Assembly: GCA_022826925.1 (NCBI GenBank)
Contig: JAJDTX010000082.1
Coordinates: 1 to 64,000, forward strand
Reading direction: 5' to 3'
Source: Bryobacterales bacterium
GTDB taxonomy: Bacteria > Acidobacteriota > Terriglobia > Bryobacterales > UBA6623
DNA: 64,000 nucleotides
A model generated the notes under the pieces. It had not been told where the DNA came from and ran no database searches. It saw nothing but the letters and a program-made list of their open reading frames with translations. Made by a program: the position numbers and the translations under genes. This document shows, piece after piece, positions 1-64,000 of the stretch. Position 1 is the first letter of the stretch. Each line of letters opens with the position of its first letter.

Positions 1-50
1 AAGAGGATCTGGGAGCGGCGCTGTTCCAGGGCTGGCAGGGAGTCTGACAT
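1..50 (-). CDS. N-terminus of a leftward gene, cut by the window edge
   Basis: Reading leftward from 50, an ATG opens the peptide MSDSLPALEQRRSQIL and runs off the window. A GGAGG sequence lies four bases upstream of the ATG (54-58), a promoter-like pair lies at 70-99 and a palindrome at 60-86, so the start is well supported although only 16 codons are visible. From memory, the opening resembles small proteins of the DUF6788 type, which often begin with a run such as LPALxQRRxQIL and sit near transposase genes. That is a recollection, not a search result, and the fragment is too short to assign function. Confidence 0.45.
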   Translation of the reverse strand, partial: MSDSLPALEQRRSQIL

Positions 51-59
51 GGGGCCTCC

Positions 60-86
60 GTCTGTGTGTAGTATATACACACAGAC
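60..86. promoter_or_regulatory. Perfect 11-bp inverted repeat, probable operator
   Basis: GTCTGTGTGTA (60-70) is followed by the five-base spacer GTATA and then its exact reverse complement TACACACAGAC (76-86). The centre contains the smaller palindrome GTATATAC (71-78). The element covers the -10 box of the leftward promoter and lies about 70 bp upstream of the rightward promoter of the receptor gene, so one dimeric regulator could act on both. Sites of the TGTATATACA kind are typical for ribbon-helix-helix or FadR/GntR regulators, but no regulator is encoded beside it inside the window. Confidence 0.6.
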
Positions 87-99
87 TTGCAAGGCTCAA
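70..99 (-). promoter_or_regulatory. Sigma70-like promoter of the leftward edge gene
   Basis: On the minus strand TTGAGC (99-94) is followed after 18 bases by TATACT (75-70), which matches five of six -10 positions. The predicted transcript would start just before the GGAGG and ATG at 50. The palindrome at 60-86 overlaps the -10 box, so a bound repressor would block this promoter. Confidence 0.45.
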
Positions 100-157
100 C
101 CAGCGATTCTACGTCTCGGTCACAGAAATGTCGCGCACCCGGGTCTTGGGGATGTGC

Positions 158-186
158 TTGCGACCCTCTGATCGATGTGCTAAGAT
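158..186 (+). promoter_or_regulatory. Sigma70-like promoter for the TonB receptor gene
   Basis: TTGCGA (158-163), a 17-base spacer and TAAGAT (181-186) place a start of transcription near 193, about 28 bases before the chosen ATG at 221. An upstream in-frame ATG at 128 would precede this promoter, which supports 221 as the true start. Confidence 0.45.
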
Positions 187-220
187 ATTGGAACTTGGTA
201 TGCCAACAGTGAGGTGTTCA

Positions 221-3200
221 ATGTCATTCATTAAACATGCTTTAGTGCTAGTCGTGGCTATGTGCGGAGTCTTGGTGCCCGCGTCCGCGCAGGACGCTGC
301 CACGCTCAGCGGCCAAGTCAACGACGAATCCGGGCTAGGCGTTCCGAATGCCCGGATTACGGCAAGCAACCTCTCTACCGGAGGCGAGGAACGTGGTTCG
401 ACGGACGGCGCGGGTGCGTACGAGTTGACGTTGGATCCGGGCACGTACTCGATCGTGGTCGAGAGCCCGGGTTTCGAAGCGGCGATTGCCGATGGTGTCG
501 AACTGGCCGCCGGCCAGTCCGTCGAGCGTAACTTCAGCCTCGAGGTGGCCGCCGTCACCGAGACGGTCGTGGTCGTCGGCAGCCGCGCTGCACCCCGCTC
601 GGTTATCGAGTCCACAGTGCCCGTCGACGTCATCAGCACCTCGGACCTTGGTCGGCAGGGAAGCAGAGACCTGGTCAGCCAGCTGCGGACCGTGATCCCG
701 TCGTTCAACATCAACACCCAGCCGATCAGCGATGCGGCGACAGTGGTCCGGCCGGCGAACTTGCGCAATCTTGCGCCCGACCATACGCTCGTCTTGGTCA
801 ACGGAAAGCGCCGGCACCGGGCGGCGGTCATCACGTGGCTCGGCAACGGAATTGCAGACGGCTCGCAAGGGCCGGATATCTCCGTCATCCCGTCGATCGC
901 GATCCGGCAGGTCGAGGTTCTGCGGGATGGCGCGGCGGCCCAGTACGGATCCGACGCCATCGCGGGCGTGATGAACTTTCAGCTGAAGGATGACCCCTCG
1001 GGCGGCAGCTTCGAGATCCAGACCGGGGCCTTCAGGGATGCCAATCCTGGGGACCCGTCTACATGCGGGGCCGGCATCATCGGCGATATCCAGCACTCGT
1101 GCAACGGGATTGGTGGCCACGGAAGGACTCTTTCCATCGCTGGCAATATCGGAGTGCCGCTGGGCGACAACGGCTTCGGCAACTTCAGCATGGAGGTCGC
1201 CAACGCCGCGCCGACCAGCCGCTCGATCCAGCGCAACGATGCGGCGGGCATCATCGGCGCGGGCAACGGCAATATACGCAATCCCGCGCAGATTTGGGGA
1301 TCGCCGAGGATCAACCACGACGTGAAGTTGTTCGGGAATTTCGGGTACCAGCTTTCTGATAGTTTGCAGCTGTACGGCCACACCAACTACTTGACACGCA
1401 AGGTGACGGGCGGATTCTACTTCCGGAACCCACATACCCGCGGCGGTGTCTTCCGCGGTCCGAAGCTCGAGGATGGAACGCCCTCGCTGCTCGTGGGTGA
1501 CCGGGTATGGGCCGAGCAGTCTCCCGAAGGCGGGCCGCCCCCAGGCCGCGAAAAAGGCGTCGGCTGCCCTTTCATTCCGATCGTGAACAACGTTCCGGAT
1601 GCGGACGCACTCGCGGCGGTCGAGGCCGACCCGAACTGCTTCACCCTCTACAGCCGGTTTCCCGGAGGCTTTACGCCGCAGTTCGGCGGGGACCTGATCG
1701 ACTATTCAATCGTCGCCGGCCTGCGAGGGTTCGCGCAGAACGGGTTTGCTTGGGACGCGAGCGTCAGCAGGGGCACCAGCGAGATTGACCAGTTCATCTT
1801 CGACACTGTCAATGCGTCAATCGGATCCGATACGCCGACATCATTCCGGCCAGGCATCTACCGACAGGACGAGACCAACCTGAACTTCGACGTCTCCATG
1901 CCGGTCAGCGATCTCGTCCACGTGGCCGCTGGCGGTGAGTGGAGGCGGGAGGAGTTCACAATCGGGGCGGGCGATGACGCGTCGTGGCAGATCGGTCCAT
2001 ATGCGGCGCAGGGCTTCAGTTCCGGCTCGAACGGCTTCAACGGCTATCGTGCCGACACGACGGCAGGGAAGTGGGAACGCCAAAACGTTGCCATGTACGG
2101 CGACGTTGAGTTCTCCCAGCCGGGCCGGTGGACGTTCGGCACCGCCGTCAGATTCGAGAACTTCGACGATTTCGGCAGCACGGTCAACGGCAAGGTCTCG
2201 GGTCGGGTCAAGGTCACTGATGTGCTGGCGGTGCGCGGCGCGGCCAGTACCGGCTTCCGGGCACCGACGCCCGGGCAACAGAACGCGTTCAACGTGACGA
2301 CGGCATTCATCGGCGGGCAGCTGACCAACAACGGCGTTGTCCCCGCGACCTCGGCAGTCGCCATGGCGCGCGGCGGTGGCCAGCTCCAACCCGAAAAATC
2401 GTTCAACATGAGCGGCGGTGCCGTGATTGAGAAGGGCGCGTTCACCTTTACGGCAGACTTCTTCCGGGTCAGGATCGAAGATCGCGTTGCTTTGTCGCAG
2501 GAAGTTGCCCTGACGGAACCCGAGATCGAGACGTTGCTGGCGGAAGGGATTCCGGAAGCGCGGAACTTCCCCGTGTTCCGGTTCTTCCTCAACGATTTCA
2601 CGACATTGACGCAAGGCGTTGACTTGATTTCAACGTATGTCGCAGGTAACACCACGGTCAGCGCCGTATTCAACTTCACTGACACGCAGCTTCGGGACAT
2701 TCAGACTTCAGTGATCGACACGTTCCGTATCACTACGCTGGAACAGGGGCTGCCGAACACTCGCTGGACCATCAGCGCCACTCACGATGCCCGCCGCTGG
2801 GACCTCATGGCGCGGGTGAACTACTTCGGCAAGTTCTGGGACAGCGAGGACGGGCGGAACGCGGTTGGCTTGCCCGGCGGGCCGACGGCGGCGGCGCTAT
2901 ACCCATCCTACGCGGGCAGGGCGCTGGTGGATATCGAGTTCGGGGTGCCGATCGGACCCAACGTGCATCTGGCGGTGGGCGGAGAGAACATCTTCAACAC
3001 CTATCCCGAAGTGAACCAGTTCGGCGCGATGACGGTCGGCAACATGTACGGACAGTTCTCGCCGTTCGGCTTCAACGGCGCCAACTTCTACGTGCGGCTC
3101 AACTACGGTTGGGGCTCCAGTCGCCCGGGGCGGGGCACTCGGGCGGAATCGACGCCTGAGCTCGATCCCCTGCGGAAGCGCCAAGAGGTTGCCGAGAAGA

Positions 3201-3499
3201 TCCAGGAACTCGACGCCCTGCACGACGAGTTGATTGACCTGTTGAGGGCCAAGCAGGAAGCGCAGACCGATCTGTGGCTGAAGCGCTGGGCCGGGGACAA
3301 GCTGGAAGAGGCGCTGAGGGCGAAGGAGCGCGACATGGAGATGCTGCGGGCCGCCTTGGCGAGGCGAGGCTTTGGCGACGAAGTCGAGCCGATCGGAAGG
3401 ACTGCCGAATTGAAGCAGCATCACGTCAAGGGCCAGATCGCAGCCGCCAACCGCCAAGAGCAGCCCGTCATGGCCGCTGCCTCGGTGCTCGCGCCGTGA
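221..3499 (+). CDS. TonB-dependent receptor with C-terminal coiled-coil tail
   Basis: Outer-membrane receptor of 1092 residues, probably importing an oligomer or metal complex with TonB energy. The start at 221 is preceded by GAGGTG with a four-base gap and opens a signal peptide (MSFIKHALVLVVAMCGVLVPASAQ split at about residue 24). Residues about 27-105 form a carboxypeptidase-regulatory-like beta-sandwich (LSGQVNDESG, YELTLDPGTYSI). The plug domain follows at about 130-250 (VPVDVISTSDL, RQVEVLRDGAAAQYGSDAIA), then the beta-barrel to about 964, where a typical closing strand NFYVRLNYGW occurs. It does not stop there: about 128 further residues follow, rich in Glu, Lys, Arg and Leu with heptad-like spacing (KRQEVAEKIQELDALHDELI), ending MAAASVLAP. 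Barrels of this family normally end at the last strand, so the tail is unusual. Substrate unknown. Confidence 0.9.
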   Translation: MSFIKHALVLVVAMCGVLVPASAQDAATLSGQVNDESGLGVPNARITASNLSTGGEERGSTDGAGAYELTLDPGTYSIVVESPGFEAAIADGVELAAGQSVERNFSLEVAAVTETVVVVGSRAAPRSVIESTVPVDVISTSDLGRQGSRDLVSQLRTVIPSFNINTQPISDAATVVRPANLRNLAPDHTLVLVNGKRRHRAAVITWLGNGIADGSQGPDISVIPSIAIRQVEVLRDGAAAQYGSDAIAGVMNFQLKDDPSGGSFEIQTGAFRDANPGDPSTCGAGIIGDIQHSCNGIGGHGRTLSIAGNIGVPLGDNGFGNFSMEVANAAPTSRSIQRNDAAGIIGAGNGNIRNPAQIWGSPRINHDVKLFGNFGYQLSDSLQLYGHTNYLTRKVTGGFYFRNPHTRGGVFRGPKLEDGTPSLLVGDRVWAEQSPEGGPPPGREKGVGCPFIPIVNNVPDADALAAVEADPNCFTLYSRFPGGFTPQFGGDLIDYSIVAGLRGFAQNGFAWDASVSRGTSEIDQFIFDTVNASIGSDTPTSFRPGIYRQDETNLNFDVSMPVSDLVHVAAGGEWRREEFTIGAGDDASWQIGPYAAQGFSSGSNGFNGYRADTTAGKWERQNVAMYGDVEFSQPGRWTFGTAVRFENFDDFGSTVNGKVSGRVKVTDVLAVRGAASTGFRAPTPGQQNAFNVTTAFIGGQLTNNGVVPATSAVAMARGGGQLQPEKSFNMSGGAVIEKGAFTFTADFFRVRIEDRVALSQEVALTEPEIETLLAEGIPEARNFPVFRFFLNDFTTLTQGVDLISTYVAGNTTVSAVFNFTDTQLRDIQTSVIDTFRITTLEQGLPNTRWTISATHDARRWDLMARVNYFGKFWDSEDGRNAVGLPGGPTAAALYPSYAGRALVDIEFGVPIGPNVHLAVGGENIFNTYPEVNQFGAMTVGNMYGQFSPFGFNGANFYVRLNYGWGSSRPGRGTRAESTPELDPLRKRQEVAEKIQELDALHDELIDLLRAKQEAQTDLWLKRWAGDKLEEALRAKERDMEMLRAALARRGFGDEVEPIGRTAELKQHHVKGQIAAANRQEQPVMAAASVLAP

Positions 3500-3507
3500 A
3501 CTGAATC

Positions 3508-3526
3508 GGTTCCCGCGACGGGAACC
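3508..3526 (+). terminator. Hairpin after the receptor gene
   Basis: GGTTCCCG (3508-3515), loop CGA, and CGGGAACC (3519-3526) form a perfect 8-bp stem nine bases after the receptor stop codon. No T-run follows, so it may be an mRNA 3' stabiliser or a Rho-assisted end rather than a classical intrinsic terminator. Confidence 0.45.
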
Positions 3527-4312
3527 TGCGGTGCTGGATGGCCGCGCTGCCCCGGCTTGATCGTCGGGGCAGCCGGCTAGGCGATGGCACACAGCGGTTG
3601 ACAGGGCAATTGGCCCTGCTCTATCGGTGTGGCGTCGAGCCCGACGCTCTTGCTTCATCAACGGGTCGCGGAGGTCGCAAATAGTCCGTCCGGCGTCGCG
3701 CGTGCGGGCACTCGCCCGCAAATTCGTTGCAAGCGGGGCTCGCAAGCGACTTGCGTTCCCCGGGGCATCTCTCGTATCGCAACTGCTGCCCGGTTGAGTG
3801 CGATTGCCGTGCAGAGCGCCGATCCGTGCATGGAAGGGTGCGCCGAGCGCCAGAGTGTCGACGGGATGCTGCCGGGCCAGTCCGCCAATGCAATCGAAGT
3901 GCTGCTCTTGGCATGGGTGATCTCCACGGGAGACCACACCCGCACTTGCCTCGAGACCACCAAGGTCAGGGCACGGGAGGCGGTCGATCTCTTCCTTCCT
4001 GGCGATTCTCCGCTGCCGGGCTCGATTGACCGGCGTGCCGAACTCTTGGACGGCGCGTGCTTCCCGGAATTCTGCCGTTCCTACTTGGGAGGCGACGACC
4101 AGACCTGATGCGGACTCTCTGTCGACTCTCGCATGCAACCGCCCGCTAGGCGGGGCGCTGGCCCTGGATGCCGCGTGTCGTGCGGTCCAAGGCTGCCTGG
4201 CAGATTGAACACCATCGACGGGACTGTGTTCGGAGGTGAGATGCCGGCCCTCAGCGGCGCAATCCGGAGGGGCAGGGCCTGTCTGCGCTCCCTCGCGTCC
4301 GTTGCTACGCCG
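3527..4312. other. Non-coding stretch, nothing recognised
   Basis: About 790 bases between the receptor hairpin and the convergent toxin gene. Open frames exist on both strands (for example 3629-4108 plus), but their translations are rich in Ser, Arg and Pro, show no recognisable motif and have no convincing ribosome binding site. No RNA gene or mobile-element end was seen. Confidence 0.5.
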
Positions 4313-4690
4313 CTATGCTCGTCGCGGTCGATATCGAACACCCTCGATACCCTCGAAGTCCGCGTCCTGCGTCCAGAGTTCCGCGCTGTACTTGCGGGCG
4401 GTCGCGAGGATGATACTGTCGGCCAGAGGCAGTTTCATTTCGACACTTAGCGCCGCCGCCCTCACAGCCAGCGCCGCTCCCAGCTCCGCGACAGTTCCCT
4501 GTTGCATGGCCGCCATCGCTTGAAGTGCTGCGCTCTCGCCGCGTTGCTGGAGCACCCGCTTGAACACTTCGAAGAGACTTATCGTGGGGACCACAAGGGC
4601 CTCGATGTCTTCGATCGGTTCCGCAAAGAAGGAGGCGTTCGCGCCATCGGCGAGATACTCCAGCCAGGCGCTGGAATCGACGACATTCAT
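4313..4690 (-). CDS. vapC: PIN-domain ribonuclease toxin, VapC family
   Basis: A 125-residue PIN-domain protein, the expected size for a VapC toxin, which cleaves specific RNAs when freed from its antitoxin. The metal-binding acidic set is complete: Asp5 in VVDSSAWLEYL, Glu41 in LFEVFK, Asp91 in LADSIILATA and Asp109 in WTQDADF. It starts inside the stop of the upstream antitoxin gene (ATGA overlap at 4687-4690), so the two are translationally coupled and form a type II toxin-antitoxin module. Unlike the PIN protein at 22645-23049, this one looks catalytically intact. Confidence 0.88.
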   Translation of the reverse strand: MNVVDSSAWLEYLADGANASFFAEPIEDIEALVVPTISLFEVFKRVLQQRGESAALQAMAAMQQGTVAELGAALAVRAAALSVEMKLPLADSIILATARKYSAELWTQDADFEGIEGVRYRPRRA

Positions 4691-4893
4691 ACCCGGTCTG
4701 CCGCGCGTTCGACGCTGGTGTCGAGTCCCTTCAGAGAACCTCTCAGCTCCCGCATCGGTCGCACAGGAATCAGCTCGATGCGGTCGCCATAGGCGATCGC
4801 TTGGATCTTCTGGCCCGGCAGGAGGCAGAGCTGATCCCGGATCTGCTTGGGAATCACCACTTGGTACTTGGGGGAAATGGTCACTGTTGCCAC
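4687..4893 (-). CDS. vapB: AbrB/SpoVT-fold antitoxin partnered with VapC
   Basis: A 68-residue protein whose first 45 residues match the swapped-hairpin AbrB fold: MATVTISPKYQVVIPKQIRD, then LLPGQKIQAIAYGDRIELIPV. Such antitoxins bind DNA as dimers through this fold and wrap the PIN toxin with the C-terminal segment (RGSLKGLDTSVERA here). It precedes and overlaps the toxin gene by four bases, the standard order. The A+T-rich stretch just upstream (about 4912-4940, containing GTGTAATAC) probably holds the autoregulated promoter, but I could not define a clear operator. Confidence 0.87.
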   Translation of the reverse strand: MATVTISPKYQVVIPKQIRDQLCLLPGQKIQAIAYGDRIELIPVRPMRELRGSLKGLDTSVERAADRV

Positions 4894-5430
4894 GAGGTCT
4901 CCGTCGATGTGTCTAGTGTAATACGAAAACTGTATCGATCAGGAACTTCCCATACTACGCCTCTTGGCTTGTGGATGTGGAACAGCACTTACTGACCAGC
5001 AACTCGAGTTTGTCGGCGCGCGTGCAGATTGCAATCGCTGCCCAGCGGTTCGCCGTACCAGGAAATTGAGCCGACGGCAGAATGCTCGACGCTGCCCGCA
5101 GGAGCAATCTTGCTAGTGGGCCCCGGCTGGCGATTCCCGGCGGAGTTCTCGAAGACGTGGCCCCAGACCGCCTGTCGGCGAAGCCTCGGCTCGTGCCGAG
5201 CCCAGTGGCGGGCCGCTCCGAAATCGGGCTGAGCGCTACGTGTGTGGGCGCATCATCCTGCAAGGCCTGCCCGCTGCACTCGAGCATTGCTCACGATCTG
5301 GCCGAATCGCTTGGCCTGGTTCGAGTGCCTTGCAGGCCACGATTGGCTTGTGCCGTCAATCCGAACAGCCCTCAACAGACCAACGTACCTAGGGGATGGC
5401 GGTTCCGCTCGCACCGCAACAACAACTATG
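4894..5430. other. Intergenic stretch without a supported gene
   Basis: About 540 bases between the antitoxin start and the terminator of the receptor gene to the right. The left 50 bases are A+T-rich and probably carry the toxin-antitoxin promoter. The remainder has only short frames on both strands with no recognisable protein features. Confidence 0.45.
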
Positions 5431-5469
5431 CAAGAGAAAGCGGCTCCCGGCCAGATGCCGGGAGCCGCT
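5431..5469 (-). terminator. Rho-independent terminator of the second receptor gene
   Basis: The arms 5439-5450 and 5458-5469 (AGCGGCTCCCGG and its reverse complement) form a perfect 12-bp G+C-rich stem with a seven-base loop. On the minus strand the stem is followed by TTTCTCTTG, a pyrimidine run suited to intrinsic termination. It lies 24 bases past the stop codon of the leftward receptor gene ending at 5494. Confidence 0.85.
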
Positions 5470-5493
5470 GTTACTTCGAACGTTTGCGGGATG

Positions 5494-8400
5494 CTAGAAG
5501 GTAATCCGCAACCCGAGCTGCATGATGCGCCGGCTGTTGGGCAGGGTGTTCGTCACCAAGCCGAACGTGCCGCTGCCGAGCGACGTGTTGGGGATATTGA
5601 AGGCGGGGGTGTTGGCTGCGTCGTACGCCTCCCAGCTGAAGCGGGCGCGCCAATTCTCGCCCCAGCGGAAGTTCTTGGCAAGCATGACATCAAAGTTGAT
5701 TCGCATGGGTCCGCGAATGCCGGGCAGCGTCCGCCCCGCGTCGCCGAGCGTGAACGGCGCCGGGTTCTCGAATGCGGCCTCGTTGAGCCAGTTGTGCCCG
5801 ATCACTCCGTCCGCCGCTTGCTTTTGAGTCGAAGACTTGAAGGGAGCACCTGTGAGGTTCGGCCTCAGGGCGACGCCAGCGGCTAGATCTCCGCGCAAGT
5901 TGCCTCCGCCGTCTATGTTCACGCCCATGTAGCCGCCGCTGCGAATCGTCCCTACGGTCGACAGCTGCCAGCCGCCGGCCACCGCGTCAAGCACCTTGTT
6001 CCAACTCGACCCCCAGCGGCGGTTCCTGCCGAATGGCAGTTCAAAGATTGGGGCAAACACTATGCGGTGCGGCAGTCGGTTCACCGAACTGGAACGCTCG
6101 TCGCTGAGGTCGTAGATGTTCTGGGGATTGTCGTTGTCGCCGAACGTGTCGCCGTCGCCGATGAAACGAATGTTGTCAATCCACTGAATGTGTGTGTAGG
6201 CAACGGTCCAGCCCAGTCCGTTCTGGTAGCGTTTCTCCGACTTGAAGGTGAGCGCGTAGTAGTTCGAGATGCCCCAGTTCGGTGACATCAGCTGGATCTG
6301 GTCTTGATTCCCCTGCCAAGCCACCCATGGCCGGAAGTCCTCGATGTTCGCTCCCGGCGCATTGGCCGCTGCGAGATGTTCGGGGCGGATATGGTTGATG
6401 TTGAGGTTGTTGATCGCTTGGTGGCGGGCCAGAGCGCCCATGAACCCGAAGTCCCAGAGCACGCCCTTCCAACGCGTCTGCAACGTCAAGTTGAAGTTCT
6501 GCGAATAGGGCAGCACTCGATCTTGGTTCCAGAACTGAATGGTGGACGTCTCGAAGCGCGTGCCTACCGCGCCGAAACCTCCATGCAACTCGGATTCGGG
6601 TATGTCGTCCAAGGCGCCTGCCGGGACGCCATCGCGCAGGTAGCCGCTCAAGCCTCCGCGTACGCGGAAGATGTTGTCGAATCCGGCCCGACCCGGCTGG
6701 ATGGAGTTGCGGTCGTAGGGATTGCCGAAGAAAATCCCGAAGCCGCCGCGCAGCACCATCGAGCTATCGTCCTTGAGTCGGTAGGCGAAGCCGAAGCGCG
6801 GCGCGAAATTGTTCTTGTCCCACTGCCAGAGGTACTTGCCGGTGCCGTCGCGATTCGGGAAGAGCACCCTCCCGATCGCGCCTTCGGGGATTCCGTTCTG
6901 GCCAGCCAGCGGATGCGGGCAGTACTCGCAGAAGCCGTTCATGCGTCCCCCCACTTCGTAAATCGGGGTCTCTGTCTCGTAGCGCAGGCCGATGTTCAGC
7001 GTCAGGCGCTGGGTAGCTCGCCAATCGTCTTGGAAGAATCCCGACCAATACTTGATCCGCTTGCCGATCCCGGGCGCGACGCGCGTGTCGAGATTCCACA
7101 CACGCCCGAGCATGAAGTCGGCAAAGGCAACGCCCGTGTTGTTGTTGCGCCCTCCTCCCGACAGTTTCCACTCGCCGGTTAGGTGGCCCGTCGACCGCCA
7201 GTGTCCGGAGGGCTGGGGACGGCTGACCTCATTGCCTTGGTAGGACGTGTACTTCCCGCCGAACTTGAAGGTGTGGTTACCCCTGATCTTGGTGAAGTTG
7301 GCTTCGTAGTCGAAGTTGGTGAAGACCGCGAACCGGTGGGCGTTGCCCAAGGCACCGATCCACGACATCGGCACGCCGCGGCCACCCCCGAAGTTAAAGC
7401 GCGGGAAGACCTCGCCGCCTTTTTCGAGGCCGGGAATGCCAAAATGATCGGCGTAATTCGTGTCGCAGCAATCTCCCGATTTCCTGTCTACCGAGACTCG
7501 ATTGAACCCGATGATCGATGTGACGAAGAATGTCGGGTTGAAGGTGTAGGTATTGTTGAGGCCCCAGTTCTGGCGGCGGTTCAGGATTGCAATTCCCCCC
7601 GGATCCGCGATCCCGTATCCCTGGGTGTAGTCGGTCACCGTGTCATCCGGCTCGGTCAGGATCATGCGCATGAAGGTGCGCCACTTGTCCGAGTAGTTGT
7701 GATCCAACCGAAACGTGTGGTAGTCGCGATTGCGCGCCCGGTCGGCGGCCTCGCGCCAATTACCTGCGAGGTTGTTTAGGTTGTTCGGCACACGGTTGGG
7801 GTCCGGTATGTAGCTGGCTGCCTTGACCGCCACCGGGTCCAAGCGATCCACGGGGATCGTGTTGTCTGGGAATGGGGATGCTCCCCGGGGTCTGGTGAAC
7901 GATCCGCCTTGGCGCGTCATGGGGTCATAGATTGGCACGAACACCGCCCGCCCGCCCGCGTTGCGAGTGGCGCGCGAGAAGTTGCCGGTTCGGAATTCTG
8001 GCAGGCCGACATTGCGCGTGCGAATCAAGCCGAGCTTCTCTCGAAAGACGTCGATGTTATAGAAGAAGAACGTCTTGTTCTCGGCAATTGGGCCGCCGAT
8101 CGAGATGCCGCCGTTGTTGCGCCGAAGCTTGGGCTTGGCGTCTTGGTTCCACCCGGCTGCGTCGAAGGCGTCGTTGCGCACGAAGTGGTAGATGCTGCCG
8201 TTCCAGCTGTTCGTGCCGCTGCGAGTGAGTGCCTGCACCACGCCCGCCGAGCTGCGGCCGTATTCGGCACCCATCGAGTTGACCTCCACCTTGAACTCTT
8301 GCATCGAGTCGACAGGTGGGGCCATCTCGATATTCTGTACGCCTAGGCCGCCCCGCGTGTTGTTCACGCCGTCAATGTAGGATCCCGTCGAGCGGGAGCG

Positions 8401-8943
8401 GCCCCCTCCAATGGAAACGTACCCGTTCGACTCGGAGCGGGATGCGCCGGGCACCAGGTTCACGAGGTTAAAAATGTCGCGGTTCGGTAGCGGCAGCTCT
8501 TGAATCTGTTCCGTGGCGACGGTACCACCAACCGAACCGGAGGTGGTCTGGACCTGAAGCTGTTCCGCGGTGACCTCGACTGTCTCGGTCACCGCACCGA
8601 TCTCCAGCGCGAACGACTGCGAGATTTCTGACGCCACGTTGAGGCGCAGGCCGCGCACCTCGGCTGACTTGAAGCCATCGGCCGAGGCAGAGATGTTGTA
8701 ATCGCCCGGCGGCATGTTGGGCACGGCGTAGACGCCGTTGATGCCTGTCTCGGAGGCAGTCTCCACGCCGGTCTCGGCGTTGACGATTGAGATCTGCGCA
8801 CCGGGAATCACTGCCCCGGTGGCATCGCTCACGGTCCCGTTGATCGTGCCAGCCGCACCTTGGCCCCATGCAAGGGCCGGCAGCAGCACCGCCAGTGTCC
8901 ACGCTGCGAACAGGCGGACCTTCAATCCCTGATTAGCTCTCAT
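5494..8943 (-). CDS. Oar-like TonB-dependent receptor
   Basis: An outer-membrane protein of 1149 residues, the typical size of acidobacterial Oar-like receptors. A signal peptide (about residues 1-28, ending LPALAWGQ) is followed by a carboxypeptidase-regulatory-like domain (about 32-115: GTINGTVSDATGAVIPGAQI, GVYAVPNMPPGDYNI). Next comes a plug region with the family hallmark LPLPNRDIFNLVNLVPGA (about 150-170) and GGGRSRSTGSYIDG, then a long beta-barrel ending at the final strand LGLRITF. The ATG has GGAG six bases upstream (ATTGGAGTGAACAATG). The gene stands alone, between a strong terminator and the operon of a two-component system transcribed in the same direction, which may regulate it. 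Ligand unknown; this family is usually tied to uptake of large carbohydrates or peptides. Confidence 0.92.
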   Translation of the reverse strand: MRANQGLKVRLFAAWTLAVLLPALAWGQGAAGTINGTVSDATGAVIPGAQISIVNAETGVETASETGINGVYAVPNMPPGDYNISASADGFKSAEVRGLRLNVASEISQSFALEIGAVTETVEVTAEQLQVQTTSGSVGGTVATEQIQELPLPNRDIFNLVNLVPGASRSESNGYVSIGGGRSRSTGSYIDGVNNTRGGLGVQNIEMAPPVDSMQEFKVEVNSMGAEYGRSSAGVVQALTRSGTNSWNGSIYHFVRNDAFDAAGWNQDAKPKLRRNNGGISIGGPIAENKTFFFYNIDVFREKLGLIRTRNVGLPEFRTGNFSRATRNAGGRAVFVPIYDPMTRQGGSFTRPRGASPFPDNTIPVDRLDPVAVKAASYIPDPNRVPNNLNNLAGNWREAADRARNRDYHTFRLDHNYSDKWRTFMRMILTEPDDTVTDYTQGYGIADPGGIAILNRRQNWGLNNTYTFNPTFFVTSIIGFNRVSVDRKSGDCCDTNYADHFGIPGLEKGGEVFPRFNFGGGRGVPMSWIGALGNAHRFAVFTNFDYEANFTKIRGNHTFKFGGKYTSYQGNEVSRPQPSGHWRSTGHLTGEWKLSGGGRNNNTGVAFADFMLGRVWNLDTRVAPGIGKRIKYWSGFFQDDWRATQRLTLNIGLRYETETPIYEVGGRMNGFCEYCPHPLAGQNGIPEGAIGRVLFPNRDGTGKYLWQWDKNNFAPRFGFAYRLKDDSSMVLRGGFGIFFGNPYDRNSIQPGRAGFDNIFRVRGGLSGYLRDGVPAGALDDIPESELHGGFGAVGTRFETSTIQFWNQDRVLPYSQNFNLTLQTRWKGVLWDFGFMGALARHQAINNLNINHIRPEHLAAANAPGANIEDFRPWVAWQGNQDQIQLMSPNWGISNYYALTFKSEKRYQNGLGWTVAYTHIQWIDNIRFIGDGDTFGDNDNPQNIYDLSDERSSSVNRLPHRIVFAPIFELPFGRNRRWGSSWNKVLDAVAGGWQLSTVGTIRSGGYMGVNIDGGGNLRGDLAAGVALRPNLTGAPFKSSTQKQAADGVIGHNWLNEAAFENPAPFTLGDAGRTLPGIRGPMRINFDVMLAKNFRWGENWRARFSWEAYDAANTPAFNIPNTSLGSGTFGLVTNTLPNSRRIMQLGLRITF

Positions 8944-9022
8944 TGTTCACTCCAATCACTCAAACTTGCCTCGCGGGCCGGGGTATCGGCACCGCGCGAC
9001 CTTTCCAAACTAGCCATCCGGC

Positions 9023-9070
9023 GATTCGACAGCAAGAGCCGCCTATTCGACAGCAAGAGCCGCCGATTCG
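9023..9070. repeat. Tandem 21-bp repeat upstream of the receptor gene
   Basis: Two 21-base units (9023-9043 and 9044-9064) differ only in the first base and are followed by six bases of a third copy. The core is ATTCGACAGCAAGAGCCGCC. The array lies about 80 bases upstream of the receptor start at 8943, in the likely promoter region, so it may be a pair of activator or repressor sites on adjacent helical turns (21 bp is two turns). Confidence 0.75.
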
Positions 9071-9229
9071 CATTGCATGGCCCGTTCACAACCCCCGCCC
9101 GCGATTTTATGGAATGCCGCCACCTGAAGTCAAGGGCTGTTTTCTGCGCAGCCCCGGCATTCGGCGATCTTCCGTTGGTGCCCCCCCGAGGCGCGCAGCG
9201 GGGCTGAGCTTGCCATCGCCGCGGCCAAG

Positions 9230-10699
9230 TCATCGCGAGACGCCCTCACGCCTTCGCTTCGTGTCGATGCCCAGCCGTTGGAGCTTTTGGTTGAGCGTGG
9301 AAAGGGCGACGCCCAGCGCCTTGGCCGTCTCGGTCTGGCTGTATCCGTGTCGCTCAAGCTCGCCCAGCAGGACCTGACGTTCAAAGCGCTCCACAATATC
9401 GGGCAAGCTCTCGCCCGGGCGCCGGGCGTGGATGTCCTGCTCCGACGACTGCGGTGCCGCAGCGCCTGCCGCTTCCCGGATGGGGGCGGGCAGCACGTCC
9501 GTGCCGAGTTCTTCCTGAGTCGCCAGCACTACCGCCCGCTCGACCACGTTGCGCAGCTCCCTGACATTGCCCGGCCAGCTGTGCGACATGAGGAGCTGCT
9601 GCGCTTCGGGAGCGAACCGCAGCGTCGATCTTCGGTCAGGTCCGAGAAAATGATTGCTCTCCCTGCGGCAGAACTGCGTCAGGAATTCCTCGACCAGCAC
9701 CGGGATGTCCTCCGTCCGCTTGCGCAGGGGGGGCAATTCGATCCCGATTACGTTCAGCCGGTAGTAGAGGTCCTCTCGGAAGCGGCCCGCAGCGACGGCG
9801 GCCTGCAGGTCCTCGTTGGACGCCGCGATGATACGCACGTCCACTCGCCTGCGCTCGTTGGACCCGACGGGCACGATCTCTCGCTCCTGGATCACGTGCA
9901 GCAGCTTGGCCTGGGTCTCGAGCGACAGGGCCCCGACTTCGTCAAGGAAGATCGTGCCGCCAGCGGCGGTCTCGAAGCAGCCCTGCCGATCGCGCTCGGC
10001 GCCGGGAAACGCACCCTTGACGTGGCCGAATAACGAGGATTCAAGCATCTCGCCCGGAATCGTTCCGGAGTTCACGGTGAGGAAGTTAGCCTTGGCTCGG
10101 GCGGAGTTCCTGTGAATCGCGCGCGCCACCAATTCCTTGCCGGTGCCGCTCTCGCCCGTGACGAGCACCGTCGAAGTCGTGCGGGCCACCTGGTGGATCA
10201 TCACCAAGACGCCGGTCATCGCCTCCGACTTGCCGATCAGGCCGTCCACCGAGTCGGCCTGCCCGAGTTCGTCTCGCAAGCGGGCGTTCTCGGTCTCCAG
10301 CCGCTTTCGCGCCAGCTGCTGCTCGATCTCCAGCAGCAGCTGGCGGTTGTTCCAAGGCTTGGTCAGAAAGTTGGCAGCGCCTCGGCGCGTGGCTTCCACG
10401 GCTGTCTCGATCGAACCGTACGCGGTCAGCATGAGCACCGGGGTGTCAGGTCTGACCGCAATGATGTCGGTGAGCACTTCGAGGCCAGTCCGGTCCGGCA
10501 GCATCAGGTCCAGCAGCACAAGATCACAAGGCTGGCGGGCGAAGACCTCCGTGCATTCCCTTGCCGTTCCTGCGGCCAGGGTGGCGTAGCCGGCCGCCTC
10601 GACGACGGCTCGCAGGGATTCTACGATTGCCGGTTCATCGTCAACGATGAGAATGCGAGCCGGATGCCTGGCGCGAGGGGCGGTCGGTTCTTCAGGCAT
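9230..10699 (-). CDS. NtrC-type response regulator with altered GAFTGA motif
   Basis: A 489-residue regulator. Receiver domain about 14-130 with acidic pair Asp20/21, phospho-acceptor Asp64 (VLLDLMLPD) and Lys114. AAA+ domain about 153-390 with Walker A GESGTGKE (182-189), Walker B FLDEV (251-255) and the arginine region LYYRLNVIGIELPPLRKR. Fis-type helix-turn-helix about 453-478. In the standard pathway it would be phosphorylated by the kinase encoded immediately upstream, with which it overlaps by eight bases, and would open sigma54 promoters. The loop that contacts sigma54, normally GAFTGA, reads GAFPGA (229-234), with Pro in place of the Thr that is central to that contact. It may act on sigma54 inefficiently, or on another sigma form. 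Confidence 0.92.
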   Translation of the reverse strand: MPEEPTAPRARHPARILIVDDEPAIVESLRAVVEAAGYATLAAGTARECTEVFARQPCDLVLLDLMLPDRTGLEVLTDIIAVRPDTPVLMLTAYGSIETAVEATRRGAANFLTKPWNNRQLLLEIEQQLARKRLETENARLRDELGQADSVDGLIGKSEAMTGVLVMIHQVARTTSTVLVTGESGTGKELVARAIHRNSARAKANFLTVNSGTIPGEMLESSLFGHVKGAFPGAERDRQGCFETAAGGTIFLDEVGALSLETQAKLLHVIQEREIVPVGSNERRRVDVRIIAASNEDLQAAVAAGRFREDLYYRLNVIGIELPPLRKRTEDIPVLVEEFLTQFCRRESNHFLGPDRRSTLRFAPEAQQLLMSHSWPGNVRELRNVVERAVVLATQEELGTDVLPAPIREAAGAAAPQSSEQDIHARRPGESLPDIVERFERQVLLGELERHGYSQTETAKALGVALSTLNQKLQRLGIDTKRRREGVSR

Positions 10700-13559
10700 G
10701 CACCGGTTGCTCGGCCAGCGGGAACTCCAGTGTAAAGGTCGTTCCCGCCCCGGGTGCGCTCTGGACGGAGATCGTGCCGGAGTGCTCTTGCACGATTCCG
10801 TAGCTCACCGCCAGCCCCAGCCCGGTTCCGCTCCGGGAGTCCTTGGTGGTGAAGAAGGGATCGAAAATCCGCCGTTGCAGTTCCGGTTCGATGCCTGTGC
10901 CGGTGTCCGACACCAGAACCTGTGCCCGCGCCCCGCTGGTCGCGTCCGCGGTCATGCGCGTCGTGACGCGCAGAGTTCCTCCGTCGGGCATTGCGTCGCG
11001 GGCATTGAGGAACAGGTTCAACAGCACCTGCTGGAGCTTGCCTCGGTTGGCCCGGATGATCGCGGACGCGCCCAGGCGCGGCTCCAACCGCACGCGGGCT
11101 TTTCGCAGTTGGGGCGAGATCAGCTCCAGTGTGTCGGAAATCGCGCGGTTCAGGTCGCAGCGGGTCATTTCCGCGCCGGAGGTGCGCGAAAAGTCCAGCA
11201 GCGAATTGACGATCTCGCTGGCTCGGAACGTCTGCTCGGTCATCTTGCCCAGCAGTTTCGCCTCTTCGCTTCCCGTGCCGAACCGGTCTGCCAGCATCTG
11301 GGAATAGGTCGAGATCACTGCGAGCGGCGTGTTCACCTCGTGGGCCACTCCGGCAGCCAGCAGGCCGACCGAGGAGAGTCTGTCCGCCTGTAGCACGGCC
11401 TCTTCAAGCTCCGCCCTCTCTGTGACGTCGTCGACGATCAGCAGTCTCCCGACTGGCTCGAATCCCTTCGCGACCAGCGGCGCGACGGCTAGGTTGATAA
11501 CCCGGTCGGCGTTGTCGGCAGGGTCCTGCGGGCGGAATTCCTCGGGGAGCTCGGCAGAGCGCAGCAAGAATTTGTGCACGGTGCCGGAACCGGACTCGTC
11601 CACGCAGTCGTTCACCCGCTCGATCAGGGAGGTCGGGAGCAGCTTGTCGAGCGGACGGCCCACGGCGTTCTCCCGCGATATGTGTAGCGCGAGCTCTAGC
11701 TGGGTGTTCCAGCTCTGCACGCGACCCTCCGTGTCCAGGACCACGATGCCGACCGAGAGAGACTCGACGATGTTCTCGTTGAAGTCCTTGAGGCGTTGGT
11801 TCTGTGCCGCCCTCGCACGCAGAGAGGAGTACAGGCGTGCGTTCTCCAGGGCGATTGCGAGCGGGCCGGCAACCGTCTCGGCCAAGGCCACATCTTCGCT
11901 GGTGAGCAGCTCGCCGCGCTTCGTGCGCCCCAAGCCGATCCACACAAGTAGCTGGTCCCGCAGCAGACAGGGCACGAAGTGCCACATGCCGAAGACACCT
12001 GACGAACGGTCTCGCGCATCGCTGGAACGCTCCGCCACCGAGAATGGCCGGACGCGGTCACCGTCTTCGGTTTCGAGGAGCTCGATGCGGCGCGGGCTGT
12101 CCCATTCGCTTTCGTCCAGCCCGTGGCTCCAGAGCAGACTGAACTGCATGCCGGCGCCCTCCGCCGGTTCGATCGGCACAAGGACAGCCGCGCGCTCAAG
12201 GTGCAGGGTCTGAGCGAGCCGGTTGCCGGCGGAGGCTACCATGCGGTTCAGATCCGTCTCGGCGGCGAGCTCGGCCGCGAAGTCCGCCAAGGTGCGCCGC
12301 TCTTGGTAGCGCTCGCGGTACGCCCGGCGCTCCAGCGTGCGCGCCAGCCAGTCGCGCACCGGATGGTACGCAGCTGCCGCCAGAGACAGCGATAGCAGCC
12401 AGACTACAGGGCCGTAGTTGTCGAGCCACGGCTTGGGCACGGCCCCGCCGAACAGCACGGCCGCGCCGATGGCCAACAGCAGGCCGAGGGCGACGGAGGA
12501 GGCGATGGCCCGCCGCCAGACCAAGCTGAAGTCCAGCAGGCGATAGCGGAATAGCGCGACAGCGATTGCCAGGGGCAGTGCCCCTAGCGAGAGTACCGAG
12601 AAGGCTTGGTTCGGGCCCGGAGCGGTTCCGGCCGCGAACGGCACCACGTAGAAGATTCCGAACGGAGCCATCGCGGCTGCCGCGCCCAAGCCCAGCCAGC
12701 GGCGCTGCAACCGTTGCACCGGATCGGCGGTATCGCGGGTCCCCAGCCACACCACGCTTGCGGCCGCGAGCCCGTTCAAGACCAGCAGCACTAGCGGGGC
12801 CGTTTCGAAGAATCGGAACAGTGCCTCGTCGCCGATGCCGCCCGACACCCAGCCTCCAGCGGTGGCGTGGTGCGCCGCCCCGACCGCCACGGCAAGTCCG
12901 TACGAGCAAGCTGATAGTCGCCCGTGCCGCTTCTCCCCGTTTGGGAAGCGCAGGCAGAAGTCCAGCAGCACCGCCGGCATCCAGAGCAGGGCCCAAACAT
13001 CGATCCAGTAGACGAGCCGGTCGATTCCTGACAACTCCCCGGTGGAGCTGAGAGCGTAGACAGCGCACGAAGCGAGGCAGAAGGCATAGAACAGGCCGGA
13101 AAGCGGGTGGCCCGGACTGCGCGCCCAGACCAGCAAGCCGATCAGGGCGTAGCTCCATCCCAGCACCAACAGGAAACCGCCCAGCGCTCCGCGGCCGGCG
13201 CCTTCGCCGATTACGACCGATAGGCCGATGCGCTCGCCATCGCGGTCGATGCGGTAGTCGGCGCGGAACCCCGCCCCGACGTCGCTCAAGATGCGGACCA
13301 CGTCCAACGCTTCGTGGACCGGCCTGCCGTCGATAGAAGCCAATATGTCGCCCGGCCGCACTCCCACCAGTGCGGCCGGGCTGTTTGGCGCGACGCGGGC
13401 GGCCGACACTCCGGCCTCCGAGTCCGCCCACATGATCCCGTCCTCCGGCACCCCGAAGCGGCCCCGCTCCGCCCAGTTCACGAGCGAGAGCGTGCCGAGC
13501 GCCACCGCGAGGATGACGCCGAGCGACAGCCGCCTCGACAATTCACGGGACCGAACCAT
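10692..13559 (-). CDS. Membrane sensor histidine kinase with PDZ, GAF and PAS domains
   Basis: A 955-residue kinase. The start at 13559 is chosen because a promoter lies at 13612-13640 and a good membrane segment follows at once (SLGVILAVALGTLSLVNW). Order of parts: membrane helix about 11-29; PDZ-like domain about 38-118 (GVSAARVAPNSPAALVGVRPGDIL); seven or more hydrophobic segments about 125-400; GAF domain about 425-580; PAS domain about 593-715; HisKA about 727-790 with His740 in AHEVNTPLAV; and the ATPase domain about 835-950 with N-box NLFLNARDA, DTGTGI (885-890) and GTGLGLAVSYGIV. The end overlaps the start of the regulator gene, so the two form one operon. The periplasmic PDZ module suggests sensing of exposed protein C-termini or envelope state; this is inference. 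Confidence 0.9.
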   Translation of the reverse strand: MVRSRELSRRLSLGVILAVALGTLSLVNWAERGRFGVPEDGIMWADSEAGVSAARVAPNSPAALVGVRPGDILASIDGRPVHEALDVVRILSDVGAGFRADYRIDRDGERIGLSVVIGEGAGRGALGGFLLVLGWSYALIGLLVWARSPGHPLSGLFYAFCLASCAVYALSSTGELSGIDRLVYWIDVWALLWMPAVLLDFCLRFPNGEKRHGRLSACSYGLAVAVGAAHHATAGGWVSGGIGDEALFRFFETAPLVLLVLNGLAAASVVWLGTRDTADPVQRLQRRWLGLGAAAAMAPFGIFYVVPFAAGTAPGPNQAFSVLSLGALPLAIAVALFRYRLLDFSLVWRRAIASSVALGLLLAIGAAVLFGGAVPKPWLDNYGPVVWLLSLSLAAAAYHPVRDWLARTLERRAYRERYQERRTLADFAAELAAETDLNRMVASAGNRLAQTLHLERAAVLVPIEPAEGAGMQFSLLWSHGLDESEWDSPRRIELLETEDGDRVRPFSVAERSSDARDRSSGVFGMWHFVPCLLRDQLLVWIGLGRTKRGELLTSEDVALAETVAGPLAIALENARLYSSLRARAAQNQRLKDFNENIVESLSVGIVVLDTEGRVQSWNTQLELALHISRENAVGRPLDKLLPTSLIERVNDCVDESGSGTVHKFLLRSAELPEEFRPQDPADNADRVINLAVAPLVAKGFEPVGRLLIVDDVTERAELEEAVLQADRLSSVGLLAAGVAHEVNTPLAVISTYSQMLADRFGTGSEEAKLLGKMTEQTFRASEIVNSLLDFSRTSGAEMTRCDLNRAISDTLELISPQLRKARVRLEPRLGASAIIRANRGKLQQVLLNLFLNARDAMPDGGTLRVTTRMTADATSGARAQVLVSDTGTGIEPELQRRIFDPFFTTKDSRSGTGLGLAVSYGIVQEHSGTISVQSAPGAGTTFTLEFPLAEQPVHA

Positions 13560-13611
13560 GTGAATCTGCGACGGAATTCGCAATACCGCGAAGCCCGCCT
13601 CGAATGTCCAC

Positions 13612-13640
13612 ACTATAGAGGATGCAGCTTGCGAATTCAA
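13612..13640 (-). promoter_or_regulatory. Sigma70-like promoter of the two-component operon
   Basis: On the minus strand TTGAAT (13640-13635) is followed after exactly 17 bases by TATAGT (13617-13612), which matches five of six -10 positions. Transcription would begin near 13605, about 45 bases before the kinase ATG at 13559. Confidence 0.55.
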
Positions 13641-13802
13641 GCGGAATGCGGCAGCTAAGCCTTTTGCTGTGAATAAGTTGCACCGCGGCCGCCGGCAGCC
13701 GCATCCGTAAATTTGGATACGGTTTTCGGGATTACGGATACAGCGGCTCCGGAGCACCCCTGCGGGCTGCCCCGGCGCAGCGAAACCACGAACGCGGGAA
13801 GG

Positions 13803-15218
<1,416 letters not shown>

Positions 15219-15253
15219 CTACACTGGTACCGGCGCAGGATGACGAAGGGGTT

Positions 15254-17752
15254 GTGAAACGGCTGTTGATCGCAGTGCTGCTGGGCGCGGCCGCCAACGC
15301 ACTGGCGGCCGACTCGCCTGGTTCGGGATTGGATCACTTCGAGAAGAAGATCCGCCCGTTGCTGGCGGAGCGTTGCTACCAGTGCCACAGCGCTCGCGCC
15401 GCGACCGTCTTCGGCGAACTCCGGCTTGACAGTGCGGCGGCCCTGGAGCGGGGCGGACGTTCGGGTCCGGCGGTGGTGCCTGGCGATCCCGAGTCCAGTC
15501 GCCTGATTCTGGCAGTGCGCCATGAGCCGGGCCTGACAGCAATGCCGCCCGACGGCCAGCTGTCGGACGCCCAGATCAATGACCTGACGGAATGGGTTCG
15601 CATCGGCGCGCCTTGGCCGCAGCTTGAGCGAAACGAACAGCTGGTGGCCGCGCAGGCCCCGGAAGCAACTGTCGGGCACTGGGCTTGGCAGCCTCTGAGA
15701 GAGGCGCATCCTCCCTCGGTTGAGGACGCGCATTGGCCCAAGGGGGATATCGACAGATTCGTCCTGGCCAAGCAGGAAGAGAGTGGGCTCTCGCCGGTCG
15801 GAGCGGCGGACAGGCACACCCTGCTGCGGAGATTAGCGCTAGACCTGACGGGCCTTCCGCCATCGCCCGAACAGGTTCGGGGGCTCGAGACGGAACCTTG
15901 GCCAAGCGTCCTCGAATCTGCGGTAGACCGTTACCTCGCGTCGCCCGCGTTCGGCGAGCGATGGGGTCGGCACTGGCTCGACCTGGCGGGCTACGCCGAC
16001 ACGCTGGGGCTTGGCCGGCGCATTCCCTCGCCGCATGCCTGGCGCTACCGCGATTATGTGATCGACGCGTTCAACCGCGACAAGCCGTATGACCGCTTTG
16101 TCAGGGAACAGGTTGCCGGGGATGTACTGGAATTCGAGAGCGACGCCCAGCGCCGCGAACAGATCGTGGCCACCGGGTTCCTGGCCATCGGGCCGTGGGC
16201 CTTGGTCGACCAGGACAAGCTGCAGTTGCAGATGGACATCGTCGACAACCAGCTCGACACGCTGGGGAGGGCGATCCTTGGCGTGACGGTGGGCTGTGCC
16301 CGCTGTCATGACCATAAGTTCGATCCGTTGCCACAGCGCGATTACTACGCGTTGGCCGGTATCTTCCGCAGCACGCGAACGTTGGACGCCCGCATGTCGG
16401 GGGTCTTCAGCGATGTCCATCGCGCCCGCCTGCCCGAGACGACACAGGAGCTGCGTGAGCGGGCGGAAGCCTTGGAGCGCTGGCAAGAGGACTATGCCGC
16501 GGCCCTCTCCGAACAGCAAGCAGCCGAGGCCTTGGTGGCCGAGCTGAAGGCTGGAGTCGAGGCCGCTGCGGGCGATGAGGACAGCGCCAACGACTCTAGC
16601 GAGTTGAAGGAGCGGCTGGCGCAGGCCCGCAGGGCCGCGAATACCTCCAAGACCGAAGCGCTCCGGATCCTGCACTACGCCAAGCCGGCACCGCCGATGG
16701 CTCTGGCTTTGGCAGACGAGCCCGAGCCTCAGAACGCTCACATCAGTCTTGGCGGGAATCCCCACAACCTTGGCGCGGAAGTGCCCCGCGGCTTCCTCAG
16801 CTTGGTTCCGCTGCCAGCCACGCCGAAGATCGCCAACCGGCGTCTGATCGGAATCGGCTTCCAGAAGAGCAGCGGTCGGCTTGAACTGGCCCGGTGGTTG
16901 ACGGATTCCGCCAACCCTCTCACGGCGCGCGTCATTGCCAACCGCGTCTGGCACCACCTGTTCGGCAGGGGGATCGTCGGCAGCGTCGACAACTTCGGCT
17001 TGCTCGGCGAACGTCCGAGCCACCCGGAGCTCTTGGACTACCTCGCCTCGCGCTTGCAGCGATTGGATTGGTCGGTCAAGGCGCTGATCCGGGAGATCGT
17101 GCTGTCGCGCACCTACGCTTTGGCGGCTGAGCACAACGAGCGGGCCGCCGCAACGGATCCCGAGAACTTGCTGCTGTGGCGATCCAACGTACGGCGCTTG
17201 GAAGCGGAGACGATTCGCGACGCGGTGCTCGCGGCGAGCGGCTCGCTCGACTACCGCAGCGGCGGACCCAGCCTGCCGCTGGGCTCTCGCGGGAGCCTTG
17301 TCATGGGCCAGCCGCCACTCCTTGCGGGCAGCATGGAGCTGTCGGACTCGATTCGATTCAGGCGAACCGTCTATCTGCCGACGCTCAGGAAGTCGCAGCT
17401 CAGCGAGGTCGATCTGTTGAACCTTTTCGATTTCCCGGACCCCAACACGTTGAAGGGCAGCCGCGACGTGACAACGGTGCCGACACAGGCGCTGTACCTG
17501 ATGAACTCTCCGTTCTTGATCAAGCAGTCCAAGGCTGCCGCCCGCGCGCTGCTCGCGCAGAACGCAGCCAGCGAAGAGGAGCGTGTTCGCGAATTCGTGC
17601 TGCGCGCCCTTGGCAGGCCGGCTTCGAGCGAAGATATCGCCCACGCGGTGAGCTTTCTGCGCGATACTGGAGCCGGCCTCGGTCGCGAGGAAGCGTGGGC
17701 GCGGTACTGCCATGCGGTATTCGCATCGAACGAGTTCTTGTTCCGGGGATAG
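15254..17752 (+). CDS. PSCyt-DUF1549-DUF1553 cytochrome-like secreted protein
   Basis: An 832-residue secreted protein of the planctomycete-cytochrome type, also common in Acidobacteriota. The GTG start at 15254, with GAAGGGG just upstream, opens a signal peptide (VKRLLIAVLLGAAANALA). Domains: PSCyt1 about 25-140 with a c-type haem motif CYQCH (41-45); DUF1549 about 165-370, with a second CARCH site at 348-352 followed by DHKFDPLPQRDYYAL; a charged helical linker about 400-480; and DUF1553 about 540-800 (ANRVWHHLFGRGIV, LVREIVLS-like segment, STVP/VPTQALYLMNSPF). The biochemical role is unproven. The DUF1501 gene follows 18 bases later, a very common pairing that points to a joint exported function. 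Confidence 0.9.
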   Translation: MKRLLIAVLLGAAANALAADSPGSGLDHFEKKIRPLLAERCYQCHSARAATVFGELRLDSAAALERGGRSGPAVVPGDPESSRLILAVRHEPGLTAMPPDGQLSDAQINDLTEWVRIGAPWPQLERNEQLVAAQAPEATVGHWAWQPLREAHPPSVEDAHWPKGDIDRFVLAKQEESGLSPVGAADRHTLLRRLALDLTGLPPSPEQVRGLETEPWPSVLESAVDRYLASPAFGERWGRHWLDLAGYADTLGLGRRIPSPHAWRYRDYVIDAFNRDKPYDRFVREQVAGDVLEFESDAQRREQIVATGFLAIGPWALVDQDKLQLQMDIVDNQLDTLGRAILGVTVGCARCHDHKFDPLPQRDYYALAGIFRSTRTLDARMSGVFSDVHRARLPETTQELRERAEALERWQEDYAAALSEQQAAEALVAELKAGVEAAAGDEDSANDSSELKERLAQARRAANTSKTEALRILHYAKPAPPMALALADEPEPQNAHISLGGNPHNLGAEVPRGFLSLVPLPATPKIANRRLIGIGFQKSSGRLELARWLTDSANPLTARVIANRVWHHLFGRGIVGSVDNFGLLGERPSHPELLDYLASRLQRLDWSVKALIREIVLSRTYALAAEHNERAAATDPENLLLWRSNVRRLEAETIRDAVLAASGSLDYRSGGPSLPLGSRGSLVMGQPPLLAGSMELSDSIRFRRTVYLPTLRKSQLSEVDLLNLFDFPDPNTLKGSRDVTTVPTQALYLMNSPFLIKQSKAAARALLAQNAASEEERVREFVLRALGRPASSEDIAHAVSFLRDTGAGLGREEAWARYCHAVFASNEFLFRG

Positions 17753-17770
17753 TCTCCGAGGGTGCTAGAG

Positions 17771-19189
17771 ATGGATCGACGCGAATGGCTCAAGTCGTGG
17801 GGATGCGGATTCGGCGCGCTCGCATTGCAAGCCATGCTCGCGGACCAAGCGGGCGCCAAGACCGACCCGCTAGCCCCGAAGCCGCCGCACCACCCGCCGC
17901 GGGCAAAGCGGGTGATCTTCCTCTGGATGCAGGGCGGACCCTCCCAGGTTGACCTGTTCGACTACAAGCCAAAGCTGGCCGAACTCGACGGGGAGGTGCT
18001 GCCGTACTCGATGCCGTCCAACCGGGCCATGCCCGGCGTCGCCTACTCGAAGTTGATGGGCCCGATCGCTGAATTCGCACCGGCAGGGCAGTCCGGCATG
18101 CAAGTTTCAGACTTGCTGCCGCACCTCAGCCGGCACGTGGACGACATCTGCTTGCTAAAAGCCATGGAAGCCGACAGCGAAGCGCATGCACCGGCCGTTC
18201 GGCAATTGCACACGGGGGCGACGCAGCTTGTGCGGCCTTCGATCGGCTCGTGGGTGGCGTACGGGCTGGGTACCGAGAACCGCAATCTCCCAGCCTTCGT
18301 CACGATCGCGCCGAACATCGCGGGCGATGGCGGCAGCGTCCAACTCTACGGGAACGCCTTCTTGCCAGCCGTGTATCAAGGGACTGCGCTCGGGAACTCG
18401 GGGACCGGTGCTCGAGGCGCAACCATCGGCTATCTTGACGATCCGTCCATGGAGGACACGAGCAAGCGCCGTCAAGTGGACTTGATTCAAGACATGAACC
18501 GCTCGCACCTGGCGAGGCATCACGCGGACCAGCGTCTGGAGGGCGCTATCGAAGCGTTCGAACTTGCCTTCCGCATGCAGGCGGAGGTGCCTGCGCTGCT
18601 GGACATCGCTGGCGAGTCACAGGCTACGCGGGAACTTTACGGAATCGGGGACAAGCCTACCGACGATTTCGGCCGGCAGTGCTTGCTGGCGCGGCGGTTC
18701 GCCGAGGCGGGCGTCCGGTTCATCCAGATCACCTCCAACGGGTGGGACAGCCATGCAAACATCCGGAGCGACCACCCCAACAAGTGCCTCTCGGTTGACC
18801 GGCCCATTGCGGCCCTGATCCAAGACCTCAAGCAGAGGGGGCTCTTCGAAGACACGTTGCTCGTGTGGTCGGGCGAATTTGGGCGCACCCCGCACTACCA
18901 AGACCTCCAAGACGGCGCTGGCAATCAAGACACGTACGGCCGAGGCCACAACCCGTATGGCTTCTGCGCTTGGCTCGCTGGCGGCGGAGTGCGCGGGGGA
19001 ATGACCTTCGGCGAGCTGGACGACTTCGGATTCCGGGCGGTTTCCGACAAGGTCCACATACACGATCTGCATGCGACGATCCTGCATCTGCTCGGCCTCG
19101 ACCACGAGCGCCTGACGTATCCGTACAGCGGCCGCGAGTTCCGCCTGACGGACGTCTATGGACGTGTCGTCAACGAGATCCTCACCTGA
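17771..19189 (+). CDS. DUF1501 family exported protein
   Basis: A 472-residue DUF1501 protein with an alkaline-phosphatase-like (sulfatase-related) fold, partner of the preceding PSCyt protein. The ATG at 17771 is used because GAGGG lies nine bases upstream. The N-terminus MDRREWLKSWGCGFGALALQ resembles a Tat or Sec signal. Family hallmarks are VIFLWMQGGPSQVDLFDYKP (about 49-68), LLARRFAEAGVRFIQI, WDSHANIRSDH, VWSGEFGRTPHYQ, and RGHNPYGFCAWLAGGGV, then LHATILHLLGLDHERLTY near the end. The conserved Asp and His residues could bind metal. Function not established. Confidence 0.9.
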   Translation: MDRREWLKSWGCGFGALALQAMLADQAGAKTDPLAPKPPHHPPRAKRVIFLWMQGGPSQVDLFDYKPKLAELDGEVLPYSMPSNRAMPGVAYSKLMGPIAEFAPAGQSGMQVSDLLPHLSRHVDDICLLKAMEADSEAHAPAVRQLHTGATQLVRPSIGSWVAYGLGTENRNLPAFVTIAPNIAGDGGSVQLYGNAFLPAVYQGTALGNSGTGARGATIGYLDDPSMEDTSKRRQVDLIQDMNRSHLARHHADQRLEGAIEAFELAFRMQAEVPALLDIAGESQATRELYGIGDKPTDDFGRQCLLARRFAEAGVRFIQITSNGWDSHANIRSDHPNKCLSVDRPIAALIQDLKQRGLFEDTLLVWSGEFGRTPHYQDLQDGAGNQDTYGRGHNPYGFCAWLAGGGVRGGMTFGELDDFGFRAVSDKVHIHDLHATILHLLGLDHERLTYPYSGREFRLTDVYGRVVNEILT

Positions 19190-19328
19190 CAGGACTGGCT
19201 CCTGATCGTCGGAGCGCTGGCGCGTCTTGTGCAGCCACTCAAGCGCCTTCCGTTGGTCTGCAACTGGCGCTCGCTTGCTCGGTTGCCGAAATGTGACCGG
19301 ACCTCACGTCGTGAAATAACATGAGGCT

Positions 19329-20387
19329 ATGTTGCGGCGGGTCTGTCTCGTAGCCGGGGAGATCGCATGCGGGTGCTTACTGACCAGTCCCGGCTTCGCC
19401 GAGGACGCAAGGGACTTGCTGAAGCAGGGAGCAAGCCTCGCGGCTGAGGAGGTCGCGGCGCTGGAGGGCCGGCTGGAAGAGGATCCTCCGGACATGTCGG
19501 CTCGCGCGCAATTGCTCGGCTATTACGGTGATATGTCCCGCTACCGGGAGCCGATTGCGCGGTCCCGTTCGCGTGCCCTTGTCCTTTGGCTAATTCAGAA
19601 CAAGCCTAAGTCCAGCCTGCTGGCGGCCTTGTCCCCACAAATCAAGGAGCCGTTTCCCTTCGATGATCCCGAGTGGTTTGTGGACGGCAAGCGTGCGTAT
19701 CTCGCACACCTCGAAGAGGAGCCAAACAATCTGACACTGTTGGGTCTGGCGGCAGACTTCCTGAGCCGCGGCGATCGCGCCTTGACCATTGAATTGCTCC
19801 AACGGGCTCAGTCTCTTGATGAGTCCAATGCGCTATGGGCTCGAAAATTAGGATTGCACCACTATTTCAATTCCCGCAGAGGGTCCGACAAGTCAAAGGT
19901 CGAATCGGCCAAGCGATCGGTAGAGCAATACGCACGTATGCTGGAGTTAACTGACGGAGACCCGTATGGAGGCAGCCTCGAGTACGCTGCGAAGGCAGCT
20001 TTGGTCGCGAAAGACTACGAAAGGGCCAGATTTTTTGCCGAAGTGATGCTACGGCAAGAACCTGCGGGGTGGGACTACGCTAGCAACGTCCATTACGGAA
20101 ACATCACCCTTGGCAGGATCGCGCTGTCCGAAGGGAACGTCAAACAGGCTCGATCTTTCTTGATAAGAGCGGGTGCGGCCCCCGAATCTCCAAAGCTGAG
20201 GCTAATCGGACCCGACACGATCCTTGCCAAGGAGCTTCTCGAACGGGGCGAGCGGAAGACTGTGCTCCGATACCTCGATCAGTGCGCGACGTTCTGGGAA
20301 AGAGGACGGGACGTTCTGGAAGAGTGGAAGGTCTTGGTTCGAGCGGGCAGGATTCCGGATTCGTCATCGTTCAGGTTCGGAAGATGA
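19329..20387 (+). CDS. Secreted TPR-like helical repeat protein, function unknown
   Basis: A 352-residue protein with a putative signal peptide (MLRRVCLVAGEIACGCLLTSPGFA) and GAGG shortly before the ATG. The rest is helical with tetratricopeptide-like pairs: NLTLLGLAADFLSRGDRALTIELLQRAQSLDE (shown here only as its key segments NLTLLGLAADFLSRGD and ELLQRAQSLD), then ALVAKDYERARFFAEVML, and NITLGRIALSEGNVKQARSF. Such repeats bind other proteins. No enzymatic motif was seen. It is not part of an obvious operon, and codon use appears slightly more A+T-rich than its neighbours. Confidence 0.72.
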   Translation: MLRRVCLVAGEIACGCLLTSPGFAEDARDLLKQGASLAAEEVAALEGRLEEDPPDMSARAQLLGYYGDMSRYREPIARSRSRALVLWLIQNKPKSSLLAALSPQIKEPFPFDDPEWFVDGKRAYLAHLEEEPNNLTLLGLAADFLSRGDRALTIELLQRAQSLDESNALWARKLGLHHYFNSRRGSDKSKVESAKRSVEQYARMLELTDGDPYGGSLEYAAKAALVAKDYERARFFAEVMLRQEPAGWDYASNVHYGNITLGRIALSEGNVKQARSFLIRAGAAPESPKLRLIGPDTILAKELLERGERKTVLRYLDQCATFWERGRDVLEEWKVLVRAGRIPDSSSFRFGR

Positions 20388-20657
20388 TCCTATATTCCAC
20401 GAGCAGTGGGCCAAGGCTGGCCTCGAGGAGTTGGTAGAGACCTCGCTTGTCGCCCTCCGTTTCCTCAACGGCGCCACCGGCAGGCCGGTCTTGTTCAACC
20501 TGAGGTCAGGCTGGCGGAGTTCCTAGTCGCGAAGCAGAGCAACCCCGATACGGTGCGCGGCGAGTAGATCACGCTCTTGGCCCCTGAGAGGCGAGCCGGG
20601 CCAGCCCCGCCCCGTATCGAAGCGCGTAGCTACGAGCGCCACCCTTCCGCACATGAG

Positions 20658-21815
20658 CTATGCCTCTTGCAGTCCACCATCCTCATCAACCGTTACGGGG
20701 CGCACTGGCCTCAATGGAATCGTGGGGTGATAGCGTGCGTGACGACGCTCGCCGGTTCGCCGTAGCGCACCTTTGGCGACCATGTCGCCAAGGTCTCTTG
20801 TCGCCGTTGCGGGCGGGGCCCCCGTGATGGTCATGTAGTTCCCGGCGCTCAGGCCGCCGGCGAACCCGTCCGGTCCTTCCCGCAATATCCGTAACAGCGC
20901 TTTCTCCTGTCGGGCATTCAGCCTGTCGCAGAGGCGGTCGAGCAGCCTTGTCTTGTCGACTGCGAATTCGATACGGGCTAGGGTGCGACGCTGGGCTTCG
21001 ATCGTGATGCCGGCAAACCACGCGATCCAAGAAGTTATTGCGTTGTCCCTGGTGGCCGCCTGCAAGGCTGCGTAGTAAGCCTTGCGCCGCCGCAGCGTCG
21101 TAGCGGCCAATGCTGTCAGCGTGGGTTGTCCTGTGCATTGCGATAGAGCTTTCTCGCAGATCGCCCGGCCGATCCGGCCGTTCCCGTCTTCGAAAGGATG
21201 AATGGACTCGAAGTACAGGTGTGCGACCGCAGCCCGCGTCAATCCGGTGAGCGAATCGGTGCCGTCGGGAGCAGTGCGGTTGAACCAAGCGATGAACCGC
21301 TCCATCTGCTCGGGTACCGCTGCAGAAGACGGCGCCTCAAAGTGCACCTTCGGCAAATGAATCGGACCCGAAATGATTTGCATGGCTTCACTACTCGTTC
21401 GGTAGCGACCGACATCGCTCAGACTCCGCGTGCCGCCAAGCAGAGCCCCGTGCCAGCGGAAGAGCATCTCGTGCGAAAGCGGTTCTGCGAACGAGCGATA
21501 GAGATCCACCATCATCTCGGCGATACCCTGGTCCGCAAGCGTCGCCCGCCGCTCGTCGGTTGCCAAGCCGAGTTGTTTCCGGATCGAGAACCGAACGCTC
21601 GCCCGATCCAAGATCTCCCCCTCGATCTCGGATGTGGCTAGGGCTTCGGAGCTGATCGCCTCGATCATGAGGAGTTCGCGGTCAGACTCGTCCAAGTGCG
21701 TGAGCATGCCCTGAAGCACGCCGCTGCCGACGAGAAACACCTCCTCCGCTTTCTTGAAGCGATCCGGATCCCAGGAAAAGTTAGGCCAGTCCGGTCGTTG
21801 CCAGTTCCACGTCAC
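20658..21815 (-). CDS. Fic-family AMP transferase, self-inhibited class
   Basis: A 385-residue Fic protein. The catalytic motif HPFEDGNGRIGR is at 206-217 (catalytic His206) and transfers AMP, or another nucleotide group, to a hydroxyl side chain of a target protein. The inhibitory helix motif, a Ser/Thr followed three residues later by Glu and then Gly/Asn, is present as TSEIEG (61-66), so it looks like a class II enzyme held off by its own N-terminal helix. The N-terminal region (WQRPDWPNFSWD) matches the DUF4172 extension of large bacterial Fic proteins. The C-terminal 100 residues look like a winged-helix segment (ARQEKALLRILREG, NYMTITGAPPATATRDLGDM). It stands alone; no antitoxin gene is beside it. 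Confidence 0.92.
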   Translation of the reverse strand: MTWNWQRPDWPNFSWDPDRFKKAEEVFLVGSGVLQGMLTHLDESDRELLMIEAISSEALATSEIEGEILDRASVRFSIRKQLGLATDERRATLADQGIAEMMVDLYRSFAEPLSHEMLFRWHGALLGGTRSLSDVGRYRTSSEAMQIISGPIHLPKVHFEAPSSAAVPEQMERFIAWFNRTAPDGTDSLTGLTRAAVAHLYFESIHPFEDGNGRIGRAICEKALSQCTGQPTLTALAATTLRRRKAYYAALQAATRDNAITSWIAWFAGITIEAQRRTLARIEFAVDKTRLLDRLCDRLNARQEKALLRILREGPDGFAGGLSAGNYMTITGAPPATATRDLGDMVAKGALRRTGERRHARYHPTIPLRPVRPVTVDEDGGLQEA

Positions 21816-22297
21816 GAGCGAAAGAAATATTCCTTATCGATCATAATGCAGCACTAATTGATTAATAGGGGCTAGCTCTATCCATCAAACGGCTCCACTC
21901 AGCAGACCGAACGCGGCCTAGGCCACGCCCTCAGCGACTGGCGCTTTCACGATCCAGAACACGCTCCCGATACCAGGCCTGCCCGCGACCCAGTCCCCGC
22001 CCGCGTTCCGCCCTGCCGCGCTGGCCACCACCCACTCGCACTACATCGCCAGTGCCCTAGCCAGCTCTGTCCTTCGCGAGGTACCCGGCGTACCGGGTTC
22101 AACGTCGACTTTCCGCCGTTGCTGTCCCAAGCACAAGGGTTAGGCTCCCAGGAGTCGGCAGGGCGCTGTCAGCACGGACCGGAGAACAAGAGGCGACAGG
22201 AGCCCTGTGGGTCCGGCCCTCCGCCGCGCGTAGTGCGTCGTTGGGAGGCGACGGGGGTGCCGGGAGGACATTCTTGGGTCACCCAGGAGTGTGTACG
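21816..22297. other. Intergenic region between fic and the second PIN locus
   Basis: Nearly 500 bases with no supported gene. The left end (about 21825-21880) is markedly A+T-rich (ATTCCTTATCGATCATAATG) and should contain the leftward fic promoter. The small dyad TGGGT-C-ACCCA lies at 22275-22285, just before the antitoxin operator. The rest shows only short meaningless frames. Confidence 0.45.
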
Positions 22298-22309
22298 GTG
22301 TAAATACAC
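22298..22309. promoter_or_regulatory. Candidate operator of the second toxin-antitoxin locus
   Basis: GTGTA-AA-TACAC is a short perfect dyad about 100 bases upstream of the ribbon-helix-helix antitoxin gene. TGTA/TACA dyads are usual binding sites of such antitoxins, which repress their own operon. The identical GTGTA/TACAC arms also occur inside the palindrome at 60-86. Confidence 0.4.
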
Positions 22310-22411
22310 GAATGCAATTGGACTGCCTGCGACGCTTCGCAAGGCACGAGCAGCGCCAGCGGGCCGCGCACGAACTGCGGGTGCCCGGATGGTCGATTCA
22401 GGAGCACGACG

Positions 22412-22648
22412 ATGGCATGGAAACGAATGCACCTGCTGATTCCCGAAGCGATGGAGATCCGCCTCCGAAGGGCTGCCGAACGAGACCGAGTTCCCAGAGG
22501 CGAATGGGTGCGCCAAGCGATCGAGGAACGGCTTGAACGGGTGGTCGGGCCGGTCCCCGTGGATCCGCTCGCGGAGCTGCGGAAGCTGAACGGTCCTACG
22601 TCGGACATCGGCGCGATGATCGGCGAGATCGACGCCGGCCGCTCATGA
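22412..22648 (+). CDS. Ribbon-helix-helix antitoxin
   Basis: A 78-residue protein. The N-terminal strand RMHLLIPEAMEIRLRRAAER and the following helices (VPRGEWVRQAIEERLERV) fit a MetJ/Arc-type ribbon-helix-helix DNA-binding domain, and the Asp/Glu-rich C-terminus would bind the toxin. GGAG lies seven bases before the ATG. Its last four bases overlap the start of the PIN-domain gene (ATGA), which marks the pair as a translationally coupled type II toxin-antitoxin operon. It is a different antitoxin type from the AbrB-fold one at 4687-4893. Confidence 0.82.
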   Translation: MAWKRMHLLIPEAMEIRLRRAAERDRVPRGEWVRQAIEERLERVVGPVPVDPLAELRKLNGPTSDIGAMIGEIDAGRS

Positions 22649-23049
22649 AGGTCTTCGTTGACTCGAACATTCCGATGTACGTCGCCGGGGCGGACCACCC
22701 GAACCGGGGTCCGGCCACGCGCTTCCTGGAGACCGCGGGTGACGCCGGGTGCGAACTGTGCACCCGCGCGGGGATTCTGCAGGAAATCCTCTATCGGTAC
22801 ACGGCGCTGGGCGGGGCCGACCTAGGCGACCGGGTGTACGCCCTGTTTTTCGAGCTCGCGCCCAGCGTCTTCAGCGTGACACTGGCGGAAACGGACCTAG
22901 CGAAGCGGATTCTGCTGTCCACGCCCGGACTTGCTGCCCGCAACGCCGTCCCTGCAGGGGTGATGCTGAATCGCGACGTGAGCTGGCTCGCTACGTTCGA
23001 CCGGGGGTTTGACCGGGAAGAAGGAGTCAACCGCGTCGAACTGGGGTAG
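22645..23049 (+). CDS. PIN-domain toxin lacking one catalytic aspartate
   Basis: A 134-residue PIN-domain protein. Asp6 (VFVDSNIPMYVAG), Glu47 (ILQEILYRY), and Asp119 and Asp123 (ATFDRGFD) fit the nuclease centre. The third conserved acidic site, normally Asp in an ARDAxHAA-like stretch, reads AARNAVPAGVML with Asn100, and the usual His is Pro. Loss of that Asp commonly weakens or abolishes PIN nuclease activity, so this may be a decayed or antitoxin-like module. It is coupled to the upstream antitoxin by a four-base overlap. Confidence 0.83.
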   Translation: MKVFVDSNIPMYVAGADHPNRGPATRFLETAGDAGCELCTRAGILQEILYRYTALGGADLGDRVYALFFELAPSVFSVTLAETDLAKRILLSTPGLAARNAVPAGVMLNRDVSWLATFDRGFDREEGVNRVELG

Positions 23050-23148
23050 GGGCGCTCAATCGCCCTCGCGGGCGCAAGCGTACCGACTCGCGCGTGCCAA
23101 CTCCATGTCGTCGGGTTCAGGCTGCCGTTATGGCCGCGGTCGGCCAGC

Positions 23149-24000
23149 CTATGTGAGGTCGGCCGCAACTGTCAGATCGTTGCCAATGATCGAGGGGCAC
23201 CAGTACCGTTCGATGTGCTCTATAACGAGCTCAGTGCCGCGCTCGTGGCTCACGTACGGCGGATCCCGCGGGTCGTACATCGAGTCCGTGAGGTCCCGCG
23301 CCAGCACGACGTTCTTGCCAAGCCGGACCTGCTGGCGAATGCCGAAGGGGCGGCCTAGGACGCAGAGATTCGTGTGGACGCCCATCAGCACCACGTTCGC
23401 AATCCCGTTCTGGGCGAAGTAGTTGAAGATCTCCTGCCCGTCGTCGCTGATACCGTCCCCGTCCGCGATGGCGAGGTCGGCGTGCTGACGGTGAAAAACG
23501 CGCTTGGCCTCCCTGGGGAACTCGTCGTCGCAGGGGTCTGCGTCATGGATTGGCAGAGCCCCTTCCGACGCCGGGTCGAGGTGGCACCACTTGGCGATCG
23601 GGACCGGTGGCTCGGCGTGCGGCGCAGCCCGCATGCGCGCTCGCTGGGGAGTTCCGGCATAGAAGTCCATCGTTCCGCTGGGGGCATGGACGATCGCCAC
23701 GCCGAGTTCGCGGGCACTTCGGAGGACGCGATTCATTTCCGGGATCATGGCTTCGAGCCGAGATACCGAGCTGACGCAGTAGTGGTCGTCCCACATGTCG
23801 CAGATGACAATCGCCGTTTCGGACGCCTTCCAGAGAACCGGCTTCTCCAGTGACTCGACCACGCCCTCGCGCTCAACCCGAGAGCGGGCGCTGAGGCGTA
23901 GCGTTGCACCCCGTTCGGACGGTCGCCGCACGAGTCTCTGGGCCGCAGCGATTACCGCAACTCCACCCGCACTTGCCAGAAGCGCTTGCCGACGTGTCAT
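23149..24000 (-). CDS. Exported isochorismatase-fold cysteine hydrolase
   Basis: A 283-residue protein of the isochorismatase/nicotinamidase fold. The start at 24000 gives a twin-arginine-like leader, MTRRQALLASAGGVAVIAAAQ. The putative catalytic set is Asp68 in IVICDMWDDHYC and Cys213 in MGVHTNLCVLGRPFG, with a lysine in the segment between (KRVF, about 166). The non-prolyl cis region before the Cys is conserved as VLMGV. It probably hydrolyses an amide or a vinyl-ether-like substrate outside the cytoplasm. The substrate cannot be told from sequence. It is followed downstream, on the same strand, by no gene that would form an operon. Confidence 0.85.
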   Translation of the reverse strand: MTRRQALLASAGGVAVIAAAQRLVRRPSERGATLRLSARSRVEREGVVESLEKPVLWKASETAIVICDMWDDHYCVSSVSRLEAMIPEMNRVLRSARELGVAIVHAPSGTMDFYAGTPQRARMRAAPHAEPPVPIAKWCHLDPASEGALPIHDADPCDDEFPREAKRVFHRQHADLAIADGDGISDDGQEIFNYFAQNGIANVVLMGVHTNLCVLGRPFGIRQQVRLGKNVVLARDLTDSMYDPRDPPYVSHERGTELVIEHIERYWCPSIIGNDLTVAADLT

Positions 24001-24184
24001 GTCCGTTTCCCAGTCGCGGCCCCATTCTATCTCCGCATGCCCGGCCGCGTTCACTCTGGCCCGCGTCGAAATTCGATGATCCGCTGGTCGGAACTCATTC
24101 CCGCGACGGCCTCGCACCTCTCCGGCTGGTGCGTTCCATTGGCGTTCGCGTGCCTCTCGCGGGACCGAGACCCGTCAGGCGCAC

Positions 24185-25507
24185 TCACTCGGCGGCCAGC
24201 GACGCGCACACGATCTCTTTGTCGTTGCGCGCAAAGACGCTCCTGCCAGCGTAGGCCGGATGGGACCAGTTCACAGCCCCGAGCTCCCGGCGGGCGGCCG
24301 GTGTCGATGTCGGCCGGATCAGGACCGCCCTGCTGATCTCGGAGTAGCCGGACGGAGCCATGCGAGCGATGATCAGCTCGCCGCGGTCGTTGTTGATGAA
24401 ATAGCGGTCGCCGTTGCGGACCATGAAGGCCGACGCATTGCGAGCCTTCTCGCGCGTCACGGCTTGGGTCTCCCAGACACGCTCGCCGGTGGAGAGGCGC
24501 AGGCATCGGAGCTGTCCGTAGCTGCAGATCCCATAGATGTAGTCTCCTTCGATCACCGGGGAGTTCATCAAGGCGTGCAGGCCGTCCGTTTCGACGCCAC
24601 TGTCGCTGCCACCCTGCCATAGCAGCTCGGCGTCCGCCCCTCCCAGGCGGAAGAGGCGGGAACCGTTGAAGAACGCGGAAACGAGCAGATGCGGCCTGCG
24701 CCAAGCGGGAGTCGCAATCGGTGTCTCCATGCGAGTGCGGAACAGCTTTTCCCAGATCACCGTGCCTCTCGCAGGGTCGAGCGCGGCCAGGCCTCCGGCG
24801 TGCCAGACGATCACTAGCGGCCGGCCTTCGTGATGCAAGAGGATCGGTTGCGAGTAGCCCGGGCCGGAACGCTCGGACGAAAGCGCCCGCCAGACCTCCT
24901 CGCCCGAATGCTTGTCGAGCGCGACGACCTTGGCGTCGGGCCGCCCGTACGCGATGGCGATCAGCAGGTCTCCGTGCACGAGCGGCGCGGAAGCCATTCC
25001 CCACGGCGGCAGCTCGGTAGCGAAGTCCCGCTGAAAGCTCCGTTCCCAAAGCACGGAACCGTCGAGCACCCGCGCACAGACCAGCCGGCCAGTCGCCCCC
25101 AATGCGTATACGCGGTCGCCGTCGACAGTGGGCGTCGCTCGCGGCCCCGCCGCGTATTCGATGCCTGCGTAGTTGACCGGCCAGCGACGTGACCAAAGCG
25201 GCATCCCAGTCAATTGGTCGAGCGCGACCAAGGCCTCGTGGCCGACCAAGCCCCTGCTTGGACGGAAGTCCGTAACGAAGACGCGCCCGGCGGACACCGC
25301 TGGCCCTGCATAGCCGGAACCCACAGGGGATTTCCAAGTCAAGGTGAGCGTCTGGCCGGAAAACCGATCCACGATGCCGGTTTCGTTCCACACGCCGCGC
25401 CGTCCCGCCCCTCGCCACTCGGGCCAGTCATCGGGCAGCAGCAGTCCGGGAGCTGAGAGCCACCCCGCGAACAGCACGGTGCGGGCGACGATGCCTGTGA
25501 GTCTCAC
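24185..25507 (-). CDS. Secreted PQQ-like beta-propeller protein
   Basis: A 440-residue beta-propeller of the PQQ-binding-like/outer-membrane-assembly (BamB-like) type. The GTG at 25507 is taken as start because it opens a signal sequence (VRLTGIVARTVLFAGWLSAPG), and because the frame upstream of it overlaps a decayed gene. A GTG at 25582 with AGGA upstream is the alternative. The mature start DDWPEWRGAGRRGVWNETG is typical of acidobacterial and planctomycete propellers. Blade signatures are VALDQLTGMPLWSRRW, GRLVCARVLDGSVLWE, VVALDKHSGEEVWRALS and RCLRLSTGERVWE. No catalytic residues of quinoprotein dehydrogenases are evident, so a binding or scaffold role is likely. Confidence 0.85.
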   Translation of the reverse strand: MRLTGIVARTVLFAGWLSAPGLLLPDDWPEWRGAGRRGVWNETGIVDRFSGQTLTLTWKSPVGSGYAGPAVSAGRVFVTDFRPSRGLVGHEALVALDQLTGMPLWSRRWPVNYAGIEYAAGPRATPTVDGDRVYALGATGRLVCARVLDGSVLWERSFQRDFATELPPWGMASAPLVHGDLLIAIAYGRPDAKVVALDKHSGEEVWRALSSERSGPGYSQPILLHHEGRPLVIVWHAGGLAALDPARGTVIWEKLFRTRMETPIATPAWRRPHLLVSAFFNGSRLFRLGGADAELLWQGGSDSGVETDGLHALMNSPVIEGDYIYGICSYGQLRCLRLSTGERVWETQAVTREKARNASAFMVRNGDRYFINNDRGELIIARMAPSGYSEISRAVLIRPTSTPAARRELGAVNWSHPAYAGRSVFARNDKEIVCASLAAE

Positions 25508-25557
25508 CGAAGCCAGGACTGGCGTCTCAAGGCCGTTCGAAAGGGTCGCCGAAGGCG

Positions 25558-25728
25558 GACGGCCTGCTCGTACGCGTCCCACTCCGGTCCTGCATAGTGT
25601 GCGGTCTTCACGCCGACGATGATGTCGCGGTGATCCTTCGCTAGGTCGGCGGTCGGGGCTGCCTGCATGTCGCTCAAGTTCTGCTCGAAGTCCCCGCCCC
25701 TCATTCCGCTGCCGACGATATTCGGTGC
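25558..25728 (-). pseudogene. Remnant of an amidohydrolase/deacetylase-type gene
   Basis: On the minus strand this stretch encodes about 57 residues, including NIVGSGMRGGDFEQNLSDM and DIIVGVKTAHYAGPEWDAYE. These recall the middle of amidohydrolase/deacetylase-family metallohydrolases of about 430 residues (LNIVGxGMRGG, VGIKTAHYxGPEW). The similarity is from memory and should be tested. Both flanks lose the similarity, and after YEQAV the continuing frame reads RLRRPF while the neighbouring frame reads RAGRPP, which suggests a frameshift. It directly abuts the start of the PQQ-propeller gene, as if a deletion had joined the two. Confidence 0.55.
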
Positions 25729-25896
25729 GGACTTACATGCGGAGGACGATTTCGCGAGGGTGAGGCACCGTTTGGGCTGCTGTGCCCTGGCACGCTCCAG
25801 CGCCGAGGACCTTGCCGTGAACCCACTTGACTGTCGAAGGTGGGCCTCAAATGGACAAGACTCGGCTCGAAACCGCGATGTCTCGCATGGGCCTCG

Positions 25897-26985
25897 CTAG
25901 TCCGCGGCCACGCTCCGATCTAGGCCCATCCCGTGATCGTCGAGTCGGTAGTGCGCCGCTAGCAGATCCCGTCCGAAGTCCCCCTTGAACTCCCGCCAGA
26001 CCGTGTGGCTGTGGTTGTTGCCGTTCTGCACGTTGTCGTACTCGATCAGGAATTCCGGGGACTGGATGCGGTAATAGTCCCCGCCTCCGGGCTCGATCGC
26101 GCCGGCCCACGCGAAGAACAGCTGGTCCTTTGGCGTTTCCCGCACTCTCTTCATCCGCGCTTCGGCCTGCTCGGCGGGCACTGAGACTGCGTACTGATCG
26201 GCTGTGGCCAGCAACATTTCGTACTGTGCCTGGCTGAGCTCGGACGCTGGCAGTCCCTGCGGCTCGTTCTCCAGCACGGCCCGGGTGTCGGCGGTTGTCA
26301 GGATGTCCCGATAGGCCTCTTCCGCCACCAAGGCCTTCTTCTTGAGCGCGTCGCCCAGGGACATCATTAGCTTGCGGGCGGTGTCCTCGCGTGCGCCCAG
26401 TGGACGGACGCCCTTGCGCGGACCATCCATGACCATGTGCGGGTTCGCGCCGAGAAACTCCGGCGCGGTCGAGACCAGCTTGCCAGCGCGCATGAGAAAG
26501 TGCAGGGAGACATGGTGGCCTTCGAAGCGCCAGGCCCAGTCGCCATCCATCGACGGCTCGCCGAAGACGCTGACGTGGTAGACGTTCACATCGCGGCGAC
26601 CCGTGTTGTCGTCTTCCTTAATCCGCAGGACTTCTTCTAGGCTCATGATCGTCTTGACGGACACGAACCCCGCCCGCGACAGCGACGCTGCCAGCAGCGC
26701 GTCGGCCAGCGACCGCTGCTCTGGGCTCATCTCGTTGTAAGTCAGGCCATTGCGTCGGTAGCCGCGTGTACTGGCGAAGCTGTTGTCCGGCACGTAGTGC
26801 CAGCGCTCGTAGTCGGGGTTGTCCAGCTTGTACTTGGCCGACGTGATCTGGTTGCTATTCAGCGAGGCGAGCCACGACTTGGCGGCGGACACCATCAGAT
26901 CTTCGGTGGTTGCGTGATAGGCGATAGCGGCCAGCCCCAGGCAGAGGGTCAGGGCGGCGGCACGGAAGCAAACGGCACGGCGCAT
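25897..26985 (-). CDS. DUF3500 family secreted protein
   Basis: A 362-residue protein with a signal peptide (RAAALTLCLGLAAIAYHA) and a clear ribosome binding site (GGAGA, seven bases before the ATG). Family features are WHYVPDNSFASTRGYRRNGL near residue 62, MSPEQRSLADALLAASLSRAG, VFGEPSMDGDWAWRFEGHH (about 140), VSLHFLMRAGKLVSTAPEFLGANPH, and FAWAGAIEPGGGDYYRIQSPEFLIEYDN near the end. The second His-rich stretch (NGNNHSHTVWREF) closes the domain. DUF3500 has no established activity. Repeated conserved His, Asp and Glu residues would allow metal binding. Confidence 0.88.
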   Translation of the reverse strand: MRRAVCFRAAALTLCLGLAAIAYHATTEDLMVSAAKSWLASLNSNQITSAKYKLDNPDYERWHYVPDNSFASTRGYRRNGLTYNEMSPEQRSLADALLAASLSRAGFVSVKTIMSLEEVLRIKEDDNTGRRDVNVYHVSVFGEPSMDGDWAWRFEGHHVSLHFLMRAGKLVSTAPEFLGANPHMVMDGPRKGVRPLGAREDTARKLMMSLGDALKKKALVAEEAYRDILTTADTRAVLENEPQGLPASELSQAQYEMLLATADQYAVSVPAEQAEARMKRVRETPKDQLFFAWAGAIEPGGGDYYRIQSPEFLIEYDNVQNGNNHSHTVWREFKGDFGRDLLAAHYRLDDHGMGLDRSVAAD

Positions 26986-27180
26986 GAGATGTCTCCTTCG
27001 GGGAAGTTGCAGTCAAGGTTGGCCTGCAACCGCCCGGCACATTATAGCGACGATGAGCCCCGGAACAGACAACTGCTATCGGCGAAGTTCTGTCGTGCGG
27101 CGACGCGGCCCCTGTCGGGACGCGGTCCGGTTTGGGCCGTAGTCGGCCGAAGGCGGCACCAAGCCCGCCGCAAGTCCGGA

Positions 27181-27209
27181 TTGACACGCGGCTCCGATCC
27201 CTTCAAAAT
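27181..27209 (+). promoter_or_regulatory. Sigma70-like promoter of the ABC/Gld operon
   Basis: A perfect TTGACA (27181-27186) is followed after 17 bases by CAAAAT (27204-27209, four of six -10 positions). It lies about 95 bases upstream of the ATP-binding subunit gene, in the 319-base gap between the divergent DUF3500 gene and that operon. No other feature was seen in the gap. Confidence 0.45.
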
Positions 27210-27304
27210 AGAGGCAGAGTCGGTTGATTGGCAGCGGGCTAGGACCCTCCTCGCGGCTCGACCGTTTGTGATTCCCTTAACGCTCCTTTCTTGAGTTTTT
27301 GTCC

Positions 27305-28339
27305 ATGATTCAGGTTGAAGGCGTCACCAAGCGCTACGGGCCCAAGACCGCAGTCTCGAACATCAGCTTCGAAGTCGAGCGCGGCGAGATCGTCGGCTTC
27401 CTGGGCCCGAACGGGGCCGGAAAGACCACGACCATGCGCATCCTGACGGGCTTTCTCCCGCCGACGCTCGGAACGGCGAGCGTCGCGGGCTTCGATGTCG
27501 GCAAGAGCCCGATCGAGGTAAAGCGGCGCATCGGGTACCTGCCCGAGTCTCCGCCGCTGTATCCCGAGATGGAGGTCGGCGACTATCTGCGCTTCGTGGC
27601 AGCCATCAAGCGCATCCCCAAGAGGGAGATTTCCCGGCGCGTCGACGCGGTCTTGGAGCGAACCGCCACAGGCGCCGTCCGGGACCTGCTGGTGGGCAAG
27701 CTGTCCAAGGGCTATCGGCAGCGCGTCGGTCTGGCGCAGGCGCTGATCCACGGTCCGGAAGTCTTGGTGCTCGACGAGCCCACTTCGGGCCTGGACCCCA
27801 AGCAGATTATCGAGGTGCGGGGCCTGATTCGATCGCTGGCGGGCGAGCACACGATCCTGCTCAGCACGCACATCCTGCCGGAAGTCGCTGGCACCTGCGG
27901 GCGGGTGATCATCATCAACGAAGGGCGGATCGAGGCCAGCGACACTCCTGAGAATCTCACGGCGCAGCTACAGGGCGCCAATTCCCTGTTGCTGGATATT
28001 GAGGGTCCTTCCGAACAGGTCCGGGAACGGCTCGAACTCGATCTGGCCGTGCGCAAGGTGGTCGAGCACGAGGCCCGCAATGGCCGCACGGTGTGGCGCG
28101 TCGAGGCCGACAAGGACGAGAACCTCACGCGGCGGCTGGCCGAAGCGGTGGTCACGTCTGGCTGGGGCCTGTACGGGATGCAATCGCTCGGGCTGAGCTT
28201 GGAGGACATCTTCCTCAAGCTGACCAGCGACGAGTCGGCTGCGGCGCAGGCCGAGGAAGTGGTGCCCGAGCCCGAGGCGGCTGAATCGGAACCGCCCGCC
28301 GACGAGGGCTCTGAGAGCGGGGAGGGCGCGGACGAATGA
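27305..28339 (+). CDS. ABC transporter ATP-binding protein, GldA-like
   Basis: A 344-residue ATPase. Walker A GPNGAGKTT (about 36-44), signature LSKGYRQRVGLAQAL, Walker B VLVLDEPTSGLD and the switch His in LLSTHILPEVAGTC are all intact. The architecture, with a C-terminal domain of about 90 residues after the nucleotide-binding domain, matches the GldA/CcmA-like group that pairs with GldF and GldG proteins. The last 30 residues form an acidic tail (EEVVPEPEAAESEPPADEGS). The stop overlaps the permease ATG by four bases. A TTG at 27299 is in frame, but the ATG at 27305 is more likely. In gliding Bacteroidetes these proteins support motility; in other phyla the substrate is unknown. Confidence 0.92.
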   Translation: MIQVEGVTKRYGPKTAVSNISFEVERGEIVGFLGPNGAGKTTTMRILTGFLPPTLGTASVAGFDVGKSPIEVKRRIGYLPESPPLYPEMEVGDYLRFVAAIKRIPKREISRRVDAVLERTATGAVRDLLVGKLSKGYRQRVGLAQALIHGPEVLVLDEPTSGLDPKQIIEVRGLIRSLAGEHTILLSTHILPEVAGTCGRVIIINEGRIEASDTPENLTAQLQGANSLLLDIEGPSEQVRERLELDLAVRKVVEHEARNGRTVWRVEADKDENLTRRLAEAVVTSGWGLYGMQSLGLSLEDIFLKLTSDESAAAQAEEVVPEPEAAESEPPADEGSESGEGADE

Positions 28340-29109
28340 GAAACATCTGGACTATCGCGATGCGCGAGTTCAAGGTGTACTTCACGTCACCGATCGCGTA
28401 CATCGTGCTCGCCATGTTCGCCGTGGTGTTCGGCTACTTCTTCACATCTGGCCTAGCGTTCTTCATGGACTACAGCGCCAGCGTGCAGGCCCAGGGCGGC
28501 GCCGGCGCTCCGCCGCTGAACGTCAACCAGTTCGTCATCGAGCCGTCGCTGGGAAACATGAGCATCGTGCTGCTGTTCTTGATTCCGATGATCACGATGC
28601 GCCTGTTCGCCGAGGAGCAGCGCAGCGGCACGATCGAGCTGCTGCTGACCTCCCCGCTGCAGGACTACCACATCATTTGCGGCAAGTGGCTCGGGGCGTT
28701 GTTGCTGTATGGCTGCCTGCTGCTGGTGGCAGTGCTGAACCTCTCGGTTCTGTTCCTGTACACGACGCCGGACTGGAAGCCGCTGCTGGTCTCCCTGCTC
28801 GGCCTGCTGCTGATGGGCGGCTCGATGATCGCGATCGGCACGTTCCTCTCGACGCTGACGCGCAACCAGATCGTGGCCGGCGCTCTGACGTTCGGCGTGC
28901 TGTTGTTGCTCTGGGTCCTGAACTGGATCAGTTCGTACGAGACCTCCACGTTCAGCCGGATCTGCGAGTACCTCGCCATCTCGCCGCACTTCGAACAGTT
29001 CTCGAAGGGTGTCATCGAACTCAAGGACCTGCTCTACTACCTCAGCGCGATTTCCCTCGGACTCTTCCTCAGCAAGCGCTCTCTCGAAGCGCTGCGCTGG
29101 AAGGCATAA
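28336..29109 (+). CDS. ABC transporter permease, GldF-like
   Basis: A 257-residue inner-membrane protein with six predicted hydrophobic segments: IAYIVLAMFAVVFGYFF, MSIVLLFLIPMITMRLF, LGALLLYGCLLLVAVLNLSV, LLVSLLGLLLMGGSMIAIG, VAGALTFGVLLLLWVLNW and LLYYLSAISLGLFLS. The EEQRSGTIELLLTSPL segment after the second helix is the coupling region typical of ABC-2 permeases of the GldF/NosY type. It is translationally coupled to the ATPase upstream by a four-base overlap and followed 13 bases later by the GldG-like gene. Confidence 0.9.
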   Translation: MRNIWTIAMREFKVYFTSPIAYIVLAMFAVVFGYFFTSGLAFFMDYSASVQAQGGAGAPPLNVNQFVIEPSLGNMSIVLLFLIPMITMRLFAEEQRSGTIELLLTSPLQDYHIICGKWLGALLLYGCLLLVAVLNLSVLFLYTTPDWKPLLVSLLGLLLMGGSMIAIGTFLSTLTRNQIVAGALTFGVLLLLWVLNWISSYETSTFSRICEYLAISPHFEQFSKGVIELKDLLYYLSAISLGLFLSKRSLEALRWKA

Positions 29110-29122
29110 GGAGTGCTCGGCA

Positions 29123-30574
29123 ATGGACTGGTTGCGTTCCAGACAGTTCAGATCGGGCGGCTATGCCGCTGTCTACACCTTGGTGTTCGTGGCTATCTTG
29201 GCCACGGCAAACTGGCTCGGCGTCCAGTACAACGAGACCTACGACGCGACCGAGCGCAAGCTCTACAGCCTGTCAGACCAGACGCATAAGATCCTCGACG
29301 GCCTCGAGCGGGAGGTGGTCATTTCCTACTTCGACCGGACATCGCAGTTCGTGGCGGCCCAGGACATGCTGCGTCGCTACGAGAACGCGTCGAACCGTGT
29401 CTCGGTCGAGTACGTCGATCCGGACGAGGATCCGATCAAGACCGAGGCCATGAACGTCCGTACCTACGGCACGTTGATCTTGAACATCGACGGCGTGCGC
29501 CACGAGGCCTCTTCGCTGAGCGAGCAGGACATCACCAACGCCATCATCACGGCCATCAAGGGCCAAGAGAAGACCGCCTGCGTTGTCACCGGTCACGGCG
29601 AGTCCTCCGGCGACGACATGGATCGCAACGGATTCGCCAACGCCGTGTCGCGCATCGAGGACGCCAATTACGATCACCAACAGGTCAACCTTGCCGAGGG
29701 CGCGGTCCCCGAGGATTGCTCCATCGTGGTCGTGGCGGGTCCCAGCACGGCCTATTTCGATCCGGAAGTTGCGGCGATTCGCGACTTCGTGGAAGGTGGC
29801 GGCCGGGCGCTGCTGCTGCTTGGGCCCGTGCTGCCCGACGAGCGCGGCCGCCGCGAAGAGCGCAATCCGAACCTGGTGGATCTGCTTGCGAGCTGGGGGA
29901 TCGAGGCCAAGAACGACGTGGTCATCGACCAGTCTGCGATCGGCCAGCTCTTCGGGGGCGGCCCGTTCACGCCGCTGGTCAGCGAGTATCAGTTCCATCC
30001 GATCGTCGAGCCCTTGGAAAACGTGGCGACTCTTTTCCCACGCGCTCGCAGCGTCGGGCAGGCGTCGGACGTGCCTGACGGCTGGACGGTTGATGTGTTG
30101 TTCGAGAGCTCGGAGACGAGCTTCGCGACGTCGGCGCTGATGGCGGAGGCGGCCGGCTTCACGCTGGGGCCGGAGTCGAGCCAGACCGATGGCCCGATCG
30201 CTCTGGCTGTGGCGGCGACATACGACGTGCCCGAGGCAGCCGCGGAGGAGTCCGAGCCGTCCGGGGCAGCTGGTGACGCCATCGAGCCCGCCGAGGAAGA
30301 AGCCGAGCCGGAGGGCCGCGTCGTAGCGGTCGGCTCGGCCGGCTTTGCCAGCAACTACGGCCTGGCACTGGGCGGCAACGACGATCTGCTGCTCAACATG
30401 CTGAACTGGCTGAGCTCGGACGAGGATCTGATCTCGGTCCGCCCGAAGGATCCGGAATCGACCGTGATCGAGATGACCGCCGCGGAGATGAGCCGCATCT
30501 TCTATGCGAGCTTGCTGCTGCTGCCTCTCATCATCATCGTGACCGGCGTCTGGACATGGTGGGGCCGCCGTTAG
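29123..30574 (+). CDS. GldG-like auxiliary membrane protein
   Basis: A 483-residue protein of the Gld-type auxiliary subunits. AAGGAG lies ten bases before the ATG at 29123. One N-terminal membrane segment (GGYAAVYTLVFVAILATANW) anchors a large periplasmic domain. The family hallmark KLYSLSDQTHKILDGLEREV begins near residue 47, followed by YFDRTSQFVAAQDMLRRYE and an ABC-type-uncharacterised domain with CVVTGHGESSGDDMD. An Ala/Glu-rich linker (about 375-400) precedes a C-terminal membrane segment (SLLLLPLIIIVTGVWTWW). It is part of one operon with the two ABC genes upstream and the DUF4340 gene downstream. Confidence 0.9.
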   Translation: MDWLRSRQFRSGGYAAVYTLVFVAILATANWLGVQYNETYDATERKLYSLSDQTHKILDGLEREVVISYFDRTSQFVAAQDMLRRYENASNRVSVEYVDPDEDPIKTEAMNVRTYGTLILNIDGVRHEASSLSEQDITNAIITAIKGQEKTACVVTGHGESSGDDMDRNGFANAVSRIEDANYDHQQVNLAEGAVPEDCSIVVVAGPSTAYFDPEVAAIRDFVEGGGRALLLLGPVLPDERGRREERNPNLVDLLASWGIEAKNDVVIDQSAIGQLFGGGPFTPLVSEYQFHPIVEPLENVATLFPRARSVGQASDVPDGWTVDVLFESSETSFATSALMAEAAGFTLGPESSQTDGPIALAVAATYDVPEAAAEESEPSGAAGDAIEPAEEEAEPEGRVVAVGSAGFASNYGLALGGNDDLLLNMLNWLSSDEDLISVRPKDPESTVIEMTAAEMSRIFYASLLLLPLIIIVTGVWTWWGRR

Positions 30575-30625
30575 CGGAGAACTTCGAACACTCGCAGCGT
30601 CAGTCGCGCCACGCGCATCCTAGCC

Positions 30626-32002
30626 ATGAAAGCGAATCCCCTTCTCGTAGCTGCCGTATTGCTGGCTGTGCTGGGCGGAGCGGTCTGGTATACGCGGGAG
30701 AATCCGCCCGCGGATGAGGATGCCCAGCCGAAAGTCGTCGATCTGGAAGAGGCCGACATTCGCGAAGTCAGCTTGCTGCGCAAGGGTCAGGATGCCATCA
30801 CGGTAGTGCGCGGGGCGGACGACGAATGGGAATTCGGCGGCGGCCTGGAAATTCCCGCCAACCAGACCGTGGTAGGCCAGATCGTCTCCAGCCTTGCGAC
30901 CCTGAATGCCGAGAGAGTGGTCTCGGAGAACGTGGTGGACTGGGGGCCGTACGAGCTTGCCGAGCCCGAACTGGCCGTGAGATACAAGCTCGCCGAGGGC
31001 GGCGGCACGGTGCAGTTCGGGCGAGACACCCCGACCGGATCAGGCGTGTTCGCCCGGCTGGAAGGCGACCCGCGCTTGTTCACCTTGTACAGCTACAACA
31101 AGACAACGTTCGAGAAGTCGCGATTCGACCTGCGCGACAAGCGCCTGCTGGATCTGGACGCCGCTTCGATTTCCAGCGTCACGGTTGTCGCGGGCGGCCG
31201 CACGTTGCAGTTTGAGCGCGCCGGCGGGAACTGGGCGATTGCCTTGCCCTACCGGCTGAGGGCCGACGAGTTCACGGTCAGCGATCTCGTGCAAGTGGTG
31301 AGGACGGCCGAGATGACCGAGGTCTTGAGCGATTCCACCGAGAGTGCCGACTACTCGTTCCGCGCGCCGATCGCGACGGTGTCCGTCACGGACGGCAGCG
31401 GCGAGCACGAGCTGAAGGTGGCCAAGGACGGGGACGCGTACTATGCCGCCAGCAGCGCACACAGCGGTGTGTTCGGCGTGAGCGCGACGCTGGCTGAGAG
31501 CTTCGACAAGCCGCTGGAGGACTTCCGAAACAAGAAGTTGTTCGACTTCGGCTTCGCCGACCCGGAACGGGTCCAGGTGCGGGCTGGGGACAAGGACGTA
31601 GCCCTCGTGAAGGGCGAAGGTGGCTGGTTGCTGGAATCGGACGGCAACCGCGAAGTGGATGGCGAACAGGCGCAAACCCTGCTGGACCGCCTGCGAAACC
31701 TGACGGCCACCGAATTCCCCTCCGACGACGCGGATCGGCAGAAGGCCTTCGGGCTGGACTCGCCGGCAATCACAGCCTCGGTAACGCCGGCAGGCGAGGA
31801 TGGCGCGGCGGAGACCGTGTTGGTCTCGAATACCGGCCAGACCCTGGTCTACGCGGCGCGGGCCGGCGAGCCGTCCACATACCGGGTCGAGCAATCGGCC
31901 GGGCTGGACATCGAGCGCGCCGTGGAGGACATCTTGGCACCGCCGGACGCCGAAGACACGTCTGCCGAGCCGGACGCCGAGGGCGAGGATTCTGACAGCT
32001 AG
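30626..32002 (+). CDS. DUF4340 periplasmic membrane-anchored protein
   Basis: A 458-residue protein with one N-terminal membrane anchor ([18 protein letters not shown]). The remainder consists of repeated beta-rich DUF4340 units: [20 protein letters not shown], then [20 protein letters not shown], and [20 protein letters not shown], each followed by a Trp/Leu-containing hairpin. DUF4340 proteins almost always follow GldA/F/G-like genes, as here, and are thought to form the periplasmic part of that assembly. The C-terminus is acidic ([19 protein letters not shown]). The 51-base spacing from the preceding gene supports a single operon. Confidence 0.88.
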
Positions 32003-32057
32003 GGGCCATGCGGCGCCCTGCGGTCGTTACGGGCAGGTGAGGCGCGTGCCCGCTACC

Positions 32058-32591
32058 ATGGGGTTGGACATGGACGAACTGCGTTCACTCATCCGCGAGG
32101 TGCCGGACTTTCCCAAGCCGGGCATCCTCTTCTACGACATCACCACGGCACTGAAAGATCCCAGGGGCTTGGCGATGGTAGCTGACGAGCTCTGCGAGGC
32201 CGCAGACGGTCTCGCAGTCGATCTGGTCGCCGGAATAGAGTCCCGCGGATTCCTTTTCGGGCCGCAGGTTGCCCAGCGTCTCGGGACTGGATTCGCCCTG
32301 ATGCGCAAGCCGGGCAAGCTGCCGGCCGCAACCTCCAAGGTGAGCTACACGCTGGAGTATGGCACTAACACGCTCGAAATCCACTCGGATGCCATCCAGC
32401 ACGGGCAGCGCGTGCTGATCGTGGACGACCTGCTCGCCACCGGCGGCACAGCCGAGGCCGCCGTCCAGCTCGTGGAAAAGCTCGGCGGGACGGTGGCCGG
32501 CCTGTCGTTCGTCATCGAGCTGGACTTCCTCAACGGGCGTGACAAGCTCCGGGGGTACGAGGTCTCGTCCCTGCTGCACTACGACAGCTAG
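32058..32591 (+). CDS. apt: Adenine phosphoribosyltransferase
   Basis: A 177-residue enzyme converting adenine and PRPP to AMP (purine salvage). Diagnostic parts are [19 protein letters not shown] near the N-terminus, [11 protein letters not shown], and the PRPP-binding loop [14 protein letters not shown] (about 120-133), then [12 protein letters not shown]. The start is uncertain: GTG at 32046, ATG at 32058 and ATG at 32070 are all in frame. GGTGAGG at 32036-32042 is nearest to the GTG, while homologues usually begin close to 32070. I use 32058. It is followed 18 bases later by ispE. Confidence 0.93.
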
Positions 32592-32609
32592 GAAGTGCGC
32601 TCCGGCCGC

Positions 32610-33569
32610 ATGGCGGATCCCACAGGCCTCCGACCGCAAGCACTGCAACTACAGGCCTATGCCAAGGTCAATCTGTTCTTGCGCGTGCTCGACAAGCGCC
32701 CCGACGGATTCCACAACATCCGGACACTGTTCCAGACTGTCAGCTTGAGCGATTCGCTCAGCGTCCGCATCACGCCGGCCAGCCGGCCTGCGGTCCAGCT
32801 GACTTGCAGCCGGGAGGATCTGCAGGGCGAGGACAATCTGGCCTGGCGCGCCGCCGACCAGATGCTCAGGCTCACTGGCCTGGCGGCGCAGATCGAGATC
32901 ACCCTTGACAAGGCCATACCGTCGGGCGCTGGCTTGGGAGGCGGCTCTAGCGATGCGGCGGCCGTGATTCGCGCGGTCGCCTCCATGCTGCCCACGCGAC
33001 CGGACGCTCAGGCCCTCTTCGACGTCGCGGCCGAGCTCGGCAGCGACGTGCCTTTTCTCTTGCTCGGAGGCTCCGCCATCGGCACTGGTCGTGGCACCGA
33101 GCTGAAGCCTCTGGCTGACTTGCCACCGGCCGCTCTAGCGATCGCACAGCCGGCGGTGGAGGTCTCCACGGCGTGGGCATATCGAGCCCTGCAGGAGCAC
33201 CGCGCTGCATTGACACCAGACTCGGATAAGAGTAAGATCGAAAGGCTCGACTTGAGTTCCAGCACTCCCTTCATCGGCTCGCTGCCAGGCAGCAGGGAGG
33301 GCGTGGTGAACGACTTCGAGTCGGTAGTATTCCGGCGGTACCCGCTGATTGCCGCTCTCAAGGAGCGGCTGCAGGCCTTGGGGGCGCAGCCAGCTCTGAT
33401 GTCAGGCAGCGGATCCGCAGTTTTCGGGGTCTTTGAGTCCTATCAGTCTGCGAGACTAGTAGCGCAGACGCTGCGGGCCGAGGGGTTCGCGGCGTGGTCG
33501 GCGGAGTATGTGGGCCGGGCAGCGAGTCGCGCGCCAGACGCATCCGACTTCGACTCCGCGAGGCGCTAG
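32610..33569 (+). CDS. ispE: 4-diphosphocytidyl-2-C-methyl-D-erythritol kinase
   Basis: A 319-residue GHMP kinase of the non-mevalonate isoprenoid pathway, which phosphorylates CDP-methylerythritol. LQAYAKVNLFLRVLDKRPDGFH (split: AKVNLFLRVL and KRPDGFHNI) contains the substrate lysine. The ATP-binding loop is IPSGAGLGGGSSDAAA (about 107-122), and SGSGSAVFGVF near the C-terminus is the third GHMP motif. The ATG at 32610 is preferred over an in-frame GTG at 32595. The gene order ispE-prs-rplY-pth is conserved in many bacteria, which supports the call. A short C-terminal extension after the kinase fold is Ser/Arg-rich. Confidence 0.95.
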   Translation: MADPTGLRPQALQLQAYAKVNLFLRVLDKRPDGFHNIRTLFQTVSLSDSLSVRITPASRPAVQLTCSREDLQGEDNLAWRAADQMLRLTGLAAQIEITLDKAIPSGAGLGGGSSDAAAVIRAVASMLPTRPDAQALFDVAAELGSDVPFLLLGGSAIGTGRGTELKPLADLPPAALAIAQPAVEVSTAWAYRALQEHRAALTPDSDKSKIERLDLSSSTPFIGSLPGSREGVVNDFESVVFRRYPLIAALKERLQALGAQPALMSGSGSAVFGVFESYQSARLVAQTLRAEGFAAWSAEYVGRAASRAPDASDFDSARR

Positions 33570-33620
33570 ACGACGGGTAGCGCGCGGCTCGAGAACACGC
33601 ATCGGTTGGGAATTCGCACA

Positions 33621-34568
33621 GTGCCTACGGAATCGAGGTTGAAGGTCTTTGCCGGATCCGCCAACAAGGAGTTGGCGGGGGACATCTGCGCGTGCCTGGG
33701 CATCCGACCGGGACAGCTGGCGCTGTCTCGCTTCACCGATGGCGAGATCCACGTCCAGATCGAAGAAAACGTTCGGGGCATGGATGTCTTTGTCGTTCAA
33801 CCCACCTGCACCCCGGTGGACGAGCACTTGATGGAGTTGCTGCTCTTGCTGGACGCCTTGCGGCGAGCTTCCGCCAAGCGGATCACGGCCGTGCTGCCTT
33901 ACTACGGCTACTCGCGCCAGGACCGCAAGGACCGCCCGCGGGTGCCGATATCGGCCAAGGTGGTGGCCAACCTGCTTGTCGCTGCCGGCGCCGACCGCCT
34001 GTTGACCCTGGATCTTCACGCAGCCCAGATCCAAGGCTTCTTCGACATTCCGGTCGACCATCTCTACGGGCGGCCGGTGATCGTGGAATACCTACAGCAG
34101 CTGCACCTGCCGAGGCTCGCGGTGGTGTCGCCGGACGCCGGCGGAGTGGAGCGGGCGCGGGCCCTGGCCAAGCGCTTGACCGCGCCGTTGGCCATCATCG
34201 ACAAGCGCAGGGACAAGCCGGGCGTGTCGGAGGTCATGCATGTGATCGGGGACGTGCGGGATCGCACCTGCGTGATCGTCGATGACCTTGTCGACACGGC
34301 CGGCACGCTGGTCAATGGCGTCAACGCCTTGCTTGACCAGGGTGCGGCCGAGGTGTACGCCGTCACGACCCATGCCGTGCTTTCTGGGCCCGCAGTGGAT
34401 AGAATTAAGGAGTCGAAGCTTAAGGAACTGGCGGTCACCAACTCGATTCCGCTGTCCGAGGAAGCCAAGGCGAGCGGCAGAATCCGGCAGTTGAGCGTAG
34501 CGCCCCTGCTTGCGGCGGGCATCAACTCGATCCATAGCGAGTCTTCGATCAGCATGTTGTTCGGCTAG
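33621..34568 (+). CDS. prs: Ribose-phosphate pyrophosphokinase (PRPP synthase)
   Basis: A 315-residue class I PRPP synthase making PRPP from ribose-5-phosphate and ATP. Key regions are KVFAGSANKELAGDICACLG at the start, SRFTDGEIHVQIEENVRG, the ATP flexible region YYGYSRQDRKDRPRVPISAK, the binding segment TLDLHAAQIQGFFDIPVDHL with the catalytic His, and the PRPP loop CVIVDDLVDTAGTL. The GTG at 33621 matches the family start; a TTG at 33606 is also in frame. Its product feeds purine, pyrimidine, NAD and His synthesis and is the co-substrate of the apt enzyme encoded just upstream. Confidence 0.95.
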   Translation: MPTESRLKVFAGSANKELAGDICACLGIRPGQLALSRFTDGEIHVQIEENVRGMDVFVVQPTCTPVDEHLMELLLLLDALRRASAKRITAVLPYYGYSRQDRKDRPRVPISAKVVANLLVAAGADRLLTLDLHAAQIQGFFDIPVDHLYGRPVIVEYLQQLHLPRLAVVSPDAGGVERARALAKRLTAPLAIIDKRRDKPGVSEVMHVIGDVRDRTCVIVDDLVDTAGTLVNGVNALLDQGAAEVYAVTTHAVLSGPAVDRIKESKLKELAVTNSIPLSEEAKASGRIRQLSVAPLLAAGINSIHSESSISMLFG

Positions 34569-34579
34569 GGGGATGACTG

Positions 34580-34600
34580 CGGGCTCTTGCGAGGCCCGCC
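34580..34600 (+). other. Hairpin between prs and rplY
   Basis: GCGGGC (34580-34585) and GCCCGC (34595-34600) can pair around a short, partly self-complementary loop. It could be an attenuator or processing site separating prs from the ribosomal genes. There is no T-run after it. Confidence 0.3.
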
Positions 34601-34641
34601 CAGAATGCGGCCGCTGCCAAGGCGGCTAGGGAGCAGACGCA

Positions 34642-35271
34642 ATGCAGCAGCAGATTGAAATGGAAGTGGCGGTGCGCGAGGAGCGCGGCAAGAACGCGGC
34701 GCGGCGGCTGCGCTTGACGGGTAACGTGCCCGCGACGGTATACGGGCTGGGCAAGGCCCCTACAGCGATCTCGGTCAACACCAAGGCGATGACGTCCGTG
34801 CTGAAGGAACCGTCTGGCCACAACCGTGTCTTCAATATCAAGTGCGACGGCGTGCAGGAGCATGCCATGGCCGTCGACTACCAGATCGATCCGGTGAAGC
34901 ACTCGCTGCTGCACGTGGACCTGCTGCGCGTGGACGTCAGCAAGCCGGTCACCGTCTCTGTCCCGATCAAGGCCGTCGGCACGGCCTTCGGTGTCAAGAC
35001 CGAGGGCGGCTTCGAGGAGATGGTCAGCCGGGAGGTTCGCATCGAGTGCTTGCCGCTCGACATTCCGGAGAACCTTGAGGTGGACATCACGGACCTGCAC
35101 GTCGGCCAGGCGATCCGGGCCAAGGATCTGCCGGCCAGCGACAAGTGGACCTTGGCGGATTTCGAACAGAAAGTGCTCGTGCACGTCATGGCCTCGCGCG
35201 CAACGACCGAACTGACCGACGAGGAGGAGGCCGAGGAAGAAGAGGCCGAGGCCGAGGAGCAGGCGGAGTAG
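34642..35271 (+). CDS. rplY: Ribosomal protein L25 (Ctc form)
   Basis: A 209-residue long form of bL25, also called Ctc or TL5, which binds 5S rRNA in the large subunit. The N-terminal L25 domain (about 1-92) contains REERGKNAARRLRLTGNVPA and VYGLGKAPTAISVN. The second, beta-barrel domain follows with LLHVDLLRVDVSKPVTVSVP and EVRIECLPLDIPENLEVDIT. The C-terminal 20 residues are almost purely acidic (EEEAEEEEAEAEEQAE). The gene starts the run rplY-pth-rpsF-rpsR-rplI. GGGAG lies ten bases upstream of the ATG. Confidence 0.95.
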   Translation: MQQQIEMEVAVREERGKNAARRLRLTGNVPATVYGLGKAPTAISVNTKAMTSVLKEPSGHNRVFNIKCDGVQEHAMAVDYQIDPVKHSLLHVDLLRVDVSKPVTVSVPIKAVGTAFGVKTEGGFEEMVSREVRIECLPLDIPENLEVDITDLHVGQAIRAKDLPASDKWTLADFEQKVLVHVMASRATTELTDEEEAEEEEAEAEEQAE

Positions 35272-35321
35272 CCGGGTGCCTTGCGGCCGCCGGTTGGTCC
35301 CTTTGAGTTGCGGCGGAAGCC

Positions 35322-35936
35322 ATGTTCTGGAGGCGCGCGGTGCCCGAGGACGCCGATTGGCTGATCGTCGGGCTGGGCAATCCTGGCGAGGAGTATCGGC
35401 AGACGCCGCACAACCTGGGCTTCCTGACGGTCGAGCGCCTTTCGGAGGATGCGGGGATCCGCGTCACGCGACCGGAAGAGGACGCGCTAGTCGGATCCGG
35501 AGAGATCGGAGGCAGGCAGGCATTGCTGGCCAAGCCGCTCTCGTTCGTGAACCGCAGCGGGGGGCCCGTCAAGCGGCTGCTGCGGCGCTACCGCTTGGCC
35601 CCGCAACGGCTGCTCGTTGTCTACGACGAGCTGGATCTGGCTTGGGGTCGGTTGCGTCTCAAGCAGAAGGGGTCGGCTGCGGGTCATAATGGTATGCAGT
35701 CCATCATCGATGCGCTGGGGACGTCAGAGTTCCCGCGGCTGCGCATCGGGATTCACCCGGGACACCCCGTCTCCAACGGAGCGCGGTACGTCCTGCGCCC
35801 GTTCACCCGGGACGAGATCGAGGAAGTTGGGGAAATCGTCGGACGCGCGGCGGAGGTCGTGCGGCACGCCCTCGCCGAGGGCACGGAGAAGGCCATGGCG
35901 CGGAGCAACCGCCGCCTGGCCGAGTCACAGGAATAG
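35322..35936 (+). CDS. pth: Peptidyl-tRNA hydrolase
   Basis: A 204-residue enzyme that releases stalled peptides from tRNA. The catalytic region is near the start: Asn20 in VGLGNPGEEY and His30 in TPHNLGF. The other family marks are KPLSFVNRSGGPVKRLL, VVYDELDLAWGRLRLKQKGS with the catalytic Asp, and AAGHNGMQSIIDALGTSEFP, LRIGIHPGHP. It follows rplY by 50 bases and precedes rpsF by six, as in many phyla. The N-terminal MFWRRAVPEDA extension is slightly longer than in E. coli. Confidence 0.95.
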   Translation: MFWRRAVPEDADWLIVGLGNPGEEYRQTPHNLGFLTVERLSEDAGIRVTRPEEDALVGSGEIGGRQALLAKPLSFVNRSGGPVKRLLRRYRLAPQRLLVVYDELDLAWGRLRLKQKGSAAGHNGMQSIIDALGTSEFPRLRIGIHPGHPVSNGARYVLRPFTRDEIEEVGEIVGRAAEVVRHALAEGTEKAMARSNRRLAESQE

Positions 35937-35942
35937 AGAGTC

Positions 35943-36479
35943 ATGAGAGTTTACGAGTTGGGGTTCATCCTCAAGCCGGACCTGCCGGAGCAGGAAGCGC
36001 AGGAGTCCCTCGAGAGCGTCAAGCGGGTGCTGGCGTCGGGCGGGGCCAGCGTGGACAAGGTGGATGACTGGGGCAAGCGGCCGCTTGCCTACCGCGTGCA
36101 CGGGTTCTGGAGCGGCCACTACATCTTCATCCAGTACTCGACCAACGGAGACCGCTCGCTGAACCGCGAGCTCGAGCGCCGCTTGCGCGTCTCCGATCAC
36201 GTCATCAAGTACATGGTGATCCGCATCGACGAAGACCTCAAGCGGTTGGCCAAGGCGCAGGCGCGCCGCGCAAAGCGGCAACCGGTGCTGGATGCCAAGG
36301 CTGCCGCGCGCGCCGCCGAAGCCGAGAAGGCCAAGGCGAGGGCGCCGGGCAAGCCCGAGCCAGAGCTGCCGTCGCCGCCGGCGCCCGGCGAGCCCGAGCC
36401 GGCTGAGGCAGCTGCTGCCGAGGAGCAAAGCGCCGAACCGGCGGCTGCCGAGGCGAGCGCCCCGGCCGCCGAGGAGTGA
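35943..36479 (+). CDS. rpsF: Ribosomal protein S6 with long Ala/Pro/Glu tail
   Basis: A 178-residue bS6. The first 100 residues form the normal S6 fold ([55 protein letters not shown]), which binds S18 on the small-subunit platform. A basic helix and then a disordered stretch of about 60 residues rich in Ala, Pro and Glu follow ([20 protein letters not shown] and onward). E. coli S6 has a short poly-Glu tail added by RimK; here the acidic tail is genetically encoded and much longer. GAGAG lies just upstream of the ATG. rpsR begins 26 bases after its stop. Confidence 0.94.
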
Positions 36480-36505
36480 TGCGGGGTATCGAGAGGAATC
36501 GACAA

Positions 36506-36889
36506 ATGGCTGAGAACGAAGAGACACGACCGGCGCCCCCGCGCGAGGCCGGCAGCGGCCCGCGCCGCGACCGAGGCGGCCCGGAGGGCCGCGGCCGCTC
36601 CGGCGGCAAGCGCTTCTTCCGGCGGCGCAAGGTGGACTACTTCAGCGTCAATCGGATCGACCACATCGACTACAAGGATGTCGAGACGCTGAAACAGTTC
36701 GTCGGGGACCGCGGAAAGATCAACCCGCGCCGCCACACAGGGCTGAGCGCGAAGCACCAGCGCCAGCTGCGGCGGGCGATCAAGCGCGCCCGGAATCTGG
36801 CCCTGCTGCCGTTCGTCGGCGTGATCGAGAAGCCGCAGCGCGACAGGGATCGCTCGCGGGAGAGAGAGAGGAGTGGCTCCGATGCATGA
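36506..36889 (+). CDS. rpsR: Ribosomal protein S18 with charged extensions
   Basis: A 127-residue bS18. GAGAGGA eight bases upstream fixes the ATG at 36506. The conserved core (about 38-108) contains [40 protein letters not shown] and [20 protein letters not shown]. About 35 extra residues rich in Arg, Gly and Pro precede it ([20 protein letters not shown]), and a run of alternating Arg, Asp, Glu and Ser closes the protein. The end overlaps the start of rplI by eight bases. Confidence 0.94.
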
Positions 36890-37700
36890 GGTGATTCTCA
36901 AGAAGGACATTTACAAGCTGGGCGAGCGCGGCGATGTGGTCAAGGTCAAGGACGGCTACGCCCGCAACTACCTGTTCCCGCAGAAGCTGGCGATCCCTGC
37001 CGACAAGGGCAGCCTGAAGCAGCTCGAGCAAATGCGCGCAGCGGCGGCCAAGGAGGCCGTGCAGCTCCACGGCGACGCGACCAAGCAGATGGAAGCGCTC
37101 GAGGGAGTGGTGGTGCGGATGGTCGTGCGCGCCAGCTTGAACAACCAGCTCTACGGCTCGGTCTCGGCGCGCGACATCGCCGCCAAGCTGAACGAGCAAG
37201 GGTTCGGCATCGAGCGCCAGCGCGTCCAGCTCACGACTCCGATCCGGACTCTGGGAGACTACGATATCCCGGTCCATCTCTACAAGGATCTGTCAACCAC
37301 CATCAAGGTCGAGGTCCGCGCCGAGGGGCGCGAAGACGAACCCCTGACGCGCACCGTGCAGGCGTCAGCCGAGTTCGAGTTCGCGCCGCCGATCGAATCC
37401 GAGGAGTCCGGCGAGGGCGCCGAGCCCGCAGAGGCCCTTGGCGAAGATGGCGCGCCGGAAGCCGAAGCGGCCTCTGAGGCGGACGGAGAGGAGTCGGGCT
37501 CGGAGGGGGCCGAGACAGCAGGGGCGCCTAGCGAAGCCGGTGCGCCGGAGGCCGAAGCGGCTTCCGGCCCGGAGGGCGACGAGACGGCTGCGGAGGCCGC
37601 CCCGCCGTCCGGCGATGACCCTTCCGTAGCAGTCGGTCCTGCTGGTTCCGCAGCGGTCGGTGCCGAAGGCTCCGAAGCAGTCGATCCTGATGGCGCATAG
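36882..37700 (+). CDS. rplI: Ribosomal protein L9 with long acidic low-complexity tail
   Basis: A 272-residue bL9; the usual length is about 150. GAGAGGAG eight bases upstream supports the ATG at 36882. The N-terminal domain [36 protein letters not shown] and the C-terminal rRNA-binding domain (to about residue 150) are normal. About 105 further residues are nearly all Ala, Glu, Gly, Ser, Asp and Pro, and contain GAPEAEAAS twice, 30 residues apart. The end overlaps the next gene (an SDR) by 11 bases. The tail could hang from the L1 side of the ribosome, where L9 lies. Confidence 0.94.
37449..37567 (+). repeat. 90-bp-period direct repeat inside the rplI tail
   Basis: The nine codons for GAPEAEAAS at 37449-37475 recur at 37539-37565 with only synonymous or near-synonymous differences. 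This suggests that the acidic tail grew by tandem duplication of a 90-base segment. Confidence 0.65.
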
Positions 37701-38451
37701 TTTCTTCGACCTCAGCGGGCAGACCGCCGTGGTCACCGGCGCGGCGCGCGGCATCGGCGCTGGCATCGCTGCCCGCCTCGCACGGGCGGGCGCCACGGTC
37801 GCCATCGCGGACCTAAACGCCGAAGCCGCCGCGGACCAGGCCGAGAAGCTTCATGCGGAGGGGCTGGCGGCGTTCTCCGAGGGAATCGAAGTCACGGATC
37901 CGTCGTCCGTCCAGGCCGCGGTCGATTCCGTGCTGGCCCGCCAGGGCCGCATCCACGCGCTGGTTTGCTGCGCGGGCATCGCGGGCAAGGCCCTGCCCAC
38001 GTGGCAGCAATCCGATGCCGACTGGCAGAGCGTCATCGACATCAACCTCAGCGGCGTCTTTAACTGCTGCCGGGCCGTGCTGCCCACCATGGTCGAGCAC
38101 GATTACGGGCGGATCGTCAATATCGCTTCCTTGGCCGGCAAGGAGGGAAATCCGAACATGGTGGCCTACTCGGCCTCCAAGGCAGGCGTGATCGCGGCCA
38201 GCAAGTCGATGGCGAAGGAAACAGCGCTCAACAACATCTGCGTTAACGCGATCAGCCCGACCGTGATCCGCACGCCAATTCTCGACCAATTGACCGAGGA
38301 GCAGGTCAACTACATGACCTCCAAGATCCCCCGCGCCCGCACGGGAACGGTCGAAGAGGTGGCCGCCGTGGCGCATTTCCTGGCCAGCCCGGACTGCTCG
38401 TTCGTGACGGGCCAGTGCTACGATGTCAGTGGCGGGCGGGCGACCTACTAG
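37690..38451 (+). CDS. Short-chain dehydrogenase/reductase
   Basis: A 253-residue NAD(P)-dependent SDR. The cofactor loop TGAARGIGAGIA (about 16-27), the NAG-equivalent CCAGIAG, the catalytic Ser of NIASLAGKEGNPN, and the YSASKAG motif with catalytic Tyr and Lys are all present, followed by NAISPTVIRTPIL. SFVTGQCYDVSGGRATY is the usual C-terminal region. Substrate is not evident; relatives include FabG-like and sugar or fucose dehydrogenases. The ATG lies inside the end of rplI in another frame (11-base overlap), so it is probably co-transcribed with the ribosomal genes. Confidence 0.9.
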   Translation: MAHSFFDLSGQTAVVTGAARGIGAGIAARLARAGATVAIADLNAEAAADQAEKLHAEGLAAFSEGIEVTDPSSVQAAVDSVLARQGRIHALVCCAGIAGKALPTWQQSDADWQSVIDINLSGVFNCCRAVLPTMVEHDYGRIVNIASLAGKEGNPNMVAYSASKAGVIAASKSMAKETALNNICVNAISPTVIRTPILDQLTEEQVNYMTSKIPRARTGTVEEVAAVAHFLASPDCSFVTGQCYDVSGGRATY

Positions 38452-38489
38452 GCGCTGCCCCCACTCACACCAGCCTCTTGGGAGTGCCT

Positions 38490-39455
38490 TTGCGCCGCTT
38501 GAGCCTTCTTGCCGCCGCGCTCGCGCTGGGCGCGGTACCCGTGATCGCCGCCGTGACTGTCGAAAAGATCCCTTATGCGGGCTGGCCGAACTGCTATCGG
38601 CTGTCTAATGGCGAAGTCGAGCTGATCGTCACGTCCGACGTCGGGCCCCGGATCATCCGGTACGGCTTCGAGGGCGGCCAGAACTTCTTTGTCGAGCTGG
38701 AAGAGGATCTCGGCAAGACCGGCGGCGACAACTGGCGGCTGTATGGCGGCAGCCGGCTCTGGGTGGGCCCGGAGGATCCAGTCTATAGCTACGGAGCCGA
38801 CAACGATCCGGTGCAGGTCGAGATCTCGGGGAACCGGCTCACGGCCCAGGCGCCCGTCGAGCATACGGGAGTCCAGAAGGCAATCGCAGTCGAGCTGTCC
38901 GACGAAGGCAGCGCGGTCAGGGTGGTCTACACCCTCGCCAATCGCACGATATGGCCTCTTCGCATAGCGACGTGGGTGTTGACGATGATGGCCCCCGGAG
39001 GGACCGGGATTACGACCCTGCCGCCGCGCGGCACGCATCCCGAGGTCTTGGCACCGACCAATCCGCTGGTCGTGTTCGCCTTCACCAACATGGCGGATCC
39101 GCGCTGGACTTGGCTGGAGAAGTACATCGTTCTGCGGCAAGACCCCCAGAATGCCGATCCGGAAAAGATCGGGCTGTTCAATCCGGCGACGCGCGGGGCG
39201 TACTTGCTCAACGGCGAATTGTTCGTCAAGAAGTTCGCGGCGTCTCCCAAAGAGGAGTATCCGGACATGGGAGCTTCCTACGAGACGTTCACCAACGAGC
39301 GGTTCTTGGAGATCGAGACGCTCGGTCCGCTGCGCACGCTGCAGCCCGGCGAATCTCTCGACCACGTGGAAGAGTGGTCCTTGCACCGCCCGGTCGAGGT
39401 CGACAGCTGGGACGACGCTGAATTGGACCGGGCCCTCGCACCCTACTTGGAGTAG
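38490..39455 (+). CDS. Secreted DUF4380-like protein
   Basis: A 321-residue protein. GGAG at 38481-38484 precedes the TTG at 38490, which is used as start and opens a signal peptide (LRRLSLLAAALALGAVPVIA). The stretch LIVTSDVGPRIIRYGFEGGQNFF is typical of DUF4380 (shown as SDVGPRIIRYGF), followed by WRLYGGSRLWVGPED and VYTLANRTIWPLRIATWVLT. The all-beta galactose-mutarotase-like fold would bind a sugar. A pair LEIETLGPLRTLQPGESLDH resembles the end of aldose-epimerase-like domains. Activity is unknown. The next gene, nadD, begins on the last base of its stop codon. Confidence 0.75.
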   Translation: MRRLSLLAAALALGAVPVIAAVTVEKIPYAGWPNCYRLSNGEVELIVTSDVGPRIIRYGFEGGQNFFVELEEDLGKTGGDNWRLYGGSRLWVGPEDPVYSYGADNDPVQVEISGNRLTAQAPVEHTGVQKAIAVELSDEGSAVRVVYTLANRTIWPLRIATWVLTMMAPGGTGITTLPPRGTHPEVLAPTNPLVVFAFTNMADPRWTWLEKYIVLRQDPQNADPEKIGLFNPATRGAYLLNGELFVKKFAASPKEEYPDMGASYETFTNERFLEIETLGPLRTLQPGESLDHVEEWSLHRPVEVDSWDDAELDRALAPYLE

Positions 39456-40075
39456 TGATCCGGACGGTTGCAGGCCAGTTGCTCCGTCGCGGCCGGGTCG
39501 GCCTGCTGCCGGGTACGTACAACCCTCCGACGATGGCGCACTTGGCTCTAGGCGAGGCGGCGCAGCGGTGTTTCGACTTGGATCAGGTCGTGCAGATCAT
39601 TCCTCGATCGGCTCCGCACAAGCAAATCGCGAGGCCGACCATGGAGCATCGCTTGGAATGGATCGCAGAGCTAGCTCGGCTCCGAAAGGGCTGGGCCGCC
39701 AGCGCGTGTGAGGCTGGCTTGGTCGTGGACATGGTTGACGCGCTGCGCCGGGAGATCGGCGATGCGTGCGAGCTGTTCGTGATCGCCGGGCGCGACGCCG
39801 CCGAGCGCTATGCGGAATGGGACTATGGCGACCGCGAGGCGTTCAGCGAGCAGCTCGAGCGGTTCACGCTGTTGGTCGGCTCGCGTGGAGGGGCCTATCG
39901 GGTCGCACCAGAGCACGCGGGCCGAATCCTGCCCTTCGACATAGCCTTGGCACATGCCGAGACCTCGTCCTCGATGGTGCGGTCCGCCATCGCTCGCGGC
40001 GAGGATTGGGACCACTTGGTGCCCGCGGAAATCCACGAAGGGGTGGCTGCCGCCTATGCAAGGGGTGCAGCATGA
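39455..40075 (+). CDS. nadD: Nicotinate-nucleotide adenylyltransferase-like protein
   Basis: A 206-residue nucleotidyltransferase of the HxGH family. The first motif reads LLPGTYNPPTMAHLALGEAA (about 17-36), in which TMAH replaces the usual VHxGH form. The nicotinate-site region is IIPRSAPHKQI, and the closing ISSTxIR motif is represented by TSSSMVRSAI. NadD makes nicotinate adenine dinucleotide for NAD synthesis. The motif deviations mean a related transferase is possible. The GTG start overlaps the previous TAG by one base, and its stop overlaps the next ATG, so it is tightly coupled on both sides. Confidence 0.75.
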   Translation: MIRTVAGQLLRRGRVGLLPGTYNPPTMAHLALGEAAQRCFDLDQVVQIIPRSAPHKQIARPTMEHRLEWIAELARLRKGWAASACEAGLVVDMVDALRREIGDACELFVIAGRDAAERYAEWDYGDREAFSEQLERFTLLVGSRGGAYRVAPEHAGRILPFDIALAHAETSSSMVRSAIARGEDWDHLVPAEIHEGVAAAYARGAA

Positions 40076-40866
40076 GCACGGCCTTGGTCAGGTACCACCC
40101 TGCGACGAACGGCGCGCTGTTCCGCCTGCGGGGAATGCTGCTCGATCTTGAGAGGACAGTCCGGGGCCTCGAGCGCGAATACGCCTCGGATGTGGACAGG
40201 TTGCGCCAGTTCGAGCGCCGTTTCCGTCCGGCTGTCGGTGACCGGTACGACGAGCTGGAACGTCTCCGCGAACGGATCAATCGAGGCTGGCGGGCATTGG
40301 GCGAAGCGCAGGAAAGCCAGGCGACCGGGACCGAGCAGGCCCGGGACGAGGATCATGGAGAAGCGGCGTGCTCGCCTCCTCCGGAAGAGGGGGCGCGCCG
40401 ACTGTTCTTGGCGCTTGCTCGACAGATTCACCCTGACCTTGCCGTTGACGACGACGAGCGCCGCAGGCGCCACGAGCTGATGGCGGAAGCGACGCTCGCC
40501 TACCGCGACAGCGACGAGCGCCGCTTGCAATGGCTGCTCGAGCACTGGCAAGCGGAAAGCGAGCCGATCCTGGGCTGCGGACTCGGAGCATCGTGGGCGA
40601 GGGCGAACCGTCAGATCGCTTGGGCGCGCTACCGGATGCGGGAACTGCAGCATGCGCTGGGCCAATTGCATGCCTCGCCGATCGCGCGATTGATGCACGA
40701 ACAAGAGCGCGCGCTCTCTGTCGGCCGCAACTTCATCTTGGAGATGCGGCGCCAGCTGCACGCCGAGATCGAGGAAGCCTACAGCGAGTTGGATCGCTTG
40801 GAAGCTGCGGTCGACGATCTCGACCCGGATTCGGGCGAAGCGGTTCGATCCGCGTTCAGCGCGTAA
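40072..40866 (+). CDS. J-domain-like protein with flanking coiled coils
   Basis: A 264-residue protein. A long charged helix region at about 20-80 (MLLDLERTVRGLEREYASDV) is followed by a DnaJ-like segment: ARRLFLALARQIHPDLAVDD carries the HPD signature at 120-122, then HELMAEATLAYRDSDERRLQ. Further helices (about 185-255) end EAYSELDRLEAAVDDLDPDS. Such proteins usually stimulate an Hsp70 (DnaK) and select its clients. There is no Gly/Phe or zinc-finger region, so this is a class III (type C) J-protein. It overlaps nadD by four bases. Confidence 0.78.
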   Translation: MSTALVRYHPATNGALFRLRGMLLDLERTVRGLEREYASDVDRLRQFERRFRPAVGDRYDELERLRERINRGWRALGEAQESQATGTEQARDEDHGEAACSPPPEEGARRLFLALARQIHPDLAVDDDERRRRHELMAEATLAYRDSDERRLQWLLEHWQAESEPILGCGLGASWARANRQIAWARYRMRELQHALGQLHASPIARLMHEQERALSVGRNFILEMRRQLHAEIEEAYSELDRLEAAVDDLDPDSGEAVRSAFSA

Positions 40867-40960
40867 GCCGCCGTGAACCGCAGCGTTGCACGAAACGGCT
40901 CGGCTCTTCGATATCGTAGTATCCGGCGATGCCAGTCCAAGACTTGACGGTGCGGTGCAA

Positions 40961-41980
40961 GTGACTCGTCGCGAACTCCTCCTAGCCGGCCTAGCGGCGC
41001 AATCTCTCGGAGCCCAAATGCCTACCCCTCGACTCGGCCTAGACCTCTTCAGCCTGCGATCCCAAGGCTGGACCGCGTTCCAGCAGCTGGACTTCGCGCA
41101 TGCGCACGGCGCAACGCTCGTGAACTTTTCCGAGCCGCGCTTTCTTGGCGGCACAGCGTCCGACCACCTCAAGCGGGTCCGCGAGCACGCCGATTCGGTC
41201 GGCATCCAGATCGAGGTTGGGTTCGGCTCGATCTGTCGCACGTCAACGCGCTTCCTCAAGGAGGACGGCACCGCGCGCGAACAGCTGCTGAAAATGTTCG
41301 GGATCGCGCGGATCCTTGGATCGCCATTCGTCCGGTGCTATCTCGGCGGCGCTGACGAGCGCAAGGGCGAGCTTCCGCTGGAGGCCCACATCGAGAACAC
41401 GATCGCCGCCTGCAGGTCGGTCCGGGACGACGACGGCCGCCACGGAATCAAGATCGCGGTTGAGAACCATGCCGGTGATCTCCAGGCGCTCCAGTTGCGC
41501 TCCTTGGTCGAAGAGGCCGGGACTGATTATGTCGGCACGCTGCTCGATGCCGGCAACGCGACCTGGACCTTGGAGGATCCGCTACACACGCTCGAGGTGC
41601 TGGCGCCGCTAGCGCTGACGACGGGCATCCGCGACTCGCGGATCTGGATCGAAGACGATCAAGTGCACGTGATGTGGGTGCCTCTGGGCCAAGGCAATAT
41701 CGGCATCGACGGATGGACTGCTCGATTCCGGGAGCTGCGCCCGGATCTTGCGTTTTCCTTGGAGATGATCAACTTGCGTTCCGCTCGCAAGTTTGCCGTG
41801 CGCGACGCAGGATTTTGGGAAAGCTACCGCGACGTTCCGGCATGGGTGTACGAGGGCTTCATGAAGCTAGCGCGAGAGGGCAGCCCGTATGTTGCGCCTG
41901 AAGGGGAGCCGGTCGCGCTGGAACGCGAGGAAGTAGCCGCCGATCTAGCCTACAGTCGTCGTCTGCTAGGTCTGGTCTAG
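40961..41980 (+). CDS. Exported TIM-barrel sugar isomerase/epimerase-like protein
   Basis: A 339-residue protein of the xylose-isomerase-like TIM-barrel group (AP endonuclease 2 family). The GTG at 40961 begins an RR-type leader, VTRRELLLAGLAAQSLGAQ. Barrel strands include LGLDLFSLRSQGW, LVNFSEPRFL, IQIEVGFGSICRT, IKIAVENHAGDLQALQLRSL (metal ligand Glu), VGTLLDAGNATWTLEDP and DDQVHVMWVPLGQGNIGIDGW, so Glu, Asp, His and Glu for two metal ions are plausible. The substrate is not predictable. An exported form of a normally cytoplasmic fold fits the pattern seen elsewhere in this window. Confidence 0.8.
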   Translation: MTRRELLLAGLAAQSLGAQMPTPRLGLDLFSLRSQGWTAFQQLDFAHAHGATLVNFSEPRFLGGTASDHLKRVREHADSVGIQIEVGFGSICRTSTRFLKEDGTAREQLLKMFGIARILGSPFVRCYLGGADERKGELPLEAHIENTIAACRSVRDDDGRHGIKIAVENHAGDLQALQLRSLVEEAGTDYVGTLLDAGNATWTLEDPLHTLEVLAPLALTTGIRDSRIWIEDDQVHVMWVPLGQGNIGIDGWTARFRELRPDLAFSLEMINLRSARKFAVRDAGFWESYRDVPAWVYEGFMKLAREGSPYVAPEGEPVALEREEVAADLAYSRRLLGLV

Positions 41981-42107
41981 CTGCAGCGTTTCTCGCCGCA
42001 GCTGCGCATTCCTATCTGCGGAGATCAGAATAGGATGATCCCCGCAGAACTTGCTGGCCCCGCGTCTTTCCTTGGCAGCCGCCGTCGCTCGCAAGGCCTG
42101 GGTCGGG

Positions 42108-44003
42108 CTACACCTTCTTCGTCCGCGTGTCCGCCAAGCTGAATTTCTGGTGCCACTCTGATTCGGCGCCGCCGCCGTACCGGGCGGTCTCGACGTCGAC
42201 TACGTATGGCCGCCCTTCGCGAGTCGCCTCTGCGCCTCTCTTCAGGGCGGCTTCCAGTTCGGAGGACTCGTTGACCTTTTCTCCGTCGACGCCTTGGCTC
42301 TTGGCAAGCTCGACAAAGCTGATGTCCGGGTCGCCGAGATACATTCCCGTATACCGGTCCGACTCGGCCATCTTCCCGCCGTAGCGATAGTAGGCGCCCC
42401 GGACGGTCTGGTAGTTGCGGTTGTTCGAAACCACGGTGAGCACGGGGATCTCGTAGCGCGCCTGGGTCCAGAAACCTGCCGCGCTGTACATTACCGATCC
42501 GTCCCCGATGGAGCAAATGACTTGGCGATCGGGCTCGGCCAGCTTGGCCCCCGCGGACGCGCCAATACCCCATCCGAGACCGTTGCCGGTGTTGGCGACG
42601 CGCATCTTCTCGCCGTCGCGGTGACCGAAGTTGAACGCCCCGAACCGGGCCGTGAGATTCTCGGGCACGATGATCGCGTTGTCGTCGGCCACGCTCGCGA
42701 TTCGCGCGCCGAGTTCGTCAGGATGCACTGGGCCTTGGCCGAAGTTCTTTCGGGCTGCGGCCTCGGCCTTGGCCCGGGATTCCTTGGTGTACGTTGCCAA
42801 GGCCTGCGAGCGCGGCTTGGCAATCTGCTTGCGCCGATTCGCGGTGGTGATCGAGTCGATCGCTTCGTTGAGATCCCGCAGGCCCTCCCGCGGCGTGCCC
42901 GCCAGTACGAGGTCAGTCGGGTAGTTGCGGCTGATGACGTCAGCGTTGGCCGTGAGGCGGATGAACTTCGCTGCCAGCGGCGCCTCCGGCCCGCGCGGCA
43001 CGACCCTGCCGCCAAAGTCGGGCGCGCCGACGCTCAGGACGAGGTCCACCCCGGCCAGCATCTTGTGGTTCTGGTTGAAGCGTCCCAAGTTCTGGGGATG
43101 ATGGGCCGGGAAGTTGTCGTATCCCTGTCCTTGGTTGGTGACCGGTACCCCGAGCTTCTCGGCGAGCTTCAGCAACTCGTCGCACCCGCCGGTCTTCCAG
43201 ACTTCGTCCCCGGCCACCAGCACGGGGCGCTGCGCCTCGACCAGGGCTTTGGCGGCACGCTCGACCGCGTCCTTTGCGGGACGCATCCTGGATTCCGGCG
43301 TGAATCGTTCGCCCGGGAGGATGAGCGCGTCGACGTCCTTTGCTTCCAGCGCGTGGTGCGCCATCGCGAGATAGGTCGGCCCGCCGGGAGGCGCCGTCGC
43401 CACCTTGAACGCCCGGCGCAGCATCAGCGCAAGACTCCGCGGCTCGCGCGACTCCCATGAGATCTTCGTGAACTGGCGGTTGATCTCCTTCTGGTCGAAC
43501 CCCGGGCGCGGCGCGAGTCCCGCGTCGTCGCTCCAGAGCTCGTTGTCGTTCAGACCGGCGGTGACCACCAGTGCGGAACCGTCCTTCGAGGCGTTGTACA
43601 TCTGCCCGGCGGCCTGGGCGGTGCCGGCGATCACGTGGATATTGACGAAACCCGGCTTGCCCGAGGTCCGGTAGTAGCCGTCCGCCAGCGAGATCACGAT
43701 TCCCTCGTGCAGGCCCATGATCAGCTGGGTGTGATCCTGGCCGAGGAATGCGTCGAAGAACCCCACCTCGAAAGACCCGGGATTGGTGAAGAGGTACTCG
43801 ACGCCTGCAGCCTTCATTTGTGCGACGACGAGTTCTCCGCCCGTGCCGGTCATCTTGGTGGCTCCTTGGCCGCTCTCCGACGCCTCGAGCGGCGCGACGA
43901 GCGACTGCGCGGCGGCGGCGGTGAACCCCAATCCGGCAAGAGCTTCGAAGAGCCCGCGGCGCGAGATGGAACTGTCCAGGTAGCTGGCGATCAAATGACG
44001 CAT
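42108..44003 (-). CDS. Tat-exported thiamine-diphosphate-dependent enzyme
   Basis: A 631-residue enzyme of the acetolactate-synthase/benzoylformate-decarboxylase superfamily. The N-terminus contains a twin-arginine leader (SISRRGLFEALAGLGFTAAA, Arg15-Arg16). The pyrimidine-binding domain starts at about 52 (GGELVVAQMKAAGVEYLFTN) with the cofactor-activating Glu100 in GLHEGIVISLADGY. A central Rossmann-like domain follows (KALVEAQRPVLVAGDEVWKT). The ThDP/metal site is in the C-terminal domain: ICSIGDGSVMYSAAGFW, then VVSNNRNYQ. Which 2-oxoacid it acts on is unknown. ThDP enzymes are normally cytoplasmic; Tat would export it folded with its cofactor. It is a monocistronic gene. Confidence 0.88.
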   Translation of the reverse strand: MRHLIASYLDSSISRRGLFEALAGLGFTAAAAQSLVAPLEASESGQGATKMTGTGGELVVAQMKAAGVEYLFTNPGSFEVGFFDAFLGQDHTQLIMGLHEGIVISLADGYYRTSGKPGFVNIHVIAGTAQAAGQMYNASKDGSALVVTAGLNDNELWSDDAGLAPRPGFDQKEINRQFTKISWESREPRSLALMLRRAFKVATAPPGGPTYLAMAHHALEAKDVDALILPGERFTPESRMRPAKDAVERAAKALVEAQRPVLVAGDEVWKTGGCDELLKLAEKLGVPVTNQGQGYDNFPAHHPQNLGRFNQNHKMLAGVDLVLSVGAPDFGGRVVPRGPEAPLAAKFIRLTANADVISRNYPTDLVLAGTPREGLRDLNEAIDSITTANRRKQIAKPRSQALATYTKESRAKAEAAARKNFGQGPVHPDELGARIASVADDNAIIVPENLTARFGAFNFGHRDGEKMRVANTGNGLGWGIGASAGAKLAEPDRQVICSIGDGSVMYSAAGFWTQARYEIPVLTVVSNNRNYQTVRGAYYRYGGKMAESDRYTGMYLGDPDISFVELAKSQGVDGEKVNESSELEAALKRGAEATREGRPYVVDVETARYGGGAESEWHQKFSLADTRTKKV

Positions 44004-44280
44004 GGTTTCCTCCTAACGAGTGTTCACATAGATCGTAGACGAGATCGACCGCGCAATGGTAGGCCAATTTAGCTGTCTGACCTTCTCAACGGCGGTTCGG
44101 AGGCCGCTCTGCGAGTGAAATCTCCGTACTCTGCCGCCGCGCCCGCGCCGACAGTGAGCAGATACGGCGGGGCCGCTGTTCGGCTTGTCAGTGTTTGATG
44201 TGCATTGATGGCACCCGACTTGGTCGTCGGCGACCGCCGCTAGTACTGCCTGCAGGCGGTCGTCCGCCTCTCTGGCCATA
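44004..44280. other. Non-coding spacer before the fic repeat array
   Basis: Together with the repeats at 44281-44510 this is a stretch of about 540 bases without a gene. This part has no recognised signal. A leftward 88-codon frame at 44013-44279 has no family features. Confidence 0.45.
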
Positions 44281-44395
44281 GACGAGTAAAGGTTTGCCGG
44301 ATTTCTTGGCAGCTCGCGTCCGAAGTGTCAAAGCGCTTGCCAAGTCGGTCGAATTTCTGTCAAGTCTTCGAGGAATGTTTGACAGATCGAAACAG
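44281..44395. repeat. Fic-flanking repeat unit A (115 bp)
   Basis: First of two tandem units downstream of fic. It starts GACGAGTAAAG and contains the half-sites TTGGCA (44306), TGTCAA (44326), TGTCAA (44358) and TTGACA (44379). The last two form an inverted repeat with a spacer of exactly 15 bases. Unit B begins 115 bases later with the same order of half-sites. Confidence 0.85.
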
Positions 44396-44510
44396 GACCG
44401 ATAAAGAATTTCTGGATTCCTTGGCGAGTTGCGCTTGAAGTGTCAAAGGGTTTGCCAAGTCAGCAGAAAGCTGTCAAGGTTTCGACGAACTCTTGACAGG
44501 TGGGGCGGAC
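44396..44510. repeat. Fic-flanking repeat unit B (115 bp)
   Basis: Second tandem unit, ending 33 bases before the fic stop codon. Half-sites lie at 44421 (TTGGCG), 44441 (TGTCAA), 44472 (TGTCAA) and 44493 (TTGACA). CTGTCAAG at 44471-44478 and CTTGACAG at 44492-44499 are perfect 8-base inverted arms. The unit aligns with A with a single one-base gap. It is even closer to unit C at 45761, on the other side of the gene. Confidence 0.85.
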
Positions 44511-44543
44511 CTGTCGATATGTCGGGTCGAACCCTAGGCCCGT

Positions 44544-45644
44544 TCACACTAGGCCGGTGTCGTCTTCTTCTCGGAACAGCTCGACCAGTCGGGTGTTGAC
44601 GAAATAGTCAGCCCGGCCTGCGCGTTGCTTGCTCAAAAGCCCTTCGGCCGTAAGCTGCTTCAGGTACTTGGTAGCCGTTGGCCGGGACACGCTCACTTCT
44701 TGCTGCAGCGCCAGTACTCGTGTGTACGGATGGCGGAAGAGAGCATTGAGCAATTCGTGGGAGTAGAGGTGAGGCAGTTTGGTCCGGATCACATCCTTGT
44801 ACTCCGCCATCAAGGCGCGAATGCTCTCGACCAGTCGGAGAGTGTCGCGGGACGTGTCCGCGACAGCCATGAGCATGTAGGTTACCCAGTCTTCCCAAGC
44901 ACTCTCTTGCTGCACAGCCCGCAGCAGTCGGTAGTACCGTGGCTTTGAACGGGTAATGGCTCCGCTGAGGTAGAGAATGGGTGTCTCGAGCAGTCCGCAG
45001 CGAACCAAGTACAGCACGTTGAGAATTCGTCCTACCCGTCCATTCCCATCGTCGAATGGATGAATGCTCTCGAATTGATGGTGGAGGATCGCCATCTTCA
45101 CCAACGGGTCGAGCCCAGAGAGCGCATCGTCATTGGCGAATCTCGTGAGTTCGTCCATTCTTTCCAATACCTCGGTCGGATCTTGGGGCGGGACGTGAAC
45201 GACCTCTCCAGTGAACGTGTTCATGATCACAGTTCCCTCTCTGACACGGAAACCATCGGTTCGAGACTTCACCATGCGGTAGATTTCGATCAAGAGGTCG
45301 TTCGTTAGCTGATTGTCGTTCTGCTTCAGGCCATGGAATCCTAGCTTGACCGCGCTCCGATAGCTAGTGACTTCCTTCGCGGCTGGATCCCGCAGCGAAT
45401 CTGGGAATAATGCGGCGCGGTATAGGTCGTCCTGAGTGGTGACAATATTCTCGATTTCGCAGCTCGCTCGCGCCTCTTGGAGTGTCAGCATGTCAATGAG
45501 GATCTCCGGGTTCGGTACTGAGATCGCCCGGCCCTTCAGTTCTGCAAGATTTCGGTTCGCGAGTAATGCTGCCTTGAGGATCGACGGGGTTTCGAGCTCG
45601 ACGCTTGGGGGCAGTGAAGGCATTCTGTAGGTTGGCTGCAACAT
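44544..45644 (-). CDS. Fic-family AMP transferase with winged-helix C-terminus
   Basis: A 366-residue Fic protein. The core motif HPFDDGNGRVGR (195-206, catalytic His195) predicts nucleotidyl transfer to a target. SCEIEN (61-66) supplies the inhibitory helix (Ser61, Glu65, Asn66), so it is class II like the other Fic protein at 20658-21815, with which it shares domain order but little sequence. Residues about 295-355 form a winged-helix DNA-binding region (RVLALQQEVSVSRPTATKYL, then KQLTAEGLLSKQRAGRADYF), so it could bind its own control region. The gene is bracketed by copies of the 115-bp repeat on both sides. Its promoter (45668-45696) uses one of the repeat half-sites as -35. Confidence 0.93.
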   Translation of the reverse strand: MLQPTYRMPSLPPSVELETPSILKAALLANRNLAELKGRAISVPNPEILIDMLTLQEARASCEIENIVTTQDDLYRAALFPDSLRDPAAKEVTSYRSAVKLGFHGLKQNDNQLTNDLLIEIYRMVKSRTDGFRVREGTVIMNTFTGEVVHVPPQDPTEVLERMDELTRFANDDALSGLDPLVKMAILHHQFESIHPFDDGNGRVGRILNVLYLVRCGLLETPILYLSGAITRSKPRYYRLLRAVQQESAWEDWVTYMLMAVADTSRDTLRLVESIRALMAEYKDVIRTKLPHLYSHELLNALFRHPYTRVLALQQEVSVSRPTATKYLKQLTAEGLLSKQRAGRADYFVNTRLVELFREEDDTGLV

Positions 45645-45667
45645 GTATTGGTACCAAAAACAGGTTT

Positions 45668-45696
45668 AGTTTACTGTAGATCAGGTCTATTGTCAA
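45668..45696 (-). promoter_or_regulatory. fic promoter embedded in the repeat inverted site
   Basis: On the minus strand a perfect TTGACA (45696-45691) is followed after exactly 17 bases by TAAACT (45673-45668), 24 bases before the fic ATG at 45644. The same TTGACA is one arm of the inverted repeat TGTCAA-N15-TTGACA at 45691-45717, so a protein bound to that site would cover the -35 box. Confidence 0.7.
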
Positions 45697-45760
45697 CATT
45701 TCTCGAAATATTTGACAGATCATGGGCGGACTTGTCAAGCGGCTTGCTATCAGGTGTGGG
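45685..45760. repeat. Partial fic-flanking repeat unit next to the promoter
   Basis: This stretch resembles the second half of unit A (TTTGACAGATC and the preceding inverted arm) followed by CATGGGCGGAC. Half-sites are at 45691 (TGTCAA), 45712 (TTGACA) and 45733 (TGTCAA), 21 bases apart. It joins unit C directly, which suggests that the upstream flank once held more complete tandem units. Confidence 0.7.
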
Positions 45761-45875
45761 GACGAGTAAAGATTTTCTGGATTCTTTGACAGTTTGCGGC
45801 CGAAGTGCCAAAGGGCTTGCTGGGTCGGCGGAGAGCTGTCAAGGTTTTGGCGAATTCTTGACAGGTGGGGGCTGT
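45761..45875. repeat. Fic-flanking repeat unit C (115 bp)
   Basis: Upstream copy in the same orientation as A and B, beginning with the same GACGAGTAAAG. Half-sites are at 45786 (TTGACA), 45806 (TGCCAA), 45837 (TGTCAA) and 45858 (TTGACA), the last two again separated by 15 bases. The final GAATTCTTGACAGGTGGGG nearly repeats the end of unit B. Confidence 0.85.
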
Positions 45876-46224
45876 GGAGTGGCCTACCAAGAAGTTCTGG
45901 AGACGAGCCAAGATCTTCCGGCCTTAGCCCTGCGCCCGTCGGCAGCGAATCTCGACGACGCGTCTCCTTCGATGGGGAGTGGGGTCGCGACAGGATTGAG
46001 CGTCTGGGAACGAAGTGACGACACTTCGGTCTAGCGAGGCGCACCTCAGACCAAAAGGCATTGAGATCCCGAATCCTAACTCGAGCGCTTACGCAGCATT
46101 GATAGCGAGACCGGGGATTGCGGGGCTGCTTAGGCGTTCAAGAGCATGATCCGACGCGCAATCCAGCGCCAATCCCCAGCTTCGTAGCGGGCGGAGGGTA
46201 GCGCCGAGTGCCTACGCCTGGCAG
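45876..46224. other. Non-coding stretch after the repeats
   Basis: About 350 bases with no supported gene or signal. The rightward frame at 45648-46034 runs through the repeats and has no protein-like features. Confidence 0.45.
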
Positions 46225-47100
46225 CTAGCGGTCGGGCTCGGATGGAGTGGCATTGGCCGCGTGGGCGCGGAGTTGCTCCTCCAGTGACCGCACTCGCTCG
46301 TCCGCCGCGCTTGCCGCCTGCTTGGCCGCGCTTGCCGCCTGCTTCGCCGCAATTGCCTCCTGCTCTGCTGCGCTCGCCCGCTTCTCTGCCGCGTTCGCCC
46401 TCTGCTTGGCTGCCCGCGAATCACGCTCTGCGATCCGCCTCCGCCGCTCGGCTTCTTCCAGCGCGCCGTCGGTCTCTTCCCCCGTGCGCGGATCCCGGAA
46501 TACCAGAACCGTCGCCCGGGCCTGCCTCTGGCTGCGCAGTTCCAGCCCCAGCACCTGGCTCCGGAACCACCGCTCCTGGTCGCTGCTCGCCACGGGCTGC
46601 ACCGGCTCGTACTCCCCGCCGCTGGCCTCGTAGCCCTCTAAGGATGACCCCATCAAGGTTCCCTCGGGGTCCAGCCTCCAGTATTCGCGAACGCCCATCC
46701 GGGCGTACTCCCCCAGCTTGTACTCGGCATCGTGTTCCGCCGTCGCCGGCGACGCCACCTCCAGCACGAAATCCGGGGCCTTTCCTTCCTCCCAGATCCG
46801 GTACGACCTGCGATTCTCAGGGCTCACCCCGAACACGACCTGCACGTCCGGCTGCAGCCAGACATTGTCATCGCCACGCCGGTAGTACACCGCCAGTTCC
46901 ATGGCCACCAGCACGTCCGTGCGGTTCCGGAAGTGGTTCCGCAAGGCCGCCGCCGCTTGCAACACGGCATCGCCGTGCGCGATGCTCTGCGCGATCCAAT
47001 TCCGTTCCGGGTATTCGATCTTGTCCGGCTTCGCAGGCGCCTCGGCAACGGCAGTGGCCCGCCCGGAAAGTTCCGTGTCTGTCGCGGTCTTGAAGGGCAT
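46225..47100 (-). CDS. Uma2-family nuclease-fold protein with coiled-coil tail
   Basis: A 291-residue protein of the Uma2 (DUF820) restriction-endonuclease-like fold. Core features are HFRNRTDVLVAMELAVYYRR, WLQPDVQVVFGV, DFVLEVASPATAEHDAEYKL (the PDxE-like acidic pair with the downstream Lys), and YARMGVREYWRLDPEGTLMG. The C-terminal 90 residues form a strongly helical, Ala-rich region (ERRRRIAERDSRAAKQRANA, then AAKQAASAAKQAASAADERV) with seven-residue repeats. The ATG at 47100 is preferred to 47127 because the family begins close to it. Uma2 proteins are abundant in cyanobacteria and large genomes, but their natural role is unknown. Confidence 0.85.
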   Translation of the reverse strand: MPFKTATDTELSGRATAVAEAPAKPDKIEYPERNWIAQSIAHGDAVLQAAAALRNHFRNRTDVLVAMELAVYYRRGDDNVWLQPDVQVVFGVSPENRRSYRIWEEGKAPDFVLEVASPATAEHDAEYKLGEYARMGVREYWRLDPEGTLMGSSLEGYEASGGEYEPVQPVASSDQERWFRSQVLGLELRSQRQARATVLVFRDPRTGEETDGALEEAERRRRIAERDSRAAKQRANAAEKRASAAEQEAIAAKQAASAAKQAASAADERVRSLEEQLRAHAANATPSEPDR

Positions 47101-47228
47101 CTCGCAACGGGCAGCGCACGAACGCACTGCTTGTAGACGATGCTAGCACCATGCCAGAGGTCGTTGACGGGCAGACGCCCGGGCCAGCGCTCGGCACTGC
47201 TGTCAAAGGAAGGGCCTGCCCGCATCGC

Positions 47229-47234
47229 TATAAT
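47229..47234 (+). promoter_or_regulatory. Consensus -10 box before the first beta-lactamase-family gene
   Basis: TATAAT matches the consensus exactly, 43 bases before the ATG at 47277. No good -35 hexamer lies 16-18 bases upstream, so activation or an extended contact would be needed. Confidence 0.4.
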
Positions 47235-47276
47235 TCCGAATGCGTTCGCTACCGCGGCGGGCGCAGAGGTTATCCG

Positions 47277-48515
47277 ATGCACCTTAGAATCCTCCTTCTC
47301 GCAATCAGCCTGTTTGTCGGCGCCGTTGGGGCGGAACTGCCCAGGGCCACGCCGGCGGAGGTTGGGCTCTCGCAGGAGAGGCTGGATCGGATCACGCAAG
47401 CGCTGGAGAGCAGCGTTGATCAAGGCCACGTCGCCGGCGCGATAGGCGTGGTCGCCCGCAAGGGCAAGGTCGCGTATTGGGAGAACGTTGGCATGGCCGA
47501 CCGCGAGGCCGGCACGGCAATGGCGGACGACACGATCTTCCGCATCTACTCGATGACCAAGCCCATCGTCAGCGTCGCACTGATGATTCTCTATGAAGAG
47601 GGCAGATTCTCCCTCAAGGACGAGGTCCAGCAGCACATGCCGGAACTTGGCGGCCTCAAGGTTTGGGTGGCCGGCAAAGAAGTGGCTCCTGACCGAGAGA
47701 TGACGGTGCAGGACTTGATGCGGCACACCTCGGGGATGACCTACGGCCTGTTCGGCGACAGCCGTGTGGACGAGATGTACAACGACGCGGGCGTCTTGTC
47801 GGAGAATCAGTCGGTCGCGCATTTCGTCGAGAAGCTCTCGAAGCTGCCGCTCAAGCACCAGCCCGGCACGCAGTGGGACTACAGCGTGTCGGTGGACGTT
47901 CAGGGCCGCCTGATTGAAGTGCTCTCGGGAAAGGACCTGGCCACTTACATGAGGGAGCGGGTATTCGAGCCTCTGGATATGCGAGACACCGCGTTCAGGA
48001 TGACCGAGGAAAACAGCGGGCGCTTCGCGCAGGCCTACAAGAAGACCGAGGACGAGAAAGGGATCGAGCCGGCAAACGACGGTCGGACCGAGCGGTACTA
48101 CGACAAGACACAGTGGTACTCCGGCGGTGGCGGGCTCGTGTCCACGACGCGTGACTACTTGCGGTTCTGCCAGATGCTGCTCAACGGCGGGATTCTCGAC
48201 GGGACGCGCATCCTGAGCCGCAAGACGGTAGAGCTGATGACCATCGATCACGTCGGCGGGATGTCGCGCGCGTCGTCCATCCTGGCGGCGGGATATGGTT
48301 TCGGCCTCAACTTCGCCGTCCATGTCGATCCAGCCAAGAGCGGCCTCAACGGGTCGGTCGGCGAGTACAACTGGGGCGGCTTGGCCGGAACGAGCTTCTG
48401 GATCGATCCCGCGGAGGAGCTAGTCGGGATCTACATGATCCAGATGATGCCGCCGCGCTATGCAAACGGAGCCGGCCAGTTCAAGCGACTGGTGTACCAG
48501 TCGATCGCGGACTGA
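47277..48515 (+). CDS. Beta-lactamase-family serine hydrolase, exported
   Basis: A 412-residue serine hydrolase of the class C beta-lactamase/esterase (EstB-like) family. AGAGG seven to eight bases upstream supports the ATG, which opens a signal peptide (MHLRILLLAISLFVGAVGA). The catalytic SxxK is SMTK (92-95), with a YSVS segment about 120 residues later for the Tyr, and VQDLMRHTSGM and GGGGLVSTTRDYLRFCQMLL further on. Such enzymes hydrolyse esters or peptidoglycan stem peptides. It is closely similar over nearly its whole length to the lipoprotein encoded at 49509-50780. A broken toxin-antitoxin locus separates the two. Confidence 0.9.
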   Translation: MHLRILLLAISLFVGAVGAELPRATPAEVGLSQERLDRITQALESSVDQGHVAGAIGVVARKGKVAYWENVGMADREAGTAMADDTIFRIYSMTKPIVSVALMILYEEGRFSLKDEVQQHMPELGGLKVWVAGKEVAPDREMTVQDLMRHTSGMTYGLFGDSRVDEMYNDAGVLSENQSVAHFVEKLSKLPLKHQPGTQWDYSVSVDVQGRLIEVLSGKDLATYMRERVFEPLDMRDTAFRMTEENSGRFAQAYKKTEDEKGIEPANDGRTERYYDKTQWYSGGGGLVSTTRDYLRFCQMLLNGGILDGTRILSRKTVELMTIDHVGGMSRASSILAAGYGFGLNFAVHVDPAKSGLNGSVGEYNWGGLAGTSFWIDPAEELVGIYMIQMMPPRYANGAGQFKRLVYQSIAD

Positions 48516-48679
48516 GCCCGGCCTTCACTCGGCCCGCGACCGAGTTCCGCCCAATCTCTCGAGACCCTTGCTTCCGCAGTCCATCGATTGAACTCTGCCT
48601 CGCGCGAATAGCCAGCGGTCGCACTGTCGTATGGGAGCAAGCGGCCGCAAGCTCCTGTCATAGCCTCATAGCCAAGCGT

Positions 48680-48944
48680 TCATCTCGGCTTCCTTCGATA
48701 GGCGTCCTGTCGAGGGGCAACTCGAACGACCAGCACGACGAGCACATCTTCCTGAACTTCATACATGATCCGGTACTCGCCGACGCGAAGCCGCCCCAAG
48801 CCCCGCAGATTCGCTTTCAGGCGTTTCCCCCAAAGGGGTCTTCGGCCAACCGCTCGAGGCCGCGACAATCCGAGTTCGATCCCGCTTGGGGACACGTCGC
48901 AGTTCCCGCGCCGCACCGCTCTTAATCCGAATCGAGAAGTTCAC
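48680..48944 (-). pseudogene. relE-type toxin gene broken by frameshifts
   Basis: A RelE/ParE-like toxin can be read only by changing frame. The start VNFSIRIKSGAARELRRVPK (GTG at 48944) is in one frame, the middle ERLAEDPFGGNA in a second, and the end RLKANLRGLGRLRVGEYRIM, then VRVAPRQDAYRRKPR, in a third. The assembled order matches the family: Arg-rich N-terminus, LAEDP, LRVGEYRIMYEV, and a final basic helix. Two single-base indels would explain it. Sequencing error cannot be excluded from sequence alone. It overlaps the stop of the antitoxin gene 48922-49170. Confidence 0.75.
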
Positions 48945-49170
48945 GTCGAACCTGGCCCCAATCCAGCACAGCATCGCCGGGATCGCAGAGCCTTTCCACG
49001 GCCACTGAGAGGTCGTCGAAGTCCTCCAGATAGCGCTCGACTGCTTGGCGGACGACGTCAGTGCGACTGCACCTCAGCTGGCTTGCAGTGTGGTCTAGTT
49101 GATCGACTACCGAGTCCGGCAGCAGTGCGGTGACCTGCCTCATGGCACCTGCGATGTCCTCCAATGTCAC
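48922..49170 (-). CDS. Ribbon-helix-helix antitoxin, RelB/CopG type
   Basis: An 82-residue protein with a ribbon-helix-helix N-terminus (VTALLPDSVVDQLDHTASQL, then RTDVVRQAVERYLEDF) and an acidic C-terminus (VLDWGQVRRELLDSD) that would bind the toxin. It overlaps the decayed relE reading frame by about 20 bases, which is the usual antitoxin-first order. If the frameshift in the toxin gene is real, this antitoxin is an orphan. Confidence 0.82.
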   Translation of the reverse strand: MTLEDIAGAMRQVTALLPDSVVDQLDHTASQLRCSRTDVVRQAVERYLEDFDDLSVAVERLCDPGDAVLDWGQVRRELLDSD

Positions 49171-49508
49171 CTACATCGTATCGAGTTCGAACGATGTCAC
49201 TGTGGATCCTCGCGGGCCTGTCGGCTAGGCCATCCCGGACCCTGCGGTTAGACCGTGCGACTGTCCGATTTCACGGCTGTTGAAACGTTGGTGGCGTTCC
49301 ACGTGTGTCCGAAGCCCGTGCAGGGCCGTTGCGATCTCCATCGCCATTCCGGCGGCGGGCGGGGTCGTTCCGCCTCGAACCCAGACAGACGACGCATGTC
49401 GGACTTATCGCCTCCGAGACCGTCTGGGCCAGCGCGCCATTGAATTGGGCCGCGTCGATGCGTTCGCCAATCTCGACGTTGTGCCCGTTCTGCTAATCTC
49501 TCCGTTGC
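49171..49508. other. Intergenic stretch before the second beta-lactamase-family gene
   Basis: About 340 bases. It should contain the promoters of the leftward antitoxin and of the rightward lipoprotein gene, but no convincing hexamer pair was found. No gene is supported. Confidence 0.4.
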
Positions 49509-50780
49509 ATGAAACGGCTCCTAGTTCTAACCATCCTTCTATCGCTGCTGGCGCTCGGTTGCAGTTCCGGGTCCGATCCTGCCGGACAGGCGCTTGGCGA
49601 GATCCCAAGGATTGAGCCCGCTCAGGTTGGACTCTCTCAAGAACGTCTCGACCGGATCACGGCTGCCCTTCAATCAGATGTCGATCGCGGCCACCTGGCC
49701 GGTGCCATCGGCGTCGTGGCGCGCCGGGGCAAGATCGCCTATTGGGAGACCGTCGGCATGGCAGATCGGGAGCACGGTCGCGCCATGTCCGACGACACGA
49801 TCTTCCGCATCTATTCCATGACCAAGCCGATTGTCGGCGTGGCCTTGATGACGCTCTACGAAGAGGGCAAGTTCGGTTTGCGGGACCAGGTCAAGAACCA
49901 CATCCCCGAGCTCGGCGGACTCGAAGTGCTCGATGGCGGCGGTACGACCAAGGCGCGCCGCGAGATGACGGTGCAGGATCTGATGCGCCACACAGCCGGC
50001 ATGGGCTACGGCGGCGGCGACACCGCGGCCGACGAGAAGTTCCGCGATCTCAACGTGCTGGGAGACAACCGCTCGATCGACGACTTCATCCAGAAGCTGG
50101 CGCAGGTTCCGCTCAAGCACCACCCCGGCTCGGCTTGGGAGTACAGCGTCTCGGTCGATGTTCAGGGCCGCCTGATCGAAGTCCTGTCCGGCCAGGACCT
50201 GGCCACGTTTCTAGACGAGCGGATCTTCGGGCCGCTAGACATGCGCGACACGGGCTTCACCGTGCCCGAGGAAGAGAAGGGTCGGTTCGTGCAGATGTAC
50301 GCCAAGACCGAAGACGAAGAGGGGATCGAGCCTGCGCCGGCCGACAGATCTTCGGGCTACTACGACTACGAGAGCAAGTGGTTCTCGGGCGGGGGCGGGC
50401 TAGTGTCCACCACGCGAGACTATCTGCGCTTCTGCCAGATGCTGCTAAACGGCGGGACGCTGGGCGGGGAGCGCATCCTCGGCCGCAAGACGATCGAGCT
50501 GATGACCCGTGACCATGTCGCGGGGACTCGCCGCGCATCGCAGGTGCTCTCGGACGGCTACGGCTTCGGGCTGGATTTCGCAGTCCACGTGGACAGGGCT
50601 GCGAGCGGCATCAATGGCTCGCTGGGCGAGTACAACTGGGGCGGTCTGGCCGGCACGATCTTCTGGATCGACCCGGCCGAGGAGATGATCGGCCTGTACA
50701 TGATCCAGCTCTTGCCGCCACGCTTCAGCGATGGCCGAACGCAGTTCAAGCGACTTGCCTACCAAGCGATCGCAGACTGA
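49509..50780 (+). CDS. Beta-lactamase-family lipoprotein hydrolase
   Basis: A 423-residue paralogue of the enzyme at 47277-48515. The N-terminus is a lipoprotein signal with lipobox LALGC (Cys18), so this copy is membrane-anchored while its twin is soluble or periplasmic. The catalytic motif is SMTK (103-106). The shared segments include VGLSQERLDRIT, HLAGAIGVVARRGKIAYWET, and GGGGLVSTTRDYLRFCQMLL, and both proteins end in KRLxYQxIAD. The gene arose by tandem duplication in this region or was duplicated before the toxin-antitoxin locus entered between the copies. Confidence 0.91.
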   Translation: MKRLLVLTILLSLLALGCSSGSDPAGQALGEIPRIEPAQVGLSQERLDRITAALQSDVDRGHLAGAIGVVARRGKIAYWETVGMADREHGRAMSDDTIFRIYSMTKPIVGVALMTLYEEGKFGLRDQVKNHIPELGGLEVLDGGGTTKARREMTVQDLMRHTAGMGYGGGDTAADEKFRDLNVLGDNRSIDDFIQKLAQVPLKHHPGSAWEYSVSVDVQGRLIEVLSGQDLATFLDERIFGPLDMRDTGFTVPEEEKGRFVQMYAKTEDEEGIEPAPADRSSGYYDYESKWFSGGGGLVSTTRDYLRFCQMLLNGGTLGGERILGRKTIELMTRDHVAGTRRASQVLSDGYGFGLDFAVHVDRAASGINGSLGEYNWGGLAGTIFWIDPAEEMIGLYMIQLLPPRFSDGRTQFKRLAYQAIAD

Positions 50781-50796
50781 CCCAGGCCGCTTGCGG

Positions 50797-51912
50797 CTAA
50801 GCTTGCGGGGCTAGCGCCAGCACGCCTCGGGCGACGTTCCCGGCTTCCATGTCTTCGAAGGCTTGGTCAAGCGCGTCCAAGGGGTAGTGCTTCGAGATCA
50901 GGTCGTCAAGCGGGAGCCGGCCGCCTTGGTAGAGGCGGAGCAGCTTGGGCAGGTCCAGCCTCGGCCGGATCGAGCCCGCGAAGGAACCAATTAGTCGCTT
51001 GTTCTGCAGCACCAATACCCCGGCCGGGATCTCCACCTGCTGCTTCGCGGCGTGCAGGCCCACGATCGTGGCGGTGCCCCCGGGGCGCACTGCGTTGACG
51101 GCGAGGGCGATCGTCGCCGCCGACCCCACGCTGTCGAAGACGTACTCGGGTCCACCGGCGGTCAGGCCGCGCAGTTCCCTGGCCGGCTTGTCGACGGTGC
51201 TCGAATTCAACGTTAGATCGGCTCCCAGCGCCTTGGCGAATTCCAGCTTGGAGTCCAGCACGTCGACGGCGACAATCGGGTTGCAGCCTGCTAGCTTGCA
51301 GCCCAGCAGGGAGCTGAGGCCGACACCCCCGCAGCCGATTACCGCCGCCGGCACTCCAGGCAGCGCCTGGGCCGTGTTGATCACCGCGCCCACCCCGGTC
51401 GCCACAGCGCAGCCGATTACAGCGGCGATTTCGAATGGGACGCTGTCTGGAATCGGCACGATGCCTGCTTCGTCGACCACCGCATGCTCTGCCATCGTCG
51501 CCGCGCTGAGCATGTGCTTCAGGGGCATTCCCTCTGCGGTGGAGAGCCGGGTCGTCCCATCGATCAGCAGTGCCTTGAACGTCGTCGAGGCTAGCCGCTC
51601 GCAGAGGTTGTGGCGGCCGTTGAGGCAGGTCGGGCAGCATTCGCAGGCCGGCAGCCAGTTGATCACGACCCGATCGCCCCGCTTGCAGCGGGTTACAGAA
51701 GATCCCACCGCCTCCACCACGCCCGCGCCCTCGTGCCCCAGCACCAAGGGTGGCTCGGCGCGCAGCTCGCCGCGCAGAGTGTGCAGATCCGAGTGGCACA
51801 CACCAGCAGAATGCATCCGCACCAAGACTTCGGTCTGCTTGGGCGGTGCGAGCTGCACTTCCTCGATGGTCAGCTGACCAGCCTCTCGTACAACTGCCGC
51901 TCGGGTGCGCAT
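50797..51912 (-). CDS. Zinc-dependent alcohol dehydrogenase
   Basis: A 371-residue medium-chain dehydrogenase. Catalytic zinc ligands are Cys39 (SAGVCHSDLH) and His60-Glu61 (LGHEGAGVVEAVG). The structural zinc site has four cysteines in ACECCPTCLNGRHNLC. The NAD loop reads AVIGCGGVGLSSLLGCKLAG. The pattern resembles class III alcohol or formaldehyde dehydrogenases, but the substrate could be another primary alcohol. The ATG at 51912 is preferred over an upstream frame to 52011, which adds a basic, unlikely extension. It converges on the beta-lactamase-family gene with only 16 bases between stops. Confidence 0.92.
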   Translation of the reverse strand: MRTRAAVVREAGQLTIEEVQLAPPKQTEVLVRMHSAGVCHSDLHTLRGELRAEPPLVLGHEGAGVVEAVGSSVTRCKRGDRVVINWLPACECCPTCLNGRHNLCERLASTTFKALLIDGTTRLSTAEGMPLKHMLSAATMAEHAVVDEAGIVPIPDSVPFEIAAVIGCAVATGVGAVINTAQALPGVPAAVIGCGGVGLSSLLGCKLAGCNPIVAVDVLDSKLEFAKALGADLTLNSSTVDKPARELRGLTAGGPEYVFDSVGSAATIALAVNAVRPGGTATIVGLHAAKQQVEIPAGVLVLQNKRLIGSFAGSIRPRLDLPKLLRLYQGGRLPLDDLISKHYPLDALDQAFEDMEAGNVARGVLALAPQA

Positions 51913-52087
51913 GGGATTCCGGGCTCGCTCCTGTTGTCGGCCGCGCCGCCGGGTAGCGGGCGCGACTCTAGATTCTAGCGAACGTTGGGCGACTGCCATC
52001 TGTCGTAACAACGGCAGGCCAAGACTCGCCTAATCGACTAGCCGGTGGAGGTGCCTAGAGATGGCTGAACTGCGGTACGCTGAGCCT

Positions 52088-54775
52088 ATGATGCACGGCA
52101 GTAGACTGCTCGGGACTTGCCTAGCCTTGGCAGTGCTTGCCGGGCCCGGATTTGCCCAATCGGCACCGAGCGCATCCGGGGCGAGCGAGTCTGAGGTCGC
52201 GGAAGAGCGCTCCGAATCGCTTGATGGCGAAGGTTCCCCTAGCGAGGCTGGCGCGGCCTCCACGTCGGATGCTGCGGATCGAACGCGGCTGAACCTGCTC
52301 GGCGAAGTGAACTCCGAGCAGGGCGAAGGGCGCCGCAACGAAAACGTCAGCCTGGCTTTGATCGACAACAACGTGCTCAAGGAGCTCAACGAGCGGCTCG
52401 GCACCTCGGCCACCGCCGTGAACAACCTTCAGATCGATCGTTCGTACTGGGCCACGGAGTTCGGCGGCCCGCCCGGGCGCCCTGTGCACGCAGCTCCGTC
52501 GCCGGCATCGCGGGTCCGCGGCAATCTATTCCTGACCCACAACAACAGCGCTGTCAGCGCTCGCTCGTTCTTCCAAGTAGGCGCCGTGCAGCCGGCGCGT
52601 AGCAACAATTACGGCGTCACGCTGGGACTGCCGGCGTGGAAGGGAGCCGCGCTCACGCTCAACGGCAGCCAGACGCGGAACAAGGGCCAAGTGAACGGCA
52701 ACGTGCTCGTGCCGACGCTCGAAGAGCGGACGCCGCTCACCAACGATCCCACGACGCGAGCATTCGTGCAGCGGATCATGGACGCCTATCCGGTGGCGGC
52801 CCCGAATCGCCCGGACATCAATCAGCGAGCCCTCAACACGAATGCGCCGCAGGACATCGCCAACGACCGGGTTTCGGCAACGCTGGACCAGGCAACCGGC
52901 GATAGCGGGCGCATCACCATGCGCTATGGCTTGGTGCTGCAGAGCGTGGACGCGTTTCAGCTGGTCGGTGGCCAGAACCCGAACACGACCACCCGCAACC
53001 ACCAATCTCGCATTACTTGGAACCGCAGCTGGACGCCCCGCCTGACCGGTGATTTCACGGTGGGCTTTGATCGGGTCGGCTCGCTGCTGATTCCCGACGA
53101 GACCTCCATCGGGCCTTGGATCCGCATCGGTCGCGAATTGGACTCGATCGGCCCGCCCGGCCGCTTTCCGGTGGATCGTGCCGGCAATAACTTCCGCTAC
53201 GGGGCCCGCCTGCGCTATCGCCGGGGCGACCACAATCTCACCTTCGGCGGCGAGTTGCACCGCAGCCAGATCAACGGCAGGGAGCTGCAGGACCACCGGG
53301 GCCGGTTCATCTTCCGGCAGAACTTCGGCCGCGATGGCATTACCAACCTGCGCATGGGCTTGGCCAGCAACTACTCGGTCGCCATCGGTGACGTGCATCG
53401 GGGCTTCCGGCAGTGGATGTCGCAACTCTACTTCGGCGACGAGTGGAAGGCGAGCAGCAACCTCACTTTGAGCATGGGCCTGCGCTGGGAGCCCGTCGCC
53501 CGGCCGACAGAGGTCAACGATCTGACACGGATTCCGTACTCGTCGGACCTGAACAACTTCGCGCCGCGCTTCGGCTTCGCCTACCGACTCCCGGGCAGGG
53601 GCGGGGTGATGCGCGGATCCTACGGCCTGCACTACGGCGAGATCTTCACGGCCACCTACATCCAGGCGCGCGTCAACCCCCCGCAGAACGTGACGGTCGT
53701 CGTCCAGACACCCGACTTGGTTGATCCGCTGAAGGCGCTGCGACCGATCAAGCTTGATCCCAATGCGCGGTCTGTGACCTTCGACATCGCCCCTGACCTG
53801 AGCATCCCGTACACGCACAACTACAGCTATTCGTGGGAGTTTGAGATTGCCCGAGACTGGAATCTGGACCTGGCTTACATCGGCAGTCGCTCGCACCAGC
53901 TGCTGTCGATGTACTTCCTCAACCGGGCACGGCCGGTCGAGGGCATAGCGCAGACGACGCGCACCGTGAACCTGAGGCGCCCCGACCAGCGCCACTTCAA
54001 CGTGTTCCACATCAACAACGGCTCGCGCGGGTTCTTCGATGCGGGACGGGCGACCTTGCGCATTCCGCGCTGGGCCGGCGTCAGCCTGGAGGCCTCGTAT
54101 TGGTGGAGCAAGGCGATTGACCTGGGCGGCAGCTATCTCAACACGGCTTCCAACGCAAACCGGAGGCAGACCGAGAGCCCGTCCGAGTTCGACGTCCATC
54201 ACGAGCTGCGCGGCGTGAGCAACTTTGACCAGCCGCATGCGGCGTTGTTCAACTTCAGCTACCAGACACCTGCGCTGGGTACCAGCGGCGGGCTGCTTCG
54301 GAGCCTGTTCGGTGCGTGGCAACTCAGCTCGGTCGTGCTGCTCAAGTCGGGGACGCCGTTCTCGGTGCAGGCCGGCTCGGACGCGCCCGGCTTCGGCAAC
54401 GTGGACGGATCCCACAGCGACACGCCCATCGTTGAAGACCCGTCAGTGCTGGGACGCTCGATTGACCATCCGGACACTTCGTTCGATCAATTGCCGGCCA
54501 GCGCGTTCTCCTTTATCCAGCCCACTGACCGACGGGGCAACCTGGGTCGCAACACCTTCCGCCGGGACGGCATCGCGAATATCAACCTCGCCCTGTCCAA
54601 GTCCTGGCCGGTCGGCGAAGACACGCTGCTGTTGCGGGCCGAGTCGCTCAACTTCACGAACCATCCGCAATTCCAGGATCCCGGCTCGAGCCTTGCCCAA
54701 GGCAATTTCGGCAAGATCACGAACACGCTCAACGACGGGCGGACCTTCCGGTTTACCCTGCGCTTCACATTCTGA
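52088..54775 (+). CDS. Oar-like outer-membrane barrel without standard plug
   Basis: An 895-residue protein. A signal peptide (GSRLLGTCLALAVLAGPGFAQ region) is followed by an acidic Ser/Glu/Ala linker (about 25-75). There is no carboxypeptidase-regulatory-like domain and no recognisable TonB plug. Instead a short region (NNVLKELNERLGTSATAVNN) leads to barrel strands. The barrel itself is typical of Oar-like receptors (NTTTRNHQSRITWNRSWTPR, FAPRFGFAYRLPGRGGVMRG, LRAESLNFTNHPQFQDPGSS) and ends in FRFTLRFTF. It could be an energy-independent pore or depend on a partner for gating. The ATG at 52088 or 52091 is the start. Confidence 0.85.
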   Translation: MMHGSRLLGTCLALAVLAGPGFAQSAPSASGASESEVAEERSESLDGEGSPSEAGAASTSDAADRTRLNLLGEVNSEQGEGRRNENVSLALIDNNVLKELNERLGTSATAVNNLQIDRSYWATEFGGPPGRPVHAAPSPASRVRGNLFLTHNNSAVSARSFFQVGAVQPARSNNYGVTLGLPAWKGAALTLNGSQTRNKGQVNGNVLVPTLEERTPLTNDPTTRAFVQRIMDAYPVAAPNRPDINQRALNTNAPQDIANDRVSATLDQATGDSGRITMRYGLVLQSVDAFQLVGGQNPNTTTRNHQSRITWNRSWTPRLTGDFTVGFDRVGSLLIPDETSIGPWIRIGRELDSIGPPGRFPVDRAGNNFRYGARLRYRRGDHNLTFGGELHRSQINGRELQDHRGRFIFRQNFGRDGITNLRMGLASNYSVAIGDVHRGFRQWMSQLYFGDEWKASSNLTLSMGLRWEPVARPTEVNDLTRIPYSSDLNNFAPRFGFAYRLPGRGGVMRGSYGLHYGEIFTATYIQARVNPPQNVTVVVQTPDLVDPLKALRPIKLDPNARSVTFDIAPDLSIPYTHNYSYSWEFEIARDWNLDLAYIGSRSHQLLSMYFLNRARPVEGIAQTTRTVNLRRPDQRHFNVFHINNGSRGFFDAGRATLRIPRWAGVSLEASYWWSKAIDLGGSYLNTASNANRRQTESPSEFDVHHELRGVSNFDQPHAALFNFSYQTPALGTSGGLLRSLFGAWQLSSVVLLKSGTPFSVQAGSDAPGFGNVDGSHSDTPIVEDPSVLGRSIDHPDTSFDQLPASAFSFIQPTDRRGNLGRNTFRRDGIANINLALSKSWPVGEDTLLLRAESLNFTNHPQFQDPGSSLAQGNFGKITNTLNDGRTFRFTLRFTF

Positions 54776-54800
54776 CCGCCGGCGTCGTCAAGCTTTCCGG

Positions 54801-55637
54801 ATGAGCCAACTTGTACGGCTCTCTTCGAGCCTGCCCGCGGTCCCTCGACTAGGCATCGCAACGCGGGGCAACACAAGGCTGTCCGGCGACGATTTCGACT
54901 ACGCCTTCTCGCGAGGCGTGCGCTACTTCAACTGGTGCGGCAAGCCCGATGGGTTGTCGCAAGCCGTTGCTGAGCTGGGGTCGCGGCGAGACGAGATCGT
55001 GTTCGCCGCGCAGATCAAGGCGCGCACGGCCGAGCGGGCAGAGCGCGAGCTGGAATGGATTCTTGAGCACACTCGCAGCCGGCGCCTGGATGTCGCGACG
55101 CTCTACTACGTGGAATCGGCCGAAGAATGGAGGGCGATCACGGCCTCCGGAGGGGCGTGGGAAGTGCTCGACCGCTATCGGCGCGAAGGTCGCATCGGCA
55201 TGCTTGGGCTGACCAGCCACCAGCGCGCGTCAGCCGCTGGCTGGGCTGGAGAGATCGCTCCCAACGGCCGGCGGAGGCTCGACATGCTGATGGTCCGCTA
55301 CAACGCCGCTCACACCGGAGCGGAGCGGGACGTGTTCCCTGTCACGTCCGAGCTCGGAATGCCCGTAGTGACGTTTACCGGGCTCCGCTGGCGCGATCTG
55401 TTGCGCTCCACACCGGACGATCCGCCGGGTCTGCCGCCTCCCAGCGCGGGGGAGTGCTATCGCTTCTGCATGATGCATCCAGCGGTGAGCGTCGCGCTGG
55501 CCGCTCCGAATGGTCGAGCCGAACTTGTCGAGGCGCTGCGGGCGCTCGACGAACGGACTGAGCGTGACCAAGCGTGGGTGGAGCGCATGCGAGCGCACGG
55601 CGAGCGCGTCCACCGCCATGCTCGCGAGTTCTGGTAG
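54801..55637 (+). CDS. Aldo/keto-reductase-like protein
   Basis: A 278-residue protein with a TIM-barrel order like aldo/keto reductases: LGIATRGNTRLSGDDFDYAF, GVRYFNWCGKPDGLSQAVAE, RRDEIVFAAQIKARTAERAE (with the Lys of the catalytic set), LEWILEHTRSRRLDVATLYY and YRREGRIGMLGLTSHQRASA. The usual catalytic Tyr is replaced in this stretch by Asn-Trp (YFNWCG), and the C-terminal NADPH-binding GxxxxxQ region is degenerate. It may therefore not be an active reductase. It starts 26 bases after the barrel gene and could be co-transcribed with it. Confidence 0.75.
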   Translation: MSQLVRLSSSLPAVPRLGIATRGNTRLSGDDFDYAFSRGVRYFNWCGKPDGLSQAVAELGSRRDEIVFAAQIKARTAERAERELEWILEHTRSRRLDVATLYYVESAEEWRAITASGGAWEVLDRYRREGRIGMLGLTSHQRASAAGWAGEIAPNGRRRLDMLMVRYNAAHTGAERDVFPVTSELGMPVVTFTGLRWRDLLRSTPDDPPGLPPPSAGECYRFCMMHPAVSVALAAPNGRAELVEALRALDERTERDQAWVERMRAHGERVHRHAREFW

Positions 55638-55768
55638 GCGGCGCTATCACCACCGGACGAGGCACGGTTGGGCCGCCGTGTCCGGGACGCTTGTGCACCA
55701 GCAGGTGGTGACTGATGCGAGCCAGGCGAGCTGCCCTGCCTCTTTGCCGGATCCGTTGAAGCGGGCTC

Positions 55769-56626
55769 CTATCTCTCGCCCCAGCGCATTTTGCTGCGCA
55801 AGACATCGAAAAAGGGCACGTCGTTGGTTTGCACGATATCCACGGTGTGGCTGGCCCGCCACAGGCGCAGCCGGTCGTGCGGTTCTAGGTGGCGGCCAAC
55901 TTGGCCGTCTATGCTCAGGAAGTTCTCCTCGTCGCCATCTAGGATGCGCACTTCAACCTTGGCAGTTGCGGGCAAGACGACGGCTCGGTTGGAAAGCGTG
56001 TGCGGGCAGATCGGGGTGAGTGTCAGGGCTGCCACATCCGGTGCCATCACCGGCCCTCCGGCCGAGAGCGAGTATGCGGTCGACCCTGTCGGCGTCGAAA
56101 CGATCAAGCCATCGGAGCGGTAGCCACAGACGAATTCGCCATCGGCGTAGGCCTCAAGGTGCAGCAGTCTTGCGACGGCGCTGTTCGCGACGACGATGTC
56201 ATTGAGCGCGAAGTAGCGGTCAACCACCTCTCCGTCCCGTTCCAAGTCGGCTTCCAGCACCATTCGCGAGTCAAGCTTGAATGCTGAGCGTGCCACGCCC
56301 TCCAGGGCGGCGGGCAGCTCGTCGGGGCCGATCGTCATCATGAACCCCAGCCCGCCTAGGTTTACAGCCAGCAGGGGGGTCTGCCGCGGTCCGACGGCCC
56401 GGGCGGCCGACAGGAATGTCCCGTCGCCGCCGAGAACTACGATCAGGTCGCACTCTTCCGGCAGGCGATCGCGATCCATGCCATCTGTGCGGTGCAAGTA
56501 GTCTGCCGTGGGCGCATCGATCTTGACGCGCATGTCGTGCTCGGCCGCCCACTCCAAGATGTAGCGCAGAAGCACGGGAATGTCGTCGCGTCCCGGCTTG
56601 CTGACGATAGCGACTGTGCGGATCAC
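55769..56626 (-). CDS. nadK: NAD kinase
   Basis: A 285-residue ATP-NAD kinase that makes NADP. The GGDG motif is in LIVVLGGDGTFLSAAR (about 63-78). The second conserved stretch ALNDIVVANSAVARLLHLEA (NE/D-type region) and the third, CGYRSDGLIVSTPTGSTAYSLSAGG, are intact. GFMMTIGPDELPAALEGV follows. It overlaps the upstream tlyA gene by four bases (ATGA), and the order surE-tlyA-nadK reads as one leftward operon. The C-terminus FFDVLRSKMRWGER is the usual hydrophobic/basic end. Confidence 0.95.
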   Translation of the reverse strand: MIRTVAIVSKPGRDDIPVLLRYILEWAAEHDMRVKIDAPTADYLHRTDGMDRDRLPEECDLIVVLGGDGTFLSAARAVGPRQTPLLAVNLGGLGFMMTIGPDELPAALEGVARSAFKLDSRMVLEADLERDGEVVDRYFALNDIVVANSAVARLLHLEAYADGEFVCGYRSDGLIVSTPTGSTAYSLSAGGPVMAPDVAALTLTPICPHTLSNRAVVLPATAKVEVRILDGDEENFLSIDGQVGRHLEPHDRLRLWRASHTVDIVQTNDVPFFDVLRSKMRWGER

Positions 56627-57384
56627 GCGACCCCCTTAGTCGAAGGCGCGTGCCAAGCCGTCCCGTGCAGCAAGAACTCGCGGTTTCCGGAAGCGCCCAG
56701 CAGCGGGCTCTCCATCCACTCCACGCGATCGAATCCGCATTCCAGCATGGCCTCGCGTACCGACTCAACCACCGCCATGTGTTTCTCATGGTCGCGCACT
56801 ACGCCACCCTTGCCCACTTCCCCCTTGCCGACCTCGAACTGCGGCTTTGCAAGCACGACGGCCTCGCCTCCGGGCGCGAGCAAGTCTTCGAATCGCGGCA
56901 GAATCTTGGTCACCGAGATAAAGCTGACATCGCAACAGGCGAAGGACACCCGCTCGCCCAGGTGGGCTCGCGTGAGGGATCTGGCGTTGCACTGCTCGAG
57001 CACATGCACGCGCTCTTCGTTGCGCAGGGTCCAGTGCAACTGGTTGGTTCCGACATCGACCGCGTGTACACGAGCGGCACCGAGCTGAAGCAGGCAGTCC
57101 GTGAATCCTCCGGTCGAAGCCCCGATGTCTAGGCAGACCGCCCCTGCGACATCGACTTCAAAGCGGGACATGGCCGCGGCGAGCTTCTCGCCGCCACGGC
57201 TTACAAACCGGGGCCGCTGTCGCAGAAGACGGATCGAGGCGTCCGGCGCGATCAAGCGGCCGGGTTTGTCGGCTTTCTGTTCGTTGACCAGGACTTCGCC
57301 GGCCATCACCATGGCCTGCGCTTGTTGGCGGGAGGCAACCAGACCCCGTTCGACGATCAACTGATCTACCCTGATGTGCCGCAA
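56623..57384 (-). CDS. tlyA: TlyA-type rRNA methyltransferase
   Basis: A 253-residue protein: an N-terminal S4 RNA-binding domain (HIRVDQLIVERGLVASRQQA, VLVNEQKADKPG) followed by an FtsJ-like methyltransferase domain. SAM binding is by VCLDIGASTGGFTDCLLQLG, and the K-D-K-E-like residues lie in SRGGEKLA, DVGTNQLHW, and VLAKPQFEVGKGEVGKGGVV. TlyA 2'-O-methylates cytidines in rRNA. The start is uncertain: TTG at 57384 gives the usual N-terminus, while the frame stays open up to 57462. It lies 22 bases after surE and overlaps nadK by four. Confidence 0.92.
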   Translation of the reverse strand: MRHIRVDQLIVERGLVASRQQAQAMVMAGEVLVNEQKADKPGRLIAPDASIRLLRQRPRFVSRGGEKLAAAMSRFEVDVAGAVCLDIGASTGGFTDCLLQLGAARVHAVDVGTNQLHWTLRNEERVHVLEQCNARSLTRAHLGERVSFACCDVSFISVTKILPRFEDLLAPGGEAVVLAKPQFEVGKGEVGKGGVVRDHEKHMAVVESVREAMLECGFDRVEWMESPLLGASGNREFLLHGTAWHAPSTKGVA

Positions 57385-57406
57385 ACCAAAGGAAAACCGT
57401 ATTGTC

Positions 57407-58114
57407 TCACGGCAGCTGTAGCAGCGAGACGGCGATACTCCCGCGGAAGCATACATCGACATCCCGGCCCGGGCTGCGCGGCCGCTGGCTGTACACTCCG
57501 CGATAAGAGTAATGGTCGCCGTCCGCGGCGTAGGCCAGATGCACCGGGTTCGTGTCGACTGCGCATTCGACTACGGGCGGATCGGCAGGCCCGGGAACCG
57601 GACAGGGTAGATTGACATTCCAATACTCTCCCTTTTGGAGCGGCTTGGCGAGCAGGCCGGGCAGCAGTTTCCGAACCCAATCGGCCGCACGCCGCCAGTC
57701 TGCGGCGCTCAGCACCCTGTCGCGGTAGTGGGAGACCGCGATCGCGGGAACGCCCAGCAGGGCGGCCTCTCGCACGGCGGCGACGGTCCCCGAGTAGTAG
57801 ATGTCCGCCCCGAGGTTGGCGCCGTGATTGATCCCAGCGAGCACCCAGTCGAAGCCGTCGTGAAGCTCATGCAATCCGATGCGGACACAGTCCGCGGGCA
57901 GCGAATCGACGGCGATGCGCCGGCGGTCGAGGCGGGACGCGCGGATCGGCCGGGCCGTGGTGACTTGGTGGCTGCAGGCGGAATGCTCTTCGGAGGGAGC
58001 AACGATCGTGGAAACGGCCCCTGCGGGCAAAGCCGCCTCCAAGGCTGCCAGCCCGGGAGCGGCGATGCCATCGTCGTTCGTCAGCAAGAATCGCGGCGGC
58101 TCGGGCGAGGGCAT
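57407..58114 (-). CDS. surE: 5'/3'-nucleotidase SurE
   Basis: A 235-residue metal-dependent nucleotidase that removes phosphate from nucleoside monophosphates. The Asp-Asp metal site is in FLLTNDDGIAAPGLAALEAA, the third ligand Ser in SEEHSACSHQVT, and the Asn ligand in VLAGINHGANLGADIYYSGT, followed by GTVAAVREAALLGVPAIAVS. The ATG at 58114 removes a 44-residue upstream extension that no homologue has. It is the first gene of the surE-tlyA-nadK operon. In many bacteria surE neighbours pcm, which is not seen here. Confidence 0.95.
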   Translation of the reverse strand: MPSPEPPRFLLTNDDGIAAPGLAALEAALPAGAVSTIVAPSEEHSACSHQVTTARPIRASRLDRRRIAVDSLPADCVRIGLHELHDGFDWVLAGINHGANLGADIYYSGTVAAVREAALLGVPAIAVSHYRDRVLSAADWRRAADWVRKLLPGLLAKPLQKGEYWNVNLPCPVPGPADPPVVECAVDTNPVHLAYAADGDHYSYRGVYSQRPRSPGRDVDVCFRGSIAVSLLQLP

Positions 58115-58320
58115 CAAAGAACCATTCTGACAGCGAGACTGTGCCGGGCTATTCTGGCCGCTTCCAGCCCGCGGGGCTCTGCCTCTCCTTGCGCCGCCGC
58201 ACGCCGGCTCGATGGAGTTTGCCAGCCGGAACTTCGCCGCGGACAACCGAGTCTCGTCCTCCGCGCTCGTGCGCTCTCTGGGGCCTCGTCATGGGCGGAG
58301 CGGTGCTGAGGGCGTGTGGT

Positions 58321-58326
58321 TATACT
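58321..58326 (+). promoter_or_regulatory. -10 box of the tRNA-Ser gene
   Basis: TATACT matches five of six -10 positions and lies 15 bases before the mature 5' end of the tRNA, the usual distance for a stable RNA with a short leader. No clear -35 was found at standard spacing. Confidence 0.45.
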
Positions 58327-58340
58327 GGGCAAAGAAGCGC

Positions 58341-58430
58341 GGTGAGGTGCGAGAGTGGTTGAATCGGGCGGTCTCGAAAACCGTTGAGCCTTCATGGGTT
58401 CCGTGGGTTCGAATCCCACCCTCACCGCCA
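58341..58430 (+). tRNA. tRNA-Ser, anticodon CGA
   Basis: A 90-base tRNA including an encoded CCA. The acceptor arms GGTGAGG (58341-58347) and CCTCACC (58420-58426) pair perfectly, the discriminator is G (58427), and CCA is 58428-58430. The anticodon loop reads CTCGAAA, so the anticodon is CGA (UCG codons). The T arm is GTGGG-TTCGAAT-CCCAC. The long variable arm expected for serine tRNAs is present (about 58384-58402). The 3' end borders a region with a possible accessory gene, as tRNA genes often mark integration sites, but no second copy of the 3' end was found within the window. Confidence 0.95.
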
Positions 58431-58850
58431 TTGACACTATACAAAACATTGATAACAAAGCATTTACTTGCGGCATTACCCCCACATCCAACAGTAGGAG
58501 GCCGATACGACTAATCCTCTTCCTTTCCTAACCCGACCCTCTCACGAGGTCAGGTTCTGAGGCGTTTTGCCAACTTGGGCCGGCAGGACAGGGCCCCGAA
58601 CGAGCGTGGAGGAACGAACGCCACTCCGTGATTAGCCTGGACGCGATCCGGAGGATCGAAGCAGCAGGCCAAAACGGCCCCGCCACCGAATGGTCCGTCA
58701 GATTGGGACTTCAGGAATGCCCACACGGTTCGGAACCGTGCGATAAATGTCGAGGTCCCGCTGGCCAGCACCCTTCTTGCCACGCCGGCGAGGAATCCGG
58801 CGAACTTGTCACGCCCCGCAGGCCGTCAGTACGATGGATCTGAAGACTTG
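58431..58850. other. Stretch after the tRNA without a supported gene
   Basis: 420 bases directly after the tRNA 3' end. The first 70 are A+T-rich (ACACTATACAAAACATTGA, TAACAAAGCATTTACT), unlike the rest of the window. No integrase or other recognised frame is present, and the leftward frame 58550-58783 has no protein-like features. Confidence 0.5.
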
Positions 58851-59972
58851 ATGGCTGCCAACGGAAAGTTTCGCGTGTACCTCGCTGGTCCCATTGCGGG
58901 ATGCAACCCAGTGCAGAGGAGCCGTTGGCGTGACACGATCAAACAGAAGTACGGTTCGAAGATGACGTTCCTCGATCCAGTAGACAACCTGCTGGATCCA
59001 GCGGCAAGCCCATACGCGTTCGTCGAAGCAGATCTTCAGAACATCATGGAAGCGGATGGACTACTAGTCAACATGTGGCAGGAGTCGATCGGGACCGCGA
59101 TGGGCGTGGCCCATGCTCACCGGCACGGTCGAGCCATTGTCGTTGCCGATCCGAATCATCTTGAAAACAAGATGCTTACGTTTTTTGCGGACGCAGTGGA
59201 GGAGTCCCCGCTACAGGCCGCCAAGGCTCTATGGAATCTGTTGCGTGCGGAGCAAAGTTGGCGTGTCGTCAAGTCAGCGGGACGAGCAGACGAGCCGTTC
59301 GAACGCAAGAAGATTATGGATGCCGTTCGAGCCGCGTGCCGCGATGCGAAACGCGACGACATAGTCATACCCCGACTAGTCCTCCCTCGGGTCATCGAGT
59401 ACCTACGTGCTGGCGACCGGAAAGTCAACAAGTCCATGACCACTTCCGACATCGATAATGCAGTGATCGACGTCTTGAAGACGCTCGAGAGTGATACTTC
59501 CCATTCCGATGCTGTCACGGGGGTTTTGAACGCTTGGCGGGATCGCGACGATGGGTCGGGCGCGGTGTCCGGGCGGAGATCGATCCACGCTGTCGGAAAC
59601 CGTTTGCCAGCGGCTCATGTTCCGGTCTCTTGCGGCGGCAAGTCCCACGGGACGATCTGGGGCAACACGATTCAGCGTCTTGAGGACATTCCGTCCACTG
59701 ACGCACGGCGCGTCCTCGGAAACATTACGTCAGTTCAGGGCATAACGAGGATTACGTTGGGCCAGTTCGGGCACAAGAGTCCGCGGAACAAATGCCAGGC
59801 ACGGGTCGACGAGTCCAAGACACCGTACGCCATAGAGGGAAAGCTCTATGACAGGGGACCAAAGGGAACAATGCAGTCCTTTCAAGTGTGGGTGCAGTCT
59901 GACGAGACCAGACCTGCAGTGGCGCTGGAGATCGAGCGACTGCTTAGACATGAGGACATCTGGGCTAGCTAG
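58851..59972 (+). CDS. Nucleoside-deoxyribosyltransferase-like/ATP-cone fusion protein
   Basis: A 373-residue protein of unusual composition. Residues about 7-125 form a nucleoside 2-deoxyribosyltransferase-like Rossmann fold: FRVYLAGPIAG (7-17), then ADLQNIMEADGLLVNMW (60-76) and ESIGTAMGVAHAHRHGRAIV (78-97). The catalytic Glu usually found in the GTAxExG context is not at its standard place. Residues about 138-225 match an ATP-cone, the nucleotide-sensing module of ribonucleotide reductases and NrdR (VVKSAGRADEPFERKKIMDA, IPRLVLPRVIEYL, DNAVIDVLKTLES). The remaining 150 residues are not recognised. The gene follows tRNA-Ser, has no operon partner, and appears lower in G+C than its neighbours. 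A role in nucleotide-pool control or in defence is possible, but unproven. Confidence 0.75.
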   Translation: MAANGKFRVYLAGPIAGCNPVQRSRWRDTIKQKYGSKMTFLDPVDNLLDPAASPYAFVEADLQNIMEADGLLVNMWQESIGTAMGVAHAHRHGRAIVVADPNHLENKMLTFFADAVEESPLQAAKALWNLLRAEQSWRVVKSAGRADEPFERKKIMDAVRAACRDAKRDDIVIPRLVLPRVIEYLRAGDRKVNKSMTTSDIDNAVIDVLKTLESDTSHSDAVTGVLNAWRDRDDGSGAVSGRRSIHAVGNRLPAAHVPVSCGGKSHGTIWGNTIQRLEDIPSTDARRVLGNITSVQGITRITLGQFGHKSPRNKCQARVDESKTPYAIEGKLYDRGPKGTMQSFQVWVQSDETRPAVALEIERLLRHEDIWAS

Positions 59973-60322
59973 CGTGGTGGTTTCGTCAGTCAAATCAAGA
60001 CTAGGCCCTCACTGCGCAGGCCTCTTCTCGTTGAACTGCGCTGAGGAGTGTCCACCAAAGGAACCGAAACCTTCCCACTTACGGGCAACACCGACTCAGA
60101 GCACCTGCCCCGAGGACCTCATAGTCCGCAAGTCGAGGGCTAGATGCGCGTCAACAACGGTACGTAGCCTGGCAGAATCCGTTAGGTGGTCCAAGATGAA
60201 CAAACAGCTTCGCAACGTCGGGCGGCGCGAACGCCCCGCCTGGATCGTGTCAAGCGCCAACTACCGAAGCCACGCCACTGGCATCTGCCCCCTAGGCCTT
60301 CCGACTTGCCTCCCGAGAGTAT
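59973..60322. other. Intergenic stretch, nothing recognised
   Basis: 350 bases between the fusion gene and the convergent sulfatase gene. A rightward frame that continues through it (59848-60489) lacks any protein-like features. No copy of the tRNA end or other boundary signal was found here. Confidence 0.45.
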
Positions 60323-61657
60323 CTAGTCTTGGGTCCTGCGTGCTTCCGCTCCGACATCGGAAAGGAATCCCACCAGTGCTTGGTGCAGCTCGCGGGCTAT
60401 CGCCGGTCTCTCGCGGACGAGGTTGTTGGCCTCTCCAGTATCCGCGCCCAGATCAAACAGCTCGACTTCGTCCTGGGCCCACGTCTTGACCAGCTTCCAG
60501 CTTCCTCGGCGGATCGCGCTCTGAGCCCGGCGGCTGACGGATTGGTGGAAGACCAAGAAATCGCGCTGTCGCGAAACGGCGGTCCCGCCGCGGAGCACGC
60601 CGCGGAGGGAGCCGCCGTCCACCGTCGTGGGAAGGTCGTCCGGGTACCCGGCTAGGTCTGCAAGTGTTGGCAGGATGTCCAGCCCAGTTACGGGCGTGCG
60701 GTTGACGCTTCCGGCCTTGATCCCGGGACCAGCCACTAAGAAGGGCACTCGAATGCCGCCCTCGTACATCGACCCCTTCGCGCCGCGGAGGGGGTGGTTT
60801 CTCGGCATTGGCGGATCGCCTGCGCCGGGCAGCGTAGCCCGCCCGCCGTTGTCCGAGAGGAAGAATATGTACGTGTTGCGGTCCAGGCCTAGTTCGTCGA
60901 TCTTGTCTAGCACCTTCCCGACCGAGGCGTCCATATCCGCCGTCATGGCGGCGAACGGCGGGAAGTAGTGCTTCTTGCCGGCCTTCCAGGGCCGCACGAG
61001 GTCGAAGGTCGCCTGGCGATAGAAGATGTCCAGATGCACGGCATAGTGTGAGATCTGGAGATAGAACGGTCCGCCAGTCGCCGCTTGGTCCTCGAGAAAG
61101 CGGCATGCGCGGCCGGTGATGTGATCAATCAGCTTCGGATCGCTAGATGCCGCCGGCCCGCCCGATCCCTTGCCGCCTCCCGTGCCGTTGCCAGTATCCC
61201 CGTCGCTGAGGTCATAGCCCATCTCCGCGGGAAGGGGCCTGTCGAAGCGGTGGTCCCACTTGCCGAAGTGCGCGAGCTTGTAACGCGCGTCGGCGGCCTT
61301 GAGCAGCTTGGGTATATTGAGCTGCCGGCGGTACGCAGCGGGCCAGTTCTGCTGGTCTTGCTGATATAGGTGCCGCGCCGGTGTTTGGCCGACCTGCAGG
61401 CTCCGCCTGGTCGGACAGCAGAACGGGGCTGGGGCGTATCCGTCCGTAAACGTCATGCCCCGTCGGGCCAAGCGCTCCAAGCCGGGCGTCTTGAAATAGT
61501 CGCTCCGCGATCTAGGGTCTGCCGGGTCCATTGCCGCGGACGAACCGACCCAGCTCTGGTCGTCGCTCAGGATGACGACGAAGTTGGGACGATCTTGCGC
61601 CGGAAGCTCCGTCCACAGAACGGCGAGTAGCGCCACGAGCCTGAAGTTGCTCGACAT
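60323..61657 (-). CDS. Secreted sulfatase
   Basis: A 444-residue sulfatase. The start at 61657 opens a signal peptide (SSNFRLVALLAVLWTELPAQ). The metal ligands begin at Asp32-Asp33 (VVILSDDQS), and the active-site CxPxR motif is present as CCPTR (80-84), where Cys80 would be converted to formylglycine. Further marks are KLAHFGKWDHRF, FYLQISHYAVHLD, YIFFLSDNGGRATL and LRGAKGSMYEGGIRVPFLVA, with TPVTGLDILPTLADLAGYP after it. A formylglycine-generating enzyme must act elsewhere in the genome; none is seen here. The substrate is probably a sulfated polysaccharide fragment. Confidence 0.92.
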   Translation of the reverse strand: MSSNFRLVALLAVLWTELPAQDRPNFVVILSDDQSWVGSSAAMDPADPRSRSDYFKTPGLERLARRGMTFTDGYAPAPFCCPTRRSLQVGQTPARHLYQQDQQNWPAAYRRQLNIPKLLKAADARYKLAHFGKWDHRFDRPLPAEMGYDLSDGDTGNGTGGGKGSGGPAASSDPKLIDHITGRACRFLEDQAATGGPFYLQISHYAVHLDIFYRQATFDLVRPWKAGKKHYFPPFAAMTADMDASVGKVLDKIDELGLDRNTYIFFLSDNGGRATLPGAGDPPMPRNHPLRGAKGSMYEGGIRVPFLVAGPGIKAGSVNRTPVTGLDILPTLADLAGYPDDLPTTVDGGSLRGVLRGGTAVSRQRDFLVFHQSVSRRAQSAIRRGSWKLVKTWAQDEVELFDLGADTGEANNLVRERPAIARELHQALVGFLSDVGAEARRTQD

Positions 61658-61749
61658 GATGGCGTCGATTTTAGCCGAGATCCGCGCCGGCGAAATTCCA
61701 GCGGCGCTCCGGCGTTCGGCGCTAGACTGAGTGCGAACGGAGCGGCAGC

Positions 61750-62550
61750 ATGCAGACGACACGAAGGGAATGGCTAGGCACGGCTGGGGGTTTGGCCTTT
61801 GCCAGCAGACTCAAGGCCGTTGAGGGGCTGTTCCAAGCTACCTCGCTGAACCACATCTCACTGACAGTGCCGGATGTGAAGAGCGCAGCGGACTTCTATA
61901 GCCGAGTGCTTGGCACGCGCATCATTCAGGACATGGGCAGCCGCGGGCAAATGCGCGGGCTCAAGCGCAACTATCTCGCACTGTTCCAGGGCGACGAAGC
62001 CGGCCTGAACCACTTCTCGCCCGGCGTTGACGGCCTCGACGAAGCAGGCGTGGGCGCAATTCTCAAGCAGCATGGCTACGAACCGTTCGAGCGGGCGCCC
62101 AACATTTGGGCCTGCCTCGATCCGGACGGCACTCAGAACCACCTTTCCGAGACAATGCGCCGGGAGGATCAAGTGGCCGAGGCGTACAGCAAGAATCCCA
62201 AGCCGGATTCCATCCTGCATGGGGTCGACGTCAATCACGTCGCCCTCAGGGTGAGCGACGTGGGTCGCTCGGTCGAGTGGTACCAGGCGCTGATGGGGCT
62301 GAACGTCATCAGCAGGAGCGCGAACAGCGCCTTCCTCGGGCTTGGCCCGAATTTCCTCGCCTTGTTCCAGCGCCGCCAGGGCGGCGGTGCCGACCACTTC
62401 TGCTTCTCGGTCGAGGATTATGACCCGGACATCGTGCGCGAGAAGCTGGCCCGGCACGGAATCGACTCAGTGCGACGCGAAGACCGCACGTACTTCAAGG
62501 ACGTTAACGGCCTGACCGTGCAGGTTTCGGCCGAAAGTCATCAGCCGTAA
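61750..62550 (+). CDS. Exported VOC (glyoxalase/dioxygenase-fold) protein
   Basis: A 266-residue protein with two vicinal-oxygen-chelate halves. A twin-arginine-like leader (MQTTRREWLGTAGGLAFASR) is followed by half one (SLNHISLTVPDVKSAADFYS, YLALFQGDEAGLNHFSPG, about 32-135) and half two (DVNHVALRVSDVGRSVEWYQ, FLALFQRRQGGGADHFCFSV, about 165-260). His and Glu metal ligands can be placed in NHISL, NHFS, NHVAL and DHFCF. The duplication has the form of glyoxalase I or extradiol dioxygenases, but the substrate cannot be told. It is divergent from the sulfatase gene, 92 bases away. Confidence 0.82.
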   Translation: MQTTRREWLGTAGGLAFASRLKAVEGLFQATSLNHISLTVPDVKSAADFYSRVLGTRIIQDMGSRGQMRGLKRNYLALFQGDEAGLNHFSPGVDGLDEAGVGAILKQHGYEPFERAPNIWACLDPDGTQNHLSETMRREDQVAEAYSKNPKPDSILHGVDVNHVALRVSDVGRSVEWYQALMGLNVISRSANSAFLGLGPNFLALFQRRQGGGADHFCFSVEDYDPDIVREKLARHGIDSVRREDRTYFKDVNGLTVQVSAESHQP

Positions 62551-62611
62551 ACCGCGACGGGGCCGTCAACCGCAGCGGCTAATCCAGGGAAGTTCGCTAA
62601 CCGACAGCGCC

Positions 62612-63628
62612 CTAGTATTCCTTGCGCATGTCAACGACGTTGCGGAGGCGCTCGCCAGCGGCAAAGCGCGCGATGTTGTCCTTGTAGATCTCGAGACGCA
62701 GCTCGGTACCGAGCAGGCCTTGCGTCGCCACGTGAGGCGTGATGACCGCGTTGTCAAACTTCCACAGGGGGTGGCCTGACGGTAACGGCTCCGGATCCGT
62801 TACGTCGACGCCCGCACCGGCGAGATGCTGGCTATCAAGTGCCTTGACCAAAGCGCCCATGTCATAGAGCTTGCCGCGCGAGAGTGCGATGAAGTAGCTG
62901 CCGCGCTTCATGAGCTCGAACTGCGCCGGGCCGAGCATGCCTTCACTGTCAGTCGTGTGCGGCGCGCACACGAAGATGGCGTCCGCTTCGGGTATGACGG
63001 CATCCAACCGGTCGGGGAAGACCATCCGGTCGAAGCTCAGCCGTGGCGGCAACTCCTCCGGGTCCACGCCGATCACTCGCATGCCGAATCCCTTGGCCCG
63101 CCGTGCCACGTTCGATCCGATGCCGCCGGTGCCGATCACAAGGGCAGTCATTCCCTCCAGTTCGACCAGGCCGTAATTGCCGCCCTTCCAGGTCTCGTTG
63201 GTCCGGTCGGGGATGAAGTGGTTCAGCTTGCGCGTCAGTGCCAGCAGCATGGCGAAGCCGTGGTCGGCGATAGCAGCGGAAGAGAGCGTCTGCGCGTTGG
63301 TCATGACCACGTCGCTCTCGACGAGCTCCGGGTACAGGTAGGGCTTGACGCCGGCACTGGTAATCTGCACCCACTTCAGCTGCTTTGCGGCCTGAACCAC
63401 TGCAGGGGTTGGATTGCCGATGATGGCATCCGCATCGGCAGCCTCTCGAAGCAGGTTGGCATCCCCGCTGCCGCGGTTCGTCACGTGCGAGATAGTGACG
63501 TTGGCTGGGCTGCCGCTGCGCAATTCGGCAACAAGATCTGCCGACTGGCCGACGACGACCACCTTCAGATCGGCGGCTTGCAGTGTCAGCGCGACAATCG
63601 AAAACAGGGTTGCGAGTAAGGGTTTCAT
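62612..63628 (-). CDS. D-2-hydroxyacid dehydrogenase with signal peptide
   Basis: A 338-residue NAD-dependent dehydrogenase of the D-2-hydroxyacid family. The start at 63628 has AAGGAG about 12 bases upstream and begins a hydrophobic leader (KPLLATLFSIVALTLQAAD). The nucleotide-binding loop is VIGTGGIGSNVARRAKGFGM, the catalytic Arg lies in IALSRGKLYDM, Glu in VDVTDPEPLPSGHPL, and His in VITPHVATQG. NADH-linked enzymes are cytoplasmic as a rule, so an export leader is odd; the leader could also be an uncleaved membrane anchor. Confidence 0.87.
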   Translation of the reverse strand: MKPLLATLFSIVALTLQAADLKVVVVGQSADLVAELRSGSPANVTISHVTNRGSGDANLLREAADADAIIGNPTPAVVQAAKQLKWVQITSAGVKPYLYPELVESDVVMTNAQTLSSAAIADHGFAMLLALTRKLNHFIPDRTNETWKGGNYGLVELEGMTALVIGTGGIGSNVARRAKGFGMRVIGVDPEELPPRLSFDRMVFPDRLDAVIPEADAIFVCAPHTTDSEGMLGPAQFELMKRGSYFIALSRGKLYDMGALVKALDSQHLAGAGVDVTDPEPLPSGHPLWKFDNAVITPHVATQGLLGTELRLEIYKDNIARFAAGERLRNVVDMRKEY

Positions 63629-64000
63629 GAGGGCTCGGGCTCCTTTAGTCCTCCAACAATATACAGCGACCTGTGGCGGAAGCGTACAGCCAATCAGCCG
63701 ATTCGCAGTCGGGCCGTCCACCGGTGCAATCGTCACGGGGATGGTTTATAGTCAGAACCGTTGGGCGATGGCGGATCACCTCCTTTGGCCTTGGTTCGTT
63801 TATCGTCCTTGGCTACCTCGCCATCGCCCACGGCGGATTCCGGCCACTTCATTCGCTGAGGCGCGTGATCCTGCAACCGTAGTAAGGATTGCCCTCGGCC
63901 CTCGAATCTGTCGGGCCGCCAATCTAAACACGCTGGCGTCCGCTTCCGCAGACTGCCGATAGCCGTGCGAACAGCAGCGATCAAATCTGCCCTCGCTGTT
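63629..64000. other. Right edge, nothing recognised
   Basis: About 370 bases from the dehydrogenase start to the window end. Apart from the AAGGAG that serves the dehydrogenase, I see no gene, RNA or repeat. The short frames here have no recognisable features. Confidence 0.4.

What the first reader, a model, noticed from the sequence alone, without database searches (positions are those of the whole stretch)
44281..45875. Fic gene bracketed by 115-bp direct repeats with helically phased half-sites
Seen: units A (44281), B (44396) and C (45761), plus a partial unit at 45685, share order and orientation and lie on both sides of the fic gene. Each has TGTCAA-N15-TTGACA: 44358/44379, 44472/44493, 45837/45858 and 45691/45712. 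Distances between successive half-site starts in A-B are 20, 32, 21, 42, 20, 31 and 21 bases, close to 2, 3, 2, 4, 2, 3 and 2 helical turns; in the upstream flank they are 21, 21, 53, 20, 31 and 21. Known: Fic proteins with winged-helix ends occur, but I know of no described iterated operator array flanking one. Inference: an array bound along one face of the DNA, perhaps by the Fic protein, and a gene that could be lost by recombination between the direct repeats.
Basis: partly seen in the sequence, partly recalled or inferred. Interest (0 to 1): 0.8.

Follow-up and report, generated by a model that had tools for sequence, protein, structure and literature searches.

The report
Phased operator arrays of SoFic genes
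A bacterial phage-defence toxin gene (SoFic) lies between two arrays of evenly phased short DNA sites that its own DNA-binding end probably reads to keep the toxin in check, and the same site pattern precedes most SoFic genes examined in several bacterial phyla.

Summary
The repeats are real and non-random. The gene is a class II SoFic, an anti-phage AMPylase family with a C-terminal winged helix. All four exact TGTCAA-N15-TTGACA sites in the 5.97-Mb genome lie here. Both flanks fit chains of alternating half-sites stepped by about 20, 21 or 11 bp (one or two helical turns): 12 upstream, over the probable promoter, and 13 downstream.

The 115-bp unit occurs only here and in one sister species, but the spacing grammar is family-wide. 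It is significant upstream of 63 of 73 non-redundant SoFic genes (3 of 71 control flanks, two of these read as genuine arrays) and, in a fresh test, 23 of 39. In 36 of 41 TTAACA-class genes the start codon itself is a half-site (ATGTTAA). The half-site's inner bases follow the protein's recognition helix (Q: A; P: G/T; KRQ: TCG), which points to SoFic as reader, though independent evolutionary changes are few.

Best explanation: autorepression through a helically phased, multivalent operator, expanded in this Bryobacterales genus. Autorepression by a Fic protein is known (CccR); I found no described SoFic operator. Loss of fic by repeat recombination is unsupported. Binding is inferred, not shown.

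The parts
44544..45644 (-). SoFic gene, 366 aa: Fic_N, Fic, SoFic-like C-terminal winged helix
   Evidence: Pfam Fic_N, Fic, SoFic-like_C 81.3 bits, HTH_24; PADLOC SoFic 358 bits; SoFic and related solved structures by sequence, E 4e-79 to 1e-71
44586..44813 (-). part of fic coding for the SoFic-like C-terminal wHTH (residues 278-353); recognition helix SRPTATKYL at residues 320-328
   Evidence: helix placed by eye in alignment A1
45036..45062 (-). Fic catalytic motif HPFDDGNGR (residues 195-203); class II inhibitory motif SCEIEN lies at residues 61-66
   Evidence: key columns invariant in alignment A1 of 8 proteins
45649..45863 (-). upstream operator array: 12 alternating half-sites (last one weak), steps 21,20,11,20,21,21,11,21,21,21,21
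   Evidence: chain score 62.6 against shuffle maximum 30.2; 6 exact half-sites phased, R 0.97 at 10.45 bp, p 0.002
45668..45696 (-). possible fic promoter, TTGACA-N17-TAAACT; its -35 is a half-site of the array and its -10 overlaps a weak one
   Evidence: 10 of 12 consensus match, the only one found in 43950-46200, but shuffles give a mean of 0.9
44285..44517 (-). downstream operator array: 13 alternating half-sites (first one weak), steps 19,21,20,11,20,22,20,21,21,11,20,21
   Evidence: chain score 74.8 against shuffle maximum 31.6; 6 exact half-sites phased, R 0.98 at 10.40 bp, p 0.0005
44281..44395 (+). direct-repeat unit A; exact site 44358-44384
44396..44510 (+). direct-repeat unit B; exact site 44472-44498
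45761..45875 (+). direct-repeat unit C; exact site 45837-45863
45691..45717 (+). exact site of the partial unit nearest the fic promoter

Best explanation
The repeats are a multivalent, helically phased operator for the SoFic protein encoded between them. SoFic dimers would contact pairs of convergent half-sites (TTGACA ... TGTCAA) about 20 bp, two turns, apart. Neighbouring dimers are set 11 or 21 bp apart, so every half-site faces the same side of the DNA and dimers can stack along the array. One half-site is the -35 box of the likely fic promoter and a weak one overlaps its -10 box, so a filled array shuts off transcription: negative autoregulation of a toxic anti-phage AMPylase, steep because many half-sites must fill. 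A shorter form, often ending in the start codon, is common in SoFic genes outside this genus; in this Bryobacterales genus it has been extended by repeat duplication, at this locus also 3' of the gene. Shown computationally: the sites, phasing, dedication to SoFic genes, the shared grammar, and the match between half-site and recognition helix. Inferred: that SoFic binds, that binding represses, and that dimers stack.
For: Own genome: all 4 exact sites lie here; one-mismatch sites are at about background. Genus: the 8 SoFic genes found (the window's and 7 relatives at 63-98% aa) all have TTGACA/TGTCAA arrays upstream. Phasing of exact half-sites p<=0.002 in 7 of 8 arrays tested, which are related to each other. 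Family: in 52 non-redundant upstreams outside Bryobacterales, convergent pairs at 20 bp 49 vs 0.84 in shuffles and divergent pairs at 21 bp 48 vs 1.14. Class-free chain p<=0.01 in 63 of 73 upstreams vs 3 of 71 3' flanks (at p<=0.05: 66 of 73 vs 9 of 71); two of the three flanks I read as real arrays (for L119; L035 is the window-type downstream array). Fresh test: 23 of 39 new loci at p<=0.02. DNA-level selection: 36 of 41 TTAACA-class genes start ATGTTAA, codon 2 is TTA in 37 of 41 while TTA is 46 of 1974 Leu codons in the rest; in 28 of 41 that start half-site also has a partner exactly 20 bp upstream. Reader: third half-site base is A in 46 of 47 RQ helices and 0 of 8 RP helices; [K/E]RQ gives TCGACA in 7 of 7. 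The rule was noted beforehand and then held in 7 of 7 new loci of those classes that showed an operator. Precedent: CccR represses its own promoter through its C-terminal HTH (PMC9755527, passages).
Against: No binding or expression data. The noted prediction that each new locus would show an operator failed in 16 of 39 (41-53% aa identity), among them 7 of the 14 in the stated helix classes (one of these 7 at p 0.03); 7 of the first 73 fail at p 0.05. So the operator is not universal. The first 73 were not a blind test: I had looked at them before fixing the grammar. The helix/half-site match rests on about 4 evolutionary changes: 3 independent contrasts on well-supported branches agree in nearly all pairings, which cannot reach significance (2 in the wider tree); the I/L/V-to-T match gave 1.9 agreeing and 3.1 not differing of 5. 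Between G000 and G002 half-sites are not clearly more conserved than spacers (5/138 vs 16/270). G007's array is not significantly phased on exact sites (p 0.11). The promoter match is no rarer than in shuffles. The downstream array is not explained by simple promoter repression.
Confidence: 0.8

Rival explanations
1. Another regulator, a host defence-island or phage-encoded repressor/activator, reads the arrays; the SoFic winged helix serves only dimerisation or allostery.
For: DNA binding by SoFic is stated to be undemonstrated (PMC10628234, passage); EcSofic's C-terminal domain is reported to matter for toxicity (PMC12249575, part 1 of 4 read).
Against: Half-site bases follow the SoFic recognition helix; exact sites occur genome-wide only at this fic gene; the grammar is significant in at least four phyla (Acidobacteriota, Pseudomonadota, Bacteroidota, Verrucomicrobiota), where a shared outside regulator is unlikely.
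Confidence: 0.1
2. The array is mainly a DNA buffer that sequesters SoFic dimers and perhaps holds them in an inactive or de-AMPylating state, release being the trigger; repression is secondary.
For: About 25 half-sites in all, half of them behind the gene where repression is not needed; for CbFic2 the authors suggest a shift to a de-AMPylating dimer on DNA (PMC10628234, passages).
Against: The TTAACA-class operators (41 of 73 non-redundant loci) usually end at the start codon, which fits repression; no activity data. Whether an AS1-like antitoxin exists here was not testable: small ORFs are present downstream, and I held no AS1 sequence.
Confidence: 0.2
3. The repeats are mobile-element ends or recombination sites (MITE, attC or pdif-like cassette borders) that carried fic in.
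For: Direct repeats bracket the gene; the flank beyond the upstream array diverges sharply between G000 and G002 (55 of 227 sites, 10 gaps).
Against: Not dispersed; phased grammar shared with SoFic genes without bracketing repeats; at the B locus no exact half-site lies within 700 bp downstream.
Confidence: 0.03

Closest known systems
CccR (Yersinia pseudotuberculosis), class II Fic with C-terminal HTH, autorepressor (PMC9755527; passages read)
   Same: A Fic AMPylase whose C-terminal HTH binds inverted repeats at its own promoter and represses it; dimer needed.
   Different: One operator (10-bp boxes separated by 26 bp), other sequence and spacing, against chains of 6-bp half-sites at about 20/21/11 bp, about 25 in the window. 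CccR is a T6SS effector; this is a SoFic-family gene.
SoFic anti-phage defence protein (PMC12249575: part 1 of 4 read and term search; PMC3667792: term search only)
   Same: Same family: PADLOC SoFic 358 bits, Pfam SoFic-like_C, SoFic structures by sequence.
   Different: In what I saw, 'operator' and 'promoter' refer only to the expression vectors or do not occur; regulation is described through the inhibitory helix, dimerisation, the C-terminal domain and the AS1 antitoxin.
CbFic2 (PMC10628234; passages read)
   Same: Class II Fic with a C-terminal HTH that binds DNA.
   Different: Tested on random DNA; no specific operator identified.
Phd/Doc toxin-antitoxin operators (recalled, from no call)
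   Same: Fic-fold toxin under autoregulation through several operator sites.
   Different: The antitoxin binds DNA there; here toxin and DNA-binding domain are one protein.

Membership tests
SoFic defence proteins | family profile match (PADLOC SoFic; Pfam Fic_N, Fic, SoFic-like_C) | tested here: met
SoFic defence proteins | intact Fic motif HPFxDGNGR and class II inhibitory motif (S/T)xxxE(G/N) | tested here: met
   HPFDDGNGR and SCEIEN; key columns invariant in 8 aligned proteins
SoFic defence proteins | protection against phage; AMPylation activity | not testable with these tools
   needs bench work
CccR-type autorepressing Fic | inverted-repeat operator over its own promoter | tested here: inconclusive
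   inverted half-sites lie upstream and cover the one promoter-like match, but that match is no rarer than in shuffles and no transcript is known
CccR-type autorepressing Fic | 10-bp boxes spaced 26 bp (46-nt palindrome) | tested here: not met
   6-bp half-sites at about 20/21/11 bp
CccR-type autorepressing Fic | the Fic protein itself binds the site | not testable with these tools
   supported only indirectly by helix/half-site matching
dispersed repeat, MITE or recombination cassette | copies elsewhere or with other genes | tested here: not met
   unit and exact site only at this locus in the own genome; among 100 genomes (own included) only G002 has further clear unit hits

The most novel reading that the evidence does not exclude
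SoFic genes carry their own DNA antitoxin: phased half-site arrays on which SoFic dimers stack into an inactive (perhaps de-AMPylating) nucleoprotein filament. The array both represses the gene and stores ready-made toxin, and phage attack on host DNA or transcription strips the filament and releases it. The expanded arrays on both sides of the Bryobacterales gene would be an enlarged store.
Probability: 0.17. Interest if true: 0.88.

Novelty: new variant of a known kind. Interest (0 to 1): 0.66.

Why it matters
[quoted passage not shown] DNA binding by SoFic is stated to be undemonstrated (PMC10628234). An operator grammar shared across phyla, with an apparent recognition-helix code, says which DNA to test for each SoFic protein, makes autorepression and DNA-controlled toxicity directly testable, and helps annotate SoFic promoters. 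The expanded arrays are a natural case of one- and two-turn phased sites for an enzyme that may be its own regulator.

Tried and rejected
Mobile-element or cassette origin of the repeats: disfavoured, no dispersal. Loss of fic by repeat recombination: no case seen; the one loss (L024, genome G004) keeps the array and residues 313-360 of fic. Exact sites in 100 genomes: 13 in all, 9 at SoFic loci (4 window, 3 G002, 1 G009, 1 the G004 remnant) and 4 elsewhere; of these, G002 C82 (L023) was read and is an isolated site, and G042, G084 and G091 (L020, L021, L019) were not examined. The weak unit hit in G035 (L005) lies inside a reading frame and I take it as chance. Half-site conservation between G000 and G002 gave no clear signal. 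An 88-aa ORF between the downstream array and the next gene (44013-44279, same strand) was considered as an antitoxin: no Pfam match, and its 10 differences to G002 fall on codon positions 1 and 2 only (3 and 7), so it is probably not coding; shorter ORFs were not tested. Structure prediction was not run.

Limits of the controls: the other five Fic genes of this genome (0 of 5 at p 0.05) are a weak control, because their matches begin at query residues 5-152 and 500 bp before the match covers little true upstream for two of them. The chain searches allow only the stated steps, so the steps that they print are not independent evidence; the pair counts and phasing are. The pair counts also show lesser peaks (convergent 39, 19, 17 and 6 bp, divergent 43 bp; convergent 19 and 61 bp, divergent 22 bp), partly two-step sums and near-palindromic matches.

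Rows dropped: of 104 loci, 31 redundant ones were left out of the 73. L129 and L137 (partial matches) were not in that set; L128 and L132 had their starts estimated. L033 (in-frame TAG) was left out and tested alone: RQ helix, TTAACA class, p 0.005. L087, the Chloroflexota locus, scores p 0.059 and, as L139, 0.075; its helix was not parsed and it is not in the tree. In one search, L167, L174 and L187 were dropped (no start or helix parsed), and seven weaker matches brought no locus. The distant Fic genes L142-L145 were not tested. Searches gave no helices because of my pattern errors; one search failed on a missing file.

Full report
What is in the window. The gene at 44544-45644 (minus strand) encodes a 366-aa Fic protein with Fic_N, Fic and a SoFic-like C-terminal winged helix, scoring 358 bits against PADLOC's SoFic model and matching SoFic and related solved structures at E 4e-79 to 1e-71. 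It keeps HPFDDGNGR and the class II inhibitory motif SCEIEN.

The repeats. The exact palindrome occurs four times in 5.97 Mb, all here. The 110-nt unit hits only this locus in its own genome and, among 100 genomes with the own one included, clearly only the orthologous fic of G002 (a third, weak hit in G035 I take as chance). Parsed with alternating half-sites, the upstream flank is a chain of 12 and the downstream flank a chain of 13, with steps of about 20, 21 and 11 bp, scoring twice the best of 200 shuffles. The parse assumes such steps; the exact half-sites alone are phased at 10.25-10.45 bp in this and the related arrays, p<=0.002 in 7 of 8, the exception being G007, p 0.11. The arrays are related and repetitive, so these p-values are not independent. 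The one promoter-like match of the region uses an array half-site as its -35 and overlaps a weak one at its -10, but one such match is expected by chance.

Relatives in the genus. Of 11 genomes of the genus searched (own included), 6 have SoFic genes at E<=1e-60, 8 genes in all: a second type (63-65% aa) in G000 itself, G002, G005, G009 and G010, a 67% relative in G007, and the window type in G000 and G002. All 8 carry TTGACA/TGTCAA arrays upstream. In the B type, exact half-sites recur with a 72-bp period (at -58, -130, -202 and so on) and intervals of 20, 11 and 41 bp, and the parse fills in 20, 11, 20, 21. So loci with different repeat units share one spacing grammar. In G004 the array survives although fic is reduced to its last 48 residues.

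Relatives elsewhere. A scan of species genomes gave 484 relatives, of which the best 80 were kept. Their upstream regions, mostly Alphaproteobacteria, show by eye the same grammar with half-site TTAACA, often ending in the start codon. In 52 non-redundant upstreams outside Bryobacterales, convergent pairs at 20 bp number 49 against 0.84 in shuffles and divergent pairs at 21 bp 48 against 1.14. With any half-site of form TNNACA, 37, 36 and 12 of 73 non-redundant loci hold the 20, 21 and 11-bp pairs, against 0.2-0.3 expected. A class-free chain test reaches p<=0.01 in 63 of 73 upstreams and 3 of 71 3' flanks (p<=0.05: 66 and 9). Of those three flanks, L035 is the window-type downstream array and L119 a downstream TTTACA operator in a phage record; the third, L096, is unexplained. 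Five other Fic genes of this genome do not score, a weak control. The start-codon half-site looks selected at DNA level: codon 2 is TTA in 37 of 41 TTAACA-class genes, while TTA makes up 46 of 1974 leucine codons in the rest of those genes; in 28 of 41 it has a partner exactly 20 bp upstream.

Who reads it. Across 66 loci with an operator the half-site follows the residue after the SR/TR of the recognition helix: Q gives third base A (46 of 47), P gives G or T (8 of 8), K/E-R-Q gives TCGACA (7 of 7). I wrote this rule down, together with the expectation that every new locus would show an operator, before fetching SoFic loci from three further groups. Of 42 new loci, 39 could be parsed and 23 of 39 had an operator at p<=0.02, so the second expectation failed in 16. 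Fourteen loci fell in a stated helix class; 7 of these had an operator and all 7 had the predicted half-site. Another 15 of 15 with I, L or V had third base T, for which nothing had been predicted, and one RM helix went with TCGACA. Some of the failures seem, by eye, to sit directly behind another reading frame. On trees of the Fic part the helix changes only about four times; 3 contrasts on well-supported branches agree, too few for significance, and the I/L/V contrast is mostly uninformative.

How it most likely works. In the pair counts, convergent half-sites stand 20 (or 19) bp apart while divergent ones stand 21 (or 22) or 11 bp apart; so a dimer probably takes one convergent pair, and neighbouring dimers sit one or two turns away on the same face. 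This is inference. With the array over the upstream region the plain reading is autorepression, as demonstrated for CccR (PMC9755527, passages). The downstream array suggests in addition titration, looping, or a second, lost promoter; the evidence does not separate these.

What is known. CccR sets the precedent for an autorepressing Fic protein. For SoFic, searches found no operator description in the open-access library; preprints and most subscription papers are not held, so this is not proof of absence. PMC10628234 states that DNA binding by SoFic had not been shown (passage).

Verdict. Real, ordered, dedicated to SoFic genes, shared as a grammar across phyla though not universal: a new operator architecture for a known kind of protein.

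Noticed in passing
48680-49170, minus strand: ParE-like toxin (PF05016) beside a ribbon-helix-helix protein: probable parDE-type toxin-antitoxin pair 3 kb from fic.
   Followed up: partly
46225-47127, minus strand: Uma2-family gene whose 3' part holds 21-bp repeats (46304-46408).
   Followed up: no
20964-21425, minus strand: Another, distant Fic-like gene in the same window (32% over residues 127-274); no operator grammar in the 500 bp before the match, most of which is probably coding (p 0.90).
   Followed up: partly
L013 / L015 (G000 contig C79): The genome's second SoFic gene and another Fic gene lie about 10 kb apart on one contig; the second SoFic has the same SRPTA helix and TTGACA class as the window's, so cross-regulation is possible.
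   Followed up: partly
L024 (G004), 1500-1816: Array kept while fic is reduced to residues 313-360, which start right behind the array.
   Followed up: partly
L119 (phage record MT836782.1), just 3' of its SoFic gene: Operator (TTTACA class, p 0.005) lies downstream of fic, none found upstream (p 0.55): a second case of a downstream array.
   Followed up: partly
45864-46100: Sequence just beyond the upstream array is 24% diverged between G000 and G002 (55 of 227, 10 gaps), while fic, the arrays and the other flank differ by about 2-8%: a sharp boundary.
   Followed up: no
L182, L183, L164, L166, L168: SoFic genes without a detectable operator, L182 and L183 by eye directly behind another reading frame; L164, L166 and L168 share an unusual IAVRQTAS helix.
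   Followed up: no
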